A stretch of DNA of 64,000 nucleotides from Acetivibrio thermocellus ATCC 27405 (GTDB lineage Bacteria > Bacillota > Clostridia > Acetivibrionales > Acetivibrionaceae), in contig NC_009012.1 of assembly GCF_000015865.1 (NCBI RefSeq), positions 2,101,081 through 2,165,080 of the forward strand. Reading direction: 5' to 3'. Below are positions 1 to 64,000 of this stretch, one piece after another (position 1 is the stretch's first letter; every line of letters begins with the position of its first letter). The notes beneath the pieces are model-generated. The model was not told where the DNA came from, did not search any database, and saw only the letters and a program-made list of their open reading frames with translations. The position numbers and the translations under genes are program-made.

Positions 1-592
1 ATCGGTTAATCCTACAAATGTCAACAATGTAAATCTGCTGTTTAAGCTAAGACATTATTGTCTTTTGGCTTGAAATAAAAGGTTTTTACCTACTTCATTA
101 TTTATTTCATTTTATTGACAAATGTCCGATTTTTGTAGTATTATTATAGTAAATTTACACTTAATATATTTTTATGTAAATTGTTGTAAGTTTTTGTGAA
201 ATCGACAAATTTAACAGTGAGATTTAGTTTTCTCTGCGGCTGATAAAATGATTTATATTGAAATGACATATTTTATAACTTTAGTTTATCAAAAAATATA
301 GCCGGCCATGGATTAAGCTTTAGCCGGGAAACGTACAGGTCACCGTTAATTTGAGCGTGCTTTTTTCCCCCTTGATTTAGTTTTTTTATTATTTTTTATT
401 TACTGATTTTGTGCCCTTAGAGATTATCATTTTTTAAATTCCGCTTTTCAAAACTTTATTGTCGCTTAACATTCCGGTTGTTTTACAGGTGAATTTTAAC
501 AAAATAATATATGAATTTAAAATATTTGGCATCAACTGGTTGCACCAAACCAGGCGATTCGTAACACAAAAAAAACAGTATTAGCCTATTAT
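1..592. other. Gene-free left edge with hairpin, promoter and GC island
   Basis: No convincing coding frame. A short hairpin (arms 49-54 and 59-64, extendable by 44-47/68-71) may close an upstream gene outside the window. A sigma-A-like promoter lies at 115-144. At 300-366, in otherwise very AT-rich DNA, there is a GC-rich island with CCGGC (302-306) able to pair with GCCGG (323-327), a GGTCACC near-palindrome (338-344), and a T run at 361-366. This could be a short structured transcript. I could not match it to a known riboswitch. Confidence 0.4.
115..144 (+). promoter_or_regulatory. Sigma-A-like promoter without an obvious gene
   Basis: TTGACA at 115-120 and TATTAT at 139-144 with an 18-bp spacer. 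It points right into a region without an ORF, so it would transcribe only the GC-rich island at 300-366 or a decayed gene. Confidence 0.45.
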
Positions 593-976
593 TTATTCTG
601 TTAAAATAACCTCTCTGCAAATTACCGTCAACCAAGGAGTTGAATAATCAGTGGTAAAAATCTCAACTTGCTTTCCCTTGCCTTCTGATAAATAATCAGA
701 TTCTTTTCCTTTAAACAATATAATTGTAAAGTAACTGTCTGTATTGACTAAGTTACTGTCTAATGCAAGTTGATTTGTAATATGAAAATTAGCTTTTATG
801 CAATTTTTAAAGATAAGCTTCAATATTCTTGTGGTATCTCTTCCCTCCTGAACATCCCAGTAATAATCAACCGAAACTATCAAATCTAACTTATTTTCTG
901 ACCACTTAACAGAAGTAATAATACTATCTGTAAAATCATACTTTTCAAGTATTTCATTTAAATTATTTGCCAACAT
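593..976 (-). CDS. Hypothetical protein (about 127 aa)
   Basis: A small acidic soluble protein that I do not recognise. The alternation of an early 'TDS..TSVKW....LDLIVSVDYYWD' stretch with beta-rich segments is faintly like small clostridial immunity-type proteins, but this is only an impression. The frame extends to a GTG at 983-985, but that codon overlaps the AGGTG ribosome-binding site. The ATG at 974-976 sits 6 nt behind AGGTG and is the better start. There is no signal peptide or membrane segment. It lies upstream of nothing recognisable and downstream of a P-loop protein gene on the same strand, with a 71-bp gap. No function assigned. Confidence 0.6.
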   Translation of the reverse strand: MLANNLNEILEKYDFTDSIITSVKWSENKLDLIVSVDYYWDVQEGRDTTRILKLIFKNCIKANFHITNQLALDSNLVNTDSYFTIILFKGKESDYLSEGKGKQVEIFTTDYSTPWLTVICREVILTE

Positions 977-1056
977 CTTATTCACCTACTTTCAAAATAA
1001 AAGTGTGTTAATGAAAGCACGGTGTATCTTCACCTGGTTGTGCATGTATTCTTACT

Positions 1057-1590
1057 TTACTTTTTCTCCTTCACACTACCAAAACGTTGATGCTTAACGT
1101 GCTTAAATATTATTTCTGCGGCTTCTTTGGCAGAAATATTGCTTACATCAATTTTACACGTATCCATTTGAAAGTAATTTTTTAATCTTGATACACTTCT
1201 ATCAATAACATCTTCAGTCCTTATTCCCATTTTTATATCCTTTGCGATTCGTGAGATTAATGCTTGTTCTGTACATACGAGAGAAAACTTATACAATTTA
1301 TAATCATGTCTTTTTAACCTGGACAGCACATTGTCAATAATACTTTGCTCATGCATTACCCAACAAAAAATAATATTTTCATACACTGAGCATGAAAGAA
1401 AATTATTTATGAGATAACTAATATTATCAATTACCATATTTTTTGTCTCATCATTCACAATAAAAGGAGACATGTCCCAACACCAATCACCGTCCAGAAA
1501 AACACAATTTGATAAAAGTTTTTGCAATTCTCTGCTTGTTGCTGTTTTCCCTACGCCCATGGTTCCATTTATAAAAATCAGATTTTTCAT
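1057..1590 (-). CDS. P-loop NTPase, small nucleotide/adenylate kinase-like
   Basis: 177 residues. The N-terminus has a beta strand followed by the Walker A motif GTMGVGKT (residues about 9-16). This is the layout of small AAA/adenylate-kinase-like and chloramphenicol-phosphotransferase-like kinases, which phosphorylate a small substrate in the cytosol. A second acidic strand (VFLDGDW) follows at about residue 31. The start is supported by GGAGAG six nt upstream of the ATG. The tail is basic (KEKK). The substrate cannot be told from the sequence. It stands alone; its upstream frame is a degenerate zinc-ribbon remnant that overlaps its start. Confidence 0.7.
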   Translation of the reverse strand: MKNLIFINGTMGVGKTATSRELQKLLSNCVFLDGDWCWDMSPFIVNDETKNMVIDNISYLINNFLSCSVYENIIFCWVMHEQSIIDNVLSRLKRHDYKLYKFSLVCTEQALISRIAKDIKMGIRTEDVIDRSVSRLKNYFQMDTCKIDVSNISAKEAAEIIFKHVKHQRFGSVKEKK

Positions 1591-1780
1591 TTTCTACTCT
1601 CCAATGTCTAAAACTTAAATCAGCACAGAATTTCCTTTTATTCCTCTCACCGCAATCACATATCCAATCTCCGGTATCGCCCACCTCATCAGATTTTAAA
1701 TTAAAAAGGGCACTGCTCCCAAAATTTATTCCATTTTGAAATAGCCCCTTGCAATTTATATCAACATATATTGATTGCAT
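1487..1780 (-). pseudogene. Possible remnant of a small zinc-ribbon protein
   Basis: A 97-codon frame whose first two-thirds read like a protein ending in a one-sided zinc ribbon: WICDCGERNKRKFCAD at about residues 38-53. In intact versions of this kind of ribbon the second knuckle is FCxxCG; here the second Cys pair is lost and the frame runs on through the start of the P-loop gene. There is no good ribosome-binding site. It could be a frameshifted relic, or a chance frame. Confidence 0.3.
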
Positions 1781-1953
1781 TATACAGTCTCACTTTCTAT
1801 TCTAATTGTTCATAAAATTAATAAGATCTTCAAGATTATTATAAATTATAGAAACCTTCTATTTAAACGTTTTTCACCACTGATGGCTTAATATGTGGTC
1901 GATATAAGTGTAATTACAACGAATACTCAAAAAAGTTAAAAAATAATATAAAA

Positions 1954-2265
1954 TTATTTAGATTTTACTTTTTTAATAATAGTTTTAATGATAGTTGTAA
2001 TAAAAGACACTACGCCAAAAACAATTAAAAACAAATATATCAATATGGGAAAATACCACTGCTGAAATTCCATTCCCTGATCCGGATTACCGTTTGCTTT
2101 TTGAATGTAACAAAACAGAATCATTGATAAAAGAGCAAATCCGGAGGTAATACAACTTAAAAAGATTTTAGCTTTCTCCAAATTCAAAATATATGATGTC
2201 AACAAAACCAAAAAAAGTACTCCGCTTGCCAGACTTATTCCCAAAGCAAATTCAACCATAAACAT
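1954..2265 (-). CDS. Small membrane protein, three predicted TM helices
   Basis: About 103 residues with three hydrophobic stretches (roughly residues 4-26, 32-53 and 70-95) and a Lys-rich C-terminus (KTIIKKVKSK), suggesting a cytoplasmic tail under the positive-inside rule. No family recognised. The longest frame begins at a GTG (2269-2271) that overlaps AAAGGTG; the ATG at 2263-2265 is correctly spaced from it and is preferred. It stands alone between the P-loop protein gene and the rpsI terminator. Confidence 0.6.
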   Translation of the reverse strand: MFMVEFALGISLASGVLFLVLLTSYILNLEKAKIFLSCITSGFALLSMILFCYIQKANGNPDQGMEFQQWYFPILIYLFLIVFGVVSFITTIIKTIIKKVKSK

Positions 2266-2397
2266 TTTCACCTTTATTCATAATCAATATGATTATATAT
2301 TAATTCATACTATTGTACAACTATGACTTTAATAACCACATCTTCCATACATTTTCGATTTAATCCGTCTATTGCGACAAATTTGCTCGTTTGCACA

Positions 2398-2437
2398 CAA
2401 AAAAAACCGCCAAAGGGATTTAAACCTATGACGGCTG
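2398..2437 (-). terminator. Rho-independent terminator of rplM-rpsI
   Basis: On the minus strand a GCCGTC...GGCGG-type hairpin with an imperfect middle is followed by a run of eight T (complement of the A run at 2399-2406). It lies about 60 bp beyond the rpsI stop. A 62-codon frame across it is therefore not taken as a gene. Confidence 0.75.
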
Positions 2438-2499
2438 TATGCTTGTAATAAGTAAACTCTGTAACTTTGAACAAACTTTTTTGTAAATAAACAACCAAA

Positions 2500-2892
2500 T
2501 TACCTCTTGGAGAACTGAGGTGCTCTTCTTGCTTTCTTGAGACCGTATTTCTTTCTTTCCTTCATTCTCGGGTCTCTTGTGAGGAATCCGGCTTTTTTAA
2601 GCGCAGGTCTCAACTCTTCATCAAACTTTAAAAGCGCCCTTGAAATACCATGTCTGATAGCGCCGGCCTGACCTGTATAACCGCCTCCTGCCACTTTGCA
2701 GAGCACGTCAAACTTGCCTAATGTATCAGTCAGCACCAAAGGCTGCTTAACAATGGTTTTTAATGTTTCAAGTCCGAAATAATCGTCAAGTTCTCTCTCA
2801 TTTATGATAATTTTTCCGTCTCCCGGAACAAGTCTAACTCTCGCAACGGATTTCTTTCTTCTTCCTGTACCGTAATATTGTACCTTAGCCAT
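2500..2892 (-). CDS. rpsI: 30S ribosomal protein S9 (uS9)
   Basis: 130 residues, full length for bacterial S9. It begins [19 protein letters not shown] and ends in the conserved basic tail [12 protein letters not shown], whose terminal Lys-Arg reaches the P-site tRNA in known ribosome structures. It is the second gene after rplM with a 22-bp gap and a good ribosome-binding site (GGAGGAG), the standard bacterial L13-S9 operon. A terminator follows. Confidence 0.98.
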
Positions 2893-2914
2893 AAGTAATT
2901 ACTCCTCCTCCCCA

Positions 2915-3352
2915 TTACACATTGATCTCTAATTTTTCCGGTTTTTGAGCTTCATGCTTGTGCTCGGTTCCCCTGTACACCTTGAGCTTTCTGAACATCG
3001 CTCTTCCAAGGCTGTTTTTTGGAAGCATTCTCTTTACGGCAATTTCCACTGCCTTTTCAGGTTTTTCGGCAAGGAAATGCTTGTATTTTATCTCTTTCAA
3101 TCCACCCGGATGCAGTGAGTGGTGCCTGTAAAGCTTCTGCTCCAATTTTTTACCGGTAAGTACAACCTTCTCAGCATTTAATACAATTACATAATCTCCT
3201 GTATCAACATGCGGAGTATACTGGGGTTTGTGTTTTCCTCTCAAAATTTTAGCCACTTCACTGGCCAGTCTTCCCAATGGTTTTCCTTCTGCGTCAACCA
3301 CATACCACTTTCTTTGAACTTCATTGGGCTTCGCCATATAAGTCTTGTTCAT
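2915..3352 (-). CDS. rplM: 50S ribosomal protein L13 (uL13)
   Basis: 145 residues, normal length for L13. Characteristic features are [17 protein letters not shown] near the N-terminus, the [15 protein letters not shown] core, and the [18 protein letters not shown] segment. It is an early 23S rRNA-binding protein of the large subunit. GAGGAGG lies 11 nt before the chosen ATG; an in-frame ATG five codons later is an alternative. First gene of the rplM-rpsI operon, with a sigma-A promoter about 100 bp upstream and a short structured leader. Confidence 0.98.
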
Positions 3353-3442
3353 CGAACCTTCTACCTCCTCAATCGAAAACTAATTTGATTTATAGTAATC
3401 AATTCTTTAGTTCAAATTATAAATGAACCAAGTTTTTAGCAC
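3353..3442 (-). promoter_or_regulatory. rplM leader, candidate L13 autoregulatory RNA
   Basis: The roughly 90-nt transcribed leader contains an 8-bp hairpin (TTGGTTCA pairing with TGAACTAA, one G-U pair; complement of about 3408-3433). Firmicutes rplM operons commonly carry an L13-binding leader. Placement and size fit, but I have not checked this sequence against the consensus. Confidence 0.35.
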
Positions 3443-3448
3443 TTCAAT

Positions 3449-3478
3449 ATTGTAATACAGGTTTAACAAGCGTGTCAA
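3449..3478 (-). promoter_or_regulatory. Sigma-A promoter of rplM-rpsI
   Basis: TTGACA (complement of 3473-3478), 18-bp spacer, TACAAT (complement of 3449-3454). Confidence 0.75.
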
Positions 3479-3611
3479 GTATATTTTATTAAAATTTTAA
3501 TTTATCTTTTATTTCCTCTTATTTTTGTGCCCAAATTACTTCATACTCTTATATAATCCTTCGTCATTTCATTTTTTGTTATCATGGCAGGTATATCCAT
3601 CCCGATTTTAA

Positions 3612-3641
3612 TTGACAAAGAGTCCTGCAAAGAATTATAAT
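3612..3641 (+). promoter_or_regulatory. Sigma-A promoter of the 3.7-kb gene
   Basis: TTGACA at 3612-3617 and a perfect TATAAT at 3636-3641, 18-bp spacer, about 100 bp upstream of the small conserved gene at 3742. Divergent from the rplM promoter. Confidence 0.75.
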
Positions 3642-3741
3642 GATATTGAAGCAATCAATTGCAACTCTTAAGTCTGCTGCTTGTTAAGTTGTTGCCCGTT
3701 AACTTTCTGTGTGTTATCAATACACCTAAGGAGTGAGCATA

Positions 3742-4137
3742 TTGAAGGACATAATGGTAGATGAGTTTCAGTTTACGGTTGGCGAACTTCTGGTAAGAAA
3801 CAAGAGTATTTTGGATCTAATCACCAAGTTTCAGGATTCCAACGGCAGGATTAATCGTGGAATAGTGAAGGCTGTGACTCAGTGCGGGTGTGTTAAAATC
3901 AACGCCGAAAAGCAAAATTATCCTATAGGTGCCGATTTTGATGAAGTCCAGAAACTTATGAAAACCCATATTGAAGGAGAACTCTGCGAAAACTGCAGGG
4001 ACATTATTGAAAAGGATATTGGCAGGAATTTGTTTTATCTGGCTTCAATATGTAATACTCTTGATCTTAATCTTTACGACATCATAATAAAAGAACTTGA
4101 TAGAATCAGAATGCTTGGAAAATATAATTTGAGATAG
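3742..4137 (+). CDS. Conserved clostridial protein of unknown function (131 aa)
   Basis: A soluble helical protein beginning (L->M)KDIMVDEFQF. It carries two Cys clusters, CGC (about residue 50) and CENC (about residue 80), that could bind a metal. I recognise the overall pattern as a conserved single-domain clostridial family but cannot name a tested function. The longest frame starts at a GTG (3733) that lies inside the TAAGGAG ribosome-binding site; the TTG at 3742-3744, eight nt behind it, is the likely start. It has its own promoter and terminator, so it is monocistronic. Confidence 0.75.
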   Translation: MKDIMVDEFQFTVGELLVRNKSILDLITKFQDSNGRINRGIVKAVTQCGCVKINAEKQNYPIGADFDEVQKLMKTHIEGELCENCRDIIEKDIGRNLFYLASICNTLDLNLYDIIIKELDRIRMLGKYNLR

Positions 4138-4144
4138 ATAAAAC

Positions 4145-4182
4145 AAGAGCCATTACTTCTAAAAAGCAGTATTGGCTCTTTT
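4145..4182. terminator. Bidirectional terminator between the 3.7-kb gene and disA
   Basis: Arms AAGAGCC-TTACT (4145-4157) and AGTA-TGGCTCTT (4168-4180), with T-rich tails on both strands. Serves the convergent genes on either side. Confidence 0.8.
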
Positions 4183-4239
4183 CATTTGCTCTGCGAACTT
4201 ATTTATGGACTTAATTTACAGATTTTATTACCGGGTTAC

Positions 4240-5322
4240 TTACAGCTTTCTGGAATCCAAAAAGATTTGCTCCTGAACTCTTCTTAAACCGTCCCAGATA
4301 ATTCTTGCTCTTACTTCTCCTATTCCGGCAACATCATCAAGTTCTTCAATGGAAGCGTTTAAAATACCCTGCAGGTTTGAGAACTTTTTCACCAAATTTC
4401 TTATTATGTTTACGGGAACTCTGGGAATCTTGCTTAAAAGCCGATATCCCCTCGGGCTTATAACCATCTCAAAAGCATCCGCATTTGGACTGTAGCCTAA
4501 AATACTGCATATGTTGACCAGATTCATAAGCTCATCATAAGAAAGTTGCCTCAGCTTTTCCAGAATTTCATCGGAACGAAGATCTGTACGTATGGCATAA
4601 TCTTCAATTATAAAAAGTTCATCGGCATCAACATTTGTCAGAAGCTCATCCAACTGCAAGCTAATAAGCCTTCCTTCACTGCCCAGTTCACTTATGTATC
4701 TTTCAATTTCCGCAGCAACTCTCATTAGCATTTCGGTACGTTGCAAGACAAAAGCCACATCATCCAACGTCACAATATCTTCTATTTCCAATATGTTTAA
4801 GTTGTTTATAGCCTCAACCAAGGCAACCTTGTATTTTTCAAGGGTTTGGAGAGCCTGATTGGCCTCTGCAAGGATAACAGGGGTTTCTCTTAATATATAT
4901 TTTCTTGACCCCATGTAAATGGTGATAATATTTCTCCTCTGAGATATGCTCACCACCACTTCTCCCGTCTGCTTTGCAACCCTGTCAGCCGTTTTGTGTC
5001 TTGTACCGGTCTCCGCCGTAGGTATCGATGTATCGGGAACAAGCAGTGCGTTGGCATACAATATTTTTTTAAGGTCCTTGCTGAGAATTATAGCTCCGTC
5101 CATTTTAGCCAGCTCATAAATATGGGCCGGAGTATAGTCCTTGTTGATGTAAAATCCGCCGTCCACCAGACTTAAAACCTTCTCAGAGTCACCTATTACA
5201 ATAAGGGCACCCGTCCGGGCCAGCAAAATATTATCCAATCCTTCCCGCAGTGAAGTTCCGGGAGCCATCATTCTCAGTACCTCAATTATTTCATCATCTT
5301 TTTTTCTATCCAGGCCAGTCAT
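4240..5322 (-). CDS. disA: DNA integrity scanning protein DisA, diadenylate cyclase
   Basis: 360 residues, full length. DisA makes cyclic di-AMP from two ATP and slows while scanning damaged or branched DNA. The N-terminal DAC domain (about 10-145) shows the active-site DGA (residues 75-77) and GTRHKTADR, the family's RHR-type motif with the third basic residue replaced (RHK). A helical linker follows, and the C-terminus is a helix-hairpin-helix DNA-binding domain ending IEELDDVAGIGEVRARII. GGAGGACCT precedes the ATG. It sits 30 bp behind radA as in Bacillus, where the two are functionally linked at recombination intermediates. Confidence 0.97.
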   Translation of the reverse strand: MTGLDRKKDDEIIEVLRMMAPGTSLREGLDNILLARTGALIVIGDSEKVLSLVDGGFYINKDYTPAHIYELAKMDGAIILSKDLKKILYANALLVPDTSIPTAETGTRHKTADRVAKQTGEVVVSISQRRNIITIYMGSRKYILRETPVILAEANQALQTLEKYKVALVEAINNLNILEIEDIVTLDDVAFVLQRTEMLMRVAAEIERYISELGSEGRLISLQLDELLTNVDADELFIIEDYAIRTDLRSDEILEKLRQLSYDELMNLVNICSILGYSPNADAFEMVISPRGYRLLSKIPRVPVNIIRNLVKKFSNLQGILNASIEELDDVAGIGEVRARIIWDGLRRVQEQIFLDSRKL

Positions 5323-5352
5323 AGGTCCTCCAATAAGTTTTTTATTTAACCG

Positions 5353-6717
5353 CTATAGAATTATATTCAATGCCTCCTGTACATTCTCCACGAACTTTAC
5401 ATTTATATTATTTATATCTTTCATCTGCTTTATAACCTTCATATTTCCAGCAGGAACAACACAATTCTTAAAACCTATTCTCACGGCCTCTCTGATTCTT
5501 TTGTCTATCTGGCTTACAGCCCTAACCTCCCCGGTCAGGCCGACTTCTCCTATTAAAACGGTATCCATATCCACCGGTATGTTTCTAAAGCTCGAAGCTA
5601 TGGCAGTCACCACACCAAGGTCGCATGCAGGTTCATCAATCTTAAGTCCTCCCACTACGTTTACATATGCGTCATAATTGTGAAGCTGCATGCCCACTCT
5701 CTTTTCCAAAACCGCCATAAGCAAAGTAATCCTGTTGTAATCCAGTCCGGTTGCCATTCTCCTGGGCATCCCGAAACTTGTGGGACAGACCAGTGCCTGA
5801 ATTTCTATCAGCATGGGCCTTGTGCCTTCCAAAGTTGCTACCGCCACAGAACCCGGAACGCTTTCCGTTCTTTCCGACAAAAGCATTGATGACGGATTTT
5901 CCACTTCCACAAGCCCCACATCCCGCATCTCGAATATGCCTATTTCGTTTGTGGAGCCAAAGCGGTTCTTTACCGCTCTCAAAATCCTGTAACTTAAATG
6001 TCTTTCGCCCTCAAAGTACAGCACAGTGTCCACCATGTGCTCAAGAACCCTGGGTCCTGCTATAGCTCCCTCTTTGGTTACATGGCCCACAATTATTATC
6101 GCTATGTTCAGCGTTTTTGCAATTCTCATGAGTCCGGAGGTAATTTCCCTTACCTGGCTTACACTTCCCGGAGCTGAGGGAAGTTCATCATTAAACATCG
6201 TTTGTATTGAATCGATTACAATAAGATCCGGCCGTTCGGTTTCGCTCAGAGCCTGTATGACTTTAAAGTTTGTTTCAGACAACATCAGCAGATTGGGATT
6301 CCTTACATTCAATCTATCGGCTCGCAGCTTTATTTGCTTAATAGATTCCTCGCCGGAAACATATAAAATTTTGGCATTTGTCTTTATTTTGTCGCATATC
6401 TGCAGCAAAAGAGTGGATTTGCCTATACCCGGATCTCCACCCACAAGAATAAGGGAACCTTTTACAATTCCACCTCCGAGTACCCGGTCCATTTCCTTTA
6501 TTCCCGTAAGATAACGTTCTTCAGTATCCGCTTCTATGTCATTTATATTAACCGGCTTCACATTGGTGGAAACAGCTCCGCTCCTGCTTTTACTTTTTGG
6601 TTCCTGAATCTCCTCCACAAAGGTGTTCCACTGATTGCAGGAAGGACATTTACCCATCCAGCCAATACTTTCATAGCCGCATTCCTGACACACATAAAAC
6701 GATTTTTGTTTTGGCAT
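5353..6717 (-). CDS. radA: DNA repair protein RadA
   Basis: 454 residues. Domains in order: an N-terminal C4 zinc finger (CxxC at about 10-13 and 24-27, [18 protein letters not shown]), a RecA-like ATPase with Walker [11 protein letters not shown] (about residue 93), the RadA-specific KNRFG motif (about residue 250), and a C-terminal Lon-protease-like domain. RadA is a hexameric helicase-like branch-migration factor in homologous recombination. Its start overlaps the stop of the GH15 gene by one base. It is followed directly by disA. Confidence 0.97.
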
Positions 6718-8651
6718 TATAAAACCCCCGCCTCTTTAAGTCCTGCAAGCACCAATACATACATGGCGTGGGACCATGTAAGAGGTATTACCCAGCAAGG
6801 CTCGCCGTTGTCCTTGCTCACCTGCTCCGGCAAAAGCCCCAAAGCGGTACAGGATTTGGTCGCCCATCTCAAATAATCCTTTGCTTTTTCATATTCTTTT
6901 ATCTCAATATAATACAGGGCCACCCACAAAGTTGCCAATACCCACGGGTTTCCTCCAATATAGTTGTCATTTTCATATCTTTTTATTCCGCCCACCGGGT
7001 GGGAAGTCAAAGCCCTTTCAATGGCTTCTACTGTTTTTTTCACACGTTCGTCATGCACATCAAAAACACCGAAAGGAATGGAAACTCCAAGAAGGCTTAC
7101 ATCAATGGTCCAGTCTTCCAAAGTAACATCCCTGAAATACCCTTTTTCATTGACTTTTATTACCGTCGTGTAGGGCGAATGTTCACTTCCCCATGGATTG
7201 AGCTTAGTGCGCACACTTCTGATGAATCTTCCGGCCTCATCCCTCCAAAAATTTTTCTCTATGGAGGCTTTCATATCAGAAGCCGCCTTTTCCCATTTTT
7301 CAATTAATTCTTCGGAAGCACCAAGAATTCGTGCCGCTTCAGCACCGGCTTTAATGCCCGCATATACTGCGGCACTGGAATAAGTGTGTTCTCCAACCCT
7401 TTCCTCCCACAAATCATAGCTTGGGGCAGGCAATCCTGTGTCGCTGTCTATAAACCGGGTTAAAAATTCAACACCTTTTTTTATGCTCTCCCACATGCTT
7501 TTAAGAAAATCTATATTCTTTGTGACCTCATAGTGTTTTAACATACCCCATATAAGGGTACCTGTCTCGTCTATCTGAAGTCCCCATGATGGGGCAAGGT
7601 TTCCATCCATGTGATATCTTTGCTGCCACGAGCCGTCATCATCCTGGGTCATAACAGCCCACTGGTAGAATTTGTCCACTGCTTCGGTAAGCCCTGCGGT
7701 ATCCAGTGCGCCGGTAATAAATGCCGCATCCCTTCCCCAGCAGTATGCATAGCGCCCGCACCTTGTAAATCCTTCATCTATTTCCGCTGAAGCCAGCAAT
7801 CCTCCCGTCCGTTCATCGGACATAAGCTTAAACACCAAAATAGACCTTTTATACAAGTTGTCAATATTCTTGTCTCCCGTTACAATCAATCTTGCATTTT
7901 TCAGAAAGTCCAGCCAATACTTGCGAGTTTTCTCATACTCCTCATCGACATTCATTTTTCTGCACCATCTTACCAACTCTTTAACGCCTTTTAAGGTATG
8001 GGAGGCACAGATGAAGAGATTAAAAGTTTTCTTTCCTCCTGGTTCAATCTTCCCAATATTAAAGGACATGGCCCCATCCTTCATCATTCCTATGGAGTCA
8101 TATCCGTAAAGCTCCGTGTACCTTGCACAGTCAAAAGCGTTATTCCCCAATTGAAACTGTACAACTTCACTGTCTGATGAAATTGAAATATAGTAATTAT
8201 GCCTGTAATGAATAAGAGCATCCACATTAAAGTCAAACAGAGTGCTTCTTAGTTCAGGAGTTGTAGAGACTGTTGAAGAATATTGAACAAAACCAAGATC
8301 CACTTCATTTGGCCCAATATTTTCTATTACATATCTTCTTACCATTACATCCCTGTCTTTCAGAACAAAGTCCGTCTGCTCCACTCGAAGTCCTCTGCCG
8401 CCATCCTCACATATTGTTTTTAGAATATTGGTGTCTTCCACATAATACTGAGTGTGGTGCCAGTTGTCTTCATAAAACCAGGAAGTGCTGTTTTTCTGGC
8501 CCGTATAAAAGATTCCCGTCGCCATTTTTTCAAAATGCTGCGGATAGTCAATGTTGGGCCAAAAAAGTCTTGTAAGCTCACCATTTCGTGTCAGACACAC
8601 AAGCATGCCGGAATTTCCGATAATCGCATCATTAAAGTATGTGTTCGCCAT
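6717..8651 (-). CDS. GH15 glucoamylase-like glycoside hydrolase, intracellular
   Basis: About 644 residues. It has an N-terminal beta-sandwich (to about 250) and an (alpha/alpha)6 barrel typical of bacterial GH15. The motif [14 protein letters not shown] and the QIDETG segment, with the likely acid Glu, are present. LPEQV near the C-terminus carries the likely base Glu. Family members release glucose from alpha-glucans or isomaltodextrins. There is no signal peptide, so it probably acts on cytosolic glycogen or imported maltodextrin. The frame extends to a TTG at 8655; the ATG at 8649-8651, behind GGGGG, is preferred. It is translationally coupled to radA, an unusual partner. Confidence 0.88.
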
Positions 8652-8959
8652 GGCCAACCCCCGTAATTATTAGGTCACTTACTCAATTTTGGATATCAAC
8701 AAATATCAAAAGCTTTGTTTCATTTTCTGAAATGGCTAACAACTTGCGCACAGAATTGTGGCAAAATCATCCAGAACAGAAACACACAATAAAGCCGTTG
8801 TAGCATGCAAAATATATATCGTATTGTATATATCTAATTATAACATATTTTATTATTTATTTATCATAAATATTTTTCCTTATTAAGTACAAAATAAATA
8901 AAGATGTTTTGCGCCAGGAAAAACAATCTCTATAATATAAATTTATTTGGAGGAATCAG
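8652..8959. promoter_or_regulatory. Divergent promoter region, GH15-radA-disA versus glycosyltransferase
   Basis: Plus strand: TATAAT at 8931-8936 with TTGCGC at 8909-8914 (16-bp spacer), followed by GGAGGAATCAG before the ATG at 8960. Minus strand: TATAAT (complement of 8837-8842) with only a weak -35. The rest is AT-rich with no ORF. Confidence 0.5.
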
Positions 8960-10216
8960 ATGCTATCACAATTAAACGGCATTATATACGGCACAACCCA
9001 AATTATGCAGGTGGTAATATTCATAGCGGGATGTTATTTTTTCGGAATATCAATCTTTGGCTGGATAAAGCGCAGGGAAACCAGCCCTAAAGAATATGTT
9101 CCCCAAAAAAAGTTTGCTTTGATCGTTGCCGCCCATAATGAAGAAGCGGTAATCGGCCATATAGTTGACAGCCTCTTTAGGCAAAATTACCCCCGCAATC
9201 TTTTTGACGTATATGTAGTTGCCGACAACTGTACGGACAGAACCGCCGAAATTGCTGAAGAACACGGCGCAATTGTATACAAAAGGTACAACAACTCCGC
9301 CCGGGGAAAGGGATATGCCCTGGAGTGGATGTTTGAAAAAATATATAATATGGAAGAAAAATATGATGCAATAAGTGTATTCGATGCCGACAACCTCGTT
9401 TCAGCCAATTACCTTTTGGAAATGAACAAGCAGCTTTGCAAGGGCCACAAGGTTGTTCAGGGATATGTTGACAGCAAAAATCCTTTTGATTCATGGATTA
9501 CATTGTCATACTCCATAGCTTTCTGGCTTTCAAACAGGATATTCCAGCTTCCCAGGTACTATTTGGGCTTGAGCTGCGGTCTTTGCGGCACGGGCTTTTG
9601 CATTTCCGTGGATGTTTTAAAAGAAATAGGCTGGGGAGCAACATGCCTTACAGAAGATTTGGAATTTACAATGAAGCTGGCCCTGAACAACTACAAAGTC
9701 GCATGGGCTCACAACGCTGTGGTTTATGACGAAAAACCCATTACATTAAAGCAGTCATGGAACCAGCGTAAAAGGTGGATGCAGGGTCATGCCGACTGTG
9801 CAAGCCGATATTTGGGCCCGTTGTTTAAAAAAGCCTTCAGGGAAGGAGATTTAATAGCTTTTGACTGCGCGGTTTACTTGTTTCAGCCCATAAGGCTGGT
9901 TTTTATCGGGCTGATAACAATAATGATGTGGATTCAAACCGTTTTCCCTGAATCCCCTTTTTATAATCTTAAGTATGTTTTTCCCACAGAAGTATGGTCC
10001 GTGTTCGTAACGCTGCAGTTTCTCTATGGTCCTTTGGTGGTGCTTTCGGAGAAAAAATTCAATCTCAAGGTGCTTTACGGCTTTTTGATTTATCCTTTTT
10101 ACTGCATTACGTGGATACCAATCACCATACAGGGATTCATGAGTAAAAACAATAAAGACTGGAGCCACACTCAGCATTCAAGGAAAATAAGCATATCCGA
10201 TCTTGAAAAGGCATAA
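8960..10216 (+). CDS. Membrane glycosyltransferase family 2 (processive type)
   Basis: 418 residues. One N-terminal TM helix (about 10-32) is followed by a GT2 (GT-A fold) catalytic domain: nucleotide-binding VAAHNEEAVIG, the DxD-type motif FDADN (about residue 140), acceptor-site TEDLEF, and QRKRWMQGH, the QxxRW motif of processive synthases such as hyaluronan or N-acetylglucosamine synthases. Two or three C-terminal TM helices follow. It adds sugars from a nucleotide donor at the inner membrane face to build a surface glycan; product unknown. It lies on the opposite strand inside the ctsR-clpC/radA-disA neighbourhood. Confidence 0.9.
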   Translation: MLSQLNGIIYGTTQIMQVVIFIAGCYFFGISIFGWIKRRETSPKEYVPQKKFALIVAAHNEEAVIGHIVDSLFRQNYPRNLFDVYVVADNCTDRTAEIAEEHGAIVYKRYNNSARGKGYALEWMFEKIYNMEEKYDAISVFDADNLVSANYLLEMNKQLCKGHKVVQGYVDSKNPFDSWITLSYSIAFWLSNRIFQLPRYYLGLSCGLCGTGFCISVDVLKEIGWGATCLTEDLEFTMKLALNNYKVAWAHNAVVYDEKPITLKQSWNQRKRWMQGHADCASRYLGPLFKKAFREGDLIAFDCAVYLFQPIRLVFIGLITIMMWIQTVFPESPFYNLKYVFPTEVWSVFVTLQFLYGPLVVLSEKKFNLKVLYGFLIYPFYCITWIPITIQGFMSKNNKDWSHTQHSRKISISDLEKA

Positions 10217-10243
10217 AGAAAGAAGGCATAAAAAAGCAATAAA

Positions 10244-10279
10244 AAAAGAGCCAAAGGAATTGCGTCCTCTGACTCTTTT
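10244..10279. terminator. Shared terminator, glycosyltransferase and clpC
   Basis: Imperfect hairpin AAAAGAG...AGGA loop TCCT...CTCTTTT with A and T tracts on either side, between two convergent genes. Confidence 0.75.
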
Positions 10280-10283
10280 CCTC

Positions 10284-12740
10284 TTAGCCCTTGTTTGAAA
10301 CAAGCTCGCTTTTGTCTTTGACAAATACCAGTTCATCATCTTTAACGTCGACAAATACCTTGTCTCCCGACTTTACTCTGCCTTCCAGCATTTCCTCCGC
10401 AAGTCTGTCCTCAACCATGCTCTGTACAGCCCTTCTTAACGGCCTTGCTCCGTACACAGGATCAAATCCTTTCTTTGCAAGAAGAGCTTTTGCTTCGTCC
10501 GACACCTCAATTTCAATTGAATTCTGTTTAAGTCTTTCCGCAAGATTGTCTATCATAAGTCCTACTATCTGCTTTAAGTGTTCTTCCTCAAGAGGATGGA
10601 ACACGATTATTTCATCTATTCTGTTTAAGAACTCGGGTCTGAAGTTCTTTTTGAGCTCATTCATAACGTTGTTCTTCATGTCTTCATAGCTCTTCTTTTT
10701 ATCCTGGGCGACCGGAGCAAATCCCAGCTGCTTTGGCTCGGTTATAAGCCTTGCACCAATGTTTGATGTCATGATAATTACCGTGTTTCTAAAGTCCACC
10801 ACCCTGCCCTGGGAATCCGTCAGTCTTCCGTCTTCAAGAATTTGAAGCAGAATATTGAATATGTCCGGATGTGCCTTTTCAATTTCGTCAAACAACACTA
10901 CCGAATAAGGCTTTCTTCTTACTTTTTCGGTAAGCTGTCCTCCTTCTTCATAACCTACATATCCCGGCGGTGAACCTACAAGTCTTGAAACGCTGTGCTT
11001 TTCCATGTACTCCGACATGTCTATTCTAATCATTGCGTTTTCCTCACCAAAGAGAGCTTCTGCCAAAGCCTTGCTAAGTTCAGTTTTTCCAACGCCTGTA
11101 GGACCCAGGAAAATGAATGAACCCACCGGCCTCTTCGGGTCTTTAAGACCCACTCTTCCTCTTCTGATGGCTTTGGATATTGCCTTTACCGCTTCATCCT
11201 GCCCTATTACCCTTTTGTGAAGTATGTCTTCCATCTTCATAAGTCTTTCCGATTCTTCCTCGGCAAGTCTCTTTACCGGAATACCCGTCCAGTCGGACAC
11301 TATTACTGCAATATCATCTTCACTGACTACGTTTGTTGTGGTCTGATTTTTCTGCCGCCAACTGTCCTTTGCCTTTTCCAGCTCATTTTTCAGCCTCTGC
11401 TCCTCATCTCTTATACGGGCGGCCTTTTCAAATTCCTGGCATACTATAGCATCTTCTTTTTCTTTTCTGAGTCTTTCCACTTTTTCCTCGAGATGTTTCA
11501 GATCAGGAGGTGCGGTAAAGGATTTCAGCCTTACCCTTGATGCCGCCTCATCAATAAGGTCGATGGCTTTATCGGGCAGGAACCGGTCCGTAATGTATCT
11601 GTCCGACATGTTTACGGCTGCCACCAAAGCCTCATCAGTGATTTTCACACTATGATGTGCTTCATACTTGTCTCTCAGACCCCTCAATATTTCTATTGCT
11701 TCTTCTTTTGTCGGCTCTCCGACAAGTATCGGCTGGAATCTTCTCTCCAAAGCCGCGTCCTTTTCAATGTGCTTCCTGTACTCATCAATGGTGGTGGCAC
11801 CGATAACCTGAATTTCGCCCCGCGCCAAAGAAGGCTTTAATATATTGGAAGCGTCGATTGCACCTTCAGCGGCTCCGGCTCCGATGATAGTATGCATTTC
11901 ATCTATGAACAGTATTACATTGCCCGCCCTTCTGATTTCATCAAGAGCTTTTTTAAGCCTTTCTTCAAATTCACCTCTGTATTTTGCACCGGCAACCATT
12001 GAGGACAAGTCCAAAGTCACAACTCTTTTGTCCTTCAATATTTCCGGAATATTTCCCTCAACTATCTTCTGGGCAAGCCCTTCTGCAATCGCAGTCTTAC
12101 CGACTCCGGGCTCACCAATCAGACAAGGGTTGTTTTTGGTTCTTCTGCTCAAAATCTGTATAACTCTTTCAATTTCCTTGTCACGGCCTATTACCGGGTC
12201 AAATTTTGCCTCCCTTGCCATCTCCGTCAAGTCTCTTCCGAACTGGTTCAGGGTCGGTGTGTTCGAATATGATGAATGGCCTTTTGGCACACCGGTGGAA
12301 TTGGGTGCTTCTTCACTGAGCATGTTCATTATTTCCTGAACAAGCTTTTGATGCTCGACTCCCAAGTCCTTCAAAATTCTTACGGCAACGCTTTCCCCTT
12401 CTTTCATTATTCCTAAAAGAAGGTGCTCCGTTCCGATATAGTTGTGACCCATTCTGCGGGCCTCTCTATAGCTAAGCTCCAGAACCCTTTTGGTTCTCGG
12501 AGTGAAATCCAAAGGCTGGCCCATCATTTCGCCGCGTCCGATGAGTTCTTCAATTTCCCTTATAACTTTCTCTTCAGTAACGCCCTGGCTTTGCAAAACC
12601 CGCGCGGCGACTCCACTTCCTTCTTTTACCAATCCCAGAAGAAGGTGCTCCGTCCCGACATAATTATGTCCCAATTCTATTGCCATGTTTTGAGAAATAT
12701 TTATTGCTTTTTGTGCTTTTTCGGTAAAACGTCCGTACAT
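10284..12740 (-). CDS. clpC: ATP-dependent Clp protease ATPase subunit ClpC
   Basis: 818 residues, matching family length. Two N-terminal Clp repeats (about 1-150) bind adaptors and phospho-arginine marks. AAA-1 has GEPGVGKTA (about 208). A UVR-type coiled-coil M-domain lies at about 410-470. AAA-2 has GPTGVGKTE (about 550), with Walker [12 protein letters not shown]. The hexamer unfolds clients and feeds ClpP. It is the fourth gene of ctsR-mcsA-mcsB-clpC, 45 bp behind mcsB, and in Bacillus it is induced when CtsR is inactivated by heat. McsB marks substrates with phospho-arginine for ClpC. Confidence 0.97.
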
Positions 12741-12785
12741 GGTACATCCTCCTTCACATCTATATTTGTTTATCGTGCCGGCTCT

Positions 12786-13808
12786 TTACCTTAGTTTGTT
12801 CCTTATGGTTTCCGCCCTCTTTATATCCCTTTCTTCCGGATTCATTGGCCGTCCCACGCTCTCCTGCAGGTTTGCCGGCTGTACCAGGAGTTGTATTTCA
12901 TTAAGCTTTCTGATGTCTATATCTGTAATTATTCCCATATCAACTCCCAATCTAACATCGGACAATAATTTTAATCCCTCTTCCGATGTCATTATCCTCG
13001 CGTTGGACAAAAGACCCAAAGAACGGAAAATCCTGTCCTCAAATCTGTAGGTATTTTGCTTGTAAAGCTGTTTTCTTAAGTTTCTCTCCTGATCGATTAT
13101 CTGTTTTGCGATGTTGTTGATGTTGGAAATTATCTCTTCCTCGGTAAGTCCCAGAGTAACCTGGTTGGATATCTGATACATGTTTCCCGACGCTTCGGAA
13201 TTCTCGCCGTAAAGCCCTCTTACCGCAATTCCAAGCTTTGTGCATGCCTCAAGAATACCTTTTATGTATCCTGTCATGGTAAGAGCGGGAAGATGAAGCA
13301 TTACCGAAGTCCTTATACCGGTCCCCAGATTGGTGGGACAACAGGTAAGATATCCGAATTTTTCGTCGAAAGCATAATCAATGGTTTCCTCCAGCAGGTT
13401 GTCTATCTGGTTGCACAGGTTCCATGTATCTTCAAGCTGCAAACCTGCAGCCAGACATTGTATCCTGAGATGATCTTCCTCATTAATCATTATGCTTATA
13501 TTTTCTTCCGCGCTGATTATCACTCCGCTTTCAATACGGCTTTCCGCCAGGTCCGGGCTTATAAGATGTTTTTCCACCAGCACCTGTCTTTGAATCGGTG
13601 TCAATTCATGAATATCTATAAATCTGAAATTATTTGCAACGGAACTTCTTCCGAAAATTGCTTCCTTAACCTTTTTTATTACCAATTTCCCGTCTTCCCT
13701 TTTCATTTTGGACGGGAAAGGAATCCCGTTAAAGTTCCTTGCTATTCGCACTCTCGTGCTCATTACCACGTCTGATTCAGGACCTATTTGCATGTACCAT
13801 TCGTTCAT
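12786..13808 (-). CDS. mcsB: Protein-arginine kinase McsB
   Basis: 340 residues. Phosphagen-kinase fold: STRVRIARN near the N-terminus and the active-site loop TCCPTNLGTG at about residue 160. The C-terminal RDIKRA matches the RDxxRA phospho-arginine-binding motif. It phosphorylates arginines on misfolded proteins and on CtsR, targeting them to ClpCP. The frame runs further upstream into mcsA, but the ATG at 13806-13808 has AGGAGG at good spacing and starts the conserved MNEWYMQIGPESDVV. It lies 40 bp after mcsA. Confidence 0.97.
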   Translation of the reverse strand: MNEWYMQIGPESDVVMSTRVRIARNFNGIPFPSKMKREDGKLVIKKVKEAIFGRSSVANNFRFIDIHELTPIQRQVLVEKHLISPDLAESRIESGVIISAEENISIMINEEDHLRIQCLAAGLQLEDTWNLCNQIDNLLEETIDYAFDEKFGYLTCCPTNLGTGIRTSVMLHLPALTMTGYIKGILEACTKLGIAVRGLYGENSEASGNMYQISNQVTLGLTEEEIISNINNIAKQIIDQERNLRKQLYKQNTYRFEDRIFRSLGLLSNARIMTSEEGLKLLSDVRLGVDMGIITDIDIRKLNEIQLLVQPANLQESVGRPMNPEERDIKRAETIRNKLR

Positions 13809-13848
13809 CACATACACCTCCTGCTCCTGCAAAACCAAAATGTGGCAC

Positions 13849-14355
13849 TTACATATTGTTTTGGTTCGACTCAAGATTTCTGATTTGATCTCTCAATATT
13901 GCCGCCTTTTCATATTCCTCATTTTTTATGGCAATATTAAGCTGTTCTTTTAATTTCTCAATTTCTCTGGAAATTTTAATACTTCCAAAGGCTCTGGACG
14001 GAAACTTTCCATTGTATTGTATATTTCCATGAAGTCTTCTAAGCAGCGGAACCAATCTGTCGCCATATGTTTTGTAACAGTTGGAGCATCCCAGCTTGCC
14101 TACTTTTTTAAACTCCTCATAGCTCATCCCGCAGGTTTCACACACCACATCCTGGTTTTGCTGAGGAGCCGATGCCATGTATGGAAAACCCATAAAACCT
14201 GAGAAAAAGTCATTTATGCTAAAAGGAGAAATCACATTAAACTTGCCTTCCTCCCTGGCACATTGTTCACAGAGGTAAATCACAGTCTTGTTGTTGTTTA
14301 TTATTTGTGTCATTTGAACATTGGCAACTCTTTTCTGACATTTCTGACACAACAT
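13849..14355 (-). CDS. mcsA: McsA, activator of the McsB arginine kinase
   Basis: 168 residues. Two zinc-binding regions: CxxC/CxxC at about residues 3-32 (MLCQKCQKR ... LCEQC) and CETC ... CSNC at about 85-110. A C-terminal UVR motif (about 130-165) is of the kind also found in ClpC and UvrB. McsA binds and activates McsB and is needed for its kinase activity. Second gene of the ctsR operon, 46 bp after ctsR. Confidence 0.96.
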   Translation of the reverse strand: MLCQKCQKRVANVQMTQIINNNKTVIYLCEQCAREEGKFNVISPFSINDFFSGFMGFPYMASAPQQNQDVVCETCGMSYEEFKKVGKLGCSNCYKTYGDRLVPLLRRLHGNIQYNGKFPSRAFGSIKISREIEKLKEQLNIAIKNEEYEKAAILRDQIRNLESNQNNM

Positions 14356-14401
14356 CTACTATCACTCCTTTCAAAAAGGCCAAAACCATAGGTTACACAT
14401 A

Positions 14402-14863
14402 TTAAACCAAAAGACACACCAGCATGTTTTTCAGAATACTGGCTCTGATTTGCCCTCTGCTTTCCACAGGAACGGCTGCAAGAGCCTTGTCGCTGGTAGC
14501 TGCTTTAAGAAGCATGGCTTCTTTTTCCGTCACTACATTGTGGTCCACAAAGTTGTTTATAAATACATGGGCCGACTGCTGTGAAATGCTGTCTCCCATG
14601 GAGTTTATGATGTGCATAAGATAATTCTTGCCTTCATGTCCTATACTTACCCGCGTTATCTTTATATATCCTCCTCCACCCCTGCGGCTTTCAACATAAT
14701 AGCCCCTCTCTGTCGTAAATCTTGTGTCTATTACATAGTTTATCTGTGACGGGACACAGTTGAATTGGCTGGCAAGCTCGTTTCTCTGTATTTCAATGGT
14801 TCCGTCAGTGTCATCTATGAGCTGTTTGATAAATGCCTCTATAAGATCACTGAGTCTCGCCAT
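14402..14863 (-). CDS. ctsR: Class III heat-shock repressor CtsR
   Basis: 153 residues from the preferred ATG at 14861-14863 (MARLSDLIEAFI), matching known CtsR length; the open frame extends 21 codons further without a better start. Winged-helix DNA-binding N-terminus with the glycine-rich beta-wing SRRGGGGYIKI (about 60-70), which senses heat in known CtsR proteins, and a C-terminal dimerisation domain. It represses its own operon and other clp genes. A perfect CtsR operator lies 26 bp upstream of the start. Confidence 0.97.
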   Translation of the reverse strand: MARLSDLIEAFIKQLIDDTDGTIEIQRNELASQFNCVPSQINYVIDTRFTTERGYYVESRRGGGGYIKITRVSIGHEGKNYLMHIINSMGDSISQQSAHVFINNFVDHNVVTEKEAMLLKAATSDKALAAVPVESRGQIRASILKNMLVCLLV

Positions 14864-14888
14864 ATTAATCACCCTATTCCTTGCTGAT

Positions 14889-14943
14889 TTTGACTTTCTT
14901 TGACCTTCGATTATATTATAAAACACTTTATATCTATATTCAA
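14889..14943 (-). promoter_or_regulatory. ctsR promoter with CtsR operator
   Basis: Minus strand: -35 TTGAAT (14938-14943), 17-bp spacer, -10 TATAAT (14915-14920). Downstream lies GGTCAAA-GAA-AGTCAAA (14889-14905), a full match to the CtsR heptad repeat RGTCAAANANRGTCAAA. The operator covers the expected start of transcription. Beyond it, 14944-15186 is AT-rich with nothing I can assign. Confidence 0.92.
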
Positions 14944-15186
14944 GGTTTTTTTCTTTAATATCCAGTCATAATAAGCAATTATTTCAATTTATTTAAAGAA
15001 ATAATATGAATATACATTATTTATTCTTAGTAGCTCACTTTTTCACCCCTTTATTTTTTTCATACTTTATTTTTATATTTTTTAATATTACATTTAAAAT
15101 ATTATATCTAAAGTATATTTTTTCCTGCTAAAAAGTCGAAAAGAATTTGCCGTCTCGTTATTTTTGCCAAAGGCACCATGCCATAT

Positions 15187-15891
15187 TCATGCAAAAATCC
15201 TCATTAGTATTGCCAACAGCAGCAATATTATTGGCTGATGAATCAAATATATTAAAAGCGAATTTCTTCCAAGAAAACCTATAGGATTTTCTTTGATTGT
15301 AAACTTGAAAATGCTTTTCTTTTCCCTGTAAAAAAGTCTGCTTAACACAATACCAAACAAAAAAGCCCATGCCCACGGAAAAACAGGATAATAATCCGCT
15401 GAAGCAAATTTGTCATTGTAAAACCCAAACATGAAAAAATAATTGTGGGAAACTTCTACATAAGGAATGACAAATTGAGTCATTCCAATAATCAAACTCA
15501 ATATTAAAAGCGAAGGAGTCGGAATTTTTTTTAAAAAAGGTGAAACTATCATACATAAACCGATAAGATGAAGCACACCGAAAGAAATAAAATATTCTCT
15601 GCCGACGATAAAGGTAACAAAACTTATAAGCAAAGCGGCAGAAAGAACCACAACTCCCCGCTTAAAACTATTTTTGCTAAAGGCGGTACTGATGCCGGAA
15701 ACCATTATAAACAACGTGGCAACAACAATTCTTATTTTATCTATAAATCCCGTACCGTAACCTATGGGAATATTATAAACAAACTCAAGGTCAAACAAAA
15801 TATGAAGTACCACCATGATTATTACAAGAATTCCTCTTAGAACATCAATTTCCCAAATTCGTTCCCTTACAGAGCTCTCTTTCTTTATCAT
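15187..15891 (-). CDS. Membrane protein, heparan-alpha-glucosaminide N-acetyltransferase-like (DUF1624)
   Basis: 234 residues, about seven hydrophobic helices. The N-terminus RIWEIDVLRGILVIIMVVLHILFDL has the R-x-x-x-x-D-x-x-RG signature and a His in the first helix, as in the HGSNAT/DUF1624 acyltransferase families. The C-terminal FLGRNSLLIYLIHQPI is also typical. Such proteins are thought to move acyl groups across the membrane onto sugars; the substrate here is unknown. Monocistronic; its promoter is not clear. Confidence 0.8.
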   Translation of the reverse strand: MIKKESSVRERIWEIDVLRGILVIIMVVLHILFDLEFVYNIPIGYGTGFIDKIRIVVATLFIMVSGISTAFSKNSFKRGVVVLSAALLISFVTFIVGREYFISFGVLHLIGLCMIVSPFLKKIPTPSLLILSLIIGMTQFVIPYVEVSHNYFFMFGFYNDKFASADYYPVFPWAWAFLFGIVLSRLFYREKKSIFKFTIKENPIGFLGRNSLLIYLIHQPIILLLLAILMRIFA

Positions 15892-16020
15892 TCATTTTGC
15901 ATCCTTCCTCAACTGATTGACACAGCAATAAACTTATCATAAATAATATAATAGTATAAACAAGTTTTCCCCAAAAAATTTTCAACTGCGCTGCATAATT
16001 TAAATCAAAAACTCAGATTC

Positions 16021-16055
16021 AAAAAGGGTACGGTCTTTATTACCATACCCTTTTT
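16021..16055 (-). terminator. Terminator of the EF-G-like gene
   Basis: AAAAAGGGTA-GGT / ACC-TACCCTTTTT hairpin with a 7-nt loop and T tail, 35 bp after the EF-G stop codon. Confidence 0.85.
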
Positions 16056-16089
16056 CGCGGCAAATAAAACAATATGTAAATATATAAAA

Positions 16090-18177
16090 TTATTGCGCCT
16101 CTTCCGCAGCCATATTCTTTCTTGCTTCCTCAATCACCTTCTGACTTACATGAGGCGGTGCTTCTTCATATCTTTCAAACCACATCTTAAATGAACCTCT
16201 TCCCTGGGTCATCGATGTCAGGTCCGTGGCATATTTAAACATTTCGGCTTCGGGCACTTCTGCAACAACCTGCTGAATGCCGTTTTCCTGGGGATTCATT
16301 CCAAGTATTCTTCCTCTTCTCTTGTTCAGGTCACCGATTATTTCTCCCATATAGCTTTCAGGAACATAAACCTCCACATGGTAAATAGGCTCCAAAAGAA
16401 CCGGAGACGCCTGCTCCATACCTTTCTTGTAAGCAATATTTGCGGCTATTTTAAAGGCCATTTCCGATGAATCCACAGAGTGATATGATCCGTCCACCAG
16501 CGTTGCCTTAAGGAATACTACCGGATAACCCGCCAGCACGCCTTTTCGGATACTTTCCTGCAACCCTTTCTCAACCGCCGGGATATACTGCTTCGGTACC
16601 GCACCTCCGAATATTTTTTCATCGAAGGTCAGTTCTTCCTTGTCGCCGGGTTCAAATTCTATCCAAACATGACCATATTGCCCGTGACCGCCGGACTGTT
16701 TCTTGTGCTTTCCTTCCACTTTGACTTTTTTCTTAATTGTTTCACGATATGGTATTTTTGGGGGAGCCAGTTCAACCGACACGCCAAATTTTGTTTTGAG
16801 TTTGCTCACTATTACATCCAAATGAATTTCGCCCATACCGGAAATGATGGTTTGATGGGTTTCGTTGTTTGTGGTAACTTTGAAAGTGGGGTCTTCATCC
16901 TGAAGCTTGTTCAGACCTGCACTTATTTTTTCCTCATCACCTTTTGCCGTTGGCTGAACAGCCATGGAAATGACAGGTTCCGGAAACTCTATCTTGTCCA
17001 ATACCACGGGATTTTCCTGAGTGCACAGGGTGTCATTCGTGTTTACCGACTGAAGCTTGGTTACCGCTCCTATGTCTCCTGTCACCAGCTTATCCACCGG
17101 AATATTCTTTTTCCCTCTTAATACAAATAGCTGCGATATTTTTTCCGTTTTACCCGTTGTGGTGTTGTAAACCGTGGACTCCGACTTTAATGTTCCTGAG
17201 AATACTCTTATCATCGAAATCTTTCCTACGAAAGGATCGGCAATTGTTTTGAAGACTAAAGCGGAAAGGGGTGCATCCTCGCTGGTTTTAAGTTCGCAAA
17301 TTTCGTCTTTGCCTGATTTTTTCGCTTTTATCACACCGGAATCAATCGGTGAAGGCATAAATTCAATGATAGAATCCATCAGTGTTTTTACTCCGAAATT
17401 TAAAGCCGCCGAACCACAGAAAACCGGAACCAAAGAGCCATCCTTTATTCCCTGCCGAATTCCTTTGCTTATTTCCTCATCGGTAAATTCCTGGCCGTCA
17501 AAGAATTTTTCCATAAGTTCTTCACTGGTTTCCGCCACTGCTTCAATCAAAGCATTTCTGATCTCTTGTGCCTGATTGTTCAATTCGGAAGGAATATCTG
17601 TATCAACCAGTTTATCTTTATCAAACTTTTTGGCTTTCATCGTTACGATATCCACATATCCGGTAAACTTGGAATTTTCAACGATGGGGATTTGAAAGGC
17701 AATCACGTTTTTCCCGAAGGCCGCAGCCAATTGTTCCAAAGTTCTGAAGAAGTTTGCATTTTCATCATCCATTTTATTCACGAAAAAGATTACAGGAATT
17801 TTTCTTTCCCGGGCTCTAGCCCACGCTTTTTCCGTTCCAACCGCAACTCCGCTTTTTGCCGAAACCAAAATTACGGCACCATCCGCAACTCTTATTCCCT
17901 GCTTTACTTCTCCGACAAAATCAAAATATCCGGGAGTATCAATTACGTTAATTTTGTGGTCTTTCCATTGACATGGGCAAATAGACGTGCTGATTGAGCT
18001 CTTTCTTTTGATTTCCTCAGGATCGTAATCTGAAGTGGTGGTACCGTCTTCGACTCTTCCGAACCTCTCAAGTACTCCGGTGTTATAAAGCATCGCTTCC
18101 GCCAAAGTTGTTTTTCCCGCTCCTCCGTGAGCCATCAGGCAGACGTTGCGAATCCTATCCGCAGCCAGGTCTTTCAT
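16090..18177 (-). CDS. Elongation factor G paralogue (EF-G2 type)
   Basis: 695 residues in the five-domain EF-G layout. The GTPase domain has G1 AHGGAGKTT (canonical EF-G: AHIDAGKTT), the G3 region DTPGYFDF where canonical EF-G has DTPGHVDF, and G4 NKMD. Domains II-V follow, with GMGEIHLDV. These substitutions and the non-str location mark it as the accessory EF-G-like family rather than the housekeeping translocase. The usual catalytic His after DTPG is Tyr here, as is common in this subfamily. GGGGG lies 8 nt before the ATG. Monocistronic with its own terminator. Confidence 0.9.
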   Translation of the reverse strand: MKDLAADRIRNVCLMAHGGAGKTTLAEAMLYNTGVLERFGRVEDGTTTSDYDPEEIKRKSSISTSICPCQWKDHKINVIDTPGYFDFVGEVKQGIRVADGAVILVSAKSGVAVGTEKAWARARERKIPVIFFVNKMDDENANFFRTLEQLAAAFGKNVIAFQIPIVENSKFTGYVDIVTMKAKKFDKDKLVDTDIPSELNNQAQEIRNALIEAVAETSEELMEKFFDGQEFTDEEISKGIRQGIKDGSLVPVFCGSAALNFGVKTLMDSIIEFMPSPIDSGVIKAKKSGKDEICELKTSEDAPLSALVFKTIADPFVGKISMIRVFSGTLKSESTVYNTTTGKTEKISQLFVLRGKKNIPVDKLVTGDIGAVTKLQSVNTNDTLCTQENPVVLDKIEFPEPVISMAVQPTAKGDEEKISAGLNKLQDEDPTFKVTTNNETHQTIISGMGEIHLDVIVSKLKTKFGVSVELAPPKIPYRETIKKKVKVEGKHKKQSGGHGQYGHVWIEFEPGDKEELTFDEKIFGGAVPKQYIPAVEKGLQESIRKGVLAGYPVVFLKATLVDGSYHSVDSSEMAFKIAANIAYKKGMEQASPVLLEPIYHVEVYVPESYMGEIIGDLNKRRGRILGMNPQENGIQQVVAEVPEAEMFKYATDLTSMTQGRGSFKMWFERYEEAPPHVSQKVIEEARKNMAAEEAQ

Positions 18178-18720
18178 AATAATTCCCCCTTGTATATTTA
18201 TTGAACTTATAAAAGTTCATTTTCACTACCACAAACATAAAACAGGTTACTTCAAATGCCAGAATTACTATGTCAACCATGCTGTGTACTACGGAATGCA
18301 CACTCGGATATTTGTTTTATAGGTTCTGATAATAGAAATATTTAATTCTCTTATTATACTCTATTATAATTCTATTTTTTTTATAAATTTCCTTTCAGGC
18401 GCGGAAACATTTTTGCGGTAATATTTTTGCAAAGCAACCAGTAATATGTCTGCCAGTAATTAAATTTTATGACTGAAGTATCATATTTTATGAAAGGTAT
18501 TTGAATTTAACCGCCGGTATTTCCTGTAAGTTGCCTTTTTTAAAGTTATTTGTTGTTGACATTTGCACATTAACATTGTACATTAATATAAAAGAATCAA
18601 AAAGCAAGCAACAAGTTGTTTGGCAGAATGGTAGAATGGTATTTAAGGTATCAAAAAAGTAAAATGATTAATTTACCATGATTAATCAGTCAGGACGGTT
18701 AGAAAGGAAGGAATGTGAAG
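18178..18720. promoter_or_regulatory. Intergenic region with aroF promoter and leader hairpins
   Basis: Plus strand promoter TTGACA 18556-18561, 17-bp spacer, TACATT 18579-18584. The leader contains a perfect 8-bp inverted repeat TGATTAAT/ATTAATCA (18665-18672 and 18681-18688). This overlaps an alternative GTAAA/TTTAC stem (about 18660-18664 and 18673-18677). The ribosome-binding site GGAAGG follows. The left part is AT-rich upstream DNA of the EF-G-like gene; I see no ORF. Confidence 0.6.
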
Positions 18721-19746
18721 ATGGTTATTGTAATGAAACCCAACTCAACGGAAAACGACATCAACGAGGTAGCAAAGGTATTGACTTCTTTGGGACTTGG
18801 GGTGCATATTTCAAAGGGTTCCGAAAGGACTATTATCGGTGTAATCGGCGACAAAAGGAAGCTTTCCGACGTACCTTTAGAGCTTATGAACGGCGTCGAA
18901 AAGCTGATTCCCATTGTGGAGTCATACAAGCTCGCAAGCAAAACTTTTAAGCCGGAACCCAGTATAATCGACGTCGGCGGTGTAAAAATCGGAGGCAAGG
19001 AAATTGTTGTCATGGCAGGTCCCTGTGCCGTTGAAAGCAGGGAGCAGATTATGGCTGCCGCCCAGGCAGTAAAAAAAGCCGGTGCGCAGTTTTTAAGGGG
19101 CGGAGCTTTCAAGCCGAGGACTTCCCCTTATTCATTCCAGGGGCTTGAAGAAGAAGGATTAAAACTTTTAAAAGAAGCAAAAGAAGCAACCGGACTTCTG
19201 ATTATAACCGAGGTTACCAGCGAAAGAGCCATAGAAATAGCCGACAGTTATGTTGACATGTTCCAGGTGGGAGCGAGAAATGTTCAGAATTTCCAGCTTC
19301 TGCGCGAGATTGGTCGCTCCAAGAAACCTGTTTTGCTGAAAAGAGGTCCTTCAACCACTATAGACGAATGGTTGAATGCGGCTGAATATATAATGAGTGA
19401 AGGCAATTACAACGTTGTTCTTTGTGAAAGAGGCATAAGAACCTTTGAAACGGCTACCAGAAACACACTGGATATCAGTGCGGTGCCTGTTGTAAAAAGC
19501 TTGAGTCATCTTCCGATAATTGTCGACCCAAGCCATGCGGCAGGAAAAGCCCAGTATATTCTTCCTCTTTCAAAGGCGGCAATTGCCGCGGGCGCAGACG
19601 GACTTATCGTAGAAGTCCATCCGAATCCAAAATGTGCATTGTCCGACGCTGCCCAACAACTTCCGCCGGAAGATTTCTGTGAACTGTGTAAAGATATAAG
19701 TAAAATTGCCGAAATATTAGGAAGAGAGTTTCACTATGCAGGTTGA
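18721..19746 (+). CDS. aroF: 3-deoxy-7-phosphoheptulonate (DAHP) synthase
   Basis: 341 residues. An N-terminal ferredoxin-like/ACT-type regulatory domain (about 1-70) precedes a KDO8P/DAHP-synthase barrel with AGPCAVES (about 100), KPRTSPYSFQG, LLKRGPS and DPSHAAGK. This is the type I-beta enzyme, which condenses PEP and erythrose 4-phosphate in the first step of aromatic synthesis; the N-terminal domain is where feedback effectors usually bind. An upstream GTG (18715) is possible, but the ATG at 18721 fits the ribosome-binding site. It overlaps tyrA by 11 bp. Confidence 0.96.
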   Translation: MVIVMKPNSTENDINEVAKVLTSLGLGVHISKGSERTIIGVIGDKRKLSDVPLELMNGVEKLIPIVESYKLASKTFKPEPSIIDVGGVKIGGKEIVVMAGPCAVESREQIMAAAQAVKKAGAQFLRGGAFKPRTSPYSFQGLEEEGLKLLKEAKEATGLLIITEVTSERAIEIADSYVDMFQVGARNVQNFQLLREIGRSKKPVLLKRGPSTTIDEWLNAAEYIMSEGNYNVVLCERGIRTFETATRNTLDISAVPVVKSLSHLPIIVDPSHAAGKAQYILPLSKAAIAAGADGLIVEVHPNPKCALSDAAQQLPPEDFCELCKDISKIAEILGREFHYAG

Positions 19747-20833
19747 AAAGATATCCATTATCGGGCTTGGACTTATCGGCGGGTCGCTGGCGAAAGCTTT
19801 GAAAGAAAAGCTTGGCATTGAGTCAATAACCGCCGTTGACATCAATGAGAAAAGTCTGAGCCAGGCTCTTAAAGAGGGTTTTATAAAAGAAGGTTTTACC
19901 GAACTTAACGAATCGGTATATAATTCTGACATTATTTTCATATGTACACCGGTTAAGGATGCTGTTGAGTATATAACCCGACTGCACGGCAAAGTGAAAG
20001 CCGGATGCATCCTGACGGACACAGCAAGTACAAAGGGGGAAATTATAGATTATGTAAATTCATTGGATAATCCCCCCTGCTTCATAGGGGGGCATCCAAT
20101 GGCCGGTACTGAGAAGGCAGGTTTTTCATCAAGTTTTTCACATTTGTTTGAAAATGCGTACTATATAATGTCGCCTTCAAAAAATTGCCCCGAAGAATCC
20201 CTTGAGTACTTGGCAGAAATAATCAGAGGAATCGGCGCAATACCGATAAAGCTTGACTCCAAAGAACACGATATTATCACCGCAACCATAAGCCATGTAC
20301 CGCATGTAATTGCTTCCGCCCTGGTAAACCTTGTGAAATTCTCTGATTCCCCCGACGGCAAAATGCAAACTTTGGCAGCAGGAGGATTTAAGGATATAAC
20401 AAGAATTGCATCATCAAACCCTAAGATGTGGGAAAATATTATTCTCAGCAACAAGGAAATAGTTAAATCGACTTTGAATAAATTTACCGAGACAATAAAC
20501 ACTTTTATTGAATATATTGATAACGAAAATTCCAACGGCATATACAATTTTTTCGATTCTGCAAAAAAGTTTCGTGATTCCATTCCAAACAACAGGAAAG
20601 GACTCATTGAACCGCAGAACGAGCTTATTGTAGATGTTGTTGACAAGCCCGGCATCATCGGTGAAATAGCAACCATTCTCGGAAACAACGGTATTAATAT
20701 AAAAAACATTAATGTTTCCAACAGCCGGGAGTTTGAGCAGGGGTGTCTCAGAATCACACTGCCCGATTCAGGCAGTGTGGCCGAGGCTTATGAACTGCTC
20801 GCAAAAAAGGGTTATAAAGTGTTTAAAATTTGA
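19736..20833 (+). CDS. tyrA: Prephenate dehydrogenase with C-terminal ACT domain
   Basis: 365 residues. Rossmann nucleotide-binding motif GLGLIGGS at about residues 8-15, conserved GGHPMAGTE (about 120), helical dimerisation domain to about 280, then an ACT domain (DVVDKPGIIGEIATILG, about 295-365) expected to bind tyrosine for feedback control. It converts prephenate to 4-hydroxyphenylpyruvate in tyrosine synthesis. Translationally coupled to aroF by an 11-bp overlap. Confidence 0.96.
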   Translation: MQVEKISIIGLGLIGGSLAKALKEKLGIESITAVDINEKSLSQALKEGFIKEGFTELNESVYNSDIIFICTPVKDAVEYITRLHGKVKAGCILTDTASTKGEIIDYVNSLDNPPCFIGGHPMAGTEKAGFSSSFSHLFENAYYIMSPSKNCPEESLEYLAEIIRGIGAIPIKLDSKEHDIITATISHVPHVIASALVNLVKFSDSPDGKMQTLAAGGFKDITRIASSNPKMWENIILSNKEIVKSTLNKFTETINTFIEYIDNENSNGIYNFFDSAKKFRDSIPNNRKGLIEPQNELIVDVVDKPGIIGEIATILGNNGINIKNINVSNSREFEQGCLRITLPDSGSVAEAYELLAKKGYKVFKI

Positions 20834-20922
20834 AAGTACAAAGTTTGCAAATAAATTTTTATCGGTAAAATTCGTACCACAAATAAAAGCATCACTTATA
20901 CTTATGGAATGGGGGAATAAGC

Positions 20923-22194
20923 GTGTTAATTGAGCAAAGGGATTCACTGAGAGGCGAAATAAACATACCCGGGGATAAATCTATTTCCCACAGGGCGATT
21001 CTTTTCGGCTCTCTGGCAAAAGGAACCACCGAAATTGAGGGACTCATGATGGGTGAAGACTGCCTCAGTACCATCGACTGCTTTAGGAAAATGCATGTAA
21101 GCATTGAAATACTCCCAAACAAGGTAAAGATTCATGGAAACGGTTTGTATGGTTTAAAACCACCCTCTGCTCCTTTAAATGCCGGGAGATCCGGTACTGC
21201 GTTAAGGCTTCTTTTGGGTGTTCTTTCAGGCCAGCCTTTTTCATCTGTGCTTACCAGAAATGAAGCAGTTTTAAGGAAACCCGTGGGTAAAGTTGTGGCT
21301 CCTTTAAGACAAATGGGAGCAAACATTACCGGAAGAGAGAACGGAAATATCTGCCCGCTTTCAATCCAGCCGGCAAAACTTACCGGTAAAACCCACCATG
21401 TTTCCATTTTGGACACATATATAAAGTCTCCGCTCCTTATTGCAGGTCTCTATGCTGACGGAGAAACCACGGTAATTGAAGAAGTAAAGTCAAGAGACCA
21501 TTCCGAGTTGATGCTGAACTACTTTGGAGCTGACATTAAAGTAAACGGCCTGGAGGTGACATCCCGGAGGGTTGAGAACCTGTATGCTCAGCATATTCAG
21601 GTGCCCGGAGATATTTCAATAGCTGCATATTTCATAACAGCCGGTTTGATAGTGCCAAATTCTGATATAGTAATCAAAAATGTCGGTATCAATCCTACAA
21701 GAGCAGGAATTCTTGATGTATATAAATCAATGGGAGCTAAAATTGAAATTCTCAACGAACGGGTTGTCAGCAATGAAAAAGTCGCTGATATCAGGGTTGT
21801 TTCCTCGCCTCTTAACGGAACAACCATTGAGCGCAGCATGATTCCAAGACTTATAGACGAAATCCCGATTATTACCGTTGCTGCTTCCGTTGCCAAAGGT
21901 ACTACGACAATTACCGGCCTTAAGGGCTTTAAAACAAAAGAATCGGGCAAACTCAGCCGTATGATAGCTGAACTTTCCAAACTTGGAGCCACATTGCATG
22001 AAACGGAGGACGGAGTAATTATCGAAGGTAAAGAACACCTCAAAGGCACTGTGGTGGAAGGTCACAATGACGCCGCAATTGCCATGTCCCTTTGTGTGGC
22101 AGGTCTTGTTGCGGAAAATGAAACCAACATCAGAAAAACACAGGTACTTGATATAGCATATCCTGATTTTATAACCGTTTTGAACAAACTGTAA
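20923..22194 (+). CDS. aroA: 3-phosphoshikimate 1-carboxyvinyltransferase (EPSP synthase)
   Basis: 423 residues, full length. PGDKSISHRAIL near the N-terminus, NAGRSGTALRLL (about 86), and the RDHSELML segment are typical; the enzyme adds enolpyruvate from PEP to shikimate 3-phosphate. GTG start with a GGGGG ribosome-binding site. Third gene of the aroF-tyrA-aroA set, 89 bp after tyrA; a terminator follows. Confidence 0.96.
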   Translation: MLIEQRDSLRGEINIPGDKSISHRAILFGSLAKGTTEIEGLMMGEDCLSTIDCFRKMHVSIEILPNKVKIHGNGLYGLKPPSAPLNAGRSGTALRLLLGVLSGQPFSSVLTRNEAVLRKPVGKVVAPLRQMGANITGRENGNICPLSIQPAKLTGKTHHVSILDTYIKSPLLIAGLYADGETTVIEEVKSRDHSELMLNYFGADIKVNGLEVTSRRVENLYAQHIQVPGDISIAAYFITAGLIVPNSDIVIKNVGINPTRAGILDVYKSMGAKIEILNERVVSNEKVADIRVVSSPLNGTTIERSMIPRLIDEIPIITVAASVAKGTTTITGLKGFKTKESGKLSRMIAELSKLGATLHETEDGVIIEGKEHLKGTVVEGHNDAAIAMSLCVAGLVAENETNIRKTQVLDIAYPDFITVLNKL

Positions 22195-22251
22195 CAGTAA
22201 ATTACAATTTTAAATAACGTTTTTACTTTAAACAACTTTTATACCGATAAT

Positions 22252-22286
22252 AAAAACCGGACGCTGCAAATATTGTCCGGTTTTTT
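22252..22286. terminator. Terminator between aroA and rex
   Basis: Perfect 10-bp stem AAAACCGGAC (22253-22262) / GTCCGGTTTT (22275-22284), T6 run on the plus strand and A/T flanks usable on the minus strand for convergent rex. Confidence 0.85.
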
Positions 22287-22327
22287 ATATTTACATTCTG
22301 TTTTACATTCTGTGTTTTTATATACTT

Positions 22328-22990
22328 TTACGACTTATTTCTTTGACTTTTGCGCATTTCATTCAATCTGTATCCCAAAACCATAAGACTGTCGCTTAAG
22401 TGAACATTTTCGATTATAACATCGTAAGGGAGCTTCAAATCCATAGGAGAGAAATTCCACAATCCTTTGACACCAAGCCGTGCCACTTTGTCGGCCACTG
22501 CTGGAGTGTTTTCGTACGGAACACAAAGAATTGCAATATCAACCTGATTTTCCGCCACGAACCGGTCCAAACTGTCAAGATGCATAATCTCCACATCTCT
22601 TATTTTCTTACCTATCAAATTTGGATTTATATCAAAAATACCTATAAGCTTAAAGCCTCTTTTTTCGAAATTGGTGTAATTTGCTAGAGCCTGGCCCATA
22701 TTTCCGGCTCCGATGATAATAATTTTAAACGCTTCATTTACACCAAGAATATTGCCTATTTCCTTATACAGATACTCGACATTGTATCCGTACCCCTGTT
22801 GTCCAAATCCTCCAAAACAGTTCAAATCCTGACGTATCTGAGATGCAGTTATTCCCATCCTGGAACTTAATTCCTTTGAAGATATCCTTGTTATCCCAAG
22901 CTTCAAAAGATCAGAAAGGTATCTGTAGTACCTGGGTAAACGTCTGATTACTGCCATGGAAATTTTTTTATCCAAATTCATTACTTTCAC
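22328..22990 (-). CDS. rex: Redox-sensing transcriptional repressor Rex
   Basis: 220 residues. N-terminal winged helix (about 1-85, with LSSRMGITASQIRQDL as recognition region) and a Rossmann domain with GAGNMGQAL (about 93-101) that binds NADH or NAD+. Rex represses fermentation and respiratory genes when NADH is low. A Rex-operator-like site overlaps its own promoter, implying autoregulation. Confidence 0.96.
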   Translation of the reverse strand: MKVMNLDKKISMAVIRRLPRYYRYLSDLLKLGITRISSKELSSRMGITASQIRQDLNCFGGFGQQGYGYNVEYLYKEIGNILGVNEAFKIIIIGAGNMGQALANYTNFEKRGFKLIGIFDINPNLIGKKIRDVEIMHLDSLDRFVAENQVDIAILCVPYENTPAVADKVARLGVKGLWNFSPMDLKLPYDVIIENVHLSDSLMVLGYRLNEMRKSQRNKS

Positions 22991-23024
22991 CTCAAAGTTT
23001 TATCTTGGAGCAACTTTACATCAC

Positions 23025-23069
23025 TACCCGGGTAATTGGATTATAACATCTTTGTTATTTTATTGTCAA
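23025..23069 (-). promoter_or_regulatory. rex promoter with Rex-box-like site and a second palindrome
   Basis: Minus strand -35 TTGACA (23064-23069), 18-bp spacer, -10 TATAAT (23040-23045). The 18-bp TTGACAA-TAAA-ATAACAA (23052-23069) resembles the Rex operator TTGTTAANNNNTTAACAA with three mismatches. A perfect 10-bp palindrome TACCCGGGTA (23025-23034) covers the expected start of transcription. Confidence 0.6.
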
Positions 23070-23228
23070 TATTGCTAAGAGGCTGCATTTCTGCTAAAAT
23101 GGATTGGGCCAATGTTCAGAAGATTGTAATCTGCATGGTTTTTACATTTTTATTTTAACATATTTTTTTATTTTGTTATATTTTTTATTTTTCTAAGATA
23201 ATTTTTTGGGTTTGCAAGGTGATGGAGT

Positions 23229-25145
23229 ATGATAGTTTTAGGTTGTAACAATATAAGTCTGTCCTTTGGAGTCACAACAATACTGAAAGATATTTCTTTC
23301 AGTATCAATGATACTGACAAAGTCGGCGTTGTGGGAGTAAACGGAGCGGGCAAATCCACACTTTTTAAAATAATAGCCGGCGAATACATTCCGGACAGCG
23401 GAGAAATTTATACAGCCAAAAACTCAAAACTCGGTTACCTTGCACAAAATTCCGGTCTGGACTCGTCCAACACAATACTGGAAGAAGTCCTGGCGGTGTT
23501 TTCCCACTTCACTGAAATGGAATCCCGTATAAAAGATTTGGAAAAATCCATGAGCACAGAAAAAGATGAAAATCAATTAAATTCAATCATGAAGGAGTAT
23601 TCACGATTGACCGATGAATATGCCCGTTTGGGAGGGTTTGAATATCAAAGCCGCGCAAAGGGTGTTTTGAAAGGTTTGGGATTTGAGGAAGACCAATTCT
23701 CATTGAATGTCATGAATTTGAGCGGGGGGCAGAAAACAAGGCTTGCCCTGGCAAGGCTTCTTCTTACCGAACCGGATATTCTTCTTCTGGACGAGCCTAC
23801 AAACCACCTTGACATAAAGGCCGTGGAATGGCTGGAAGAGTTTTTGTCAAATTACAAAAAGTGTTTGATGGTTATATCCCATGACAGATATTTTCTTGAC
23901 AAAATCACCAACAAAACACTGGAAATTGAAAACTGTGAATGCAAGCTCTACAACGGCAATTATTCAAGATATTTAAACCAAAAAGCTGTGGACCGGGAAA
24001 TTCAGCAAAGGCATTATGAACAGCAGCAGAAGGAAATTGCACGAATGGAAGCATTTATAGAGCAGCAGCGCAGATGGAACAGGGAAAGAAATATCATTGC
24101 TGCGGAAAGCAGACTGAAAGCCATAGAACGAATGGAAAAAATTGAAGCTCCAAAAAACTTGCCGGAAAAGATAAGAATAAAATTCAAAAGCGGTTTTGCC
24201 AGCGGAAATGACGTTCTCTTTGTGGAAGGTCTGGGAAAATCATATCCCGGCAAGCCACTTTTTAAAAACGTAAAATTCAACATCAGAAAAAAAGAAAGAG
24301 TATTCATTCTAGGTCCCAACGGATGCGGAAAGTCCACCCTTCTGAAAATACTTACCGGCAAAATTGACGACTATGAAGGAAGCTTCCGGTACGGGCACAA
24401 TGTAAATCCAGGTTATTACGACCAGGAGCAGGAAGGGTTAAACCCGAACAATACAGTAATTGATGAGGTTTGGAGTGCCGACGAAAAGCTTACCCAGACA
24501 GAAATCAGAAATGTTCTGGCAATGTTTTTGTTTAAAGGGGAAGATGTCTTAAAGCCGGTTTCGACTTTAAGCGGCGGTGAAAAAAGCCGGATTTCCCTTA
24601 TTAAATTGATGCTTTCCGAAGCCAACTTCCTTATAATGGACGAGCCCACAAACCATCTTGATATAAACTCGAGGGAAGTCCTTGAAAGTGCCCTTGCGGA
24701 TTATGACGGTACTTTGCTCATTGTATCCCATGACAGATACTTTATAGACAAACTTGCAACACGTATTATTGAGCTTGGCGAAACTTCATGCATTGACTTT
24801 AAGGGAAACTACACCGAGTTTCATGAGTACAAGAGCAAGTTAAATTCGGGGTCGGACAACCAATCCAAAAATGTCAAAATGACGGCATCAAAAATGGAAC
24901 ATATCGCAACAAAGGAAGAAAAGGCAAGAAAAAGAAAACTTGAAAAACAGCTTGTCGAGACGGAAAAAGAAATCACCGACACCGAAGCCCGCATAAAAGA
25001 GATTGAAAATCAAATGACCAACGAGGAAGTTGTCAGTGATCATGTAAAGCTTGTGGAACTTCACAACGAATTGAACGAGCTTAATTTAAAACTTGAACAG
25101 CTGTATGAACTTTGGGACAACCTTATGTCTGAAAACAGCAGGTAG
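23229..25145 (+). CDS. ABC-F family ATPase (YdiF/Uup-like)
   Basis: 638 residues, two ABC domains in one chain and no membrane segments. First ABC: Walker A GVNGAGKST (about 36), signature LSGGQKTRLALARLL. A basic helical linker (P-site tip region) lies at about 245-320. Second ABC: GPNGCGKST and LSGGEKSRISL. A C-terminal charged coiled coil (about 555-638) resembles the Uup-type tail. ABC-F proteins act on the ribosome as translation factors or resistance factors; nothing points to antibiotic resistance here. Likely a housekeeping ABC-F. Confidence 0.92.
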   Translation: MIVLGCNNISLSFGVTTILKDISFSINDTDKVGVVGVNGAGKSTLFKIIAGEYIPDSGEIYTAKNSKLGYLAQNSGLDSSNTILEEVLAVFSHFTEMESRIKDLEKSMSTEKDENQLNSIMKEYSRLTDEYARLGGFEYQSRAKGVLKGLGFEEDQFSLNVMNLSGGQKTRLALARLLLTEPDILLLDEPTNHLDIKAVEWLEEFLSNYKKCLMVISHDRYFLDKITNKTLEIENCECKLYNGNYSRYLNQKAVDREIQQRHYEQQQKEIARMEAFIEQQRRWNRERNIIAAESRLKAIERMEKIEAPKNLPEKIRIKFKSGFASGNDVLFVEGLGKSYPGKPLFKNVKFNIRKKERVFILGPNGCGKSTLLKILTGKIDDYEGSFRYGHNVNPGYYDQEQEGLNPNNTVIDEVWSADEKLTQTEIRNVLAMFLFKGEDVLKPVSTLSGGEKSRISLIKLMLSEANFLIMDEPTNHLDINSREVLESALADYDGTLLIVSHDRYFIDKLATRIIELGETSCIDFKGNYTEFHEYKSKLNSGSDNQSKNVKMTASKMEHIATKEEKARKRKLEKQLVETEKEITDTEARIKEIENQMTNEEVVSDHVKLVELHNELNELNLKLEQLYELWDNLMSENSR

Positions 25146-25283
25146 CCTTTGTATTTGTATTTTTCATATTTATCAACAGTCAAATTTATCATAGTCAAAG
25201 TCTATTGCATCCGGAAATTTATTTATGGTGTTTACCCTTTCAAACATTTCTTTTTTAACATTTTTTGAACATTCAACAGGCTG

Positions 25284-25316
25284 TATGAATATACTGTCTA
25301 TGAAAATCCATACTAT
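25284..25316 (+). promoter_or_regulatory. Sporulation-type promoter candidate for the LysM-GH18 gene
   Basis: GAATATA followed by 15 bp and CATACTAT (25309-25316) resembles the sigma-E pattern of -35 and -10 elements. It would place the start of transcription only a few bases before the coding region, which lowers confidence. Confidence 0.3.
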
Positions 25317-25325
25317 CATGAAGGA

Positions 25326-26849
25326 ATGATGAATCCAATGTGGTATACCGTACAGCCGGGAGATTCTCTTTATACCATTTCCCAAAGATTTGGAGTAACA
25401 ATTGCACAGATAAAAAGTGCCAACCAACTTACAAGCGATATTATCTATGTAGGTCAGCGTCTATACATTCCTATAGGAATTCAAGCACCTGTAGTATACA
25501 CCGTAAGACCCGGTGATACACTGTATCTGATAGCCCGAAGATACAACACCACCGTGGACAGTCTTATGGCTCTTAACAATCTTAGCAGTACTGAGCTGAG
25601 AATCGGCCAGCAGCTAACCATCCCCCTTTATACCGAAGCAGTGGTCAATGTGGGTACCGCAAACATCCGCAGAGGCCCGGGAACCAACTTTGGCATAATT
25701 ACTCGCATGACAAACGGTGCAAGGCTTCCGGTTATCGGTTTTAGCAACAACTGGTACCAGGTACGTCTTTACAACGGAAGAGAAGGCTGGATTTCGGGAA
25801 GCATCGTCACCCGCAATGTTTACAGCGGACGCAGGCCTATAACAGGAGTACTGGGATTCTACACCCTTGAGGAAGGTCCCACCCTCCCAAGCTCTTTTAC
25901 ATCCTTTGCAAACAATACAGGGCAGCTTTCCTCAACCGCATTGTTCATGTTCAGAATCAGCGCCGCCAACCCAACCACCATCGAAAAATTTGGAGAGTTT
26001 ACCGACCAGGATGTTCGCAACCTGGTGGCAATTGCCCACAGGAACAATGTAAAAATTATGCCTGTGGTTCACAACCTGCTGTACAGACCCGGGGGAACCA
26101 CTCTTGCCAAAAACGTTGTAAAAACTTTGGTCTCAGACCCAAGAAACAGAAATGCCTTTGCGCTGAACCTTGTAAATCTCATAGAAAGATACGGCTTTGA
26201 CGGTGTAAATATTGACATCGAGGATGTGTTTATAGAAGACAGCGACAATCTTTCCCTCCTGTACACCGAGATATCCGAAGTCCTGAGGCCAAGAGGATAT
26301 TTCTTCTCTGCATCGGTTCCTTCAAGGGTAAGCGATGAACCCTTCAATCCTTTCTCCGATCCGTTTAACTACAGTGTGATCGGAAGAGCGGTGGACGAAT
26401 TTGTCGTAATGCTATACAACGAATTCGGATGGCCGGGAAGCCCGCCGGGACCTGCGGTCACCATAGGTTGGATGGAACGCGTGCTAAGATACACCATGAG
26501 CAAAATGCCGAGGGATAAGATTATGGCAGCCGTGTCCGTGTTTGGATTCGACTTTAATCTCACCACAGGCCGAAACACCTATGTGACTTACCAGTCGGCG
26601 ATCAACCTTGCCCGAAGGTACAACAGTGAAATTATTTTCAACGAGGAAAGACAGACGCCCATGTTTACCTACAGAGACGCACAGGGAAATCAGCACGAAG
26701 TATGGTTCGAAGATGCCCGAAGCCTCAGATCCAAAATTCAGCTGGCCTGGGAACTCGGCATAAAGGGCGTTGCTTTGTGGAGACTTGGGATGGAAGACCC
26801 AAACATCTGGCCAATGCTTCGAAATGAAGTGGTGGTAAGGAAGTTTTAA
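25326..26849 (+). CDS. LysM-SH3-GH18 cell-wall hydrolase, spore SleL/YaaH-like
   Basis: About 507 residues, no signal peptide. Two LysM domains (about 7-50 and 58-101) bind peptidoglycan glycan strands; a bacterial SH3 domain (about 105-160, NIRRGPGTNFGIITRM) follows; the rest is a GH18 barrel with GFDGVNIDIEDV, the DxxDxDxE motif (catalytic Glu, about residue 300). This domain order matches spore-coat-associated cortex-lytic N-acetylglucosaminidases (YaaH/SleL), which lack signal peptides because they enter the spore from the mother cell. ATGs at 25326, 25329 and 25338 are all possible behind AAGGA. Confidence 0.88.
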   Translation: MMNPMWYTVQPGDSLYTISQRFGVTIAQIKSANQLTSDIIYVGQRLYIPIGIQAPVVYTVRPGDTLYLIARRYNTTVDSLMALNNLSSTELRIGQQLTIPLYTEAVVNVGTANIRRGPGTNFGIITRMTNGARLPVIGFSNNWYQVRLYNGREGWISGSIVTRNVYSGRRPITGVLGFYTLEEGPTLPSSFTSFANNTGQLSSTALFMFRISAANPTTIEKFGEFTDQDVRNLVAIAHRNNVKIMPVVHNLLYRPGGTTLAKNVVKTLVSDPRNRNAFALNLVNLIERYGFDGVNIDIEDVFIEDSDNLSLLYTEISEVLRPRGYFFSASVPSRVSDEPFNPFSDPFNYSVIGRAVDEFVVMLYNEFGWPGSPPGPAVTIGWMERVLRYTMSKMPRDKIMAAVSVFGFDFNLTTGRNTYVTYQSAINLARRYNSEIIFNEERQTPMFTYRDAQGNQHEVWFEDARSLRSKIQLAWELGIKGVALWRLGMEDPNIWPMLRNEVVVRKF

Positions 26850-26882
26850 GAAATTAAATTATTTTAATAAATTTACCTCCAT

Positions 26883-27647
26883 TTAAACATATTTCTTTTT
26901 TTCTCCGCACACCGGACAACCTTGAAGCGCCAGGGGAACCTCAAGCCCGCATGTGTTCATAAGTTCTTTGTCCGCAAGAATTTCGGATGTCAGTCCGTCC
27001 GCCGCTACTTTGCCTTGCTTTAATACAATAGTTCTTTCGCATATTTCAAGCACCATGTCCAAATCATGGCTGGTAATTATCTTGGTATGTTCAAAATTTT
27101 TAAGAAGCTCCATTACCCTTCGCCTGGATCTGGGGTCAAGACTTGAAGTGGGCTCATCCATAACAAGTATGTCCGGCTGCATTGACAAAACCGTTGCAAT
27201 TGCCGCAGCCCGCTTTTCTCCTCCTGAAAGTTTGTACGGTGCCTTATCTTTCAAGTGGGATATCCCAACCATATCCAGGGACTTCATTACCCTGTCCTCA
27301 ACTTCTTTTTCATCCAACTTGTAATTTCTTGGGCCAAAAGCCACATCATCATAAACCGTGGTCATAAACAACTGATCATCAGGATTTTGAAAAACCATTC
27401 CCAGCCTTTGACGAATTAAGGGCAATGTTTTTTTCGTGACACGAACATCACCCACTCTCACCTCGCCCTGGTTTGGAAAAAGAACTCCCATAAGTACAAG
27501 GAGCAACGTGGATTTCCCCGCGCCGTTTTCTCCTACAATCCCGACCGACTCTCCATGACGGACAGTAAAAGATATTCCGTCAATTGCTTTATGACCGTCC
27601 GGATAGGTAAAGCTTAAATTCTTCACTTCAAGTTTGTGATGACTCAT
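26883..27647 (-). CDS. cbiO: ECF transporter ATPase CbiO (cobalt/nickel)
   Basis: 254 residues. Walker A GENGAGKST (about 40), Q-loop FQNPDDQ, signature LSGGEKRAAAIA, Walker B ILVMDEPTSSLDP. It powers the T-component CbiQ. The C-terminus ends with GCPVCGEKKKYV, a CxxC pair not needed in the core fold that might sense or carry metal. Last gene of the cbiM-cbiQ-cbiO operon, adjacent to cbiQ. Confidence 0.92.
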   Translation of the reverse strand: MSHHKLEVKNLSFTYPDGHKAIDGISFTVRHGESVGIVGENGAGKSTLLLVLMGVLFPNQGEVRVGDVRVTKKTLPLIRQRLGMVFQNPDDQLFMTTVYDDVAFGPRNYKLDEKEVEDRVMKSLDMVGISHLKDKAPYKLSGGEKRAAAIATVLSMQPDILVMDEPTSSLDPRSRRRVMELLKNFEHTKIITSHDLDMVLEICERTIVLKQGKVAADGLTSEILADKELMNTCGLEVPLALQGCPVCGEKKKYV

Positions 27648-28463
27648 TTATCTTATCACTCCTGTAAAGAATGTGCCAATTAGCACCGGTATGTCATACA
27701 TTCTCGCCATTGCGAAGAATAACAGCCATCCCACAAGGTATACAATATCCGAGGCTTTAAACTTTATGCGTTCTCCTGTATTGTACTCCCCGGTAAACCC
27801 TCTGACACACATTGCCTGATAAACCCTCTGTGCCCTGTCAAATGTTCTTAATACAAGTTGCCCTGCAAAAGCTCCCCAGTCTTTTATGTGAATGCCATTT
27901 TGCAGCGGGGAACGCAGCATATATGCCCTTAGCATCCTTTCCGCCTCTTCCAGTAATACGGATATATAGCGATATGTCAACATAAGCTGTAAAACAAACA
28001 GTTTCGGTATTTTAAGCATTCTTAAAGCCGCCGCCAGCCTGTTCATCCCTGTTGTAGCGACAAGCAAAAACACAGCGGCAAGTGCAAGAATACTCTTTAC
28101 AAAAATCGACATAAGGGTAATCCAGCCCGCTGAAAAGGTAAAACCTCCCAACACAAAAGTTTGCTTTTCAAAAAGCGGATTTAATATGCCAATTCCAACA
28201 ACAAACGGCTCAACAACCAGAATCCTCTTTAATATAGGTGCCGGAGGAAGCTCCGCAAGACTAATAACAATCACAGGATAGAAAAACAAAGGAAAAAGCC
28301 TCGCAATTTCATATTTCCCAAAAGATGCAACCACCACCAAAAAAGCCAAGGTAGTTACGAGTTTCACAAGTGGATGCAACTTGTGAATGAAAGTGTTGTT
28401 TTTTGCCAAATCATCCAAATGGTCTATATTATACAGCGAATTACCAATATTTGACATATACAA
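27648..28463 (-). CDS. cbiQ: ECF transporter transmembrane protein CbiQ
   Basis: 271 residues, about five TM helices. The cytoplasmic coupling region contains the Ala-Arg-type motif of T-components (EAERMLRAYMLR, then ARTFDRAQRVYQAM-like), which contacts the ATPase. It joins CbiM to CbiO. Immediately followed by cbiO and preceded by cbiM with a 53-bp gap. Confidence 0.9.
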   Translation of the reverse strand: MYMSNIGNSLYNIDHLDDLAKNNTFIHKLHPLVKLVTTLAFLVVVASFGKYEIARLFPLFFYPVIVISLAELPPAPILKRILVVEPFVVGIGILNPLFEKQTFVLGGFTFSAGWITLMSIFVKSILALAAVFLLVATTGMNRLAAALRMLKIPKLFVLQLMLTYRYISVLLEEAERMLRAYMLRSPLQNGIHIKDWGAFAGQLVLRTFDRAQRVYQAMCVRGFTGEYNTGERIKFKASDIVYLVGWLLFFAMARMYDIPVLIGTFFTGVIR

Positions 28464-28516
28464 TCAATCCCAACTGAACAAAAGCTGGGTTTTTAGCCCT
28501 GCCTTTTTTATTTCAT

Positions 28517-29575
28517 TTACGCAGTTGCATTTTTCTTCATTCTTTTAAGTATGTTAATTGCAAAACCAATGAATACCGTAAACGCAAGAGTCAATACTCC
28601 TCCGACAATACCTGAAACACTGGTCCCCAAATTTGCATTAGGCCAAGCTTTCCCGGCATCTTCATTATCTGAAGCTTCCCGGCTTTCACTATATCTTGCT
28701 TTAAAATCATAATCCGGTAAAAAAGCGGTTTTCTGCTGTATCTGCGACAATGTTTCATAAATTTCGCCCTGGACTTCCAATTCAGCTGTTCCTGCTGTCT
28801 TTTCAACAGACCATTCAAGACCGTCAGGAGCCGATGATGCAAACCAGGAAAGAACACCCCCGACAATTATGGCGGCAACTGAGAACACAGCCAAAAGCTT
28901 TTTTACAGATATACCGTCCTGTACTTTTCCTTCGTCCGCTCCTTCAAACAATTCAGGTCTTGTTCTCCAGACGAAAATGACAACCGCCGCCGTTACAAGA
29001 CCTTCAACTACTCCGATTGCAAGATGTATAGGCTGCATCAGCAATACAAAGCTTCCGAAAGGCAGCTCCGTTTTTCCTGACAAAAGCGTCTCGATTACAA
29101 CACTGAAAGAACCCATTTGAAGTCCGATTATGGATGATATCAGCGACCCCAAAAAGATTCTTTTTGAATTTATGCCCTTTCGGGTAATCCATTTATAGAC
29201 ACAGGGATAGGATATAAAACAGGTGAAAAAGCCCAAATTGAATACATTGCAGCCGTAGGCAAGCAGTCCACCGTCCCCGAAGAACAATGCCTGAATCAGC
29301 AAAATCGACGCCATGGTTAAAAATCCCGCGTATGGCCCAAGCAACACGGCAAGAAGCATTCCCCCTCCAAGATGACCGCTGGAGCCCGTTCCCGGTATTG
29401 AAAAGTTAATCATCTGGGCGGCAAACACAAATGCTCCCATGACCCCCATCAACGGAATTTTCTTTTCGTCCATGTCTTGTTTTATTTTATTGACTGAGTA
29501 GGCTGCAACTCCGGCAGTAACAGCCATCATGGTTCCGCCCACAGCCGGTGAAATTAGAGCATCAGCCATATGCAT
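28517..29575 (-). CDS. cbiM: Cobalt/nickel ECF substrate-binding protein, CbiM fused to PDGLE (CbiN-like) domain
   Basis: 352 residues. The N-terminus MHMADALISPAVGG puts a His at position 2; in CbiM/NikM proteins the free amino end and His2 coordinate the metal, which fixes the start at the ATG with GGAGGGTGAC upstream. About six TM helices to residue 210, then a fused second module containing the PDGLE motif (SSAPDGLEWS, about 247-256) and a final TM helix, equivalent to separate CbiN/NikN subunits. Metal is Co2+ or Ni2+; the urease cluster in the window makes nickel attractive, but there is no direct evidence. Confidence 0.9.
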   Translation of the reverse strand: MHMADALISPAVGGTMMAVTAGVAAYSVNKIKQDMDEKKIPLMGVMGAFVFAAQMINFSIPGTGSSGHLGGGMLLAVLLGPYAGFLTMASILLIQALFFGDGGLLAYGCNVFNLGFFTCFISYPCVYKWITRKGINSKRIFLGSLISSIIGLQMGSFSVVIETLLSGKTELPFGSFVLLMQPIHLAIGVVEGLVTAAVVIFVWRTRPELFEGADEGKVQDGISVKKLLAVFSVAAIIVGGVLSWFASSAPDGLEWSVEKTAGTAELEVQGEIYETLSQIQQKTAFLPDYDFKARYSESREASDNEDAGKAWPNANLGTSVSGIVGGVLTLAFTVFIGFAINILKRMKKNATA

Positions 29576-29863
29576 ATAAAGTCACCCTCCTCATAAAATT
29601 TAAAACCCAAAAAGGACTATTTCATATAGCCTCTTTTTGGGTTCATCCCAATTTAATCAAACACCAAAACTCAACAATATCCACGTCTAAAACAATACTC
29701 CAAATTAATACCCAAAATTCAACACTCTAAACTTAATGTATTCAAAATTTATAAATTTAATACTCAAAAAAATTCAACACTCCAAATTTAACACCGCAAA
29801 TTCAGCCTTCATGGCTTAATTCCTCATTTACTATACCACAATATCCAATTCTCCGTCAATACT
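29576..29863 (-). promoter_or_regulatory. cbiM leader: bulged long hairpin and degenerate repeats
   Basis: A hairpin at 29604-29643 pairs AACCCAAAAAG-GG-CTAT with its near-complement (one bulge) just upstream of the cbiM ribosome-binding site, an attenuator-like position. Further upstream, 29645-29815 is an A/C-rich stretch of degenerate direct repeats; the best two copies are 29714-29738 and 29769-29793 (AAAATTCAACACTCYAAAYTTAA). No cobalamin riboswitch box or clear NikR palindrome was found. Confidence 0.4.
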
Positions 29864-30586
29864 CTATTGCTGTTCAAAATATTTCACTATTCCTTCTTTT
29901 ATTGCTTGGGCCAGCTTTTCCTGATATTCCTTGTCGGCAAGCTTCTTCTCTTCTTCTCTGTTGGAAAGAAAACCGCATTCGACTATTACCGTGGGGACCT
30001 TTAAATTTCTGAGAATTATCAGTTTCGTATCCTTTACCAGTGCCTCTCTTTTATTATCAGGGTCAACATTTTCCCTCAGTGACTTCTGTATACAATCTGC
30101 AAGCTTCTTGCTTTCTTCTGATCTCGGAGGGAAGAAAACCTGGGCTCCATGGGACTGTGGCTGGGTGAACTTGTTCAAATGTATGCTTACCGCAATATCA
30201 GCTCCTGATTCGTCTATCAGCTTTTTACGTGCCGTGAGGTCCTGCCCTCTTTTGCTGGTATATCCTTGGGTCCCTTCTTTGTACTTAAGTACATCCTCTT
30301 CCCTGGTCATAATAACATTGAAGTTCTCTGCTTCCAAAAGTTCCTTGACCTTTTTCGCAATAGCAAGATTTACATCCTTTTCTTTAAGTCCGCTGTAATC
30401 ACTTACTGCTCCGGGATCTTCTCCCCCATGCCCCGCGTCAATCACAACAGTTCTTTTTACTGCATTATCATTTGCAACTTCGACTGCATTTTGCCCCGAT
30501 GCTATGTTAATACTTATCAGCGCCAGCGACAACAAAAAGACCAATCCGATTAAAACTATCTTGTCTTTCTTTATTATCAGAATCAT
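29864..30586 (-). CDS. cwlD: N-acetylmuramoyl-L-alanine amidase, CwlD-like
   Basis: 240 residues. One N-terminal membrane anchor/signal (about 8-30), then an Amidase_3 domain: zinc ligands in VVIDAGHGGEDPGA (about 48) and IHLN (about 145), and the catalytic Glu in VIVECGFLSNREEEKKL. Length and single-domain layout match CwlD, which with PdaA makes muramic-delta-lactam in the spore cortex. A vegetative autolysin of the same family cannot be excluded. Confidence 0.85.
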   Translation of the reverse strand: MILIIKKDKIVLIGLVFLLSLALISINIASGQNAVEVANDNAVKRTVVIDAGHGGEDPGAVSDYSGLKEKDVNLAIAKKVKELLEAENFNVIMTREEDVLKYKEGTQGYTSKRGQDLTARKKLIDESGADIAVSIHLNKFTQPQSHGAQVFFPPRSEESKKLADCIQKSLRENVDPDNKREALVKDTKLIILRNLKVPTVIVECGFLSNREEEKKLADKEYQEKLAQAIKEGIVKYFEQQ

Positions 30587-30703
30587 ACGGCCTCCCCCTA
30601 AATGTGAATCAATTTATTTTAGTCCTTCATACAATAAAGCATATTCACAAACAGGTTGGCCATATACTATTTAATTTAAAAAGCCGCTGTCTTTTACGAC
30701 TTT

Positions 30704-31636
30704 TTAAGCCTTTCTTCTGTCTTTCACATAGGAACTTCCCGGTATGGATTTTGCTTTTTTCTTAAGCTCGGCGGCTATTTCAGAAATCTGAACATGGCTT
30801 ATAAGTTCCCTGACTTCGTTGGTTACTATGGCAAAAGAAATGGATATAAGCGGAAACTTCATTACCTGTCCCTGCCTGTTGCTGGTAACAATATATCCCC
30901 TTTTTAAATCTTCCTCGCAATAAAGGGATTTTGATTTTATGTCAAATTCTTCAATTATTCCTTTTACTATATCCTCGGCTTTATCCGGAGTCGACACTAT
31001 TATAAAGTCATCCCCTCCGACATGGCCTATGAAGTCGTTCTGGTTTCCATAACTACGAACATTATCAACAATAATATCGGCAGTAAGCTTTATAGCCCTG
31101 TCCCCACTTGCAAAGCCGTATACGTCATTGTACGCCTTGAAGTTGTCAAGGTCGGCGTAAATAACCGCAAAAAGCTGTTTTGTAGCTATCCTTTGGTTAA
31201 TTTCACTCTGTATCTCAATATTGCCCTGAAGCCCGGTCAATGGATTTGCCCACCGGTTTCTGTCTATGCGCCTCAGCGTGTTTCGAACTCTGCTCACAAG
31301 CTCTCTGGTGTTAAAGGGCTTCGTTATATAATCATCCGCACCCAGTTCCAGTCCTGTAAGCTTATCATCTTCATTATCTTGGGCCGTAAGCATGATAATA
31401 GGCATAAGGTTGTTGCCCTCGTCCTCTCTTAGAATTCTGCAGACTTCAAAACCATCCATATCGGGCATGACAACATCGAGCAAAACCAAATCCGGCTTCT
31501 CAATCCTGACCATTTCAATGCCTTGACGCCCATTAGACGCTGTTACCACTTCATAACCTTCGTTCATCAGGACATCGGATATTAGTTTTGTCATAAACTC
31601 AGTGTCATCAATAACCAATATTTTCTTCTTAAACAT
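30704..31636 (-). CDS. Response regulator with GGDEF domain (diguanylate cyclase)
   Basis: 310 residues. Receiver domain 1-120: KKILVIDDTEF, phospho-acceptor Asp in LVLLDVVMPDMDG (about 54), conserved Lys in YITKPF. A GGDEF domain follows, with active-site GGDDF (about 210) in place of GGDEF, a tolerated variant, so cyclic di-GMP synthesis is likely. Upstream DLDNFKAYNDVYGF is the usual nucleotide-binding segment. No partner kinase is adjacent. Confidence 0.88.
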   Translation of the reverse strand: MFKKKILVIDDTEFMTKLISDVLMNEGYEVVTASNGRQGIEMVRIEKPDLVLLDVVMPDMDGFEVCRILREDEGNNLMPIIMLTAQDNEDDKLTGLELGADDYITKPFNTRELVSRVRNTLRRIDRNRWANPLTGLQGNIEIQSEINQRIATKQLFAVIYADLDNFKAYNDVYGFASGDRAIKLTADIIVDNVRSYGNQNDFIGHVGGDDFIIVSTPDKAEDIVKGIIEEFDIKSKSLYCEEDLKRGYIVTSNRQGQVMKFPLISISFAIVTNEVRELISHVQISEIAAELKKKAKSIPGSSYVKDRRKA

Positions 31637-31784
31637 TTACTGTGAACTCCCATTAAGATAATTTTAGATATATTTTCCTTTATATATATCGGAATGAATG
31701 AGACAAATAATAACATTGTAATAATTATATAATAAAAATTTGATTTTGAACAGTTGAGTTTTCAAAACACATAAAAGGCCAAAC

Positions 31785-31819
31785 AAAAAAGCGGCGGCCT
31801 TCACAACCACCGCTTTTTT
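31785..31819 (-). terminator. Terminator of the dockerin protein gene
   Basis: AAAAAAGCGG-GG / CC-CCGCTTTTTT hairpin about 40 bp after the stop codon, T-rich on the minus strand. Confidence 0.85.
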
Positions 31820-31859
31820 ACAGCCAATATTCATCAACAATAAAGGATTTATGGCGGAA

Positions 31860-34800
31860 TTAATAGCGGGAAGGTAATGCGTTAAAATGCCTGATAACTA
31901 TAGCTATATCAAATAAATTGATTGCTCCGTCCATATTTAAGTCCAACTCAGCTACATATTCTTCATCTCCGGCTCTTGTGCCAAAAACTTTGGATATTTC
32001 CATCACATCCACCATATTAATAGCATTGTCTTGCACTCCTTTACGCTCTACATCCCCGGCCCATAATATGAGCGGATTGTCTTCAGTTGAAACCACTAAT
32101 TTTCCGGTTCCGTTCACCGTGACATTCCTTTTAAGATAATTTCGCTTGCTTATTTCCAATGTAAATTCCCTCATATCGCCGGGTATGCCGGATATTTCAA
32201 AATAACCTTTCTCGTCTGTCTTCGTTGACAATTCCGTTCCTGCAACTTTTACATTGAATCCTGATTTTATTTTTGATTCCGATTCCGGCGGATAATCAAA
32301 ATCAACCGAAATATAACCTGATACAGTGGTTTTATCAGTACTATCGTTGTTAACGCTTAACACTAAGGTTCTGGTGTTGTCACTGGTATAAATCTCTTCC
32401 TCATCTGCTACAACTGTAAAATACAGTATTTCCGTTTCTTTGTCCGCACAAAGTATCTTTTTGTCAAACTGATATTCATACTTCACTATATCGTCTGTGC
32501 TGTCAATAACCTTTGTGTCTATCACTTCACCGTCTTCACTGCCCTTTGTTACCTTTAAAGTTGCTCCTGTAGGCACATGGCTTAAGTTTATAATATTGGC
32601 AGTGACATATTCAATGTCTCCCTCACTGTATATCTCAAGCTGCAAAGAAATATCGGTATAGCCAATTGTAAACTGTTTAACATTGTCATCTGTGTTGTAT
32701 TCTTCGCCCTCTACGGTAGAAACCCTGATACTATATGCTTTTTTTGCTATGGTGTCCGGTAAATTCATCAATACAGTCGCTGTTTTGCTCTCTCCTGGTT
32801 TCAAGCTTATCTGAACTGCTTCAGAATTAATTATTTCGTCTCCGTCTAAAATATCAACAACCAATTCTTCAACACCAATTTCGCCATTATTGGTTACTTC
32901 AACATCAATTGCGAGCTGTGTGCCAGGTATAACTTTACTATGGTCGAAATTCACGCTGTCAATGGACAGATTGTAGGACGGAACAACCTTGATAATGCAT
33001 AAATCAGCCTGTTCATTTCCATCCTCCAGCAGGTATAATCTGCTAAATGCAATACTAAAGTTGCCTTCATCGTCAAAAACACCATCCGGAGATTGAACTT
33101 GGCCTGTAACATCCGATAGCTTTACAACATCACTCCATGCTGCCCGGTCTTCATCATAAATTGCTGTAAATATTGTACTTGAGCCCTTTGCTGTATTAGT
33201 CCAGATTATGGCCGTTTCACCATTGCTTCCTTCAACAACCTTAAAGTTGTCCTTCAGCCCGGGTTTCGATTCGCTAAAGACTCGGTTCGGCTCAGCGCCT
33301 ATTTGCGTTATATATAATATGTTACCTTCATTGTACCAATATAAAGCTCCCTCTCCATTGAAACTTGAAAATACAGGCGCAGAATCCATGGTATCATTAT
33401 CGGTAATCCTTATATCTTTATCACCGGGCTTTACAATGTATATTTCCATGTCATCTATTGTTTCAAGCATATCGTCCCCGTCCAAAGCATATGCAACTGC
33501 AAATGAGCCTTCAATAAACCCGGCACTTATGGATACAATTGCATTCAAGCCTTCACTAAGAAGTTCGGGACTTGACCATTCATTATCCTTAAGTTCACAG
33601 TAGTAGATTGAGTTTTCACCGTCCACACCGAATACATCGTTTTTATTGTTTGTAAACCATACTATGTAAGCATTACCATCTGATACGATTATTTGCGGCA
33701 GCATATCAACCACATCATTTTCTGTCAACCGAACGGCTGCTCCAAATGTGCCGGTTACTTCGTCAAATTTGCTGACGGCTATCTCACTCGAAGCCACAAC
33801 TTCTTCCAATGTTACATCTTCTGCAAAGGTTTTGTTGCTGTTTTGCCATACAACATAAAGGTCGTTTCCGTCCACTGCTAGTTGAGGATAGAAATCTGCC
33901 GTACCGTCATCATCTACTGCCACAGGTTCACTCCATATGCCGCTGTTCTTATCATACACAGAATAAACCAGCATAGTTCTGTTGGCAGAGGTTCTGTCGG
34001 GATTATCGGCAATCCACACCAAAACCTGTTTATCCTCCAAATTCACCAGTTGCGGCTGAGCATCAGGATATATATTGGTTCCTAAAACTTTAAGTTCCTT
34101 ATTGGTAAATCCTGTTGCCATTGACCGCATTAACCGCCGATTTCCCAACCATTCTGACGGCCTTTCAATATAATCCCTCGGCATCATTTTATATTCATCT
34201 GCATTGTACAAATCGAATTGAGCATTTATGTTGGGACTTGCCATCCTTAAGCGAGGTTTTGATTCATAAAGAACCCAGGTACCTTTTGCAATTTCTTTTT
34301 CAGCACTGAAGAAATATGACGAAACCTTTAGTTTCAAGCTTCCCGTCAATGTAACCTTTAAATAATCTTCCGAACCGGTAATAATAAGAAATTCAAGTTC
34401 TGCTTCTCCCGAACCGCCAACCGTCAATACTTTTACTAAACCGACTCCGGCGCCGAGTTCAAAACGCGGTGTCACTTTTAACTCTGAATTAAGCATAATT
34501 CTGCCGGTTTCAAAATCAACCCTGAGGATGTCACTAATAAGCTCCATCTCGAGACCGCCGGCTATTTCAAAGTAAACAGGAACAGGTCCTATAAAGTATT
34601 GTTTCTGTCCTCTGTATTCTGCCTCTACTATTACAGCGAACGAACCCCTGGTTGCTACAGGTATACCGTTAATAAACACACCTTCAATGTAGCCATAGGC
34701 TTCCACTTCCGGTTCCCAATCATCTTTAATGCTAAAACTACCTTTCTTTGAGCCCAGCTTTTTCATTCTGTTTCTTAATTCTTTCGCAGAAGCCTTACTA

Positions 34801-37800
34801 TTCTTGGCATCTTCAAAATACTTTACAAAATTATCCCATTTTTTATCAAGGCTTTCCTTATCTTCTATCCCAATTGCAATCCTAAAATCTTTTTCTCCGT
34901 ATTTCACCATTCCCGGAATATGATCAAAGCTGAACTCCACCTCAGTACCGCCTATAACCGGTAAGTCTTCGGGAACCAGGATATTTGTTTCTTTTCCGAG
35001 CTTGAAAGGCATTTCTTCCACTTCATATGCCATGTCCACCTTTACAGTACATGTATCTTTTTTCCCTTCATAGGATGCCGTTATCAAAGTTGTTCCTTTC
35101 TTTGTTCCGCTTTTTATATATTTATTACCGTAATACTCGTCTACATAAGCAATATTTCTGTCTCCGGACGTAAACAGGACATAATCTGTAATATCAACCT
35201 CGTAATCATCGTATACTGCCATGACTTTCACTTGTGAACCCCATTTGTTGAACTCAGCTATTGTATCTTCTTTTGGAGTTATACACAACGCCCGGAGTTT
35301 TTCTCCGCCGGCCGGTTTAACTTGCACACTGCATACCGCTTTCATTCCATCATAATCGGCGGTAATTGTTGCAGTTCCAAATTGTGTACCGCTTTTAACA
35401 TATCCATTCACCACCGATGCCACATTGCTGTTGCTGCTTGAAAATTTTGCCTTACTTGTTACATCAACAGTTGTGTTACATTTTGAACATACTACCTTTA
35501 CATATATTGGACTTTCAGTAGCATTGCTTCCGCCCAAGGTTATTCTATCGGGAGTTATAGTTATTTTGGAAAATTTATGTTGCGGCGGTATAACAGATGT
35601 TGAAATAACAGTGCCACACTTGGTACAACGTCCTTCTTTCAATCCCTCCTCCGTGCATGTTGCTTCTTTTATTATTTTATATGAACCGTTAAACTGATGC
35701 GAGCCTCCAAGGGGAGGAATTTCTTTAGTTGCTACCACCGTTTTACATCTGCTGCATCTACCTTCCGCCAGTCCCGGATCTGTACATGTCGGTTTTTTTA
35801 CTGTGGTAAATGAACCGTTAAATTGGTGTGCGCCGCCAAGGGCTGGAATAGGTGCTGTTGCTACCTCTTCTCCGCATTTTGTACATTTTCCTACCTTTAA
35901 TCCTTCTTCTGTACATGTCGGTTCCTTTACCGTTGTAAATGAACCGTTAAATTGGTGCCCTGTTGGTGATATTTCTTCCGTTTTACGCACAGAACATCTT
36001 GAACATGTTCCTTCCCTGAGCCCTTTCTCCGTACAAGTTGCTTCCTTTATTGTCTTCCATGAACCGAAGTCATGCCCCAATTCAGGTATCGGTGTCGTCG
36101 TAACTGTTGCTCCGCACCTGGTGCAACGACCTTCCTTCAGTCCTTTCTCTGTACATGTCGGTTCTTTTACTGTGGTAAATGAACCGTTAAACTGATGATC
36201 ACCGCCAAGGGCCGGAATAGGTGCTGTTGCTACTACCTCTCCGCATTTTGTACATCTTCCTTCTCTTACTCCTTCTTCTGTACATGTCGGTTTCTTTACC
36301 GTTGTAAATGAACCGTTAAATTGGTGTCCTGTTGGTGATATTTCTTCCGTTTTACGCACAGAACATCTTGAACATGTTCCTTCCCTGAGCCCTTTCTCCG
36401 TACAGGTTGCTTCCTTTATTGTCTTCCACGAACCGAAGTCATGCCCTAATTCAGGTATCGGTGCCGTCGTAACTGTCGCTCCGCACCTGGTGCAACGACC
36501 TTCCTTCAGTCCCTTCTCTGTACATGTCGGTTCTTTTACTGTGGTAAATGAACCGTTAAACTGATGATCACCGCCAAGGGCCGGAATAGGTGCTGTTGCT
36601 ACCACCTCTCCGCATTTTGTACATTTTCCTACCTTTAATCCTTCTTCTGTACATGTCGGTTCCTTTACCGTTGTAAATGAACCGTTAAATTGGTGCCCTG
36701 TTGGTGATATTTCTTCCGTTTTACGCACAGAACATCTTGAACATGTTCCTTCTCTGAGCCCTTTTTCCGTACAGGTTGCTTGCTTTATTGTTTTCCATGA
36801 ACCGAAGTCATGCCCTAACTCTTTTATCTCTACTGACGAAACAACTTCCCCACATTTTGTACATTTTCCTACCTTTGTACCAGTCGTTGTACATGTCGGC
36901 TCCTTTATTGTCGTATAAGACCCGTTGAATGTATGCCCTGTTGCAGATATCGAACGCGTCTCACTTGCAGTACATCCGCTTCTGGTACATGTCCTCTTTT
37001 CTGTTCCGGCAGTAGTACAAGTCGCCGCTTTAGTTACCGTCCACGACCCATAACTATGTCCCAATGCAGGTATCTCTACTGTGGATACTGTCGTCCCGCA
37101 TTTTGTACATTTTCCTACCTTTGTACCGGCTGTTGTACATGTTGCTTCTTTGGTAACCGTATAAGAACCATTGAATGTATGTCCTGTTGCAGATATCGAA
37201 CGCGTCTCACTTGCAGTACATCCGCTTCTGGTACATGTCCTCTTTTCTGTTCCGGCAGTAGTACAGGTCGCCGCTTTAGTTACCGTCCACGACCCATAAC
37301 TATGTCCCAGTGCAGGTATCTCTACTGTGGATACTGTCGTCCCGCATTTTGTACATTTTCCTACCTTTGTACCGGCTGTTGTACATGTTGCTTCTTTGGT
37401 AACCGTATAAGAACCATTGAATGTATGTCCTGTTGCCTTTATCGTTTGGGTTTCAACATTTTTACATCTTGAGCAGGTTCTTTTTTGGCTTCCGTCTGTA
37501 GTACAGGTTGCTGCTTTAGTTACCGTCCACGATCCATAACTATGTCCCAATGCAGGTATCGTAACTGTAGATACTGTCGCCCCGCATTTTGTACATTTTC
37601 CTACCTTTGTACCGGTCGTTGTACATGTTGCTTCTTTGGTAACCGTATAAGAACCATTGAATGTATGTCCCGTTGCCTTTATCGTTTGGGTTTCAACATT
37701 TTTACATCTTGAGCAGGTTCTTTTTTGGCTTCCGTCTGTAGTACAGGTTGCTGCTTTAGTTACCGTCCATGATCCATAACTATGTCCCAATGCAGGTATC

Positions 37801-38393
37801 GTAACTGTAGAAACAATTGCTCCGCATTTTGTACATTTTCCTACTTTTGTACCGGTCGTTGTACATGTTGGTTCTTTAGTAACTGTATAAGAACCGTTAA
37901 ATTGATGGGAGCATGATGCTGCCAAAACTACACTGCTTAAAGAAGCGTATGTTACAATATTGCTCAAATTTTCTTCATTTTTTTCAACAAATAATGCATT
38001 TCCTACAGGTTCAATATCATTCATATCCAAGTTGGATATGGTATTATCTTTATCACTGTCGGAAGTGCATTTACAACTGCATGCTTCATGTCCGGCTTTG
38101 CAAGCTTTGTGTTCGTCAGAATCACTTATTTCTTCATGACCGGCTTCGCAGCTTTCGTTACCGGTGCAATCGCATATTTCTTCATGACTGACTTCACAGC
38201 CTTCGTTACCAGTGGAATCACATATTTCTTCATGGCTAGTTTCACAGTTTTCGAGGTGAGAGTTTATGAGATGTACAAATGGATCTTCAAAAGCATTTTG
38301 TGCACTTACCGCACCTATATTAGGTGTCTCAAGACAAAAAGACAAGAACAAAAACACAATTAGGGCAGCAGAAATAAAACTTTTCTTTTTCAT
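31860..38393 (-). CDS. Giant secreted multidomain protein with His/Cys repeats and C-terminal X-module-type II dockerin
   Basis: 2177 residues. Order: signal peptide (1-32); acidic Cys/His-rich 16-residue repeats (about 50-108); 19 tandem units of about 40 residues (about 163-938), each with one His and three Cys (H-x14-C-x9-C-x2-C); two Ig-like (BIG2-type) domains (about 940-1120); an unassigned beta-rich part; a propeller-like WY/DG-rich region (about 1400-1810); a CARDB-like domain (about 1815-1930); an X-module (2024-2110); and a dockerin (2111-2177). The last two resemble the X-module/type II dockerin of scaffoldin CipA, so the protein should bind type II cohesins of cell-surface anchors rather than CipA. 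No catalytic domain recognised. GGGGGG precedes the ATG. Confidence 0.9.
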   Translation of the reverse strand: MKKKSFISAALIVFLFLSFCLETPNIGAVSAQNAFEDPFVHLINSHLENCETSHEEICDSTGNEGCEVSHEEICDCTGNESCEAGHEEISDSDEHKACKAGHEACSCKCTSDSDKDNTISNLDMNDIEPVGNALFVEKNEENLSNIVTYASLSSVVLAASCSHQFNGSYTVTKEPTCTTTGTKVGKCTKCGAIVSTVTIPALGHSYGSWTVTKAATCTTDGSQKRTCSRCKNVETQTIKATGHTFNGSYTVTKEATCTTTGTKVGKCTKCGATVSTVTIPALGHSYGSWTVTKAATCTTDGSQKRTCSRCKNVETQTIKATGHTFNGSYTVTKEATCTTAGTKVGKCTKCGTTVSTVEIPALGHSYGSWTVTKAATCTTAGTEKRTCTRSGCTASETRSISATGHTFNGSYTVTKEATCTTAGTKVGKCTKCGTTVSTVEIPALGHSYGSWTVTKAATCTTAGTEKRTCTRSGCTASETRSISATGHTFNGSYTTIKEPTCTTTGTKVGKCTKCGEVVSSVEIKELGHDFGSWKTIKQATCTEKGLREGTCSRCSVRKTEEISPTGHQFNGSFTTVKEPTCTEEGLKVGKCTKCGEVVATAPIPALGGDHQFNGSFTTVKEPTCTEKGLKEGRCTRCGATVTTAPIPELGHDFGSWKTIKEATCTEKGLREGTCSRCSVRKTEEISPTGHQFNGSFTTVKKPTCTEEGVREGRCTKCGEVVATAPIPALGGDHQFNGSFTTVKEPTCTEKGLKEGRCTRCGATVTTTPIPELGHDFGSWKTIKEATCTEKGLREGTCSRCSVRKTEEISPTGHQFNGSFTTVKEPTCTEEGLKVGKCTKCGEEVATAPIPALGGAHQFNGSFTTVKKPTCTDPGLAEGRCSRCKTVVATKEIPPLGGSHQFNGSYKIIKEATCTEEGLKEGRCTKCGTVISTSVIPPQHKFSKITITPDRITLGGSNATESPIYVKVVCSKCNTTVDVTSKAKFSSSNSNVASVVNGYVKSGTQFGTATITADYDGMKAVCSVQVKPAGGEKLRALCITPKEDTIAEFNKWGSQVKVMAVYDDYEVDITDYVLFTSGDRNIAYVDEYYGNKYIKSGTKKGTTLITASYEGKKDTCTVKVDMAYEVEEMPFKLGKETNILVPEDLPVIGGTEVEFSFDHIPGMVKYGEKDFRIAIGIEDKESLDKKWDNFVKYFEDAKNSKASAKELRNRMKKLGSKKGSFSIKDDWEPEVEAYGYIEGVFINGIPVATRGSFAVIVEAEYRGQKQYFIGPVPVYFEIAGGLEMELISDILRVDFETGRIMLNSELKVTPRFELGAGVGLVKVLTVGGSGEAELEFLIITGSEDYLKVTLTGSLKLKVSSYFFSAEKEIAKGTWVLYESKPRLRMASPNINAQFDLYNADEYKMMPRDYIERPSEWLGNRRLMRSMATGFTNKELKVLGTNIYPDAQPQLVNLEDKQVLVWIADNPDRTSANRTMLVYSVYDKNSGIWSEPVAVDDDGTADFYPQLAVDGNDLYVVWQNSNKTFAEDVTLEEVVASSEIAVSKFDEVTGTFGAAVRLTENDVVDMLPQIIVSDGNAYIVWFTNNKNDVFGVDGENSIYYCELKDNEWSSPELLSEGLNAIVSISAGFIEGSFAVAYALDGDDMLETIDDMEIYIVKPGDKDIRITDNDTMDSAPVFSSFNGEGALYWYNEGNILYITQIGAEPNRVFSESKPGLKDNFKVVEGSNGETAIIWTNTAKGSSTIFTAIYDEDRAAWSDVVKLSDVTGQVQSPDGVFDDEGNFSIAFSRLYLLEDGNEQADLCIIKVVPSYNLSIDSVNFDHSKVIPGTQLAIDVEVTNNGEIGVEELVVDILDGDEIINSEAVQISLKPGESKTATVLMNLPDTIAKKAYSIRVSTVEGEEYNTDDNVKQFTIGYTDISLQLEIYSEGDIEYVTANIINLSHVPTGATLKVTKGSEDGEVIDTKVIDSTDDIVKYEYQFDKKILCADKETEILYFTVVADEEEIYTSDNTRTLVLSVNNDSTDKTTVSGYISVDFDYPPESESKIKSGFNVKVAGTELSTKTDEKGYFEISGIPGDMREFTLEISKRNYLKRNVTVNGTGKLVVSTEDNPLILWAGDVERKGVQDNAINMVDVMEISKVFGTRAGDEEYVAELDLNMDGAINLFDIAIVIRHFNALPSRY
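31863..32324 (-). other. X-module plus type II dockerin coding segment
   Basis: Residues 2024-2110 (VSGYISVDF ... GYFEISGIPGD ... RNYLKRNV) match the pattern of the CipA X-module. Residues 2111-2177 hold two Ca-loop helices: GDVERKGVQDNAINMVDV (about four residues longer than the CipA loop I recall) and the regular DLNMDGAINLFD. Recall-based comparison, not an alignment. Confidence 0.75.
35580..37907 (-). repeat. 19-unit tandem repeat (about 120 bp each) in the giant gene
   Basis: Encodes alternating sub-types starting H(T/Q)FNGS and H(S/D)(Y/F)GSW, each followed by TC, a gap of nine, then CxxC. Two units have CxxxxC (CTRSGC) instead. The 3' half contains near-identical three-unit blocks (FNGS-FNGS-FGSW), implying recent duplication by unequal crossing over. 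Confidence 0.9.
38070..38246 (-). repeat. Short 48-bp repeats coding acidic Cys/His-rich units
   Basis: Four 16-residue units of the type C-E-x-x-HEEICDxTGNEx, with the last ones diverged, ending in a CSCKC cluster. Cys, His, Glu and Asp make up most of the segment. Confidence 0.8.
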
Positions 38394-38800
38394 ATTAACC
38401 CCCCATAATATTTTTCTTTCTCACTCTACTAATATAAAGGAAGTCCTTCTATTTTTCCTTACTATGCTTCTCACCCTCCTTTCTGATTTAGCTGTTAATC
38501 AAAAACCTTCTTATGTAGATGTATTTTCAATACACTCCTACATACCAAGGCATTTAAATACACTCGTACAATTCGCAAAAATCAGTGGCGTATATTTCTT
38601 TAATAAATCGGATTAGGCCTGAAAATATCTACAAATACAAGTTAAATAACTCTTTTTGTATAAAATCCCCATATAACCCCTTGTAGTTCCAAACAAATCA
38701 ATTAAAAACATTTTTATACAACATATAGCCCATCCAATATATTGACAAAATATTCTGCTTTACCAGAGTTGTGCATTGAAAAGTAAATAGCTGTATTACC
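38394..38800. promoter_or_regulatory. Upstream region of the giant gene with a 33-bp palindrome
   Basis: Interrupted palindrome TATGTAG-a-TGTATT / AATACA-ctc-CTACATA at 38512-38544, about 120 bp before the start codon and not followed by a T run, so more like an operator or leader hairpin than a terminator. No clear -10/-35. The rest is AT-rich with no ORF. Confidence 0.4.
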
Positions 38801-38859
38801 AATAAAGTGGTAAAATAAAAGCATAAGTTGACGTAATGTGATAGTTTCGAATTATCGAG

Positions 38860-39545
38860 AAACAAAACCATACAGTAAATATGATCTCAGGCATTATTTG
38901 CACTGAGGGAAACAAAAATGTTTCTACCATATATTCAATACTTGTAACCGGGACAGGAGCTGCGATTCAAGGTTTCTCGGAGAGTATAGTGGGATAATAA
39001 ATATATGGACTATAAAAGCAACAAAGCAAAGAAGTGCTTTAAGAATAAACAAGGGCTTGTAATGCTTCTTATCGATGAATTTGCACCGGTCACAAAAACA
39101 ACATACTTATTGTCAGATGCCTGGTATACATCTGGAAAACTGGTGCTCCATGCCTTAAGTACAGGTTACCACACAATTGGATGAATAAAATCCAAAGGTG
39201 AGAATACTTACTACGTTTTATAGGTATGAGGGAAAAATCAATAGCTTTGAAAACGCTGTTATCTTGTTTTGCTGGAGCAAGTCCGATTTATCCGATGAAC
39301 CAGTATTTAAACTAAGTACGGATGTTAGCATCATCACCTCCGAAATATTATATATTACCAGAACCGCTGGGATATTGAAGTAAGTTAACGTTATCAAAAG
39401 AACTCACCTGGATTTGATAAATACCAGCTATAATTCCTAACCTCAATAAAGCGCTTCTGGACTTGGTTTTTATTGCTAAGTTTGCATACGGTTGTGCAGT
39501 TAAATGAGTAATTGTCGATGCTGTTATTACTAAATTAGGGATGGA
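38860..39545 (+). pseudogene. Decayed DDE transposase (IS701-like), many frameshifts
   Basis: Conceptual translation in shifting frames gives, in order, MISGIICTEGNKNVSTIYS, NRDRSCDSRFLGEY, LLSDAWYTSGKLVLHALSTG, YEGKINSFENAVILFCWSKS, LSTDVS, NRWDIE and LDLVFIAKFAYGCA. These are conserved landmarks of IS4-superfamily/IS701-type transposases. Several stops and frame changes make it dead. The small frame at 39198-39383 is part of this relic. I could not find clear terminal repeats. Confidence 0.75.
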
Positions 39546-39725
39546 AGTATAGAAATTTACAATTTACTGCACACCATAAATACTTTATATTAAATTATAT
39601 CACAAATAAAGCTTATTTTGTGCAATTTTTATTAAACAATAGATATTTTTTCATTTTACTTTAAAAATAAAATAACTAAGAATTCTCTTTTCGTGATATA
39701 CTTATAGAGAAGGAGATGATTTAAA

Positions 39726-39935
39726 TTGGCACAATTTTGTACTTGCGGTTCATTGATTGTCAATGACAGTTGTACCAACAAAAATTGTAGCAACCGAAAA
39801 GCAAGCAAGCTTTCTTCTGCAGCAAAAAAAAGCGCTAAAGCAGCCAATGCTGCCACGCCTTCCAAAAGTACCCGAACAAGAAGGGCGTCAAAATGTATTA
39901 CTTACAATTTGTATGATAAAAAAGAAGAGAGTTAA
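39726..39935 (+). CDS. Small basic protein with zinc-knuckle N-terminus (69 aa)
   Basis: TTG start with AAGGAG ten nt upstream. The N-terminus MAQFCTCGSLIVNDSCTNKNC holds four Cys (CxC plus CxxxxC), a likely small zinc site. A Lys/Ala/Ser-rich middle, histone-tail-like, follows, then a conserved-looking RTRRASKCITYNLYD end. The composition suggests nucleic-acid binding. I do not recognise a named family. A candidate -10 TATACT lies at 39697-39702. Confidence 0.65.
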   Translation: MAQFCTCGSLIVNDSCTNKNCSNRKASKLSSAAKKSAKAANAATPSKSTRTRRASKCITYNLYDKKEES

Positions 39936-39948
39936 CCGACTCTCTTCC
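39924..39948. terminator. Hairpin after the small zinc protein gene
   Basis: Perfect stem AAGAGAGT/ACTCTCTT with a 6-nt loop overlapping the end of the small gene. No T run follows on the plus strand, so termination is uncertain. Confidence 0.4.
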
Positions 39949-40035
39949 TATGAAGCCCTTCGCAACACTAATTATCAAACCATCTTTTATCAGGCCGTTC
40001 TTTATTAAATCACTCTATTAAATTAAATCACTCTG

Positions 40036-41700
40036 TTAAACCGGATCATATCCGACCACAGTCCATATTCCCGTGCTGTCCTGTCTTATCAGTCTTTTTA
40101 AATAAACCCTGCGCACAGGTGTGTTATCACCGCTTATCTCCACTACCGCCTCTATGCCGTTGTTTTTTACAACCTCCATGTCTTCATAACTTACCGGATA
40201 TTCTCCTTCAATGCCTTCAGGAGAAATTTTCAGGCTTACAAATACTTGTGCGACATAAACAGGATCCAGTTTCCACGGTGAATGTCCCGCATCCACGCTT
40301 TTTTGCTCATTTTTCTCGACTTTCAGATCAACCGGAACTTCAATCTGAGGCTTCTCTGGGGTTTCTTCGTTTTCCGGCGGTATCTCAACCGGACCTGTTG
40401 TTATACTTTCAATGAATGAAATCAATTCATTCATTGGCGCATCGCCTATCACAGCATATTCAAATCCGGATTCCTGCCAGCGAATCGAGCGGATATCCGC
40501 CATCCCTGAATACATTCCTCCTTCAAGCACTCCAGGACTGTCCTGCACAGGAGACTGAATTTCGGCAGTATTGCCGCCCACCTTGCCTAAAACCGCTGTT
40601 GATGCAGGTTTAAACTCATCCGTTGCTTTTTTCTGCAAAATAATTACCCGGCTTTTCTTATCCTGGGATATATAGCTTAGCTTGACGGTTTTCATATCCC
40701 CTGTAACTGCCATGCCGTTTCTTGTATATCCCCCGGGAACATTTTGGGGTATTTGGGGAGTAAAACCGGCTGTTTCCGCAGCTTCTTCAACGCTGCCGAC
40801 CTGCAGTTCGGGATTCTTATCTATTTCCTTAAAGCCTTGCGGCAAGCTATAAGCAAGAAGCTCACCGGGTATATTGTCGCCAAACTCAATGCTGGTATAG
40901 GTTACCCTGTATTGAATTGCATTCATCATAGCACTCTCTTTTTGAAGCGGCAGATTCGTCTCCTTGTCAATCCATATTTTGTAGGATTCCCCTCCTCTGG
41001 GCAGTACCTCAAATACAGAGGTTTCTCTTCCCGCAACCATCTCTTCTCCCACGGCTTTGATTTGTTCGGCATTTTTGGCATCTTTTATTTCATTGCCAAG
41101 TTCCAAGGTGAATTTGTATGGATCGGGGAATGATGGAAAGATGTATACTTGTTCTTCAGCAGGACTCACCTGCCACTTTTTTTCGCCGTTGTTTACGGTT
41201 ATCAAGCCTTTCTGAAAGCCCTGAAGCTCTTTTACATAGTAGCGTCCCTCGCTGTCCGCCCAAACCTCCCGCATTGCCTGCAAAGTCTCTTCTCCATTGA
41301 GATTGGTTTCAACAATGCTGAGGATTCCGTGATATGCTTTAACTTCCTTATATGCCTGCTCCATGGCGTATACAATGTCGGTTCTGCCGGAATACAGTAC
41401 AAAATTCAGTACAAAAACCAGGACAGCAACTGCCGCAACAGCAGCCGCTCCGGCCAGCCATGTCCATTTTCTTTTTCCGGCGGCGGATTTTTGCGATAAT
41501 TGAGCACTGACTACCCGGGCCAGCTTTTTTGGATAATCCGCATCCGGCAGAGCAGGCTCCTTCAGACTTCGAATTTTTCTTACCGTATCCATAAGTTCCT
41601 CCAATTCCGGTGAATCCGGCAGACACTCGTGCTCGTCAGGCATTTTCTCGGCATTTAATTTATCAATGTATTCGGATAATTTCTTTTCATTTTTGTCCAT
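40036..41700 (-). CDS. Membrane anti-sigma factor with extracellular RseB/LolA-like domain
   Basis: 554 residues. Cytoplasmic N-terminus (about 1-80) with the acidic/helical look of an anti-sigma domain but no zinc HxxxCxxC motif; one TM helix (WLAGAAAVAAVAVLVFVLNFVLY, 20-plus residues, about 85-107); an extracellular beta-rich region resembling lipoprotein-sorting/MucB-type sensors (about 110-300), a further domain, and a Pro-rich linker before a C-terminal domain. AAGGAGG lies well before the ATG. Together with the ECF sigma gene at 43.3-43.8 kb it formed an operon, now split by an IS110 element whose end is 37 bp upstream of this start codon. Confidence 0.75.
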   Translation of the reverse strand: MDKNEKKLSEYIDKLNAEKMPDEHECLPDSPELEELMDTVRKIRSLKEPALPDADYPKKLARVVSAQLSQKSAAGKRKWTWLAGAAAVAAVAVLVFVLNFVLYSGRTDIVYAMEQAYKEVKAYHGILSIVETNLNGEETLQAMREVWADSEGRYYVKELQGFQKGLITVNNGEKKWQVSPAEEQVYIFPSFPDPYKFTLELGNEIKDAKNAEQIKAVGEEMVAGRETSVFEVLPRGGESYKIWIDKETNLPLQKESAMMNAIQYRVTYTSIEFGDNIPGELLAYSLPQGFKEIDKNPELQVGSVEEAAETAGFTPQIPQNVPGGYTRNGMAVTGDMKTVKLSYISQDKKSRVIILQKKATDEFKPASTAVLGKVGGNTAEIQSPVQDSPGVLEGGMYSGMADIRSIRWQESGFEYAVIGDAPMNELISFIESITTGPVEIPPENEETPEKPQIEVPVDLKVEKNEQKSVDAGHSPWKLDPVYVAQVFVSLKISPEGIEGEYPVSYEDMEVVKNNGIEAVVEISGDNTPVRRVYLKRLIRQDSTGIWTVVGYDPV

Positions 41701-41737
41701 GAAGCCATACCTCCTTGTACAATATAGTTAGTTTTTC

Positions 41738-41793
41738 GACGTGCTGAAAAATCAACTTTAAGCTCTTTGACAACCACATAGGAATTCTGATAC
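41738..41793 (+). repeat. Left inverted repeat of the IS110 element
   Basis: Pairs with 43233-43297; perfect 17-bp core at 41765-41781 and outer GACGTGCT at 41738-41745. Confidence 0.8.
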
Positions 41794-41799
41794 CTTTTG

Positions 41800-42008
41800 T
41801 CTAAATTATTCTCGTAGTGGCAGGGGGCTTCGATCTACCTCCTTGGGAAGCTTAACTGTCCCGATTTAAAGAGTGTTGCCCCTCCCCTATGAGATGTTTC
41901 GAATGAGCACGTTGTGGATGCGGCTTGCTGCATGCCTCGAGTCACGAGCAAGGTTGAAACTCATAGGGAGCTGCGGGAAACCCTGCCAAATAATCAGAAA
42001 GTAGGGAT
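41800..42008 (+). ncRNA. Candidate bridge RNA of the IS110 element
   Basis: The non-coding left end has rich pairing: a closing stem CCCTATGAG (41885-41893) / CTCATAGGG (41960-41968), inside it CTTGCT/AGCAAG and CTCG/CGAG, and downstream GCGGG/CCTGC; upstream GAAGCTT-like pairing near 41828-41852. IS110-group elements encode a target- and donor-pairing bridge RNA in exactly this left end. No loops have been matched to target or donor sequences here. Confidence 0.6.
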
Positions 42009-42012
42009 TAAC

Positions 42013-43233
42013 ATGTTCTATGGTGGTATTGATGTAGCCAAGTATCGTCATGAGATTTGTATTGTGGATGAAAGCGGTAATGTAATCCTCCAAATTTTTG
42101 TGGATAATACTAGAAATGGCCTTGATAAACTCATTCATAACTTGAAGCGATTAGAAATCGAAGTGAGTAATGTTGAGTTTTGTTTGGAAGCTACCGGCCA
42201 CTACTGGCTAAGTCTTTACTACCACCTTACAGAGTTGGGGTATAAAATCCATGTGATAAATCCTATCCAATCCGATGCTTTACGTAATTTCTATGTCCGT
42301 AAAACTAAAACAGATCGTAAGGATGCTCACCTTCTTGCAGATATCGTTCGTTTTGGTCATATTTCTGAAACCAAACTTGCTTCAGAAACTGTTCTTAAGC
42401 TGCAAAACCTATCACGGCTTCGTTTCGAATTTGTCCGGCAAGTGGGTGGGCTAAAAAACAGGGTTCTAGGTATCCTTGATAGGATCTTTCCTGAATACCC
42501 GCAATGTTTTTCTAATGTTTTTATTAATACATCCCGGGAATTGCTTAAGTCTTTTACTGCACCAGAAGACCTGGCTGAAGCAGATCTATCAGAGCTAACC
42601 GATTTTTTAAATAAGCATTCTCGGGGTAGGTTGGGAGTTGATCGGGCCAAACAGATACAGGCTCTGGCTAAAGGCACTTTTGGCATTAATATTGCACTAG
42701 ATGCTTTTACTCTTGAACTTCGATTATTAGTCGAACAAATTGAATTTATCGAAGAACAAATCAGTGTTATAGAAGAAGCCATTGACCAAGTTATGGAGGA
42801 AATGCGGCCTAGTAAGGATACTGCTTATCGACATGTTTTAGAGACTATCCCTGGTATTGGGCCTGTTCTTGCTGCTTCAATTATTGGAGAAATTGGCGAT
42901 ATTAACCGCTTTCCTAATGCTAAGGCTCTTGTGGCTTATGCTGGTTTAGATGCAACTGTGCGCTCTTCCGGTCAGTTTGAGGGTACCCGTAATCGTATTT
43001 CAAAAAGGGGTTCTCCTGTCCTAAGGCATAGTATTTGGCTCGCTGCTGTTTCTGCTAGACGTTTCAATCCGGAAATGAAAGAGTTTTTTGAGAAAAAACG
43101 CAGTGAAGGAAAGCATACCTTGGTTGCAACGGGTGCCGTAGCTCGCCGTATGGTTCACTTGATATACTCTCTATGGAAAGATAACAGGCCTTTTGACCCT
43201 AACTATCAATGGTCACCCACAAACTCTCGTTAG
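42013..43233 (+). CDS. IS110-family transposase (DEDD recombinase)
   Basis: 406 residues from the ATG at 42013 (MFYGGIDVAKYRHEICIVD), preceded by AGGGAT; the frame is open 33 codons further upstream, but that part lies in the structured non-coding end. The N-terminal RuvC-like DEDD domain has GIDVAK (Asp), CLEATG (Glu) and TDRKDAHLLAD (Asp/Asp). A coiled middle follows, then the C-terminal Tnp_20 domain ETIPGIGPVLAASIIGEIG ... RFPNAKALVAYAGL ... SSGQFEG with the candidate catalytic Ser. No frameshifts, so probably active. Confidence 0.95.
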   Translation: MFYGGIDVAKYRHEICIVDESGNVILQIFVDNTRNGLDKLIHNLKRLEIEVSNVEFCLEATGHYWLSLYYHLTELGYKIHVINPIQSDALRNFYVRKTKTDRKDAHLLADIVRFGHISETKLASETVLKLQNLSRLRFEFVRQVGGLKNRVLGILDRIFPEYPQCFSNVFINTSRELLKSFTAPEDLAEADLSELTDFLNKHSRGRLGVDRAKQIQALAKGTFGINIALDAFTLELRLLVEQIEFIEEQISVIEEAIDQVMEEMRPSKDTAYRHVLETIPGIGPVLAASIIGEIGDINRFPNAKALVAYAGLDATVRSSGQFEGTRNRISKRGSPVLRHSIWLAAVSARRFNPEMKEFFEKKRSEGKHTLVATGAVARRMVHLIYSLWKDNRPFDPNYQWSPTNSR

Positions 43234-43297
43234 TACCAGAATCTCTATGTGGTTGTCAAAGAACAATTAAATATTTGTTGACTTTTCATAGCACGTC
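43233..43297 (-). repeat. Right inverted repeat of the IS110 element
   Basis: Begins at the transposase stop codon and ends with AGCACGTC at 43290-43297, two bases before the sigma gene's stop codon. Confidence 0.8.
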
Positions 43298-43298
43298 T

Positions 43299-43838
43299 TT
43301 ACATTAAATTATTGTCTTTAAGTATTGAAGCAAGGTTTTTCAATGCTCTGTACTGCAGCACACGGACAGTGGTTTCTTTCTTATCAATGATTTTTGCGGT
43401 TTCCGTCACCGAATAGCCTTTGAGTATTCTCAGTTCAACCACCATACGCTGTTCCTCGCTAAGGCTGCCAAGAGCCTTTCGTATCAATTCTCTCTGCGCA
43501 CTTATCTCTGCCGTATCTTCAGCTGCAGTCTCTTCCGGGCTTATGGCTTCGATATTCACACTTGTACCCCGGCGTTTCCTCTTACGCCATCTGTCCCGTA
43601 GGATATTTAGCGCAACGGTTTTTAAGAATCCTGTAAATTGTTCTATTTGTGTGTCGTTTTTTTGTAAATGGGAAAGTGCTTTGACGTAGGTTTCCTGCGT
43701 TATATCCTCAGCTTCCTGGCGGTTTTGAACTTTATAATACACAAAGCGGTACACAGTCTCCCACGTTAAAGAGCAGATATCCTCTATTGATTTTAAATCA
43801 CCGTCCTGCGCTTTTTTTAATGTTTCCTCCTTCAGCAT
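43299..43838 (-). CDS. ECF-type RNA polymerase sigma factor
   Basis: 179 residues from the ATG at 43836-43838 (AAAGGAG nine nt upstream); the frame is open 29 codons further but into the promoter. Sigma region 2 (about 20-90, with DITQETYVKAL), a basic linker (RWRKRKRRG), and region 4 (about 120-175) with a helix-turn-helix GYSVTETAKIIDKKETTVRV. It directs RNA polymerase to stress-type promoters and should be held by the anti-sigma factor at 40.0-41.7 kb. The stop codon lies two bases from the IS110 right end, so the element may have altered the end of the gene. Confidence 0.9.
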   Translation of the reverse strand: MLKEETLKKAQDGDLKSIEDICSLTWETVYRFVYYKVQNRQEAEDITQETYVKALSHLQKNDTQIEQFTGFLKTVALNILRDRWRKRKRRGTSVNIEAISPEETAAEDTAEISAQRELIRKALGSLSEEQRMVVELRILKGYSVTETAKIIDKKETTVRVLQYRALKNLASILKDNNLM

Positions 43839-43881
43839 ACTTCTTAGCTCCTTTTCCCGGCCGGTTATATATACACTAATA

Positions 43882-43910
43882 ATAACGTTTTGGAGAGTAT
43901 TAATGTTACA
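43882..43910 (-). promoter_or_regulatory. ECF-type promoter upstream of the sigma gene
   Basis: Minus strand TGTAAC (43905-43910), exactly 17 bp, CGTTAT (43882-43887): the AAC -35 and CGT -10 pattern of ECF sigma targets, about 45 bp before the sigma start codon. Suggests autoregulation. Confidence 0.55.
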
Positions 43911-43992
43911 TTTAGTTATTGCCATTTTTTATTAGGTGAATAAAGAGTATTTTTTGGAAGTGAAAGCAAAAGTCCCAACAAACAATAAAATA

Positions 43993-44034
43993 CCCCCATT
44001 TATCGGCGATATTTAAATCACCGATAAATGGAGG
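43993..44034 (-). terminator. Terminator of the blaI-blaR1 pair
   Basis: Long stem CCATTTATCGG (43996-44006) / CCGATAAATGG (44021-44031), extended inward by GAT/ATC, with moderate T content after it on the minus strand. Confidence 0.7.
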
Positions 44035-44067
44035 CTTTATTACACAATTAACCGGATAAAATCACTT

Positions 44068-46320
44068 TTACTTCTTAAAATACCGGTCCACTCTCCATAC
44101 TCCATCCTCGCCCTTTTCAACAGAAACATAAAAAGACAATTGTGCAGAAGGAAACACGTCCGACTTTCCAACCCGTTCTACATACGCCAAAACGTCAAAT
44201 ACAATTACCGGTTTTAAGCTTTCACTTTTTAAAAATTCAACATCTCCAACCATTTTTATCTCTTTTACCAAAGCCCATTTTATGCCCCATACATCTCCGT
44301 CATGCATATATTCTTCATTGTGACGGTCCGTGGAAAGACTTCTCATTTTATCAAAATCATTTTGACTGAAAGCATAAAAATACTTTGTGATGACATCAAG
44401 GGCTTTTATTTTGTCTTCTTTCGGCATATTAACTTTCTTTTCGCTTTCCGAAGTATAATCCTCCAAATATACCGAGCTTCCGACAATTTTGTATTTTCTC
44501 TCTTCAATCAATGTACCGTCTTCTTTGGTCTTTTTAAAAGTTATTAAGTCGTACCCGTCATCAGTTTTACTTTGTAAAGTCTCATATATATACCTTATCC
44601 CGTCTTCCACATACTCCTTTGAGCCTATCCAGTCAGGACATGTATTGAGAAAACCGTCAAATTTGCTGTATATGCTAAAAAGAACATCTCTGGCTTCACT
44701 ATCAATATCGACCGGAGTTTTACTTACGTATTTTGAAACAATATCTGCTTTTCTCCCCACACTCTTAAGATAATTTTCCGCCTGTTCTTCCTGCTGCTTT
44801 AAAAGTTCCGGATATCTCTCATGAGATGACCTAACCGCATCATGCAATTTTTCCGGAAACATCTCATAGATTGATTCCATATACTCCGCTCCGTCTACCG
44901 GTTCTCTGTACTCAATAAGAGTGAACTCGCCGTTTTCGCCGACTGCAAAGGTCATAACCGTTGGAATCGCACCGCTTCCGCTAATCTTCGTAAATTTCCC
45001 GTCTTCAAAACTAAACCATCCTACACTGGATAAAGTATATACTTTTACTTCCCCGTTCTTTTCCTCTTTACCCAGAATGATATGCCCCTCAGTTACAAGC
45101 TCGCCCGTCAAGAAAGACTTGCCTTTCTCTTTAATTGCTTCGCTTATAGCCTGCTCAAGGCTCCTGGGTTTCTGTATATCCTCTTGCACGTTTTGGTCAT
45201 CCGCTTTGTTTATAGAATCAATGTTTTTATTTACATTATTGTTTTCATCTTTAATTTCCGCACTCATACCATTGGTTAGAAGCACTCCCCCCAGAACCAA
45301 TATACATGCTATACCTACAATTATTGTAATGTTTCTTTTTCTTTTAAAAATTTCCGCCATCTTTATCATTCTGATTCTCCTCTCCATACTCTTCCTGTCA
45401 TTAACCATGCCAAGCAATCTTGGAGCAAGCAGCGGCCGCGTGAAATTTTCAAGAATTGCTATAAGCGCCCTTCCGTAGTCTTTGTGCTCGGTATGATCCA
45501 ATATTGAAAGCACCTTTTCGTCAGTGGCGGCCTCCATATCCTGCCGAATGCATTTAAAGCAATACCACATTACCGGATTGAACCAATGCACTATCTGAAA
45601 ACCAAGCAACAGTAAGTTTACCAATGTATCTTTGCGTTTATAATGTGCCAGTTCATGAAGTAAAACATACTCAATTTCCTTATCACCAAGTTTTGCAGTT
45701 TCCGGCGGCAATATTATTTTAGGATTAATAACTCCAAACAAAGAAGGTGTATTAACAGTGCCACTTACCGCAAGACTTAGATTTCTCTTTACTCCCATCC
45801 GTTTTTTACATTTTTCAAATATGTCTGTTAACCTCTGATCCGTATCACAGGTTTCTTTTTGAAGTTTTTTATAGAAAGATAAATAAGTATATATCAATAA
45901 AAGCAGCATTAACAACGCACCAAAAAACCAAATAAACGCAATAATATTTTTTGTATTTACCTTTATGTTATCTGTATTACCGACAGTATTATTGTTAAAA
46001 TTCGGCTGTACCGGTATTTCATAAGTCCCGGTGTTATTTATTTCCTTTTCTGCGGGCAAAAGAATGCTGCCTTTATTGTTAATTTCAAGTGAGTTGTCAA
46101 TGCCGTTAATATCACGGGTCACAGGAATAATATTAAATAAGCTTACAGCACTTTCGGGACCGAAGGGTATGAGCAATTTTAATATAAGCACAATCCATAT
46201 AAGATAATGCCACTTTGGGCTTAATCTGTTTTTTAACAGGTTCTTTATTAAAATCAGCGCAATACCTACAACAGTGCCATAAAGAGAAGTTACCCACACA
46301 ACATTAAAAATGCTTTCCAT
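44068..46320 (-). CDS. BlaR1-family M56 membrane metallopeptidase
   Basis: 750 residues. TM helices at about 5-25, 36-55 and 125-148 and a gluzincin domain with HELAHYKRKD (HExxH, about residue 218) and downstream EAATDE, followed by another TM helix (about 330-350). In BlaR1 the outer part is a penicillin-binding sensor; here there is no SxxK/KTG signature, and the C-terminal 400 residues hold an unassigned domain and an NTF2-like end (KYFYAFSQNDFDKMRSLSTD). The inducer is therefore probably not a beta-lactam. It follows blaI with a 2-bp gap. Confidence 0.85.
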   Translation of the reverse strand: MESIFNVVWVTSLYGTVVGIALILIKNLLKNRLSPKWHYLIWIVLILKLLIPFGPESAVSLFNIIPVTRDINGIDNSLEINNKGSILLPAEKEINNTGTYEIPVQPNFNNNTVGNTDNIKVNTKNIIAFIWFFGALLMLLLLIYTYLSFYKKLQKETCDTDQRLTDIFEKCKKRMGVKRNLSLAVSGTVNTPSLFGVINPKIILPPETAKLGDKEIEYVLLHELAHYKRKDTLVNLLLLGFQIVHWFNPVMWYCFKCIRQDMEAATDEKVLSILDHTEHKDYGRALIAILENFTRPLLAPRLLGMVNDRKSMERRIRMIKMAEIFKRKRNITIIVGIACILVLGGVLLTNGMSAEIKDENNNVNKNIDSINKADDQNVQEDIQKPRSLEQAISEAIKEKGKSFLTGELVTEGHIILGKEEKNGEVKVYTLSSVGWFSFEDGKFTKISGSGAIPTVMTFAVGENGEFTLIEYREPVDGAEYMESIYEMFPEKLHDAVRSSHERYPELLKQQEEQAENYLKSVGRKADIVSKYVSKTPVDIDSEARDVLFSIYSKFDGFLNTCPDWIGSKEYVEDGIRYIYETLQSKTDDGYDLITFKKTKEDGTLIEERKYKIVGSSVYLEDYTSESEKKVNMPKEDKIKALDVITKYFYAFSQNDFDKMRSLSTDRHNEEYMHDGDVWGIKWALVKEIKMVGDVEFLKSESLKPVIVFDVLAYVERVGKSDVFPSAQLSFYVSVEKGEDGVWRVDRYFKK

Positions 46321-46322
46321 CT

Positions 46323-46697
46323 CTATTCCTCCTCATCCAGCAACTGCTTCAGGAATTCCAAATCTTTTCTAGAAAGTTTTTGTTCTTTAACAAAACTTGC
46401 AAGCATAAGGCTAACAGAACCATTGTACAGTTTTTGTAAAAAGGATTTATTGGCATAGCTTTTATATTGCTCTTCAGAAACTATCGGATAATAGACAAAA
46501 GACTTGTTGTTTATTTTTTCAGCGCCCACTGCTCCTTTATTAACAAGGCGTGTTATTAAAGTTTGAATTGTTTTTGGCTTCCATTCGGTAGTTTCGGTAA
46601 GTCTTTCAACAATCTGAGAACTGGTGGCCTTTCCATACTCCCAAAGAATTTTCATAACTTCCAGTTCCGCTTCTGTGATTTGAGACTCTGCTTTCAT
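46323..46697 (-). CDS. blaI: BlaI/MecI-family transcriptional repressor
   Basis: 124 residues. Winged-helix domain (about 5-75: ITEAELEVMKILWEYGKATSSQIVERL, WKPKTIQTLITRLVNKGAV) and a C-terminal dimerisation helix region. In the family, cleavage by the BlaR1 peptidase releases the repressor from DNA. Two palindromes in its promoter fit the BlaI operator form. First gene of the pair with the M56 protein. Confidence 0.92.
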   Translation of the reverse strand: MKAESQITEAELEVMKILWEYGKATSSQIVERLTETTEWKPKTIQTLITRLVNKGAVGAEKINNKSFVYYPIVSEEQYKSYANKSFLQKLYNGSVSLMLASFVKEQKLSRKDLEFLKQLLDEEE

Positions 46698-46717
46698 AAT
46701 TGCCCCTCCATTTTAGA

Positions 46718-46768
46718 TTACAATTGTAAGTCTAATTATATCTTACAGCTGTAATCCAAAATTGTCAA
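46718..46768 (-). promoter_or_regulatory. blaI promoter with two BlaI-type operators
   Basis: Perfect 12-bp palindromes TTACAATTGTAA (46718-46729) and TTACAGCTGTAA (46743-46754), 25 bp centre to centre. Promoter: TTGACA (46763-46768), 17 bp, TAAGAT (46740-46745); a TATAAT at 46735-46740 is an alternative -10. One operator lies between -35 and -10, the other near the start. 46769-47001 is AT-rich with nothing assigned. Confidence 0.85.
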
Positions 46769-47001
46769 GGTATTTTATCATAAATCGAATTTCTTTTATT
46801 CTTTTTTCCGATTAAGATATAACTTAACGGGATTTGGGCATTCAACTTTTCAACAACCGGCTCATCTCTAAATTACAACTTTTTTAACGTTGATATTTTT
46901 CAATGCTTGTACACTTTCTTTTTTTAAACCGTTTTTACAGTTTTATACTGCCAAAAACATTTAGTTCTGATTTTCATAACCAAAAATAGTGTTTATTTTT
47001 A

Positions 47002-47790
47002 CTAATAGAGGATATTTCTAATCAGTTTTAGAATACTTTCCAGCCTATCACTGCTGTTTCCGAGAATCCGAACAACAAAGCCATACTTCTTTGTTTTGCT
47101 CAATCCGAACTGGACATCCTCCATGGCCGTAAGCATTACACAAAGTTTATCAATAAGTTCATCGCTTATCTGCTTACAAAAAAAACCCATTGACGCCTGA
47201 TGTGTAAAACCTTCAAAAAATCCGATTCCTTCAAGATTCTGCACTTTTGGAAAAAGGAACTGATTTTCAAGAAAAATCAGTTCCCCGCCGTAATAAATCT
47301 TTATCCCGCTGTGATATTCCCTGAACCGGAAAATTTCACCGCTCTTAACCCTGCCCGCGGCCAGTATCTCCGAATAGATAAAGGCTGAGCCTTCTTCCAT
47401 CCTGCATTCTGTATTTGAATAAAATGCTGAGTCGGCAAAAGGTATGGTGGGGTTGGGAGCATAATCCAAAAACGCTCCGTCTGCAAGGGTAAAACTGTTG
47501 TACTGCACTGCCGTTCCATTTTTCATCCGGTGAATCTTCTGGTAGGACTGGCCTTCCAGTTTCACTCTTGCGCCTTTGTCCAATTCCACTTCAATCCTGT
47601 AATTGTCACCCTCCATAACTCCCGCTGAAGCTGACATAACCATAAGATTCATAAATCCGCCATGCCCTTCATAAAAGGGTTTGGCTATTTTAAAAGGTGC
47701 TGTGAAATACGAATCCTGAAGGCATGTTTTTCCGTCTGAAACCTTTGCTCTTATGTACAGCCTGCTTTCTTTTCCGAATTTATTCTTCAT
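47002..47790 (-). CDS. ureD: Urease accessory protein UreD
   Basis: 262 residues, normal length. Typical segments are LMVMSASAGVMEGDNYRIEVELDKGARV and the YSEILAAGRVKSGEIFRF stretch. UreD binds apo-urease and with UreF and UreG forms the complex that delivers nickel. Last gene of the urease operon, three bases after ureG. Confidence 0.93.
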   Translation of the reverse strand: MKNKFGKESRLYIRAKVSDGKTCLQDSYFTAPFKIAKPFYEGHGGFMNLMVMSASAGVMEGDNYRIEVELDKGARVKLEGQSYQKIHRMKNGTAVQYNSFTLADGAFLDYAPNPTIPFADSAFYSNTECRMEEGSAFIYSEILAAGRVKSGEIFRFREYHSGIKIYYGGELIFLENQFLFPKVQNLEGIGFFEGFTHQASMGFFCKQISDELIDKLCVMLTAMEDVQFGLSKTKKYGFVVRILGNSSDRLESILKLIRNILY

Positions 47791-47793
47791 AAT

Positions 47794-48402
47794 TTACACA
47801 CCTTCCAAAAGGACGCTTTTCTTAATCCAATCGATAATCTTATCCACACCTTCATTTGTATTCAAATTGGTGAATATAAAAGGTTTCTCACCCCTCATCT
47901 TCTTTGAATCCCTTTCCATTACCTCAAGGCTTGCTCCCACGTATGGAGCCAGATCAATTTTATTTATGACCAGTAAATCCGACCGGGTTATTCCCGGGCC
48001 GCCTTTTCGGGGAATTTTGTCACCTTCGGCCACATCGATGACATATATGGTGGCATCGGCCAGTTCCGGACTGAAAGTTGCGGAAAGATTGTCTCCCCCG
48101 CTTTCAATAAACACAATTTGAATATCAGGGAACCGCTGTACCAGTTCCTCCACAGCTTCAAGGTTCATGGAAGCATCCTCGCGAATAGCCGTATGAGGGC
48201 AGCCGCCGGTTTCCACTCCAATTATCCTCTCTTTGGGAAGTACACTGTTCTTTATTAAAAATTCCGCGTCCTCTTTTGTGTATATATCGTTGGTAACCAC
48301 CCCGATGCTGTAAGAATCAGCCAATATTCTTGTCAATTTTTCTATAAGGGCGGTCTTGCCCGATCCTACCGGACCTCCCACGCCGATTTTCACATAATTC
48401 AT
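47794..48402 (-). CDS. ureG: Urease accessory GTPase UreG
   Basis: 202 residues from the ATG at 48400-48402 ([19 protein letters not shown]), which has GGAAGGTGGAG upstream; the frame is open 11 codons further. P-loop GPVGSGKT (about 9-16), the invariant nickel-binding Cys-Pro-His in [13 protein letters not shown] (about 68), G3-type ESGGDNLS and G4 NKID. GTP hydrolysis drives nickel insertion and lysine carbamylation in UreC. Confidence 0.97.
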
Positions 48403-48456
48403 AAGCTCCACCTTCCTTAAGAAGATAAATAACAATGTAGTACAGGATTATTAACA

Positions 48457-49179
48457 CTAGGATATATAAAGCCTTGTATAGAGCCTTTCATGCTGCATGG
48501 CTCTTAAGTCAAATCCAAAGCAGCAGCTTCCCAGATATTCCTCGTCCAGTTCCTCCACTCTTTCCAAAAGCCTTCGGAAAATGCCATGGGCATTGAATAA
48601 AATCTTCTGCCCTTCGTTCTGGCTGATAGGTACCAATTTTGCACAGTTATTTATTATGGAAGATGCCGCGCTATAAGTAACCGCCGACAACGCTTCCTTT
48701 TTTCCGATATTGAGAAGATTTGTACAAAAACCGTACATTACAGGATACGAAACTTCCACACTTCCTCTCCCCACTTTTTCATACATTTCGCAAAACATTT
48801 CGTTTTCGCCCAAAACAAATTCCAGTATCTTTATAAACCTCCTGCCGAGCTTTTCATTTGCCGCTCTAAGCTCCCTCGGCGCCTTTGAGGCCGAAAAAAC
48901 TTCCGAAAGTTCCAATACCTTATTCAAATTTCCTTTTTGGGTATATTCCCAGGAAAGCCTGACGGCCAATAAATCATTGTACAAAAAGCTGTTTAAAAGA
49001 TAGCTTTCAAGGTATTTTTTCGAAGTTTCAGCATCATGGACAATCCCTTTTTGCACATAGGTTTCAAGCCCATAGGATTGGGTAAAACCTCCTATCGGAA
49101 ACAGCGGATCGCTAATCTGTAAAAGGTAAAAAAAGGGTATTCTATTCATATCAGTGGGAATGAGAATGGGAGTATCCAT
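48457..49179 (-). CDS. ureF: Urease accessory protein UreF
   Basis: 240 residues. Core LLQISDPLFPIGGFTQSYGLETYVQKG near the N-terminus and the helical remainder are typical. UreF gates the UreG-UreD complex. The start at 49179 has AGGAGG eight nt upstream, inside ureE; an ATG at 49147-49149 overlapping the ureE stop is an alternative. The chosen start makes ureF overlap ureE by 29 bp, over the codons of the UreE His-rich tail. Confidence 0.93.
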   Translation of the reverse strand: MDTPILIPTDMNRIPFFYLLQISDPLFPIGGFTQSYGLETYVQKGIVHDAETSKKYLESYLLNSFLYNDLLAVRLSWEYTQKGNLNKVLELSEVFSASKAPRELRAANEKLGRRFIKILEFVLGENEMFCEMYEKVGRGSVEVSYPVMYGFCTNLLNIGKKEALSAVTYSAASSIINNCAKLVPISQNEGQKILFNAHGIFRRLLERVEELDEEYLGSCCFGFDLRAMQHERLYTRLYIS

Positions 49180-49612
49180 GAAGATTACCTCCTAAGGGCG
49201 TTGTAAGTTTACAGCTCTTTTTGTAAGGTGAAAGCCCGCATTTTATCAATGCCTGCATCAACGGCTCATCATAGGGAGTCATCAGCTCATCTCCATCAAT
49301 AAAAAGAGGTGCATGTCTGTTTCCCATCTCATAGCAAGTCTTGCCCATCTCATACATATTTTGAGGCTTCAGCACGATACAGTCGCAATAGGGAATCCTT
49401 ACAACCAAAACTTTATTTCCCTCCTGCCACAATACGTCTCCTTCTTTTAAAGCCTCACCGTTGCTGTTTCTTATTCCAACTTCAATTCCGTTGGAACTTA
49501 ATTTGCGTAGTATTTTTTTTTGAACTTCATACCATTCAATATCCACGAAATCAACTTCCAATTTTTCCAAGTCGATATCTTTGATATTATACAAAACTCT
49601 TTCAACAATCAT
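49151..49612 (-). CDS. ureE: Urease accessory nickel metallochaperone UreE
   Basis: 153 residues. An N-terminal peptide-binding-like domain and a C-terminal metal-binding domain with GNRHAPLFID (conserved His, about 97) end in a histidine-rich tail HGYSHSHSH. UreE brings Ni2+ to UreG. It lies 144 bp behind ureC, the largest gap inside the urease genes, with a weak internal promoter candidate. Confidence 0.93.
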   Translation of the reverse strand: MIVERVLYNIKDIDLEKLEVDFVDIEWYEVQKKILRKLSSNGIEVGIRNSNGEALKEGDVLWQEGNKVLVVRIPYCDCIVLKPQNMYEMGKTCYEMGNRHAPLFIDGDELMTPYDEPLMQALIKCGLSPYKKSCKLTTPLGGNLHGYSHSHSH

Positions 49613-49687
49613 TTCATCTCACCCAACTTATGTTTTTGAGTTTTTTTTAAGTCCTCCCAAAATTATTCTTTATTTAAAAATTTCTTT

Positions 49688-49715
49688 AGTTTAAAATTGT
49701 TTTTTGAAATGTCAA
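49688..49715 (-). promoter_or_regulatory. Possible internal promoter before ureE
   Basis: Minus strand TTGACA (49710-49715), 16 bp, TAAACT (49688-49693), about 75 bp before the ureE start, in the only sizeable gap in the urease genes. Confidence 0.35.
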
Positions 49716-49756
49716 TTACCATAAATTTTTTACAGAGAAACTAACCTTCCGGCAGT

Positions 49757-51475
49757 TTAAAACAAGAAATATCTCTGCGCCATGGGTAAGACCTTTAATG
49801 GTTCGCAGGTGATAATCTCACCGTCCACCTTTACCTCATAGGTTTCAGGATCAACTTCAATTTCAGGCGTTGCATTGTTGTGTACCATATATTTTTTTGA
49901 GATATTCCTGCATCCCTGGACCGGAAGCACTTTTCTTTGAAGCCCCATCTTTTCCACAACGCCATTTTCCAGCGAAGCCTTTGAAACAAAAGTCACACAG
50001 GTTCCGTACTTTGCCTTTCCGAAGGCACCGAACATGTTTTTATATATTACAGGCTGAGGTGTGGGTATGGACGCATTTGCATCGCCCATCCTGCCGGCTA
50101 TTATAAAGCCGCCCTTAATAATCATTTCAGGCTTTACACCAAACATTGCAGGCTTCCAGAGGACCAAGTCGGCTATTTTCCCTTTCTCCAGGGAGCCCAC
50201 ATACTGTGAAATTCCATGGGTTATAGCAGGGTTTATGGTATACTTGGCAAGGTATCTTTTAGCCCTTATATTGTCACAGCCGCTCTTTTCCCCCGGCAGG
50301 GCACCTCTTTGAAGCTTCATTTTATGTGCAGTCTGCCAGGTCCTTATAATAACCTCTCCCACGCGTCCCATGGCCTGGGAATCGGAACTCATCATGCTGA
50401 ATACTCCCATATCGTGCAGTATGTCTTCTGCGGCTATTGTCTCAGGCCGGATCCTCGAATCGGCAAAAGCAACGTCCTCTTTTACCTTGCTGTCAAGATG
50501 ATGGCATACCATAAGCATATCGAGATGTTCATCCAATGTATTGACGGTAAAAGGCATGGTGGGATTGGTAGACGAGGGCAGTACATTCATGCGTGATGCA
50601 ATTTTAATTATGTCCGGTGCGTGCCCGCCGCCCGCTCCCTCGGTATGGTAAGTGTGAATTGTCCTTCCGGCTATAGCCGCTATAGTATTCTCTACAAATC
50701 CTGCCTCGTTCAGTGTATCGGTATGTATAGCCACCTGTACATCAAAAAGATCCGCAACTTTCAGGCATGTATCTATAGCCTTGGGTGTGGTTCCCCAATC
50801 CTCATGGAGCTTTAAGCCAATCGCCCCTGCTTCAATCTGTTCTATCAGAGGAGTCTCAAAAGAAGCATTCCCTTTCCCCAAAAAACCTAAATTTACCGGA
50901 AAGTCCTCTGCCGCCTCTAACATTTTCCGGATGTTAAAGGCTCCCGGTGTGCAAGTGGTGGCATTGGTTCCGTCTGCCGGTCCCGTTCCGCCACCAATCA
51001 TTGTTGTGATACCGCTGAACAATGCGGTCTCAATCTGCTGGGGGCATATAAAATGTATATGTGTATCAATTCCTCCCGGAGTCACAATAAGTCCTTCTCC
51101 GGTAATAACTTCGGTAGAGGCCCCGATTATTAAATCCTCCGACACGCCGCTCATTACTTTCGGATTTCCCGCCTTCCCGATTCCGGCTATTTTTCCGTCT
51201 TTTATACCTATATCTCCCTTTACAATCCCCCATGTGTCAAAGATTATGGCATTGGTAATTACCAAATCCAAAACCTTGTCATCTCTTGCAGCCGAAGGAG
51301 ACTGGCCCATTCCGTCCCTTATGGATTTACCTCCTCCGAATTTGCACTCATCTCCATAAACCGTGTAATCTTCCTCAATCTCAATAATGAGATCCGTGTC
51401 TGCCAGCCTCACCCTGTCGCCTTTTGTCGGGCCATACATACCGGCATAATCTTTGCCGCTTATTTTTACACTCAT
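49757..51475 (-). CDS. ureC: Urease alpha subunit UreC
   Basis: 572 residues from the ATG at 51473-51475 ([27 protein letters not shown]) behind GGGGGTGG; the frame is open about 22 codons further without support. Active-site landmarks: HIHFICPQQ (nickel His pair), [12 protein letters not shown] (the Lys that is carbamylated), [14 protein letters not shown], the flap MVCHHLD with a catalytic His, and [13 protein letters not shown] (nickel Asp). Hydrolyses urea to ammonia and carbamate. Starts two bases after the ureB stop. Confidence 0.98.
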
Positions 51476-51476
51476 G

Positions 51477-51845
51477 TTATTCCACCCCCTTGAACCCCAG
51501 CTCTTTCGCCTTTTTAAACACATTGGACAAATCTTCTCTGTCAAGGGGACCGCAAGTCAGATCATTAAGTCCGTAAATTTCTCTGCTTCCCCCTATTTCA
51601 ACCAGTTGAACTGTCTTTTCCTCCCCCGGCTCAAACCTTACCGCAGTACCCGAAGGAATGTCCAGTCTCATTCCGAAAGCGCTTTTTCTGTCAAACTCAA
51701 GATACCGATTAACTTCGAAGAAATGGTAGTGGGACCCCACCTGAACGGGCCGGTCTCCTGTATTTGAAACCTTGATATTTAAAGTCCTTCTTCCATCATT
51801 CAATGTGATAAACTCATTTTTTATAATGTACTCGCCAGGAATCAT
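51477..51845 (-). CDS. ureB: Urease beta subunit UreB
   Basis: 122 residues, a single beta-rich domain with MIPGEYI at the start, [17 protein letters not shown] and [27 protein letters not shown], all standard. Forms the trimer-of-trimers with UreA and UreC. Lies between ureA (15-bp gap) and ureC. Confidence 0.97.
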
Positions 51846-51860
51846 ACATCCTTCCTCCCT

Positions 51861-52172
51861 CTAGCGTATAGGATTGTGAACGGTAACAAGCTTTGTACCG
51901 TCCGGGAAAGTTGCCTCTATCTGAATTTCATGTATCATGGCGTCAACTCCTTCCATTACATCATCCCTGGTCAGTATCTTTGCTCCATACTGCATCAGTT
52001 CCGTTACAGTTTTTCCGTCCCGGGCGGCCTCCATCAGTTCAGCGCTTATAAGGGCTACAGCTTCCGGATAATTAAGCTTAAGACCTCTTTCTTTTCGTTT
52101 TCTTGCCAGTTCACCGGCATAATGAAGCATCAATTTTTCGGTTTCCCTGGGCGTCAAATGCACTCTTACCAC
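51861..52172 (-). CDS. ureA: Urease gamma subunit UreA
   Basis: 103 residues: [34 protein letters not shown] starts the chain and [12 protein letters not shown] ends it, as in other UreA proteins. First structural gene of urease, 161 bp after urtE; that gap is AT-rich with only a weak AACCAAA/TTTGGTT pairing (about 52206-52261), so the urease genes may share the urt transcript. Confidence 0.97.
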
Positions 52173-52333
52173 CTTCTTTTAAATTGATTAATCCATAAAT
52201 TGGCATAACCAAAGGAAAATTTATTTTCCCTGTCTAAAAATACTTATTCATTGCTTTTGGTTTTTTGTAATATTTTTAACAACGAAATTTACAGGCGCAA
52301 AATTTTATGGCATATTTATCAATGACATACTTA

Positions 52334-53029
52334 TCAAATAGCAATCTTTTCCTGTATTTCATGAGGATCGATTCCCTCCGTTTTTCCCTCCATTACTATG
52401 CGGCCTTTATCCATAACGTAAAAATAGTCGGCCACATCCATTACAAACTCCAGATACTGCTCTACAATCAACATTGTTACATTTCCCCGGTTTTTCAATT
52501 TTTTAATAACTCTACCTATTTCCTGTATTATAGAAGGCTGAATACCCTCTGTAGGTTCATCCAAAAGAAGTACTTCAGGCTCGGATATCAGAGCCCTGGC
52601 AATAGCCAGCTGTTGCTGCTGTCCGCCGCTCAAATCCCCTCCTTTTCTGTCAAGCATTGTCTTTAGTACCGGAAACAGTTCAAATATTTCCTCTTCGATC
52701 GACTTTTTCTTATGACCGTTTCTTTCCATACCCAGAATAAGATTTTCATGCACCGTTAACTGTGGGAAGATATCCCTTCCCTGAGGCACATAGCCTATAC
52801 CTTTTTGCGCCCTTTTGTAGGTAGGAAGTTTGATAATGTTCTCGTTGTTCAGACACACGCTTCCTTTTGGTGTCTTTACAAGCCCCATAATGCTTTTAAG
52901 CAAGGTTGATTTACCCACCCCGTTTCTGCCAAGAAGGCATGTTACCTTTCCGGGTTCAACCTTTAAGCTTACATCATTCAGAACAATGCTTTCCCCGTAG
53001 CAGGCACAGAGATTATCCACCTTAAGCAC
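52334..53029 (-). CDS. urtE: Urea ABC transporter ATPase UrtE
   Basis: About 231 residues from the GTG at 53027-53029, which is eight nt behind AGGAGG; a GTG at 53036 overlaps that site. LivF-type ABC ATPase: GRNGVGKSTL (about 36), LSGGQQQQLAIARAL, LLLDEPTEGIQPSI. The QQQQ signature is typical of this family. Second ATPase of the UrtABCDE urea importer. The start overlaps the end of urtD by about 8 bp. Confidence 0.95.
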   Translation of the reverse strand: MLKVDNLCACYGESIVLNDVSLKVEPGKVTCLLGRNGVGKSTLLKSIMGLVKTPKGSVCLNNENIIKLPTYKRAQKGIGYVPQGRDIFPQLTVHENLILGMERNGHKKKSIEEEIFELFPVLKTMLDRKGGDLSGGQQQQLAIARALISEPEVLLLDEPTEGIQPSIIQEIGRVIKKLKNRGNVTMLIVEQYLEFVMDVADYFYVMDKGRIVMEGKTEGIDPHEIQEKIAI

Positions 53030-53780
53030 ATCCTTCACCTCCTCTTCCCAGATACACTTCCATCACTTTGGGATTTTGCTGAATTTTATGCATATTTCCC
53101 TCATCCAAAAGCCTTCCCTCATGCAATACCGTCACCTTATCCGCATATTCCCGGACAAACTCCATATCATGCTCCACAACAATAACCGAACATTTTTCCG
53201 ATATTTCTTTAAGAAGCCTTCCCGTCCTGTCGGTTTCCTTTCTTCCCATCCCTGCCACCGGCTCGTCTAAAAGCATGATTTCCGGCTGCTGAACCAAAAG
53301 CATGCCTATTTCGAGCCATTGCTTTTCGCCGTGGGAAAGAGCCGCAGGGGTACGGTATCTTTTCTCATACAGCCCGATTTTCTGAAGCACATCCTGAATT
53401 CTTTCCGTCTGCTCCCTGCTGAGTTTTGTAAAGAGTGTGGAATACAAGGACCTCTTTCTTGCCGCCGCAAGTTCCATATTTTCATAAATTGTAATTCCCA
53501 TGAAAATGGAAGGTACCTGAAACTTTCGTCCTATTCCCAGTTCCACAATCTCATGTTCCGACATTTTTGTCACGTCTTTCATGCCTTTAAAGATGATTTT
53601 TCCTTCCGCCGGTTTGACACGCCCGCATATTGCATCAAGCAAAGTAGTCTTTCCGGCACCGTTAGGTCCGATAAAAAAGTGGATGTCGCCTTTCTTCACA
53701 GAAGTGCTAAGTCCGTCTACGGCTTTAAATCCGTCAAAACTTACCGTCAAATTTCTTATTTCCAAAATGCTATCCGACAT
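53022..53780 (-). CDS. urtD: Urea ABC transporter ATPase UrtD
   Basis: About 252 residues from the ATG at 53778-53780 ([20 protein letters not shown]); earlier in-frame starts are worse placed relative to AGGGTG. LivG-type ATPase: [10 protein letters not shown] (about 39), [16 protein letters not shown] as a variant signature (SHGEKQ, usual in UrtD), LLDEPVAGM. Overlaps the end of urtC by 11 bp. Confidence 0.95.
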
Positions 53781-54918
53781 ATTCATCACACCCTGATTCT
53801 TCAAGAATATTTAAAGTGGCAGAAGAATACCTTTTTACACTTTTTTGAGCTTTTTGAGCATATATTTTTCCTTTAATCTGATTTAACAACCCTGCCAGAC
53901 CGTAAGGCATAAATATGACCACAGCAATAAAGGAAATCCCTATAAAATAGGACCAGACTGCCGGAAAGCTCTCACTTACCATACTCTTCAAAGAGTTTAC
54001 CAGTATAGCCCCGATGACAGATCCGACTAAAGTGCCTCTTCCTCCGATTGCAACCCATATAACCATTTCCACCGACGGGACTATTCCCATCTCTGCCGGT
54101 GAAATAATTCCCACCTGAGGAACGAATAAAGCTCCTGCCAATCCGGCCAGTCCGGCAGAAATACAGTAAACAAAGGTTTTGTATATTGCCGGATTGTATC
54201 CTGAAAATCTTGCCCGGTTTTCGCTGTCCCTTATGGCAATCAACACTTTTCCAAGCCGGCTTTGCACAATCCACCGGCAAAACAGAAAGGCCAGTATCAG
54301 AAATCCCAATGCAACATAATAAAGAGTCACCTTTGTGGAGAAACCGGACAGCGGGAAACCAAAGATGGTCTTGAAATTGGTTATACCGTTGGTTCCTCCC
54401 GTATAAGCCTGCTGCCCCACAAACAATACCACGAATATTATGGAAAGGGCCTGCGTCAGTATGGAAAAGTAAACACCTTTAATCCTGTTTTTGAAAGTGA
54501 GATACCCGATTATTAACGCAAGGACTGCGGGCACCAATACGGAAAGAATAATTGCCACCGGTGCGTAAGCGAAGGGCTTCCAAAACCACGGCAAAACATT
54601 TTGCCCGCTCCAGGACATAAAATCCGGAAGTTTTCCGTTGCTCGCCTCAAGTTTCAAGTACATTGCCATGCAATACGCACCAAGTCCAAAATAGACTCCA
54701 TGCCCCAAACTTAATATTCCGGTATAGCCCCATATGAGATCGATTCCTAAAGCCAGAATGGCATAAGCAATAAACTTTCCCAAAAGATTGGTCCTGAAAT
54801 CCGAAAGAAACAACGGGGCTAAAGCCAACACAACAAATAATAACGTTATAATAATGTCATTTGCAGATATCCTGCCTTTAAAAATACTGCCTTTTAAATA
54901 ACGCAAATTCCTTTCCAT
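53770..54918 (-). CDS. urtC: Urea ABC transporter permease UrtC
   Basis: 382 residues, about ten hydrophobic helices; LivM family. [26 protein letters not shown] (about 64) and [17 protein letters not shown] are characteristic, and [17 protein letters not shown] fits urea-type members. A longer C-terminal tail (about 40 residues) follows the last helix. It is 11 bp after urtB. Confidence 0.95.
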
Positions 54919-54929
54919 TTATATCACCC

Positions 54930-55847
54930 TTACTCATCCAATACTCTGCTGCTTACGCTAAAGAACCCCTGAGGCTTCCATTGAAGAAAGAGAATAACCG
55001 CAAGAAATACAAGTACCTTTCCCAAAGAGGCGTTGGTAAAATATTCGAAAGTCGTATTTCCGATTCCGATCGCTGCTGCTCCGGCCACTGTGCCGATAAT
55101 TCTTCCGACACCGCCCAATACCACAACCATAAAGGTATCCACAATGTAGTTGGTTCCTAAGGTTGGTCCGATTGAGCCTAACAGGGTCAAGGCACATCCG
55201 GCAATGCCTGCCAATCCCGACCCAATTGCAAAGGTCATGGAATCCACCTTTCTTGTGTTTATACCAAGGCTTTCGGCCATACTTCTATTCTGCATAACCG
55301 CTCTTATCCTTCTTCCGCTGTCGCTTTTAAAGAGGAATAAATATACTCCGGCTATGCAAAGGGCAGCCAGCAGGATTATAAAAAGCCTTTTGTAGGGGAG
55401 CTGAATATTTCCAAAAACAACCACCCCACCGTTCAGCCATCTTGGACTTCTCACATCTACATTGGGTGCACCGAAAATGTTTCTGGCTAACTGCTGAAGT
55501 ATAAGGCTTATTCCCCATGTGGCCAATAAACTGTCCAAAGTCCTGCCGTACAGGCGTTTTACAATTGAAATCTCCAGCAAATAACCGACAAATCCTGTAA
55601 TCAGGAACGAAAGAGGTATTGCCGCAATAAAATACAGATCGAAATATCTTTCTCCCAAAAATGATATAAATAAGTTTTGCACCATATACGTGGTATAGGC
55701 ACCTATCATTATCATCTCACCATGGGCCATGTTGATAATTCTCATAAGCCCGAAGGTTATTGCCAATCCCAGGGCTGCCAGTAAAAGCACCGAGCTTACG
55801 CTTATCCCGTTAAAAATCTGCAGTAAATAACTATCCATATTGTTCAC
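54930..55847 (-). CDS. urtB: Urea ABC transporter permease UrtB
   Basis: 305 residues, eight or so TM helices; LivH family. GLMRIINMAHGEMIMIGAYTTY (about 33) and VRSPRWLNGGV, ending VLDE, fit UrtB. Forms the channel with UrtC. Separated from urtA by a 129-bp gap holding a long stem-loop. Confidence 0.95.
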   Translation of the reverse strand: MNNMDSYLLQIFNGISVSSVLLLAALGLAITFGLMRIINMAHGEMIMIGAYTTYMVQNLFISFLGERYFDLYFIAAIPLSFLITGFVGYLLEISIVKRLYGRTLDSLLATWGISLILQQLARNIFGAPNVDVRSPRWLNGGVVVFGNIQLPYKRLFIILLAALCIAGVYLFLFKSDSGRRIRAVMQNRSMAESLGINTRKVDSMTFAIGSGLAGIAGCALTLLGSIGPTLGTNYIVDTFMVVVLGGVGRIIGTVAGAAAIGIGNTTFEYFTNASLGKVLVFLAVILFLQWKPQGFFSVSSRVLDE

Positions 55848-55884
55848 TCTCCAATATAAAGCCAGATTTAAATAATCATTTTTT

Positions 55885-55963
55885 GCTTTAGGACAACGAA
55901 GAATTGCAATGGCATAAGTTTTCCACCGTATATTTGCTAAATTTTTCTTCGCTATCCTAAAGC
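55885..55963 (-). other. Long two-part stem-loop between urtA and urtB
   Basis: GCTTTAGGA (55885-55893) pairs with TCCTAAAGC (55955-55963); after symmetrical 3-nt internal loops, CGAAGAA (55897-55903) pairs with TTCTTCG (55945-55951). Sixteen perfect pairs enclose a 41-nt loop. No T run follows on the minus strand. Likely stabilises or processes the urtA mRNA so the binding protein is made in excess of the membrane parts. Confidence 0.65.
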
Positions 55964-55976
55964 CTGATTTTTTTTA

Positions 55977-57236
55977 CTAATCGCTTAAGCCTTTTGCCCA
56001 GTCGTAGGTTTTTAAGTATGGGTCGGGCCTTACGGCTTCACTTGTACTCCAGATTTCCTTGATAAGTCCGTCTTCCTGTACCTCACCAATCCTCACCGGC
56101 TTCCACAGGTGCTGGTTCTCTCCTTCAATTTTCACAAGCCCTTCAGGAGCTTTAAATTCAAGTCCTTTGGCTGCCTCCTTAACCTTTTCCACCTCAAAGG
56201 AACCGGCCTTTTTAACTGCCTCAGCCCACAAATGAACTGCTATATATGCCGCTTCTATGGGATCATCGGTAACCCTGTCGCTTCCGTATTTAGATTTGTA
56301 CTTTTCCACAAACTCTTTGTTTTCCGGGGTATCCGTAGTCTGGTAATAGTTCCATGAAACCAGGTGACCTTTTATATTTTCAGCGCCTATACCCCTTATT
56401 TCTTCTTCTGCAACACTTACAGAACAAACGGTAATGTCTTCAGACGTGATTCCCGCATCCTTGAGCTGTTTGAAGAAGGCAACATTGCTGTCCCCGTTCA
56501 GGGTGTTAAACACTACATCCGGTTTTGCGGTTTTAATTTTATTTACAATGGTACTGTAATCGGTATGACCCAAAGGAGTATACTCCTCTGCAATAAGTTC
56601 CCCACCTATGGCGCTTAGCTGAGCTTTGATAATTTTGTTTGCGGTTCTGGGAAATACATAATCGGAGCCAAGGAGGAAAAATCTTTTTCCCTTGTTTTCC
56701 AAAAGCCATTCGACTGCGGGAACAATCTGCTGATTGGGTGCCGCACCGGTATAGAAGATATTTGGTGATGACTCCATGCCCTCATACTGCACCGGATACC
56801 ACAAAAGTCCGTTATTTTCTTCAAACACCGGCAATACGGCTTTACGGCTGGCTGAAGTCCAGCATCCGAAAACGGTTGCAACCTTGTCATTTTGGAGCAG
56901 TTTCTTTGCCTTTTCTGCAAAAGTAGGCCAATCGGAAGCTCCGTCTTCAATCACCGGTTCAATTTTTTTGCCCAGCAGACCTCCGGCCTGGTTAATTTCT
57001 TCTATTGCCATCAATTCCGCATCTTTGAGGGATACCTCGCTAATAGCCATGGTTCCGCTTAAGGAGTGAAGAATTCCCACCTTTATGGTGTCTTCTGCGG
57101 AAGTATCAGTTCCGGGTTTGTTATCAACCGGCTCCTCCACTTTGCCGGAACAGCCTGCGAATACCAGCAGTGCCGACAGTGCAATTGCCAAAACCTTAAT
57201 TGTATTTTTGCCAAATATGCAAAACTTCTTTATCAT
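55977..57236 (-). CDS. urtA: Urea ABC transporter substrate-binding lipoprotein UrtA
   Basis: 419 residues from the ATG at 57234-57236 with AAAGGTGG upstream; the GTG at 57248 lies inside that site. Signal peptide with lipobox VFAGC (Cys about 29). The mature domain begins [20 protein letters not shown] and has [28 protein letters not shown] and [13 protein letters not shown]-like features diagnostic for UrtA/FmdD urea or amide receptors. Head of the urt-ure cluster, downstream of an attenuator-like leader. Confidence 0.95.
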
Positions 57237-57248
57237 AATCTCAACCAC

Positions 57249-57536
57249 CTTTCATCAATTAATACTTTCAAATTTTTACTATCAACCTTCGGTAAATCGG
57301 TACAATAAACCATACCATACGGAATAACAGCATCAAATACAGATTCACACATCTTATGGCCATAAGAAATGCATGGATATTGCAAAGCGGGATTTTAAAA
57401 CAAAAGGTGCTACAAACAACGCACTAAATCACTGTGCATCATTTATAGCACCTATGCTATACTTCATGATTCGAACCGGGAATCAATCAGTACCGATTAC
57501 ACTTTTATTTTACAGTCAAATATCCAAAAAAAGAAC
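57249..57536 (-). promoter_or_regulatory. urtA leader with competing hairpins (attenuator)
   Basis: Minus-strand RNA: an upstream hairpin TATAGC-ATAGGT-GCTATA (complement of 57443-57460 approximately) and a downstream stem AGGTGCTA (complement of 57446-57453) / TAGCACCT (complement of 57405-57412), enclosing GCAC/GTGC and followed by TTTTGTTTT. The two share GGTGCTA, so they exclude each other: the second is an intrinsic terminator, the first an antiterminator form. A further TGATTC/GAATCA hairpin (complement of about 57467-57485) lies upstream. No strong sigma-A promoter was found in 57490-57536. Confidence 0.6.
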
Positions 57537-57660
57537 CCCATAAAACAGCAATTTCCCCCCAATAATCAGTAGTTTTTGCAATTTTAAAAATCAAATCCTG
57601 CATTTTACTTAAAATAACTTGCCGATATACCAACCGCAGATATAGAGTTTATTAGCCCAA
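57537..57660 (-). pseudogene. Degraded partial duplicate of the response regulator 3' end
   Basis: 57537-57606 repeats 57663-57732 almost base for base (the last codons, stop and trailer of the downstream-located gene), and 57607-57655 resembles 57915-57967 inside the same gene. The stretch between those source segments is missing, so this is a duplicate with an internal deletion and no coding capacity. Confidence 0.75.
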
Positions 57661-57662
57661 TC

Positions 57663-57732
57663 CCCCATAAAACAGTAATTCCACTCCAATAATCAGCAGT
57701 TTTTGCAGCTTTAAAAATCAAATCCTGCATTT
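57663..57732 (-). repeat. Second copy of the 70-bp duplicated segment
   Basis: Intact source copy at the end of the response regulator gene; about seven differences from 57537-57606. Confidence 0.8.
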
Positions 57733-58799
57733 TTCCTGTATTCACTGGGCGTACAGCCGACATAACTCTTAAAAACCTGTGAAAAATAATCGGCTTTTTT
57801 GTAGCCTAATATCTCGCTTATTTCATAATTTTTATATTCACCTTTTGAAATCAGATATTTGGCATGTTCCATTTTCACCTTTGTAATATACTCACTCAAG
57901 TTATATCCCGCTTTTTGCTTAAATAACTTGCCGATATAATCCCTGCTGACATAGAGTTCATTAGCAATATTTTCAATTTTTATATCCTCTTCCACATGAT
58001 TTATTACATACTCGCAAATTTTCCGCATCAAGCTGTCCGATTGATGCAGTTCAAATTTCACAACAAGTCTCACCCAACCGCTTATATGATCGATAAACCG
58101 TTCCTTCAGCTCTTTTTCGTCCATTCCTTCAAAACTCTTATTGGAGGGCCTGTTCTTCAAATTTTTAATCCATGGGATAGCTTTATAAATACCTTCGTCA
58201 ACTTCCAGCAAAATATTTTCCATCAATATTGCCAGCTTCTTTGCGTCACCTTCGGTAAACTGCGCCATTTTTTCAAAGAGCCGGTCTCCCAAATTTATCG
58301 CTTCCAAACTCCCGGACAATATAACCGAAACAAGCTTTTTTTCATCATTCTTTGAATAATAAACCTGACTGCTTTCCAGGGCATTTTTGTTATATATATT
58401 TACTAATGCTTTTTGCTTCTTTTTTTCATCAAGATAAACCTTGACCCGGTCCAGGGCTTCACCCAAAGTTTCATCGCTAAAAGGCTTTGTCAGGTAATCA
58501 AAAACCCCCAGTCTTATCCCCTGCTTTGCGTAAGAAAAATCACTGTGGGTGCTCAAAAACAGGACACATATGTCGTTTCCGTTGTTTCTCAATTCGCTTA
58601 AAAGCTCAATTCCGTCCATGCCCGGCATTTTTATATCGGATATGACCACATCAAAGGGTTCTTTATCAAGTTTTCTTAATGCTTCCCTGCCGTCGGAAGC
58701 TTCCCCGGCCAATACAAAGCCAAAGGACTCCCAGCCCTTATATCTTTTTAGCATATATCTTACAGCCACATCGTCATCCACGACCAATACTCTGTACAT
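57711..58799 (-). CDS. AraC-type response regulator (YesN-like)
   Basis: 362 residues. Receiver domain 1-120: VLVVDDDVAVRYML, phospho-acceptor in VVISDIKMPGMDG (about 55), YLTKPF. A middle region of unclear fold follows, then two AraC/XylS helix-turn-helix motifs (about 255-360: IENIANELYVSRDYIGKLFKQKAG and ISEILGYKKADYFSQVFKSYVGCTPSEYR). A DNA-binding activator or repressor, partner of the hybrid kinase 32 bp upstream. Position directly ahead of urtA suggests control of urea uptake, but that is inference. Confidence 0.92.
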   Translation of the reverse strand: MYRVLVVDDDVAVRYMLKRYKGWESFGFVLAGEASDGREALRKLDKEPFDVVISDIKMPGMDGIELLSELRNNGNDICVLFLSTHSDFSYAKQGIRLGVFDYLTKPFSDETLGEALDRVKVYLDEKKKQKALVNIYNKNALESSQVYYSKNDEKKLVSVILSGSLEAINLGDRLFEKMAQFTEGDAKKLAILMENILLEVDEGIYKAIPWIKNLKNRPSNKSFEGMDEKELKERFIDHISGWVRLVVKFELHQSDSLMRKICEYVINHVEEDIKIENIANELYVSRDYIGKLFKQKAGYNLSEYITKVKMEHAKYLISKGEYKNYEISEILGYKKADYFSQVFKSYVGCTPSEYRKNAGFDF

Positions 58800-58830
58800 A
58801 AAATCCCCCCTTTGCTATATTTTAACGGCT

Positions 58831-61557
58831 CTATTTAGTAAGCTTACCGGAGAAATCCTGTTTGAGTTTGTCTACTATAGCCAAAGCTTTTTGAAATTCA
58901 TAGCATGAAATTTTCTTCTTCAAGTCATGGTAGTCCTCAGGCCGCAATACATTACCGAGATATGCCAGCTTTTCTTCAAAAAAACTCTTAGCCTCTGAAT
59001 CTCCGGTAAGAAGGAGTTTACAGAGCATTTCCAAATCCTCACGAACATTATTGTTTTCATGATTTTCCGGACTACTCCCCTTATAGGAATCAAAAGCCCG
59101 GATATATTGCATTATCTCTTCAATTAATCTTTCAAACTCCTTTTCCAAATCGTTCATCCATTTTGCATTCTTCTCACAATTCTGAGGTATACAGCTTTCT
59201 TCCAATCTCGCCAGCAAGTCTTTAAGCCGTAATGCTCCGATATTTGCCGCACTTCCCTTAAGGGAATGGAGAAACCTCCTAAGTTCATCCCTTTTTCCCG
59301 ACGCAGCAAGCTCCCTTATCTTTACGCCGTCATCTTTATGAAGTTCGACAAAGCTTTTAAGAATGCCGATATACTTATCCCTCTTTCCTCCCAATCTGTT
59401 TACAGCACCGTCAAAGTCCAATGTCTCATACTTGTGTTCATAATAGGGATTTTCCGCCTCTGCAGCTTTTGCGCAGCTTTTACTCTTTTCTTCTTTAAAT
59501 TTGCCACCGCCATTTGTCATACTTCTTATAACTTCCAAAAGTTTTTCAGGCTCCAAAGGCTTTGTCAGATAGCCGTTCATTCCTGCCTCCTTTGCTTTTT
59601 GAGCCACACCTTCCACTGCATCGGCCGTTAATGCCACAATGGGCATACTGCCTCTCTCCAGCTTTCTGATTCGCCTTGTAGCTTCATATCCATCCATTCC
59701 CGGCATCCTTATATCCATAAGTATCAGCTCATATTCATTGCTCTCTGCTTTTTTTACGGCCTCCTCACCGCTTTGGGCAGTATCGGTGTCGATCCCCATA
59801 TTTTCAAGAATCTCTTTAGTCATTTGCAAATTAACGGAGCTGTCTTCCACCAGAAGTATTTTTACGTTTTTGTACTGTTCCTCTGTGTCAACCGATTTGC
59901 TTTTTCCATTTCTATTCTCATTGCAGCTTGCTATTTTCAATCTCAGGGAAAAACTGAAGGTAGAACCTTTGCCTACTTCGCTTTCTACATTTATTTCCCC
60001 CTTCATAAGCTCCACCAGCCTTTTGCAAATAGCCAGCCCAAGACCGGTGCCCCCATATTTTCTGGAAGTGGATGCATCACCCTGGGTAAAGGCTTGAAAC
60101 AGTAATTTCTTCTGTTCATCACTTATCCCTATACCGGTATCCGTTACACTAAATTTTATGCAGGCATTCTCCTCATTTTTTTCAACCAGTTCCACCCTGA
60201 TGGAAATGTAGCCCTCATGAGTAAACTTAATCCCGTTTGATACCAAATTCATAACAACCTGCTTAAGTCTTGTTATATCCCCTTTTAAAAACCTGGGAAC
60301 ATCTTCATCGACCTTGATTCTAAGTTCAATTCCCTTTCTTTTGGCCTCCATGCCCACAATTATCATAAGTTCGTTCAACACATCATCAATATTGAAGTCC
60401 ACCTCTTCCAAAACCATTCTTCCCGCTTCAATCTTGGAAAAATCCAATATTTGATTAATAATCGCCAAAAGGTTCTTTGCAGCCAGCCCGATATTTTCGA
60501 CATACTCCCTTTGTTTGGGAGAAAGAACGGAGTTTTTAAGCAAATACTGATAGCCAATAATACTGTTTATAGGGGTCCGGATCTCGTGGCTCATACTGGC
60601 AAGAAATTCGCTTTTCGCCCTGTTGGCCTTATCAGCCTCGTCTCTGGCCGCTTTCATTGTCTCTTCCGCCTTCTTTCTCCTTACCAGCTCATTGTGAAAG
60701 GATCTGTACAACTCATTAAAGTTCTCGGCAAGCATGTTAAGTTCCACGGTCCCCTTTGGTACAAGCCTGAATTCTTCATCATCAAAGGAAAAATCTTTTA
60801 ACTTTAATATGTAATCCCTTATGGGATAGGTAACCTGCGTGAACAGAATTCTAATCAGAACCGCAATTGCCAGGATTATAACGAAAGCCAGGATAATCTG
60901 CAAAACCGTCGCCCCGGCCGTACCTCTCCTGGCCGCTTCCAACTCCGACTCAAGCCTCTGGTTCATTATCCTTTGAAATTTCGCTATCGGGTCCATTATA
61001 TTTTTCTTGTCACTGTCATAGCGGGCATCATACATTATTTCTATTGCCTTTAGCAGCTTATCCTCCCTGCTTAATCTTTGATCCCCCTCACTTAACTTGA
61101 AGGAAGCAACCTCCGGAACCATGTCGGACTCATCCACTCCCAACGCCTCCAAAACCAAACGCATGGATCTTCTTTCGGTCTCCACCAAAGCATCGGAATA
61201 CTTTTTGGCTTTTGCCAGCAGTTCCAGCTCCTCTTTGGGAGAATCCAATTCCTGAAGCCTTGAAATAACTTTATCCCGTGTTCTGGTTACATTTATTTCC
61301 TCCCAATATCTTTCCAAATGAACTATTTTTCTTGTAACCGCAAACTTTCGCGCTTCATCAGTTAAATAGTCCGAGGCATCCGCCAGGTCAATTCCCAGCT
61401 GCTTAAATTCCGTCCGCCTCCTTTCGGCATTTTGCTCCGCTCTTATGCAGGAATTCATATACAATATACTCCAAATAAGCATAACAGCTATAAAGAAGAA
61501 TATTGCCAAAATAATCGCACTTAAGGTGGATTGCTTTATCATCCTTTTTGACTTCAT
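58831..61557 (-). CDS. Hybrid sensor histidine kinase with REC and HPt domains
   Basis: 908 residues from the ATG at 61555-61557 (AGGGTGATGC upstream); the frame is open 24 codons further. TM1 about 12-32, an extracellular helical sensor of about 190 residues rich in charged coiled segments, TM2 about 220-245, HAMP, HisKA with SHEIRTPINSIIG (His about 324), HATPase, a receiver domain with ILMDIRMPGMDGYEA, and a C-terminal HPt domain with FLHSLKGSAANIG. A full phosphorelay in one chain, feeding the AraC-type regulator. Confidence 0.92.
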   Translation of the reverse strand: MKSKRMIKQSTLSAIILAIFFFIAVMLIWSILYMNSCIRAEQNAERRRTEFKQLGIDLADASDYLTDEARKFAVTRKIVHLERYWEEINVTRTRDKVISRLQELDSPKEELELLAKAKKYSDALVETERRSMRLVLEALGVDESDMVPEVASFKLSEGDQRLSREDKLLKAIEIMYDARYDSDKKNIMDPIAKFQRIMNQRLESELEAARRGTAGATVLQIILAFVIILAIAVLIRILFTQVTYPIRDYILKLKDFSFDDEEFRLVPKGTVELNMLAENFNELYRSFHNELVRRKKAEETMKAARDEADKANRAKSEFLASMSHEIRTPINSIIGYQYLLKNSVLSPKQREYVENIGLAAKNLLAIINQILDFSKIEAGRMVLEEVDFNIDDVLNELMIIVGMEAKRKGIELRIKVDEDVPRFLKGDITRLKQVVMNLVSNGIKFTHEGYISIRVELVEKNEENACIKFSVTDTGIGISDEQKKLLFQAFTQGDASTSRKYGGTGLGLAICKRLVELMKGEINVESEVGKGSTFSFSLRLKIASCNENRNGKSKSVDTEEQYKNVKILLVEDSSVNLQMTKEILENMGIDTDTAQSGEEAVKKAESNEYELILMDIRMPGMDGYEATRRIRKLERGSMPIVALTADAVEGVAQKAKEAGMNGYLTKPLEPEKLLEVIRSMTNGGGKFKEEKSKSCAKAAEAENPYYEHKYETLDFDGAVNRLGGKRDKYIGILKSFVELHKDDGVKIRELAASGKRDELRRFLHSLKGSAANIGALRLKDLLARLEESCIPQNCEKNAKWMNDLEKEFERLIEEIMQYIRAFDSYKGSSPENHENNNVREDLEMLCKLLLTGDSEAKSFFEEKLAYLGNVLRPEDYHDLKKKISCYEFQKALAIVDKLKQDFSGKLTK

Positions 61558-61919
61558 TGCATCACCCTGCCAATATAAATGTTCCTCAATATCAAAAAAA
61601 GCGCAGAAGTCAAGTTCATCACTTGGCATCTGCGCCTTTATTTTATTTTACAACGAACAGTTATAATGTGCAATTCCCATCTTTTAAATACGCATACATC
61701 AAAAAGGTCTGTCATATTGTCTAAAGGGCTGAGACCCAAGGCAAAGACAAGGTGAACTACCATTTCAATAAAAATATATATTTGACTTCTATAGCTGAAT
61801 ATTTTACAATTAGTTAAAAATTTTTATTGCCGCTAAAAAATATGCAGCAATCTCCACTATCCAAACAAAAGGAAAATCCGTTTGGTCCATTAACCGTGAA
61901 CCGAAAGGAGCGTTTTGCC
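61558..61919. promoter_or_regulatory. Divergent intergenic region with promoter of the REC-kinase gene
   Basis: Plus strand TTGACT (61782-61787), 17 bp, TACAAT (61805-61810), about 100 bp before the start at 61920; AAAGGAG precedes that ATG. 61715-61775 contains a purine-rich stretch (AAAGGGCTGAGACCC...) that looked riboswitch-like but matched none I know and lies upstream of the promoter. Confidence 0.6.
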
Positions 61920-63011
61920 ATGGAAAGCATGCTTCTTCCAAAGTATTTTGACATACTGATAGTTGACGATATCCCGGAACATATAGATGTAGCCGTTCAG
62001 GTACTTAGGGACAGCAATTTCAAAATCCGGGTTGCAACGGACGGAAATACCGCGCTGAAGCTTATATATCAGCAGAAACCGGATCTTATTCTTTTAGACA
62101 TTTACATGCCCGAAATGGACGGATTTGAACTTTGCCGGCTTATAAAAAATACACCCGATTTAAAAAATATCCCCGTTATATTTCTCACATCTTTCAGCGA
62201 CGAAGAAAGTATAAGAAAAGGTTTTGAGTCGGGAGGGCAGGATTATGTGGTTAAGCCGTTTAACGCTTCGGAACTGCTTTCAAGAGTCAAAACACATTTG
62301 ATGCTGAAATGCCAGGCAGAATCTTTGAAAGAAGCCAATAAGGAACTGGACAGTTTCTGTTATACAGTCGCCCATGACCTTAAATCCCCGCTGCTTTCCT
62401 TAAATAAACTGGTTGAGCTTTTGGTTTCCGATCATTTAAATCAATTGGACTCGGCCGGAAAAGAACTTGTCTATAATATACGGGAAAAATCCTCGGAAAT
62501 AATACATACCGTCGATCGTTTGCTGGAATTTTCTAAAATGTGCGAAATGCAGGTCAATTTTGAAATCATCGATCTCAACGAATTGTTTACCGAGGTCTGC
62601 AATGAGCTCAAAAGCCTGGAGCCGCAGCGGGATATACGTATTCATATCCAGCCTCTGCCTAAGGTTTATGGTGACCGTCTTCTGATGAGGCTCTTAATTT
62701 CAAACATCCTTTCCAACGCTTTTAAATATACACGCAACAGGCAGACGGCAATTATTGAGATACAATCCTCGGAAGACGGCAATGAATATGTTTTTTTCGT
62801 CAAAGACAACGGTGCCGGCTTTGACATGAAGTATTCGTCAAGGCTGTTCGGAGTATTTCAGAGGCTTCACAGCAAAGATGAATTCGAAGGTTCGGGAGTC
62901 GGCCTCGCCATATGCCAAAGGATTCTCAAGAGGCATAACGGCAGGGCGTGGATGACAGGTGAAATAGACAAAGGTGCTACTTTCTTCTTCACCCTCCCTA
63001 AATTCGAATGA
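61920..63011 (+). CDS. Soluble response regulator-histidine kinase fusion
   Basis: 363 residues from the ATG at 61920 behind AAAGGAG; the open frame begins 31 codons earlier at a weak TTG. The N-terminal receiver (ILIVDDIPEHIDVAVQVL, LILLDIYMPEMDGFEL, YVVKPFN) is followed by HisKA with VAHDLKSPLLSLNKLVELL (His about 154) and HATPase with VKDNGAGFDM and GSGVGLAICQRI. No membrane segments or other sensor. Such REC-HK chains are usually internal steps of a phosphorelay. Confidence 0.9.
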   Translation: MESMLLPKYFDILIVDDIPEHIDVAVQVLRDSNFKIRVATDGNTALKLIYQQKPDLILLDIYMPEMDGFELCRLIKNTPDLKNIPVIFLTSFSDEESIRKGFESGGQDYVVKPFNASELLSRVKTHLMLKCQAESLKEANKELDSFCYTVAHDLKSPLLSLNKLVELLVSDHLNQLDSAGKELVYNIREKSSEIIHTVDRLLEFSKMCEMQVNFEIIDLNELFTEVCNELKSLEPQRDIRIHIQPLPKVYGDRLLMRLLISNILSNAFKYTRNRQTAIIEIQSSEDGNEYVFFVKDNGAGFDMKYSSRLFGVFQRLHSKDEFEGSGVGLAICQRILKRHNGRAWMTGEIDKGATFFFTLPKFE

Positions 63012-63149
63012 CAGTTTATATTTAGTTTTAATGCGCACCTTTCGGCACGGTTTTTCACTGGGTTTCAATAGCCTTCTTGAACTTGTCTGAGCCTCTTTTT
63101 GCAAAATTGGCAATTGTATGAAAAGATTTGTTTAGTTCCTCTAAATCAC
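63012..63149. other. Intergenic stretch with an in-frame relic
   Basis: No intact gene. The minus strand reads about 30 codons in frame with the adjoining reverse transcriptase relic (DLEELNKSFHTIANFAKRG) but unlike it; origin unknown. Confidence 0.4.
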
Positions 63150-63347
63150 CCCAATGCTCTCAATTTTCTTTTATATGTTTCCTCACTGCTTTCATCAGCA
63201 ATTCGCGGTTTATTTTGTTAAATAATTCTTTAATATCCATATAATTACATAATCGTATTGCCGGCATCTCTGTCTTACTATATCAACAGCATATCTATTG
63301 CCGTCTTGTTTGGCCTATATCCATAGGAGCTTTCATGGAATAGTGGC
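63150..63347 (-). pseudogene. Fragment of a group II intron reverse transcriptase
   Basis: Conceptual translation with at least one frameshift gives FHESSYGYRPNKTAID, AVDIVRQRCRQYDYVI and MDIKELFNKINRELLMKAV. This is the conserved early reverse transcriptase block (SYGYRP ... D-I-K-x-F-F-x-x-I) of group II intron proteins. Only about 65 codons survive. 63348-63433 contains nothing I can assign. Confidence 0.7.
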
Positions 63348-63433
63348 TCTCAAAAAATGCTTTGTATTAATGAATATAAATTAATAATATATAGAGAGTC
63401 TCTTTATACATAATTTTGTCCTCAAAACCCATC

Positions 63434-64000
63434 CTACCATTGGAACATTTTATTAAAATCAAATGTTTCTGAATAATTCTCCGAAGGTATAGTTCCTGAT
63501 TCTGGTACAAATTTAGCTCTCATCTCTGATTTGTCCATATAATAAACTATATTCAATATTCCCAAGCTATCGTTTTTTGGATGATCTAGTGAAATTACAA
63601 TATTGATCAATTTTACTTTATTTATATCAGTAATATCTGAAGCTTCCTTTTTAAATGCCCCTTCTGATGGTATTAGCCATTTTGGATTACGCCCTACTTG
63701 AGAATATGTGATATAAGTACCGTCCTTATTAGAAACTCTTATACCTAATCCCCACTCATAACCTTCAGGTTTCTCTGGATATGTGCATTCAATATAATAT
63801 TTTCCGTTTTCCTTTACAAATCTCAGCTGATCTGCTAACTTGAGCAAAAATTCCTTCAATTTTTCAACCTTTATTCTTCCATACTGGTCAACATCGGTAA
63901 CATCATTAAATGCTATTCCGTCATAATATTTTACTGTTCCTCCTGCCGGTTCAGGAGAAGGTGTTACATCACCATTCATATCAATATACACCGTTCTTAT
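63434..64000 (-). CDS. C-terminal part of a gene cut by the window edge
   Basis: The frame is open to the last base of the window (...RTVYIDMNGDVTPSPEPAGG...), so the true start lies outside. The visible 188 or so residues are hydrophilic and beta-rich, with a Pro/Ser/Gly linker (VTPSPEPAGG) followed by a domain containing YYDGIAFNDVTDVDQYGRIKVEKL. The linker style suggests a secreted modular protein. I recognise no family. Confidence 0.55.
   Translation of the reverse strand: MRTVYIDMNGDVTPSPEPAGGTVKYYDGIAFNDVTDVDQYGRIKVEKLKEFLLKLADQLRFVKENGKYYIECTYPEKPEGYEWGLGIRVSNKDGTYITYSQVGRNPKWLIPSEGAFKKEASDITDINKVKLINIVISLDHPKNDSLGILNIVYYMDKSEMRAKFVPESGTIPSENYSETFDFNKMFQW

Follow-up and report, generated by a model that had tools for sequence, protein, structure and literature searches.

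The CipB locus

The window analysed here is a stretch of 64,000 nucleotides from Acetivibrio thermocellus ATCC 27405 (contig NC_009012.1, positions 2,101,081 to 2,165,080), to which coordinates refer unless another locus is named. On its reverse strand, nucleotides 38393-31860 encode a protein of 2177 amino acids, Cthe_1806, which is CipB of C. thermocellum. Brás et al. 2016 (PMC5141474) named this protein CipB. Their layout runs from a signal peptide through four modules without an assigned function to an X-module and type II dockerin; within the four modules they count 19 repeats, each 41 residues long and with three cysteines conserved. The features that we could place along the ORF are as follows.

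31860-38393, reverse strand: CipB (Cthe_1806) ORF, 2177 amino acids plus stop codon; length and locus tag agree with PMC5141474
38298-38393, reverse strand: signal peptide, approximately residues 1-32, boundary set by eye; signal peptide stated in PMC5141474
37908-38297, reverse strand: acidic His/Cys-rich N-terminal stretch, residues 33-162
35580-37907, reverse strand: 19 tandem repeats of about 40 amino acids, residues 163-938, each with a His and then Cys-x9-Cys-x2/4-Cys
35052-35576, reverse strand: Ig-like region, residues 940-1114, matched over part of its length by DUF3869 (32.6 bits, cut-off 24.5)
34149-35051, reverse strand: core part 1, a long-strand beta-rich domain in the AlphaFold2 model, residues 1115-1415, predicted with lower confidence than the propeller
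32970-34100, reverse strand: core part 2, predicted beta-propeller, residues 1432-1808 (model residues 318-694)
32364-32969, reverse strand: CARDB-like region, residues 1809-2010, weak in CipB (17 bits, cut-off 22.7)
32061-32354, reverse strand: X-module, residues 2014-2111, aligned with residues 1-98 of PDB chain 5k39_B and identical to it from residue 2024; boundary according to PMC5141474
31860-32060, reverse strand: type II dockerin plus stop codon, residues 2112-2177, identical to residues 99-164 of 5k39_B

No Pfam match at an E-value of 0.1 was found in residues 1-162 or in core part 1 (residues 1115-1415). When whole CipB was compared with PDB sequences at an E-value of 0.01, the sole matches besides those of the dockerin tail were to two teneurin-like proteins, over residues 972-1025. 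The depositors of the PDB entry for the X-module and dockerin of CipB (together termed XDoc) gave the protein the name 'Ig domain protein group 2'.

The C-terminus of CipB is an X-module and type II dockerin

The initial annotation had read nucleotides 31860-32324 of the reverse strand (CipB residues 2024-2177 plus the stop codon) as a CipA-like X-module followed by a type II dockerin, and both alignment and residue look-up bear this out. By phmmer against PDB sequences, the best match of this 154-residue tail was the CipB XDoc itself (5k39_B/5m0y, E-value 1.1e-99), with 154 of 154 aligned letters identical, and with whole CipB as the query residues 2014-2177 aligned with chain residues 1-164 of 5k39_B; the crystallized protein and the ORF described here are the same, with no difference between them. 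The next five chains were XDocs of CipA and of the A. cellulolyticus-type scaffoldin (E-values of 5.6e-36 to 2.7e-34, whole length), so that six XDoc chains match the CipB tail over all 154 residues, and the CipA (ScaA) XDoc (PDB 2b59, 5.6e-36) consists of an X-module and type II dockerin as in CipB. When 11 contact or specificity residues were looked up by PDB numbering (R104, M114, M118, S121, F124, G125, N146, L147, F148, I154 and N158), each was the one that PMC5141474 names, and a loss of key type II contacts, which would have spoken against the assignment, was not found among them.

Dockerins borne by enzymes aligned with the tail over about 50 residues only, with E-values of 3.4e-5 for 2y3n (the dockerin of a family-48 enzyme), 9.1e-4 for endoglucanase A and 0.6 for CelS. 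We take 2y3n to be a type II dockerin of Bacteroides cellulosolvens, and the dockerins of endoglucanase A and CelS to be of type I. CipB as a type I dockerin subunit was therefore rejected, the type I-like matches spanning about 50 residues as against E-values of 1e-34 or better for the XDocs. Pfam matches the CipB dockerin with Dockerin_1 (29 bits, cut-off 22.9), but the type II dockerin of CipA matches the same model at 50.4 bits, so that this label cannot separate the two types and was rejected as an argument for type I. Dockerin_1 gave no match at an E-value of 0.001 in the A. mesophilus orthologue, even though the XDoc there shares 75% identity with the CipB one. In the literature, the expression tables of PMC5223564 and PMC3990059 carry Cthe_1806 with the label of a type I dockerin, and a figure legend in PMC2668762 had already singled out Cthe1806 as the one subunit to carry a type II dockerin.

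A direct attachment of the type II dockerin to anchoring cohesins had also been proposed, together with a binding test on those of SdbA, Orf2p or OlpB. We take SdbA to be ScaF, Orf2p to be ScaC and OlpB to be ScaB. The cohesins of such a test are largely covered in print by the set used in PMC5141474, which supports the proposal for the isolated XDoc. That study presents structures of the CipB XDoc in complex with ScaC and ScaF cohesins. It reports binding to each of the six type II cohesins evaluated and none to the ScaA type I cohesins, with Ka estimated at >1e9 per M for ScaC2 as well as ScaF and given as about 1e7 for ScaE6 (PMC5141474). In CipB the contact with ScaF is made by helix 1 and that with ScaC2 by helix 3, and CipA does the reverse (PMC5141474). 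The type II nature of the CipB tail is therefore already known; as crystal structures and calorimetry have settled it since 2016, the assignment as such is not news.

No function for CipB was found among the open-licence papers listed, although subscription journals may hold one; what is accessible of PMC8063739 and PMC12484212 treats its dockerin only. Clo1313_2479, the homologue in the laboratory strain C. thermocellum DSM 1313, which PMC6083626 pairs with Cthe_1806 with the figure 93, is described in the accessible part of PMC5604425 as a cellulosomal subunit with no role assigned, and as significantly downregulated in a comparison of soluble with insoluble substrates. The same open-licence literature yielded no earlier report of the conserved histidine, the core family or the Asn/Gly survey described below, and we claim nothing beyond that.

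Calcium loop and specificity positions

About four additional residues (ERKG) in the first calcium loop had been pointed out as a feature of this dockerin. The loop is indeed four residues longer than that of the CipA XDoc; however, it is not unusual. Among the best-ranked 30 of many more matching XDoc loci (CipB and CipA included, with up to 64 scored per genome), the first loop was long in 23, CipB being one of them, and short in six, including CipA, the remaining locus giving a partial match. ERKG therefore represents the common loop length, and is ruled out as a peculiarity of CipB. The XDoc of A. cellulolyticus ScaA (4u3s, 4wi0) likewise has the long loop.

According to PMC5141474, Asn at positions 125 and 158 (PDB numbering) is tied to ScaF binding and Gly to ScaC2 binding. 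In the same 30 best-ranked loci, Asn at both positions was the commonest state (19/30); we also found four D/N, one N/D, two G/N, two N/G, one G/L, which comes from a weak match, and one truncated sequence. The two G/N loci are CipB and one P. cellulosolvens XDoc, and the two N/G loci are CipA and one from genome G031, so that CipA and CipB depart from N/N in opposite halves of the dockerin and show a reversed Asn/Gly pair. A. cellulolyticus ScaA, for which dual binding is reported (PMC5141474), has Asn in both halves in its natural form, whereas CipB has Gly and Asn; this natural form is locus L049, which by eye is the 4u3s dockerin except for the engineered residue and lies in the same genome as L085, a relative of CipB discussed below. 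G125, L147 and F148 of CipB are absent from all six other CipB-kind XDocs that were aligned. Of the CipB orthologues, that of A. mesophilus is D/N and that of P. cellulosolvens N/N, and the Asn pair of the latter would predict two-way binding. The simplest reading of these sequences, which we offer as a lead, is that CipA and CipB of C. thermocellum may each have lost one Asn, in opposite dockerin halves. This would give a simple, testable account of why two type II dockerins of C. thermocellum face opposite ways.

CipB is not a scaffoldin

The view of this protein as a non-scaffoldin stands. No Pfam model for a cohesin or CBM matched CipB at E-values up to 1, and none of the 29 cohesin matches in the genome falls inside the CipB frame. 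CipB as a scaffoldin was accordingly rejected, there being no cohesin in the chain; CipA, by contrast, carries cohesins. The statement that it holds no recognisable enzyme domain was upheld as well: besides the DUF3869 match listed above, only Dockerin_1 scored above its cut-off in the Pfam and NCBIfam searches, NCBIfam itself giving nothing above its cut-offs, and sub-threshold Pfam matches, for example that of Abhydrolase_8 to 25 residues within a repeat, are probably due to chance.

A further suggestion, that CipB might compete with or replace scaffoldins at the cell surface, is not supported, given both the missing cohesin and CBM matches and the incomplete occupancy of type II cohesins stated in PMC5604425. 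In its stronger form, CipB would compete with CipA for type II cohesins and so regulate the amount of cell-bound cellulosome. Such competition is possible in principle, since the two XDocs have similar in vitro affinities for the six type II cohesins tested (PMC5141474), and the RNA-Seq table of PMC3990059 (poplar/cellobiose) lists Cthe_1806 among cellulosomal genes with a ratio of 3.3. We nevertheless consider it very unlikely from published occupancy: the proteome in PMC5604425 gives ratios of ScaA to type II cohesins of 0.26, 0.27, 0.51, 0.61, 0.63 and 0.65, which, together with the incomplete occupancy, indicate that the type II cohesin sockets are not limiting. In addition, the values for CipA in the PMC3990059 table (2135 and 363) far exceed those for Cthe_1806 (95 and 29).

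Predicted structure of the core

An AlphaFold2 model of the core, built with 27 sequences, reached a mean pLDDT of 78.6 and a pTM of 0.59. Model residues 115-263 form long strands and residues 318-690 a propeller, in which most blocks scored above 85. By this prediction the fold of the core is that of a propeller. Structure comparison by VIA-align, which barely covers the beta domain before the propeller, placed PLL-type lectins first (6gxs_B, Z 27.7, rmsd 3.2, 313 aligned residues, 10% identity) along with CylK at Z 27.0, followed by lyases at about Z 24 (rhamnose-glucuronate lyase 7esk_A, 24.1; oligogalacturonate lyase 3c5m_B, 24.0). The top matches lay at Z 26-28, and propellers of other kinds reached 24-27. 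With Foldseek, sialidases led (E-value 5.8e-10), with TM values below 0.6 among the matches listed. The PLL-type propeller lectins (PLL, PHL and CV39L) would thus have a propeller fold in common with the CipB core, a likeness at the level of the predicted fold rather than of sequence, the identity being 10-13%. A lectin is our first guess for the modelled propeller, and a guess only, as the propeller is a common fold which sialidases and several lyases match too.

These same matches raise the alternative that the core is a propeller-type polysaccharide lyase or hydrolase outside present family models, which would make CipB a docked catalyst. The propeller does match the lyases 7esk_A and 3c5m_B, sialidases top the Foldseek list, and related cores occur in Monoglobus and other gut MAGs. 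Against this, no enzyme family exceeded its cut-off in CipB with either Pfam or NCBIfam, so that a recognised catalytic module, by which a cellulosomal enzyme is judged, was not found above cut-off, and the lectin propellers outrank the enzymes, albeit by a few Z units only. We think a catalytic core unlikely.

The His/Cys repeats

To describe the repeats, 106 units were taken from eight proteins by their cysteine pattern. In 105 of the 106 units a His precedes the first Cys by 12-14 residues, and in the remaining one by 10-11; each of the three Cys columns is kept in 105/106, and conservation above 90% is otherwise reached by three columns, T, T and G. As the units were picked by the Cys pattern, the His alone is an independent result, and since repeats within a protein are copies of each other its count does not stand for 106 independent events. 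Divergent repeats outside the 106 units, in G017:C41 (L143), by eye mostly keep the His, including in a shortened form. The repeat alignment matched eight of 60 genomes, its own included, and in its own genome all matches lie within the CipB frame. A four-repeat model (pLDDT 94.0) predicts three strands per repeat; a search of PDB structures with it gave nothing above Z 2.7, and the fold may be missing from the list searched.

Many structural zinc sites are built from one His and three Cys. The four conserved putative ligands in each repeat, as a zinc-ribbon-like repeat would have, may on this ground form a possible metal site.

It could be argued that the repeats are the payload, as a surface metal store or a metal-dependent adhesin, and that the core is a spacer. 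Two short relatives without the core, L087 (G003, 441 amino acids) and L145 (G012, 346 amino acids), fit this reading, each beginning with a signal-like stretch and carrying two or three repeats, a single Ig-like domain and an XDoc, which in L145 is truncated. The cysteine pattern is, on the other hand, absent from 22 of the 27 core loci and occurs as a single match in one more, and we regard a payload of repeats alone as improbable next to one of core and repeats together. The L087 locus also holds an ORF of 360 amino acids, and adjoining L087 in G003 is a cut CARDB and XDoc remnant.

Relatives of the core and their tethers

CipB residues 1130-2010 matched 18 of 60 genomes, its own included, at an E-value of 1e-5 or better, and the scan of genome contigs gave 27 core loci. 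These occur in A. mesophilus, P. cellulosolvens (two), A. alkalicellulosi, Clostridia MAGs, including gut MAGs, and a Paenibacillaceae MAG, and one is a weak archaeal match; CARDB was matched at an E-value of 0.1 in 20 of the 27 members of the core alignment. For their tethers, seven proteins were scanned with domain models and the remaining loci were read by eye. Repeats, core and XDoc are found together in A. mesophilus L103 (5' end beyond the contig), the MAG locus L102 (cut), L083 of G017 and P. cellulosolvens L104 (2378 amino acids), and L101 has repeats and core on a contig that ends before any XDoc. On other related cores the tether is a type I dockerin (L085 and L105, 46% and 37% identical to CipB), as in the A. 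cellulolyticus-like and A. alkalicellulosi relatives, or three SLH stretches (L113, L120 and L123) or CWB2 (L122), the SLH and CWB2 cases being 27-37% identical to CipB, and L120 being without the first part of the core.

As related cores occur without an XDoc, the tether appears to be an exchangeable part, and the type I dockerins of the A. cellulolyticus-like and A. alkalicellulosi relatives indicate that surface docking is not the conserved property. P. cellulosolvens integrates enzymes by type II interactions (PMC4582573), and its core, like the type I versions, may ride with enzymes. Considered with those versions, this suggests that the property kept is attachment to the cohesin network and not to the cell surface as such. 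The P. cellulosolvens orthologue L104 has an added Peptidase_S8 (subtilase) domain before the repeats (E-value 2e-24), where CipB has its acidic His/Cys-rich stretch. A protein of G049 (L138) joins a subtilase domain to 15 His/Cys repeats, without the CipB core.

A bolder proposal, against which the odds seem to us slightly tilted, would unite these observations. The proteins would make up a clostridial family of surface proteins that has gone unrecognised, with a single propeller core in common, the tether of which would have been exchanged in evolution: a CipB-kind XDoc in C. thermocellum, A. mesophilus and P. cellulosolvens, a type I dockerin in the A. cellulolyticus-like and A. alkalicellulosi forms, and SLH or CWB2 elsewhere. 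The repeats would be a chain of HCCC metal sites, and the loss by CipA and CipB of one each of two ancestral Asn residues, in opposite halves, would have turned a two-way plug into two mirror-image one-way plugs.

CipB as a probable docked accessory protein

CipB is most likely a docked accessory and not a scaffoldin. In the explanation that we favour, to which we would assign a probability of roughly 0.85 as a whole, CipB plugs through its XDoc into type II cohesins of anchoring scaffoldins, as an accessory with the core and the His/Cys repeats as its payload, the steps that concern the payload being proposals. The XDoc, with two bound calcium ions, would plug the secreted protein into these cohesins, and CipB would thereby belong to the cohesin network of the cell surface but not to CipA; for full-length CipB in the cell, we infer this docking from in vitro work on the isolated XDoc. 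The payload would comprise the conserved core (beta domain, propeller and CARDB) and the repeat array. The propeller may bind a ligand, either a glycan or some other surface or substrate component, and the His and three Cys of each repeat may together coordinate a single metal ion, probably zinc. Interest shifts to the approximately 2000 residues before the XDoc, which carry no recognised enzyme. In one of the leading cellulose degraders they would sit on the cohesin network, and their core is kept across cellulosome-bearing and gut Clostridia. If this core is a lectin or adhesin, CipB could aid the holding of plant fibre independently of CipA.

Neighbouring genes and a third X-module protein

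No Rfam match at gathering scores was found in 31000-44000, and the promoter scan stayed near shuffled sequence (27 found and 24.5 expected; terminators, three and 5.8). Upstream of CipB, no ORF in the 1.6-kb gap exceeds 116 amino acids. Directly downstream of CipB, the ORF at 30704-31636 on the reverse strand has the look of a response regulator, one half of it being GGDEF-like. Such a gene also follows CipB in A. mesophilus (93% identity), and no match to it was found at P. cellulosolvens L104. Between the upstream neighbour of CipB and a sigma-factor-like ORF lies an ORF on the forward strand (41914-43233), presumably an IS110-family transposase from the way it reads.

Elsewhere in the same genome (G000:C1:3471047-3471391), a third X-module protein with a signal-like start is encoded (L142, an ORF of 257 amino acids from base 1126), the dockerin of which diverges from the other dockerins beyond the first loop. 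An adjoining ORF on the opposite strand reads to us like an IstB/IS21-type ATPase. L142 appears to be a third gene for a type II dockerin, disrupted in this strain.
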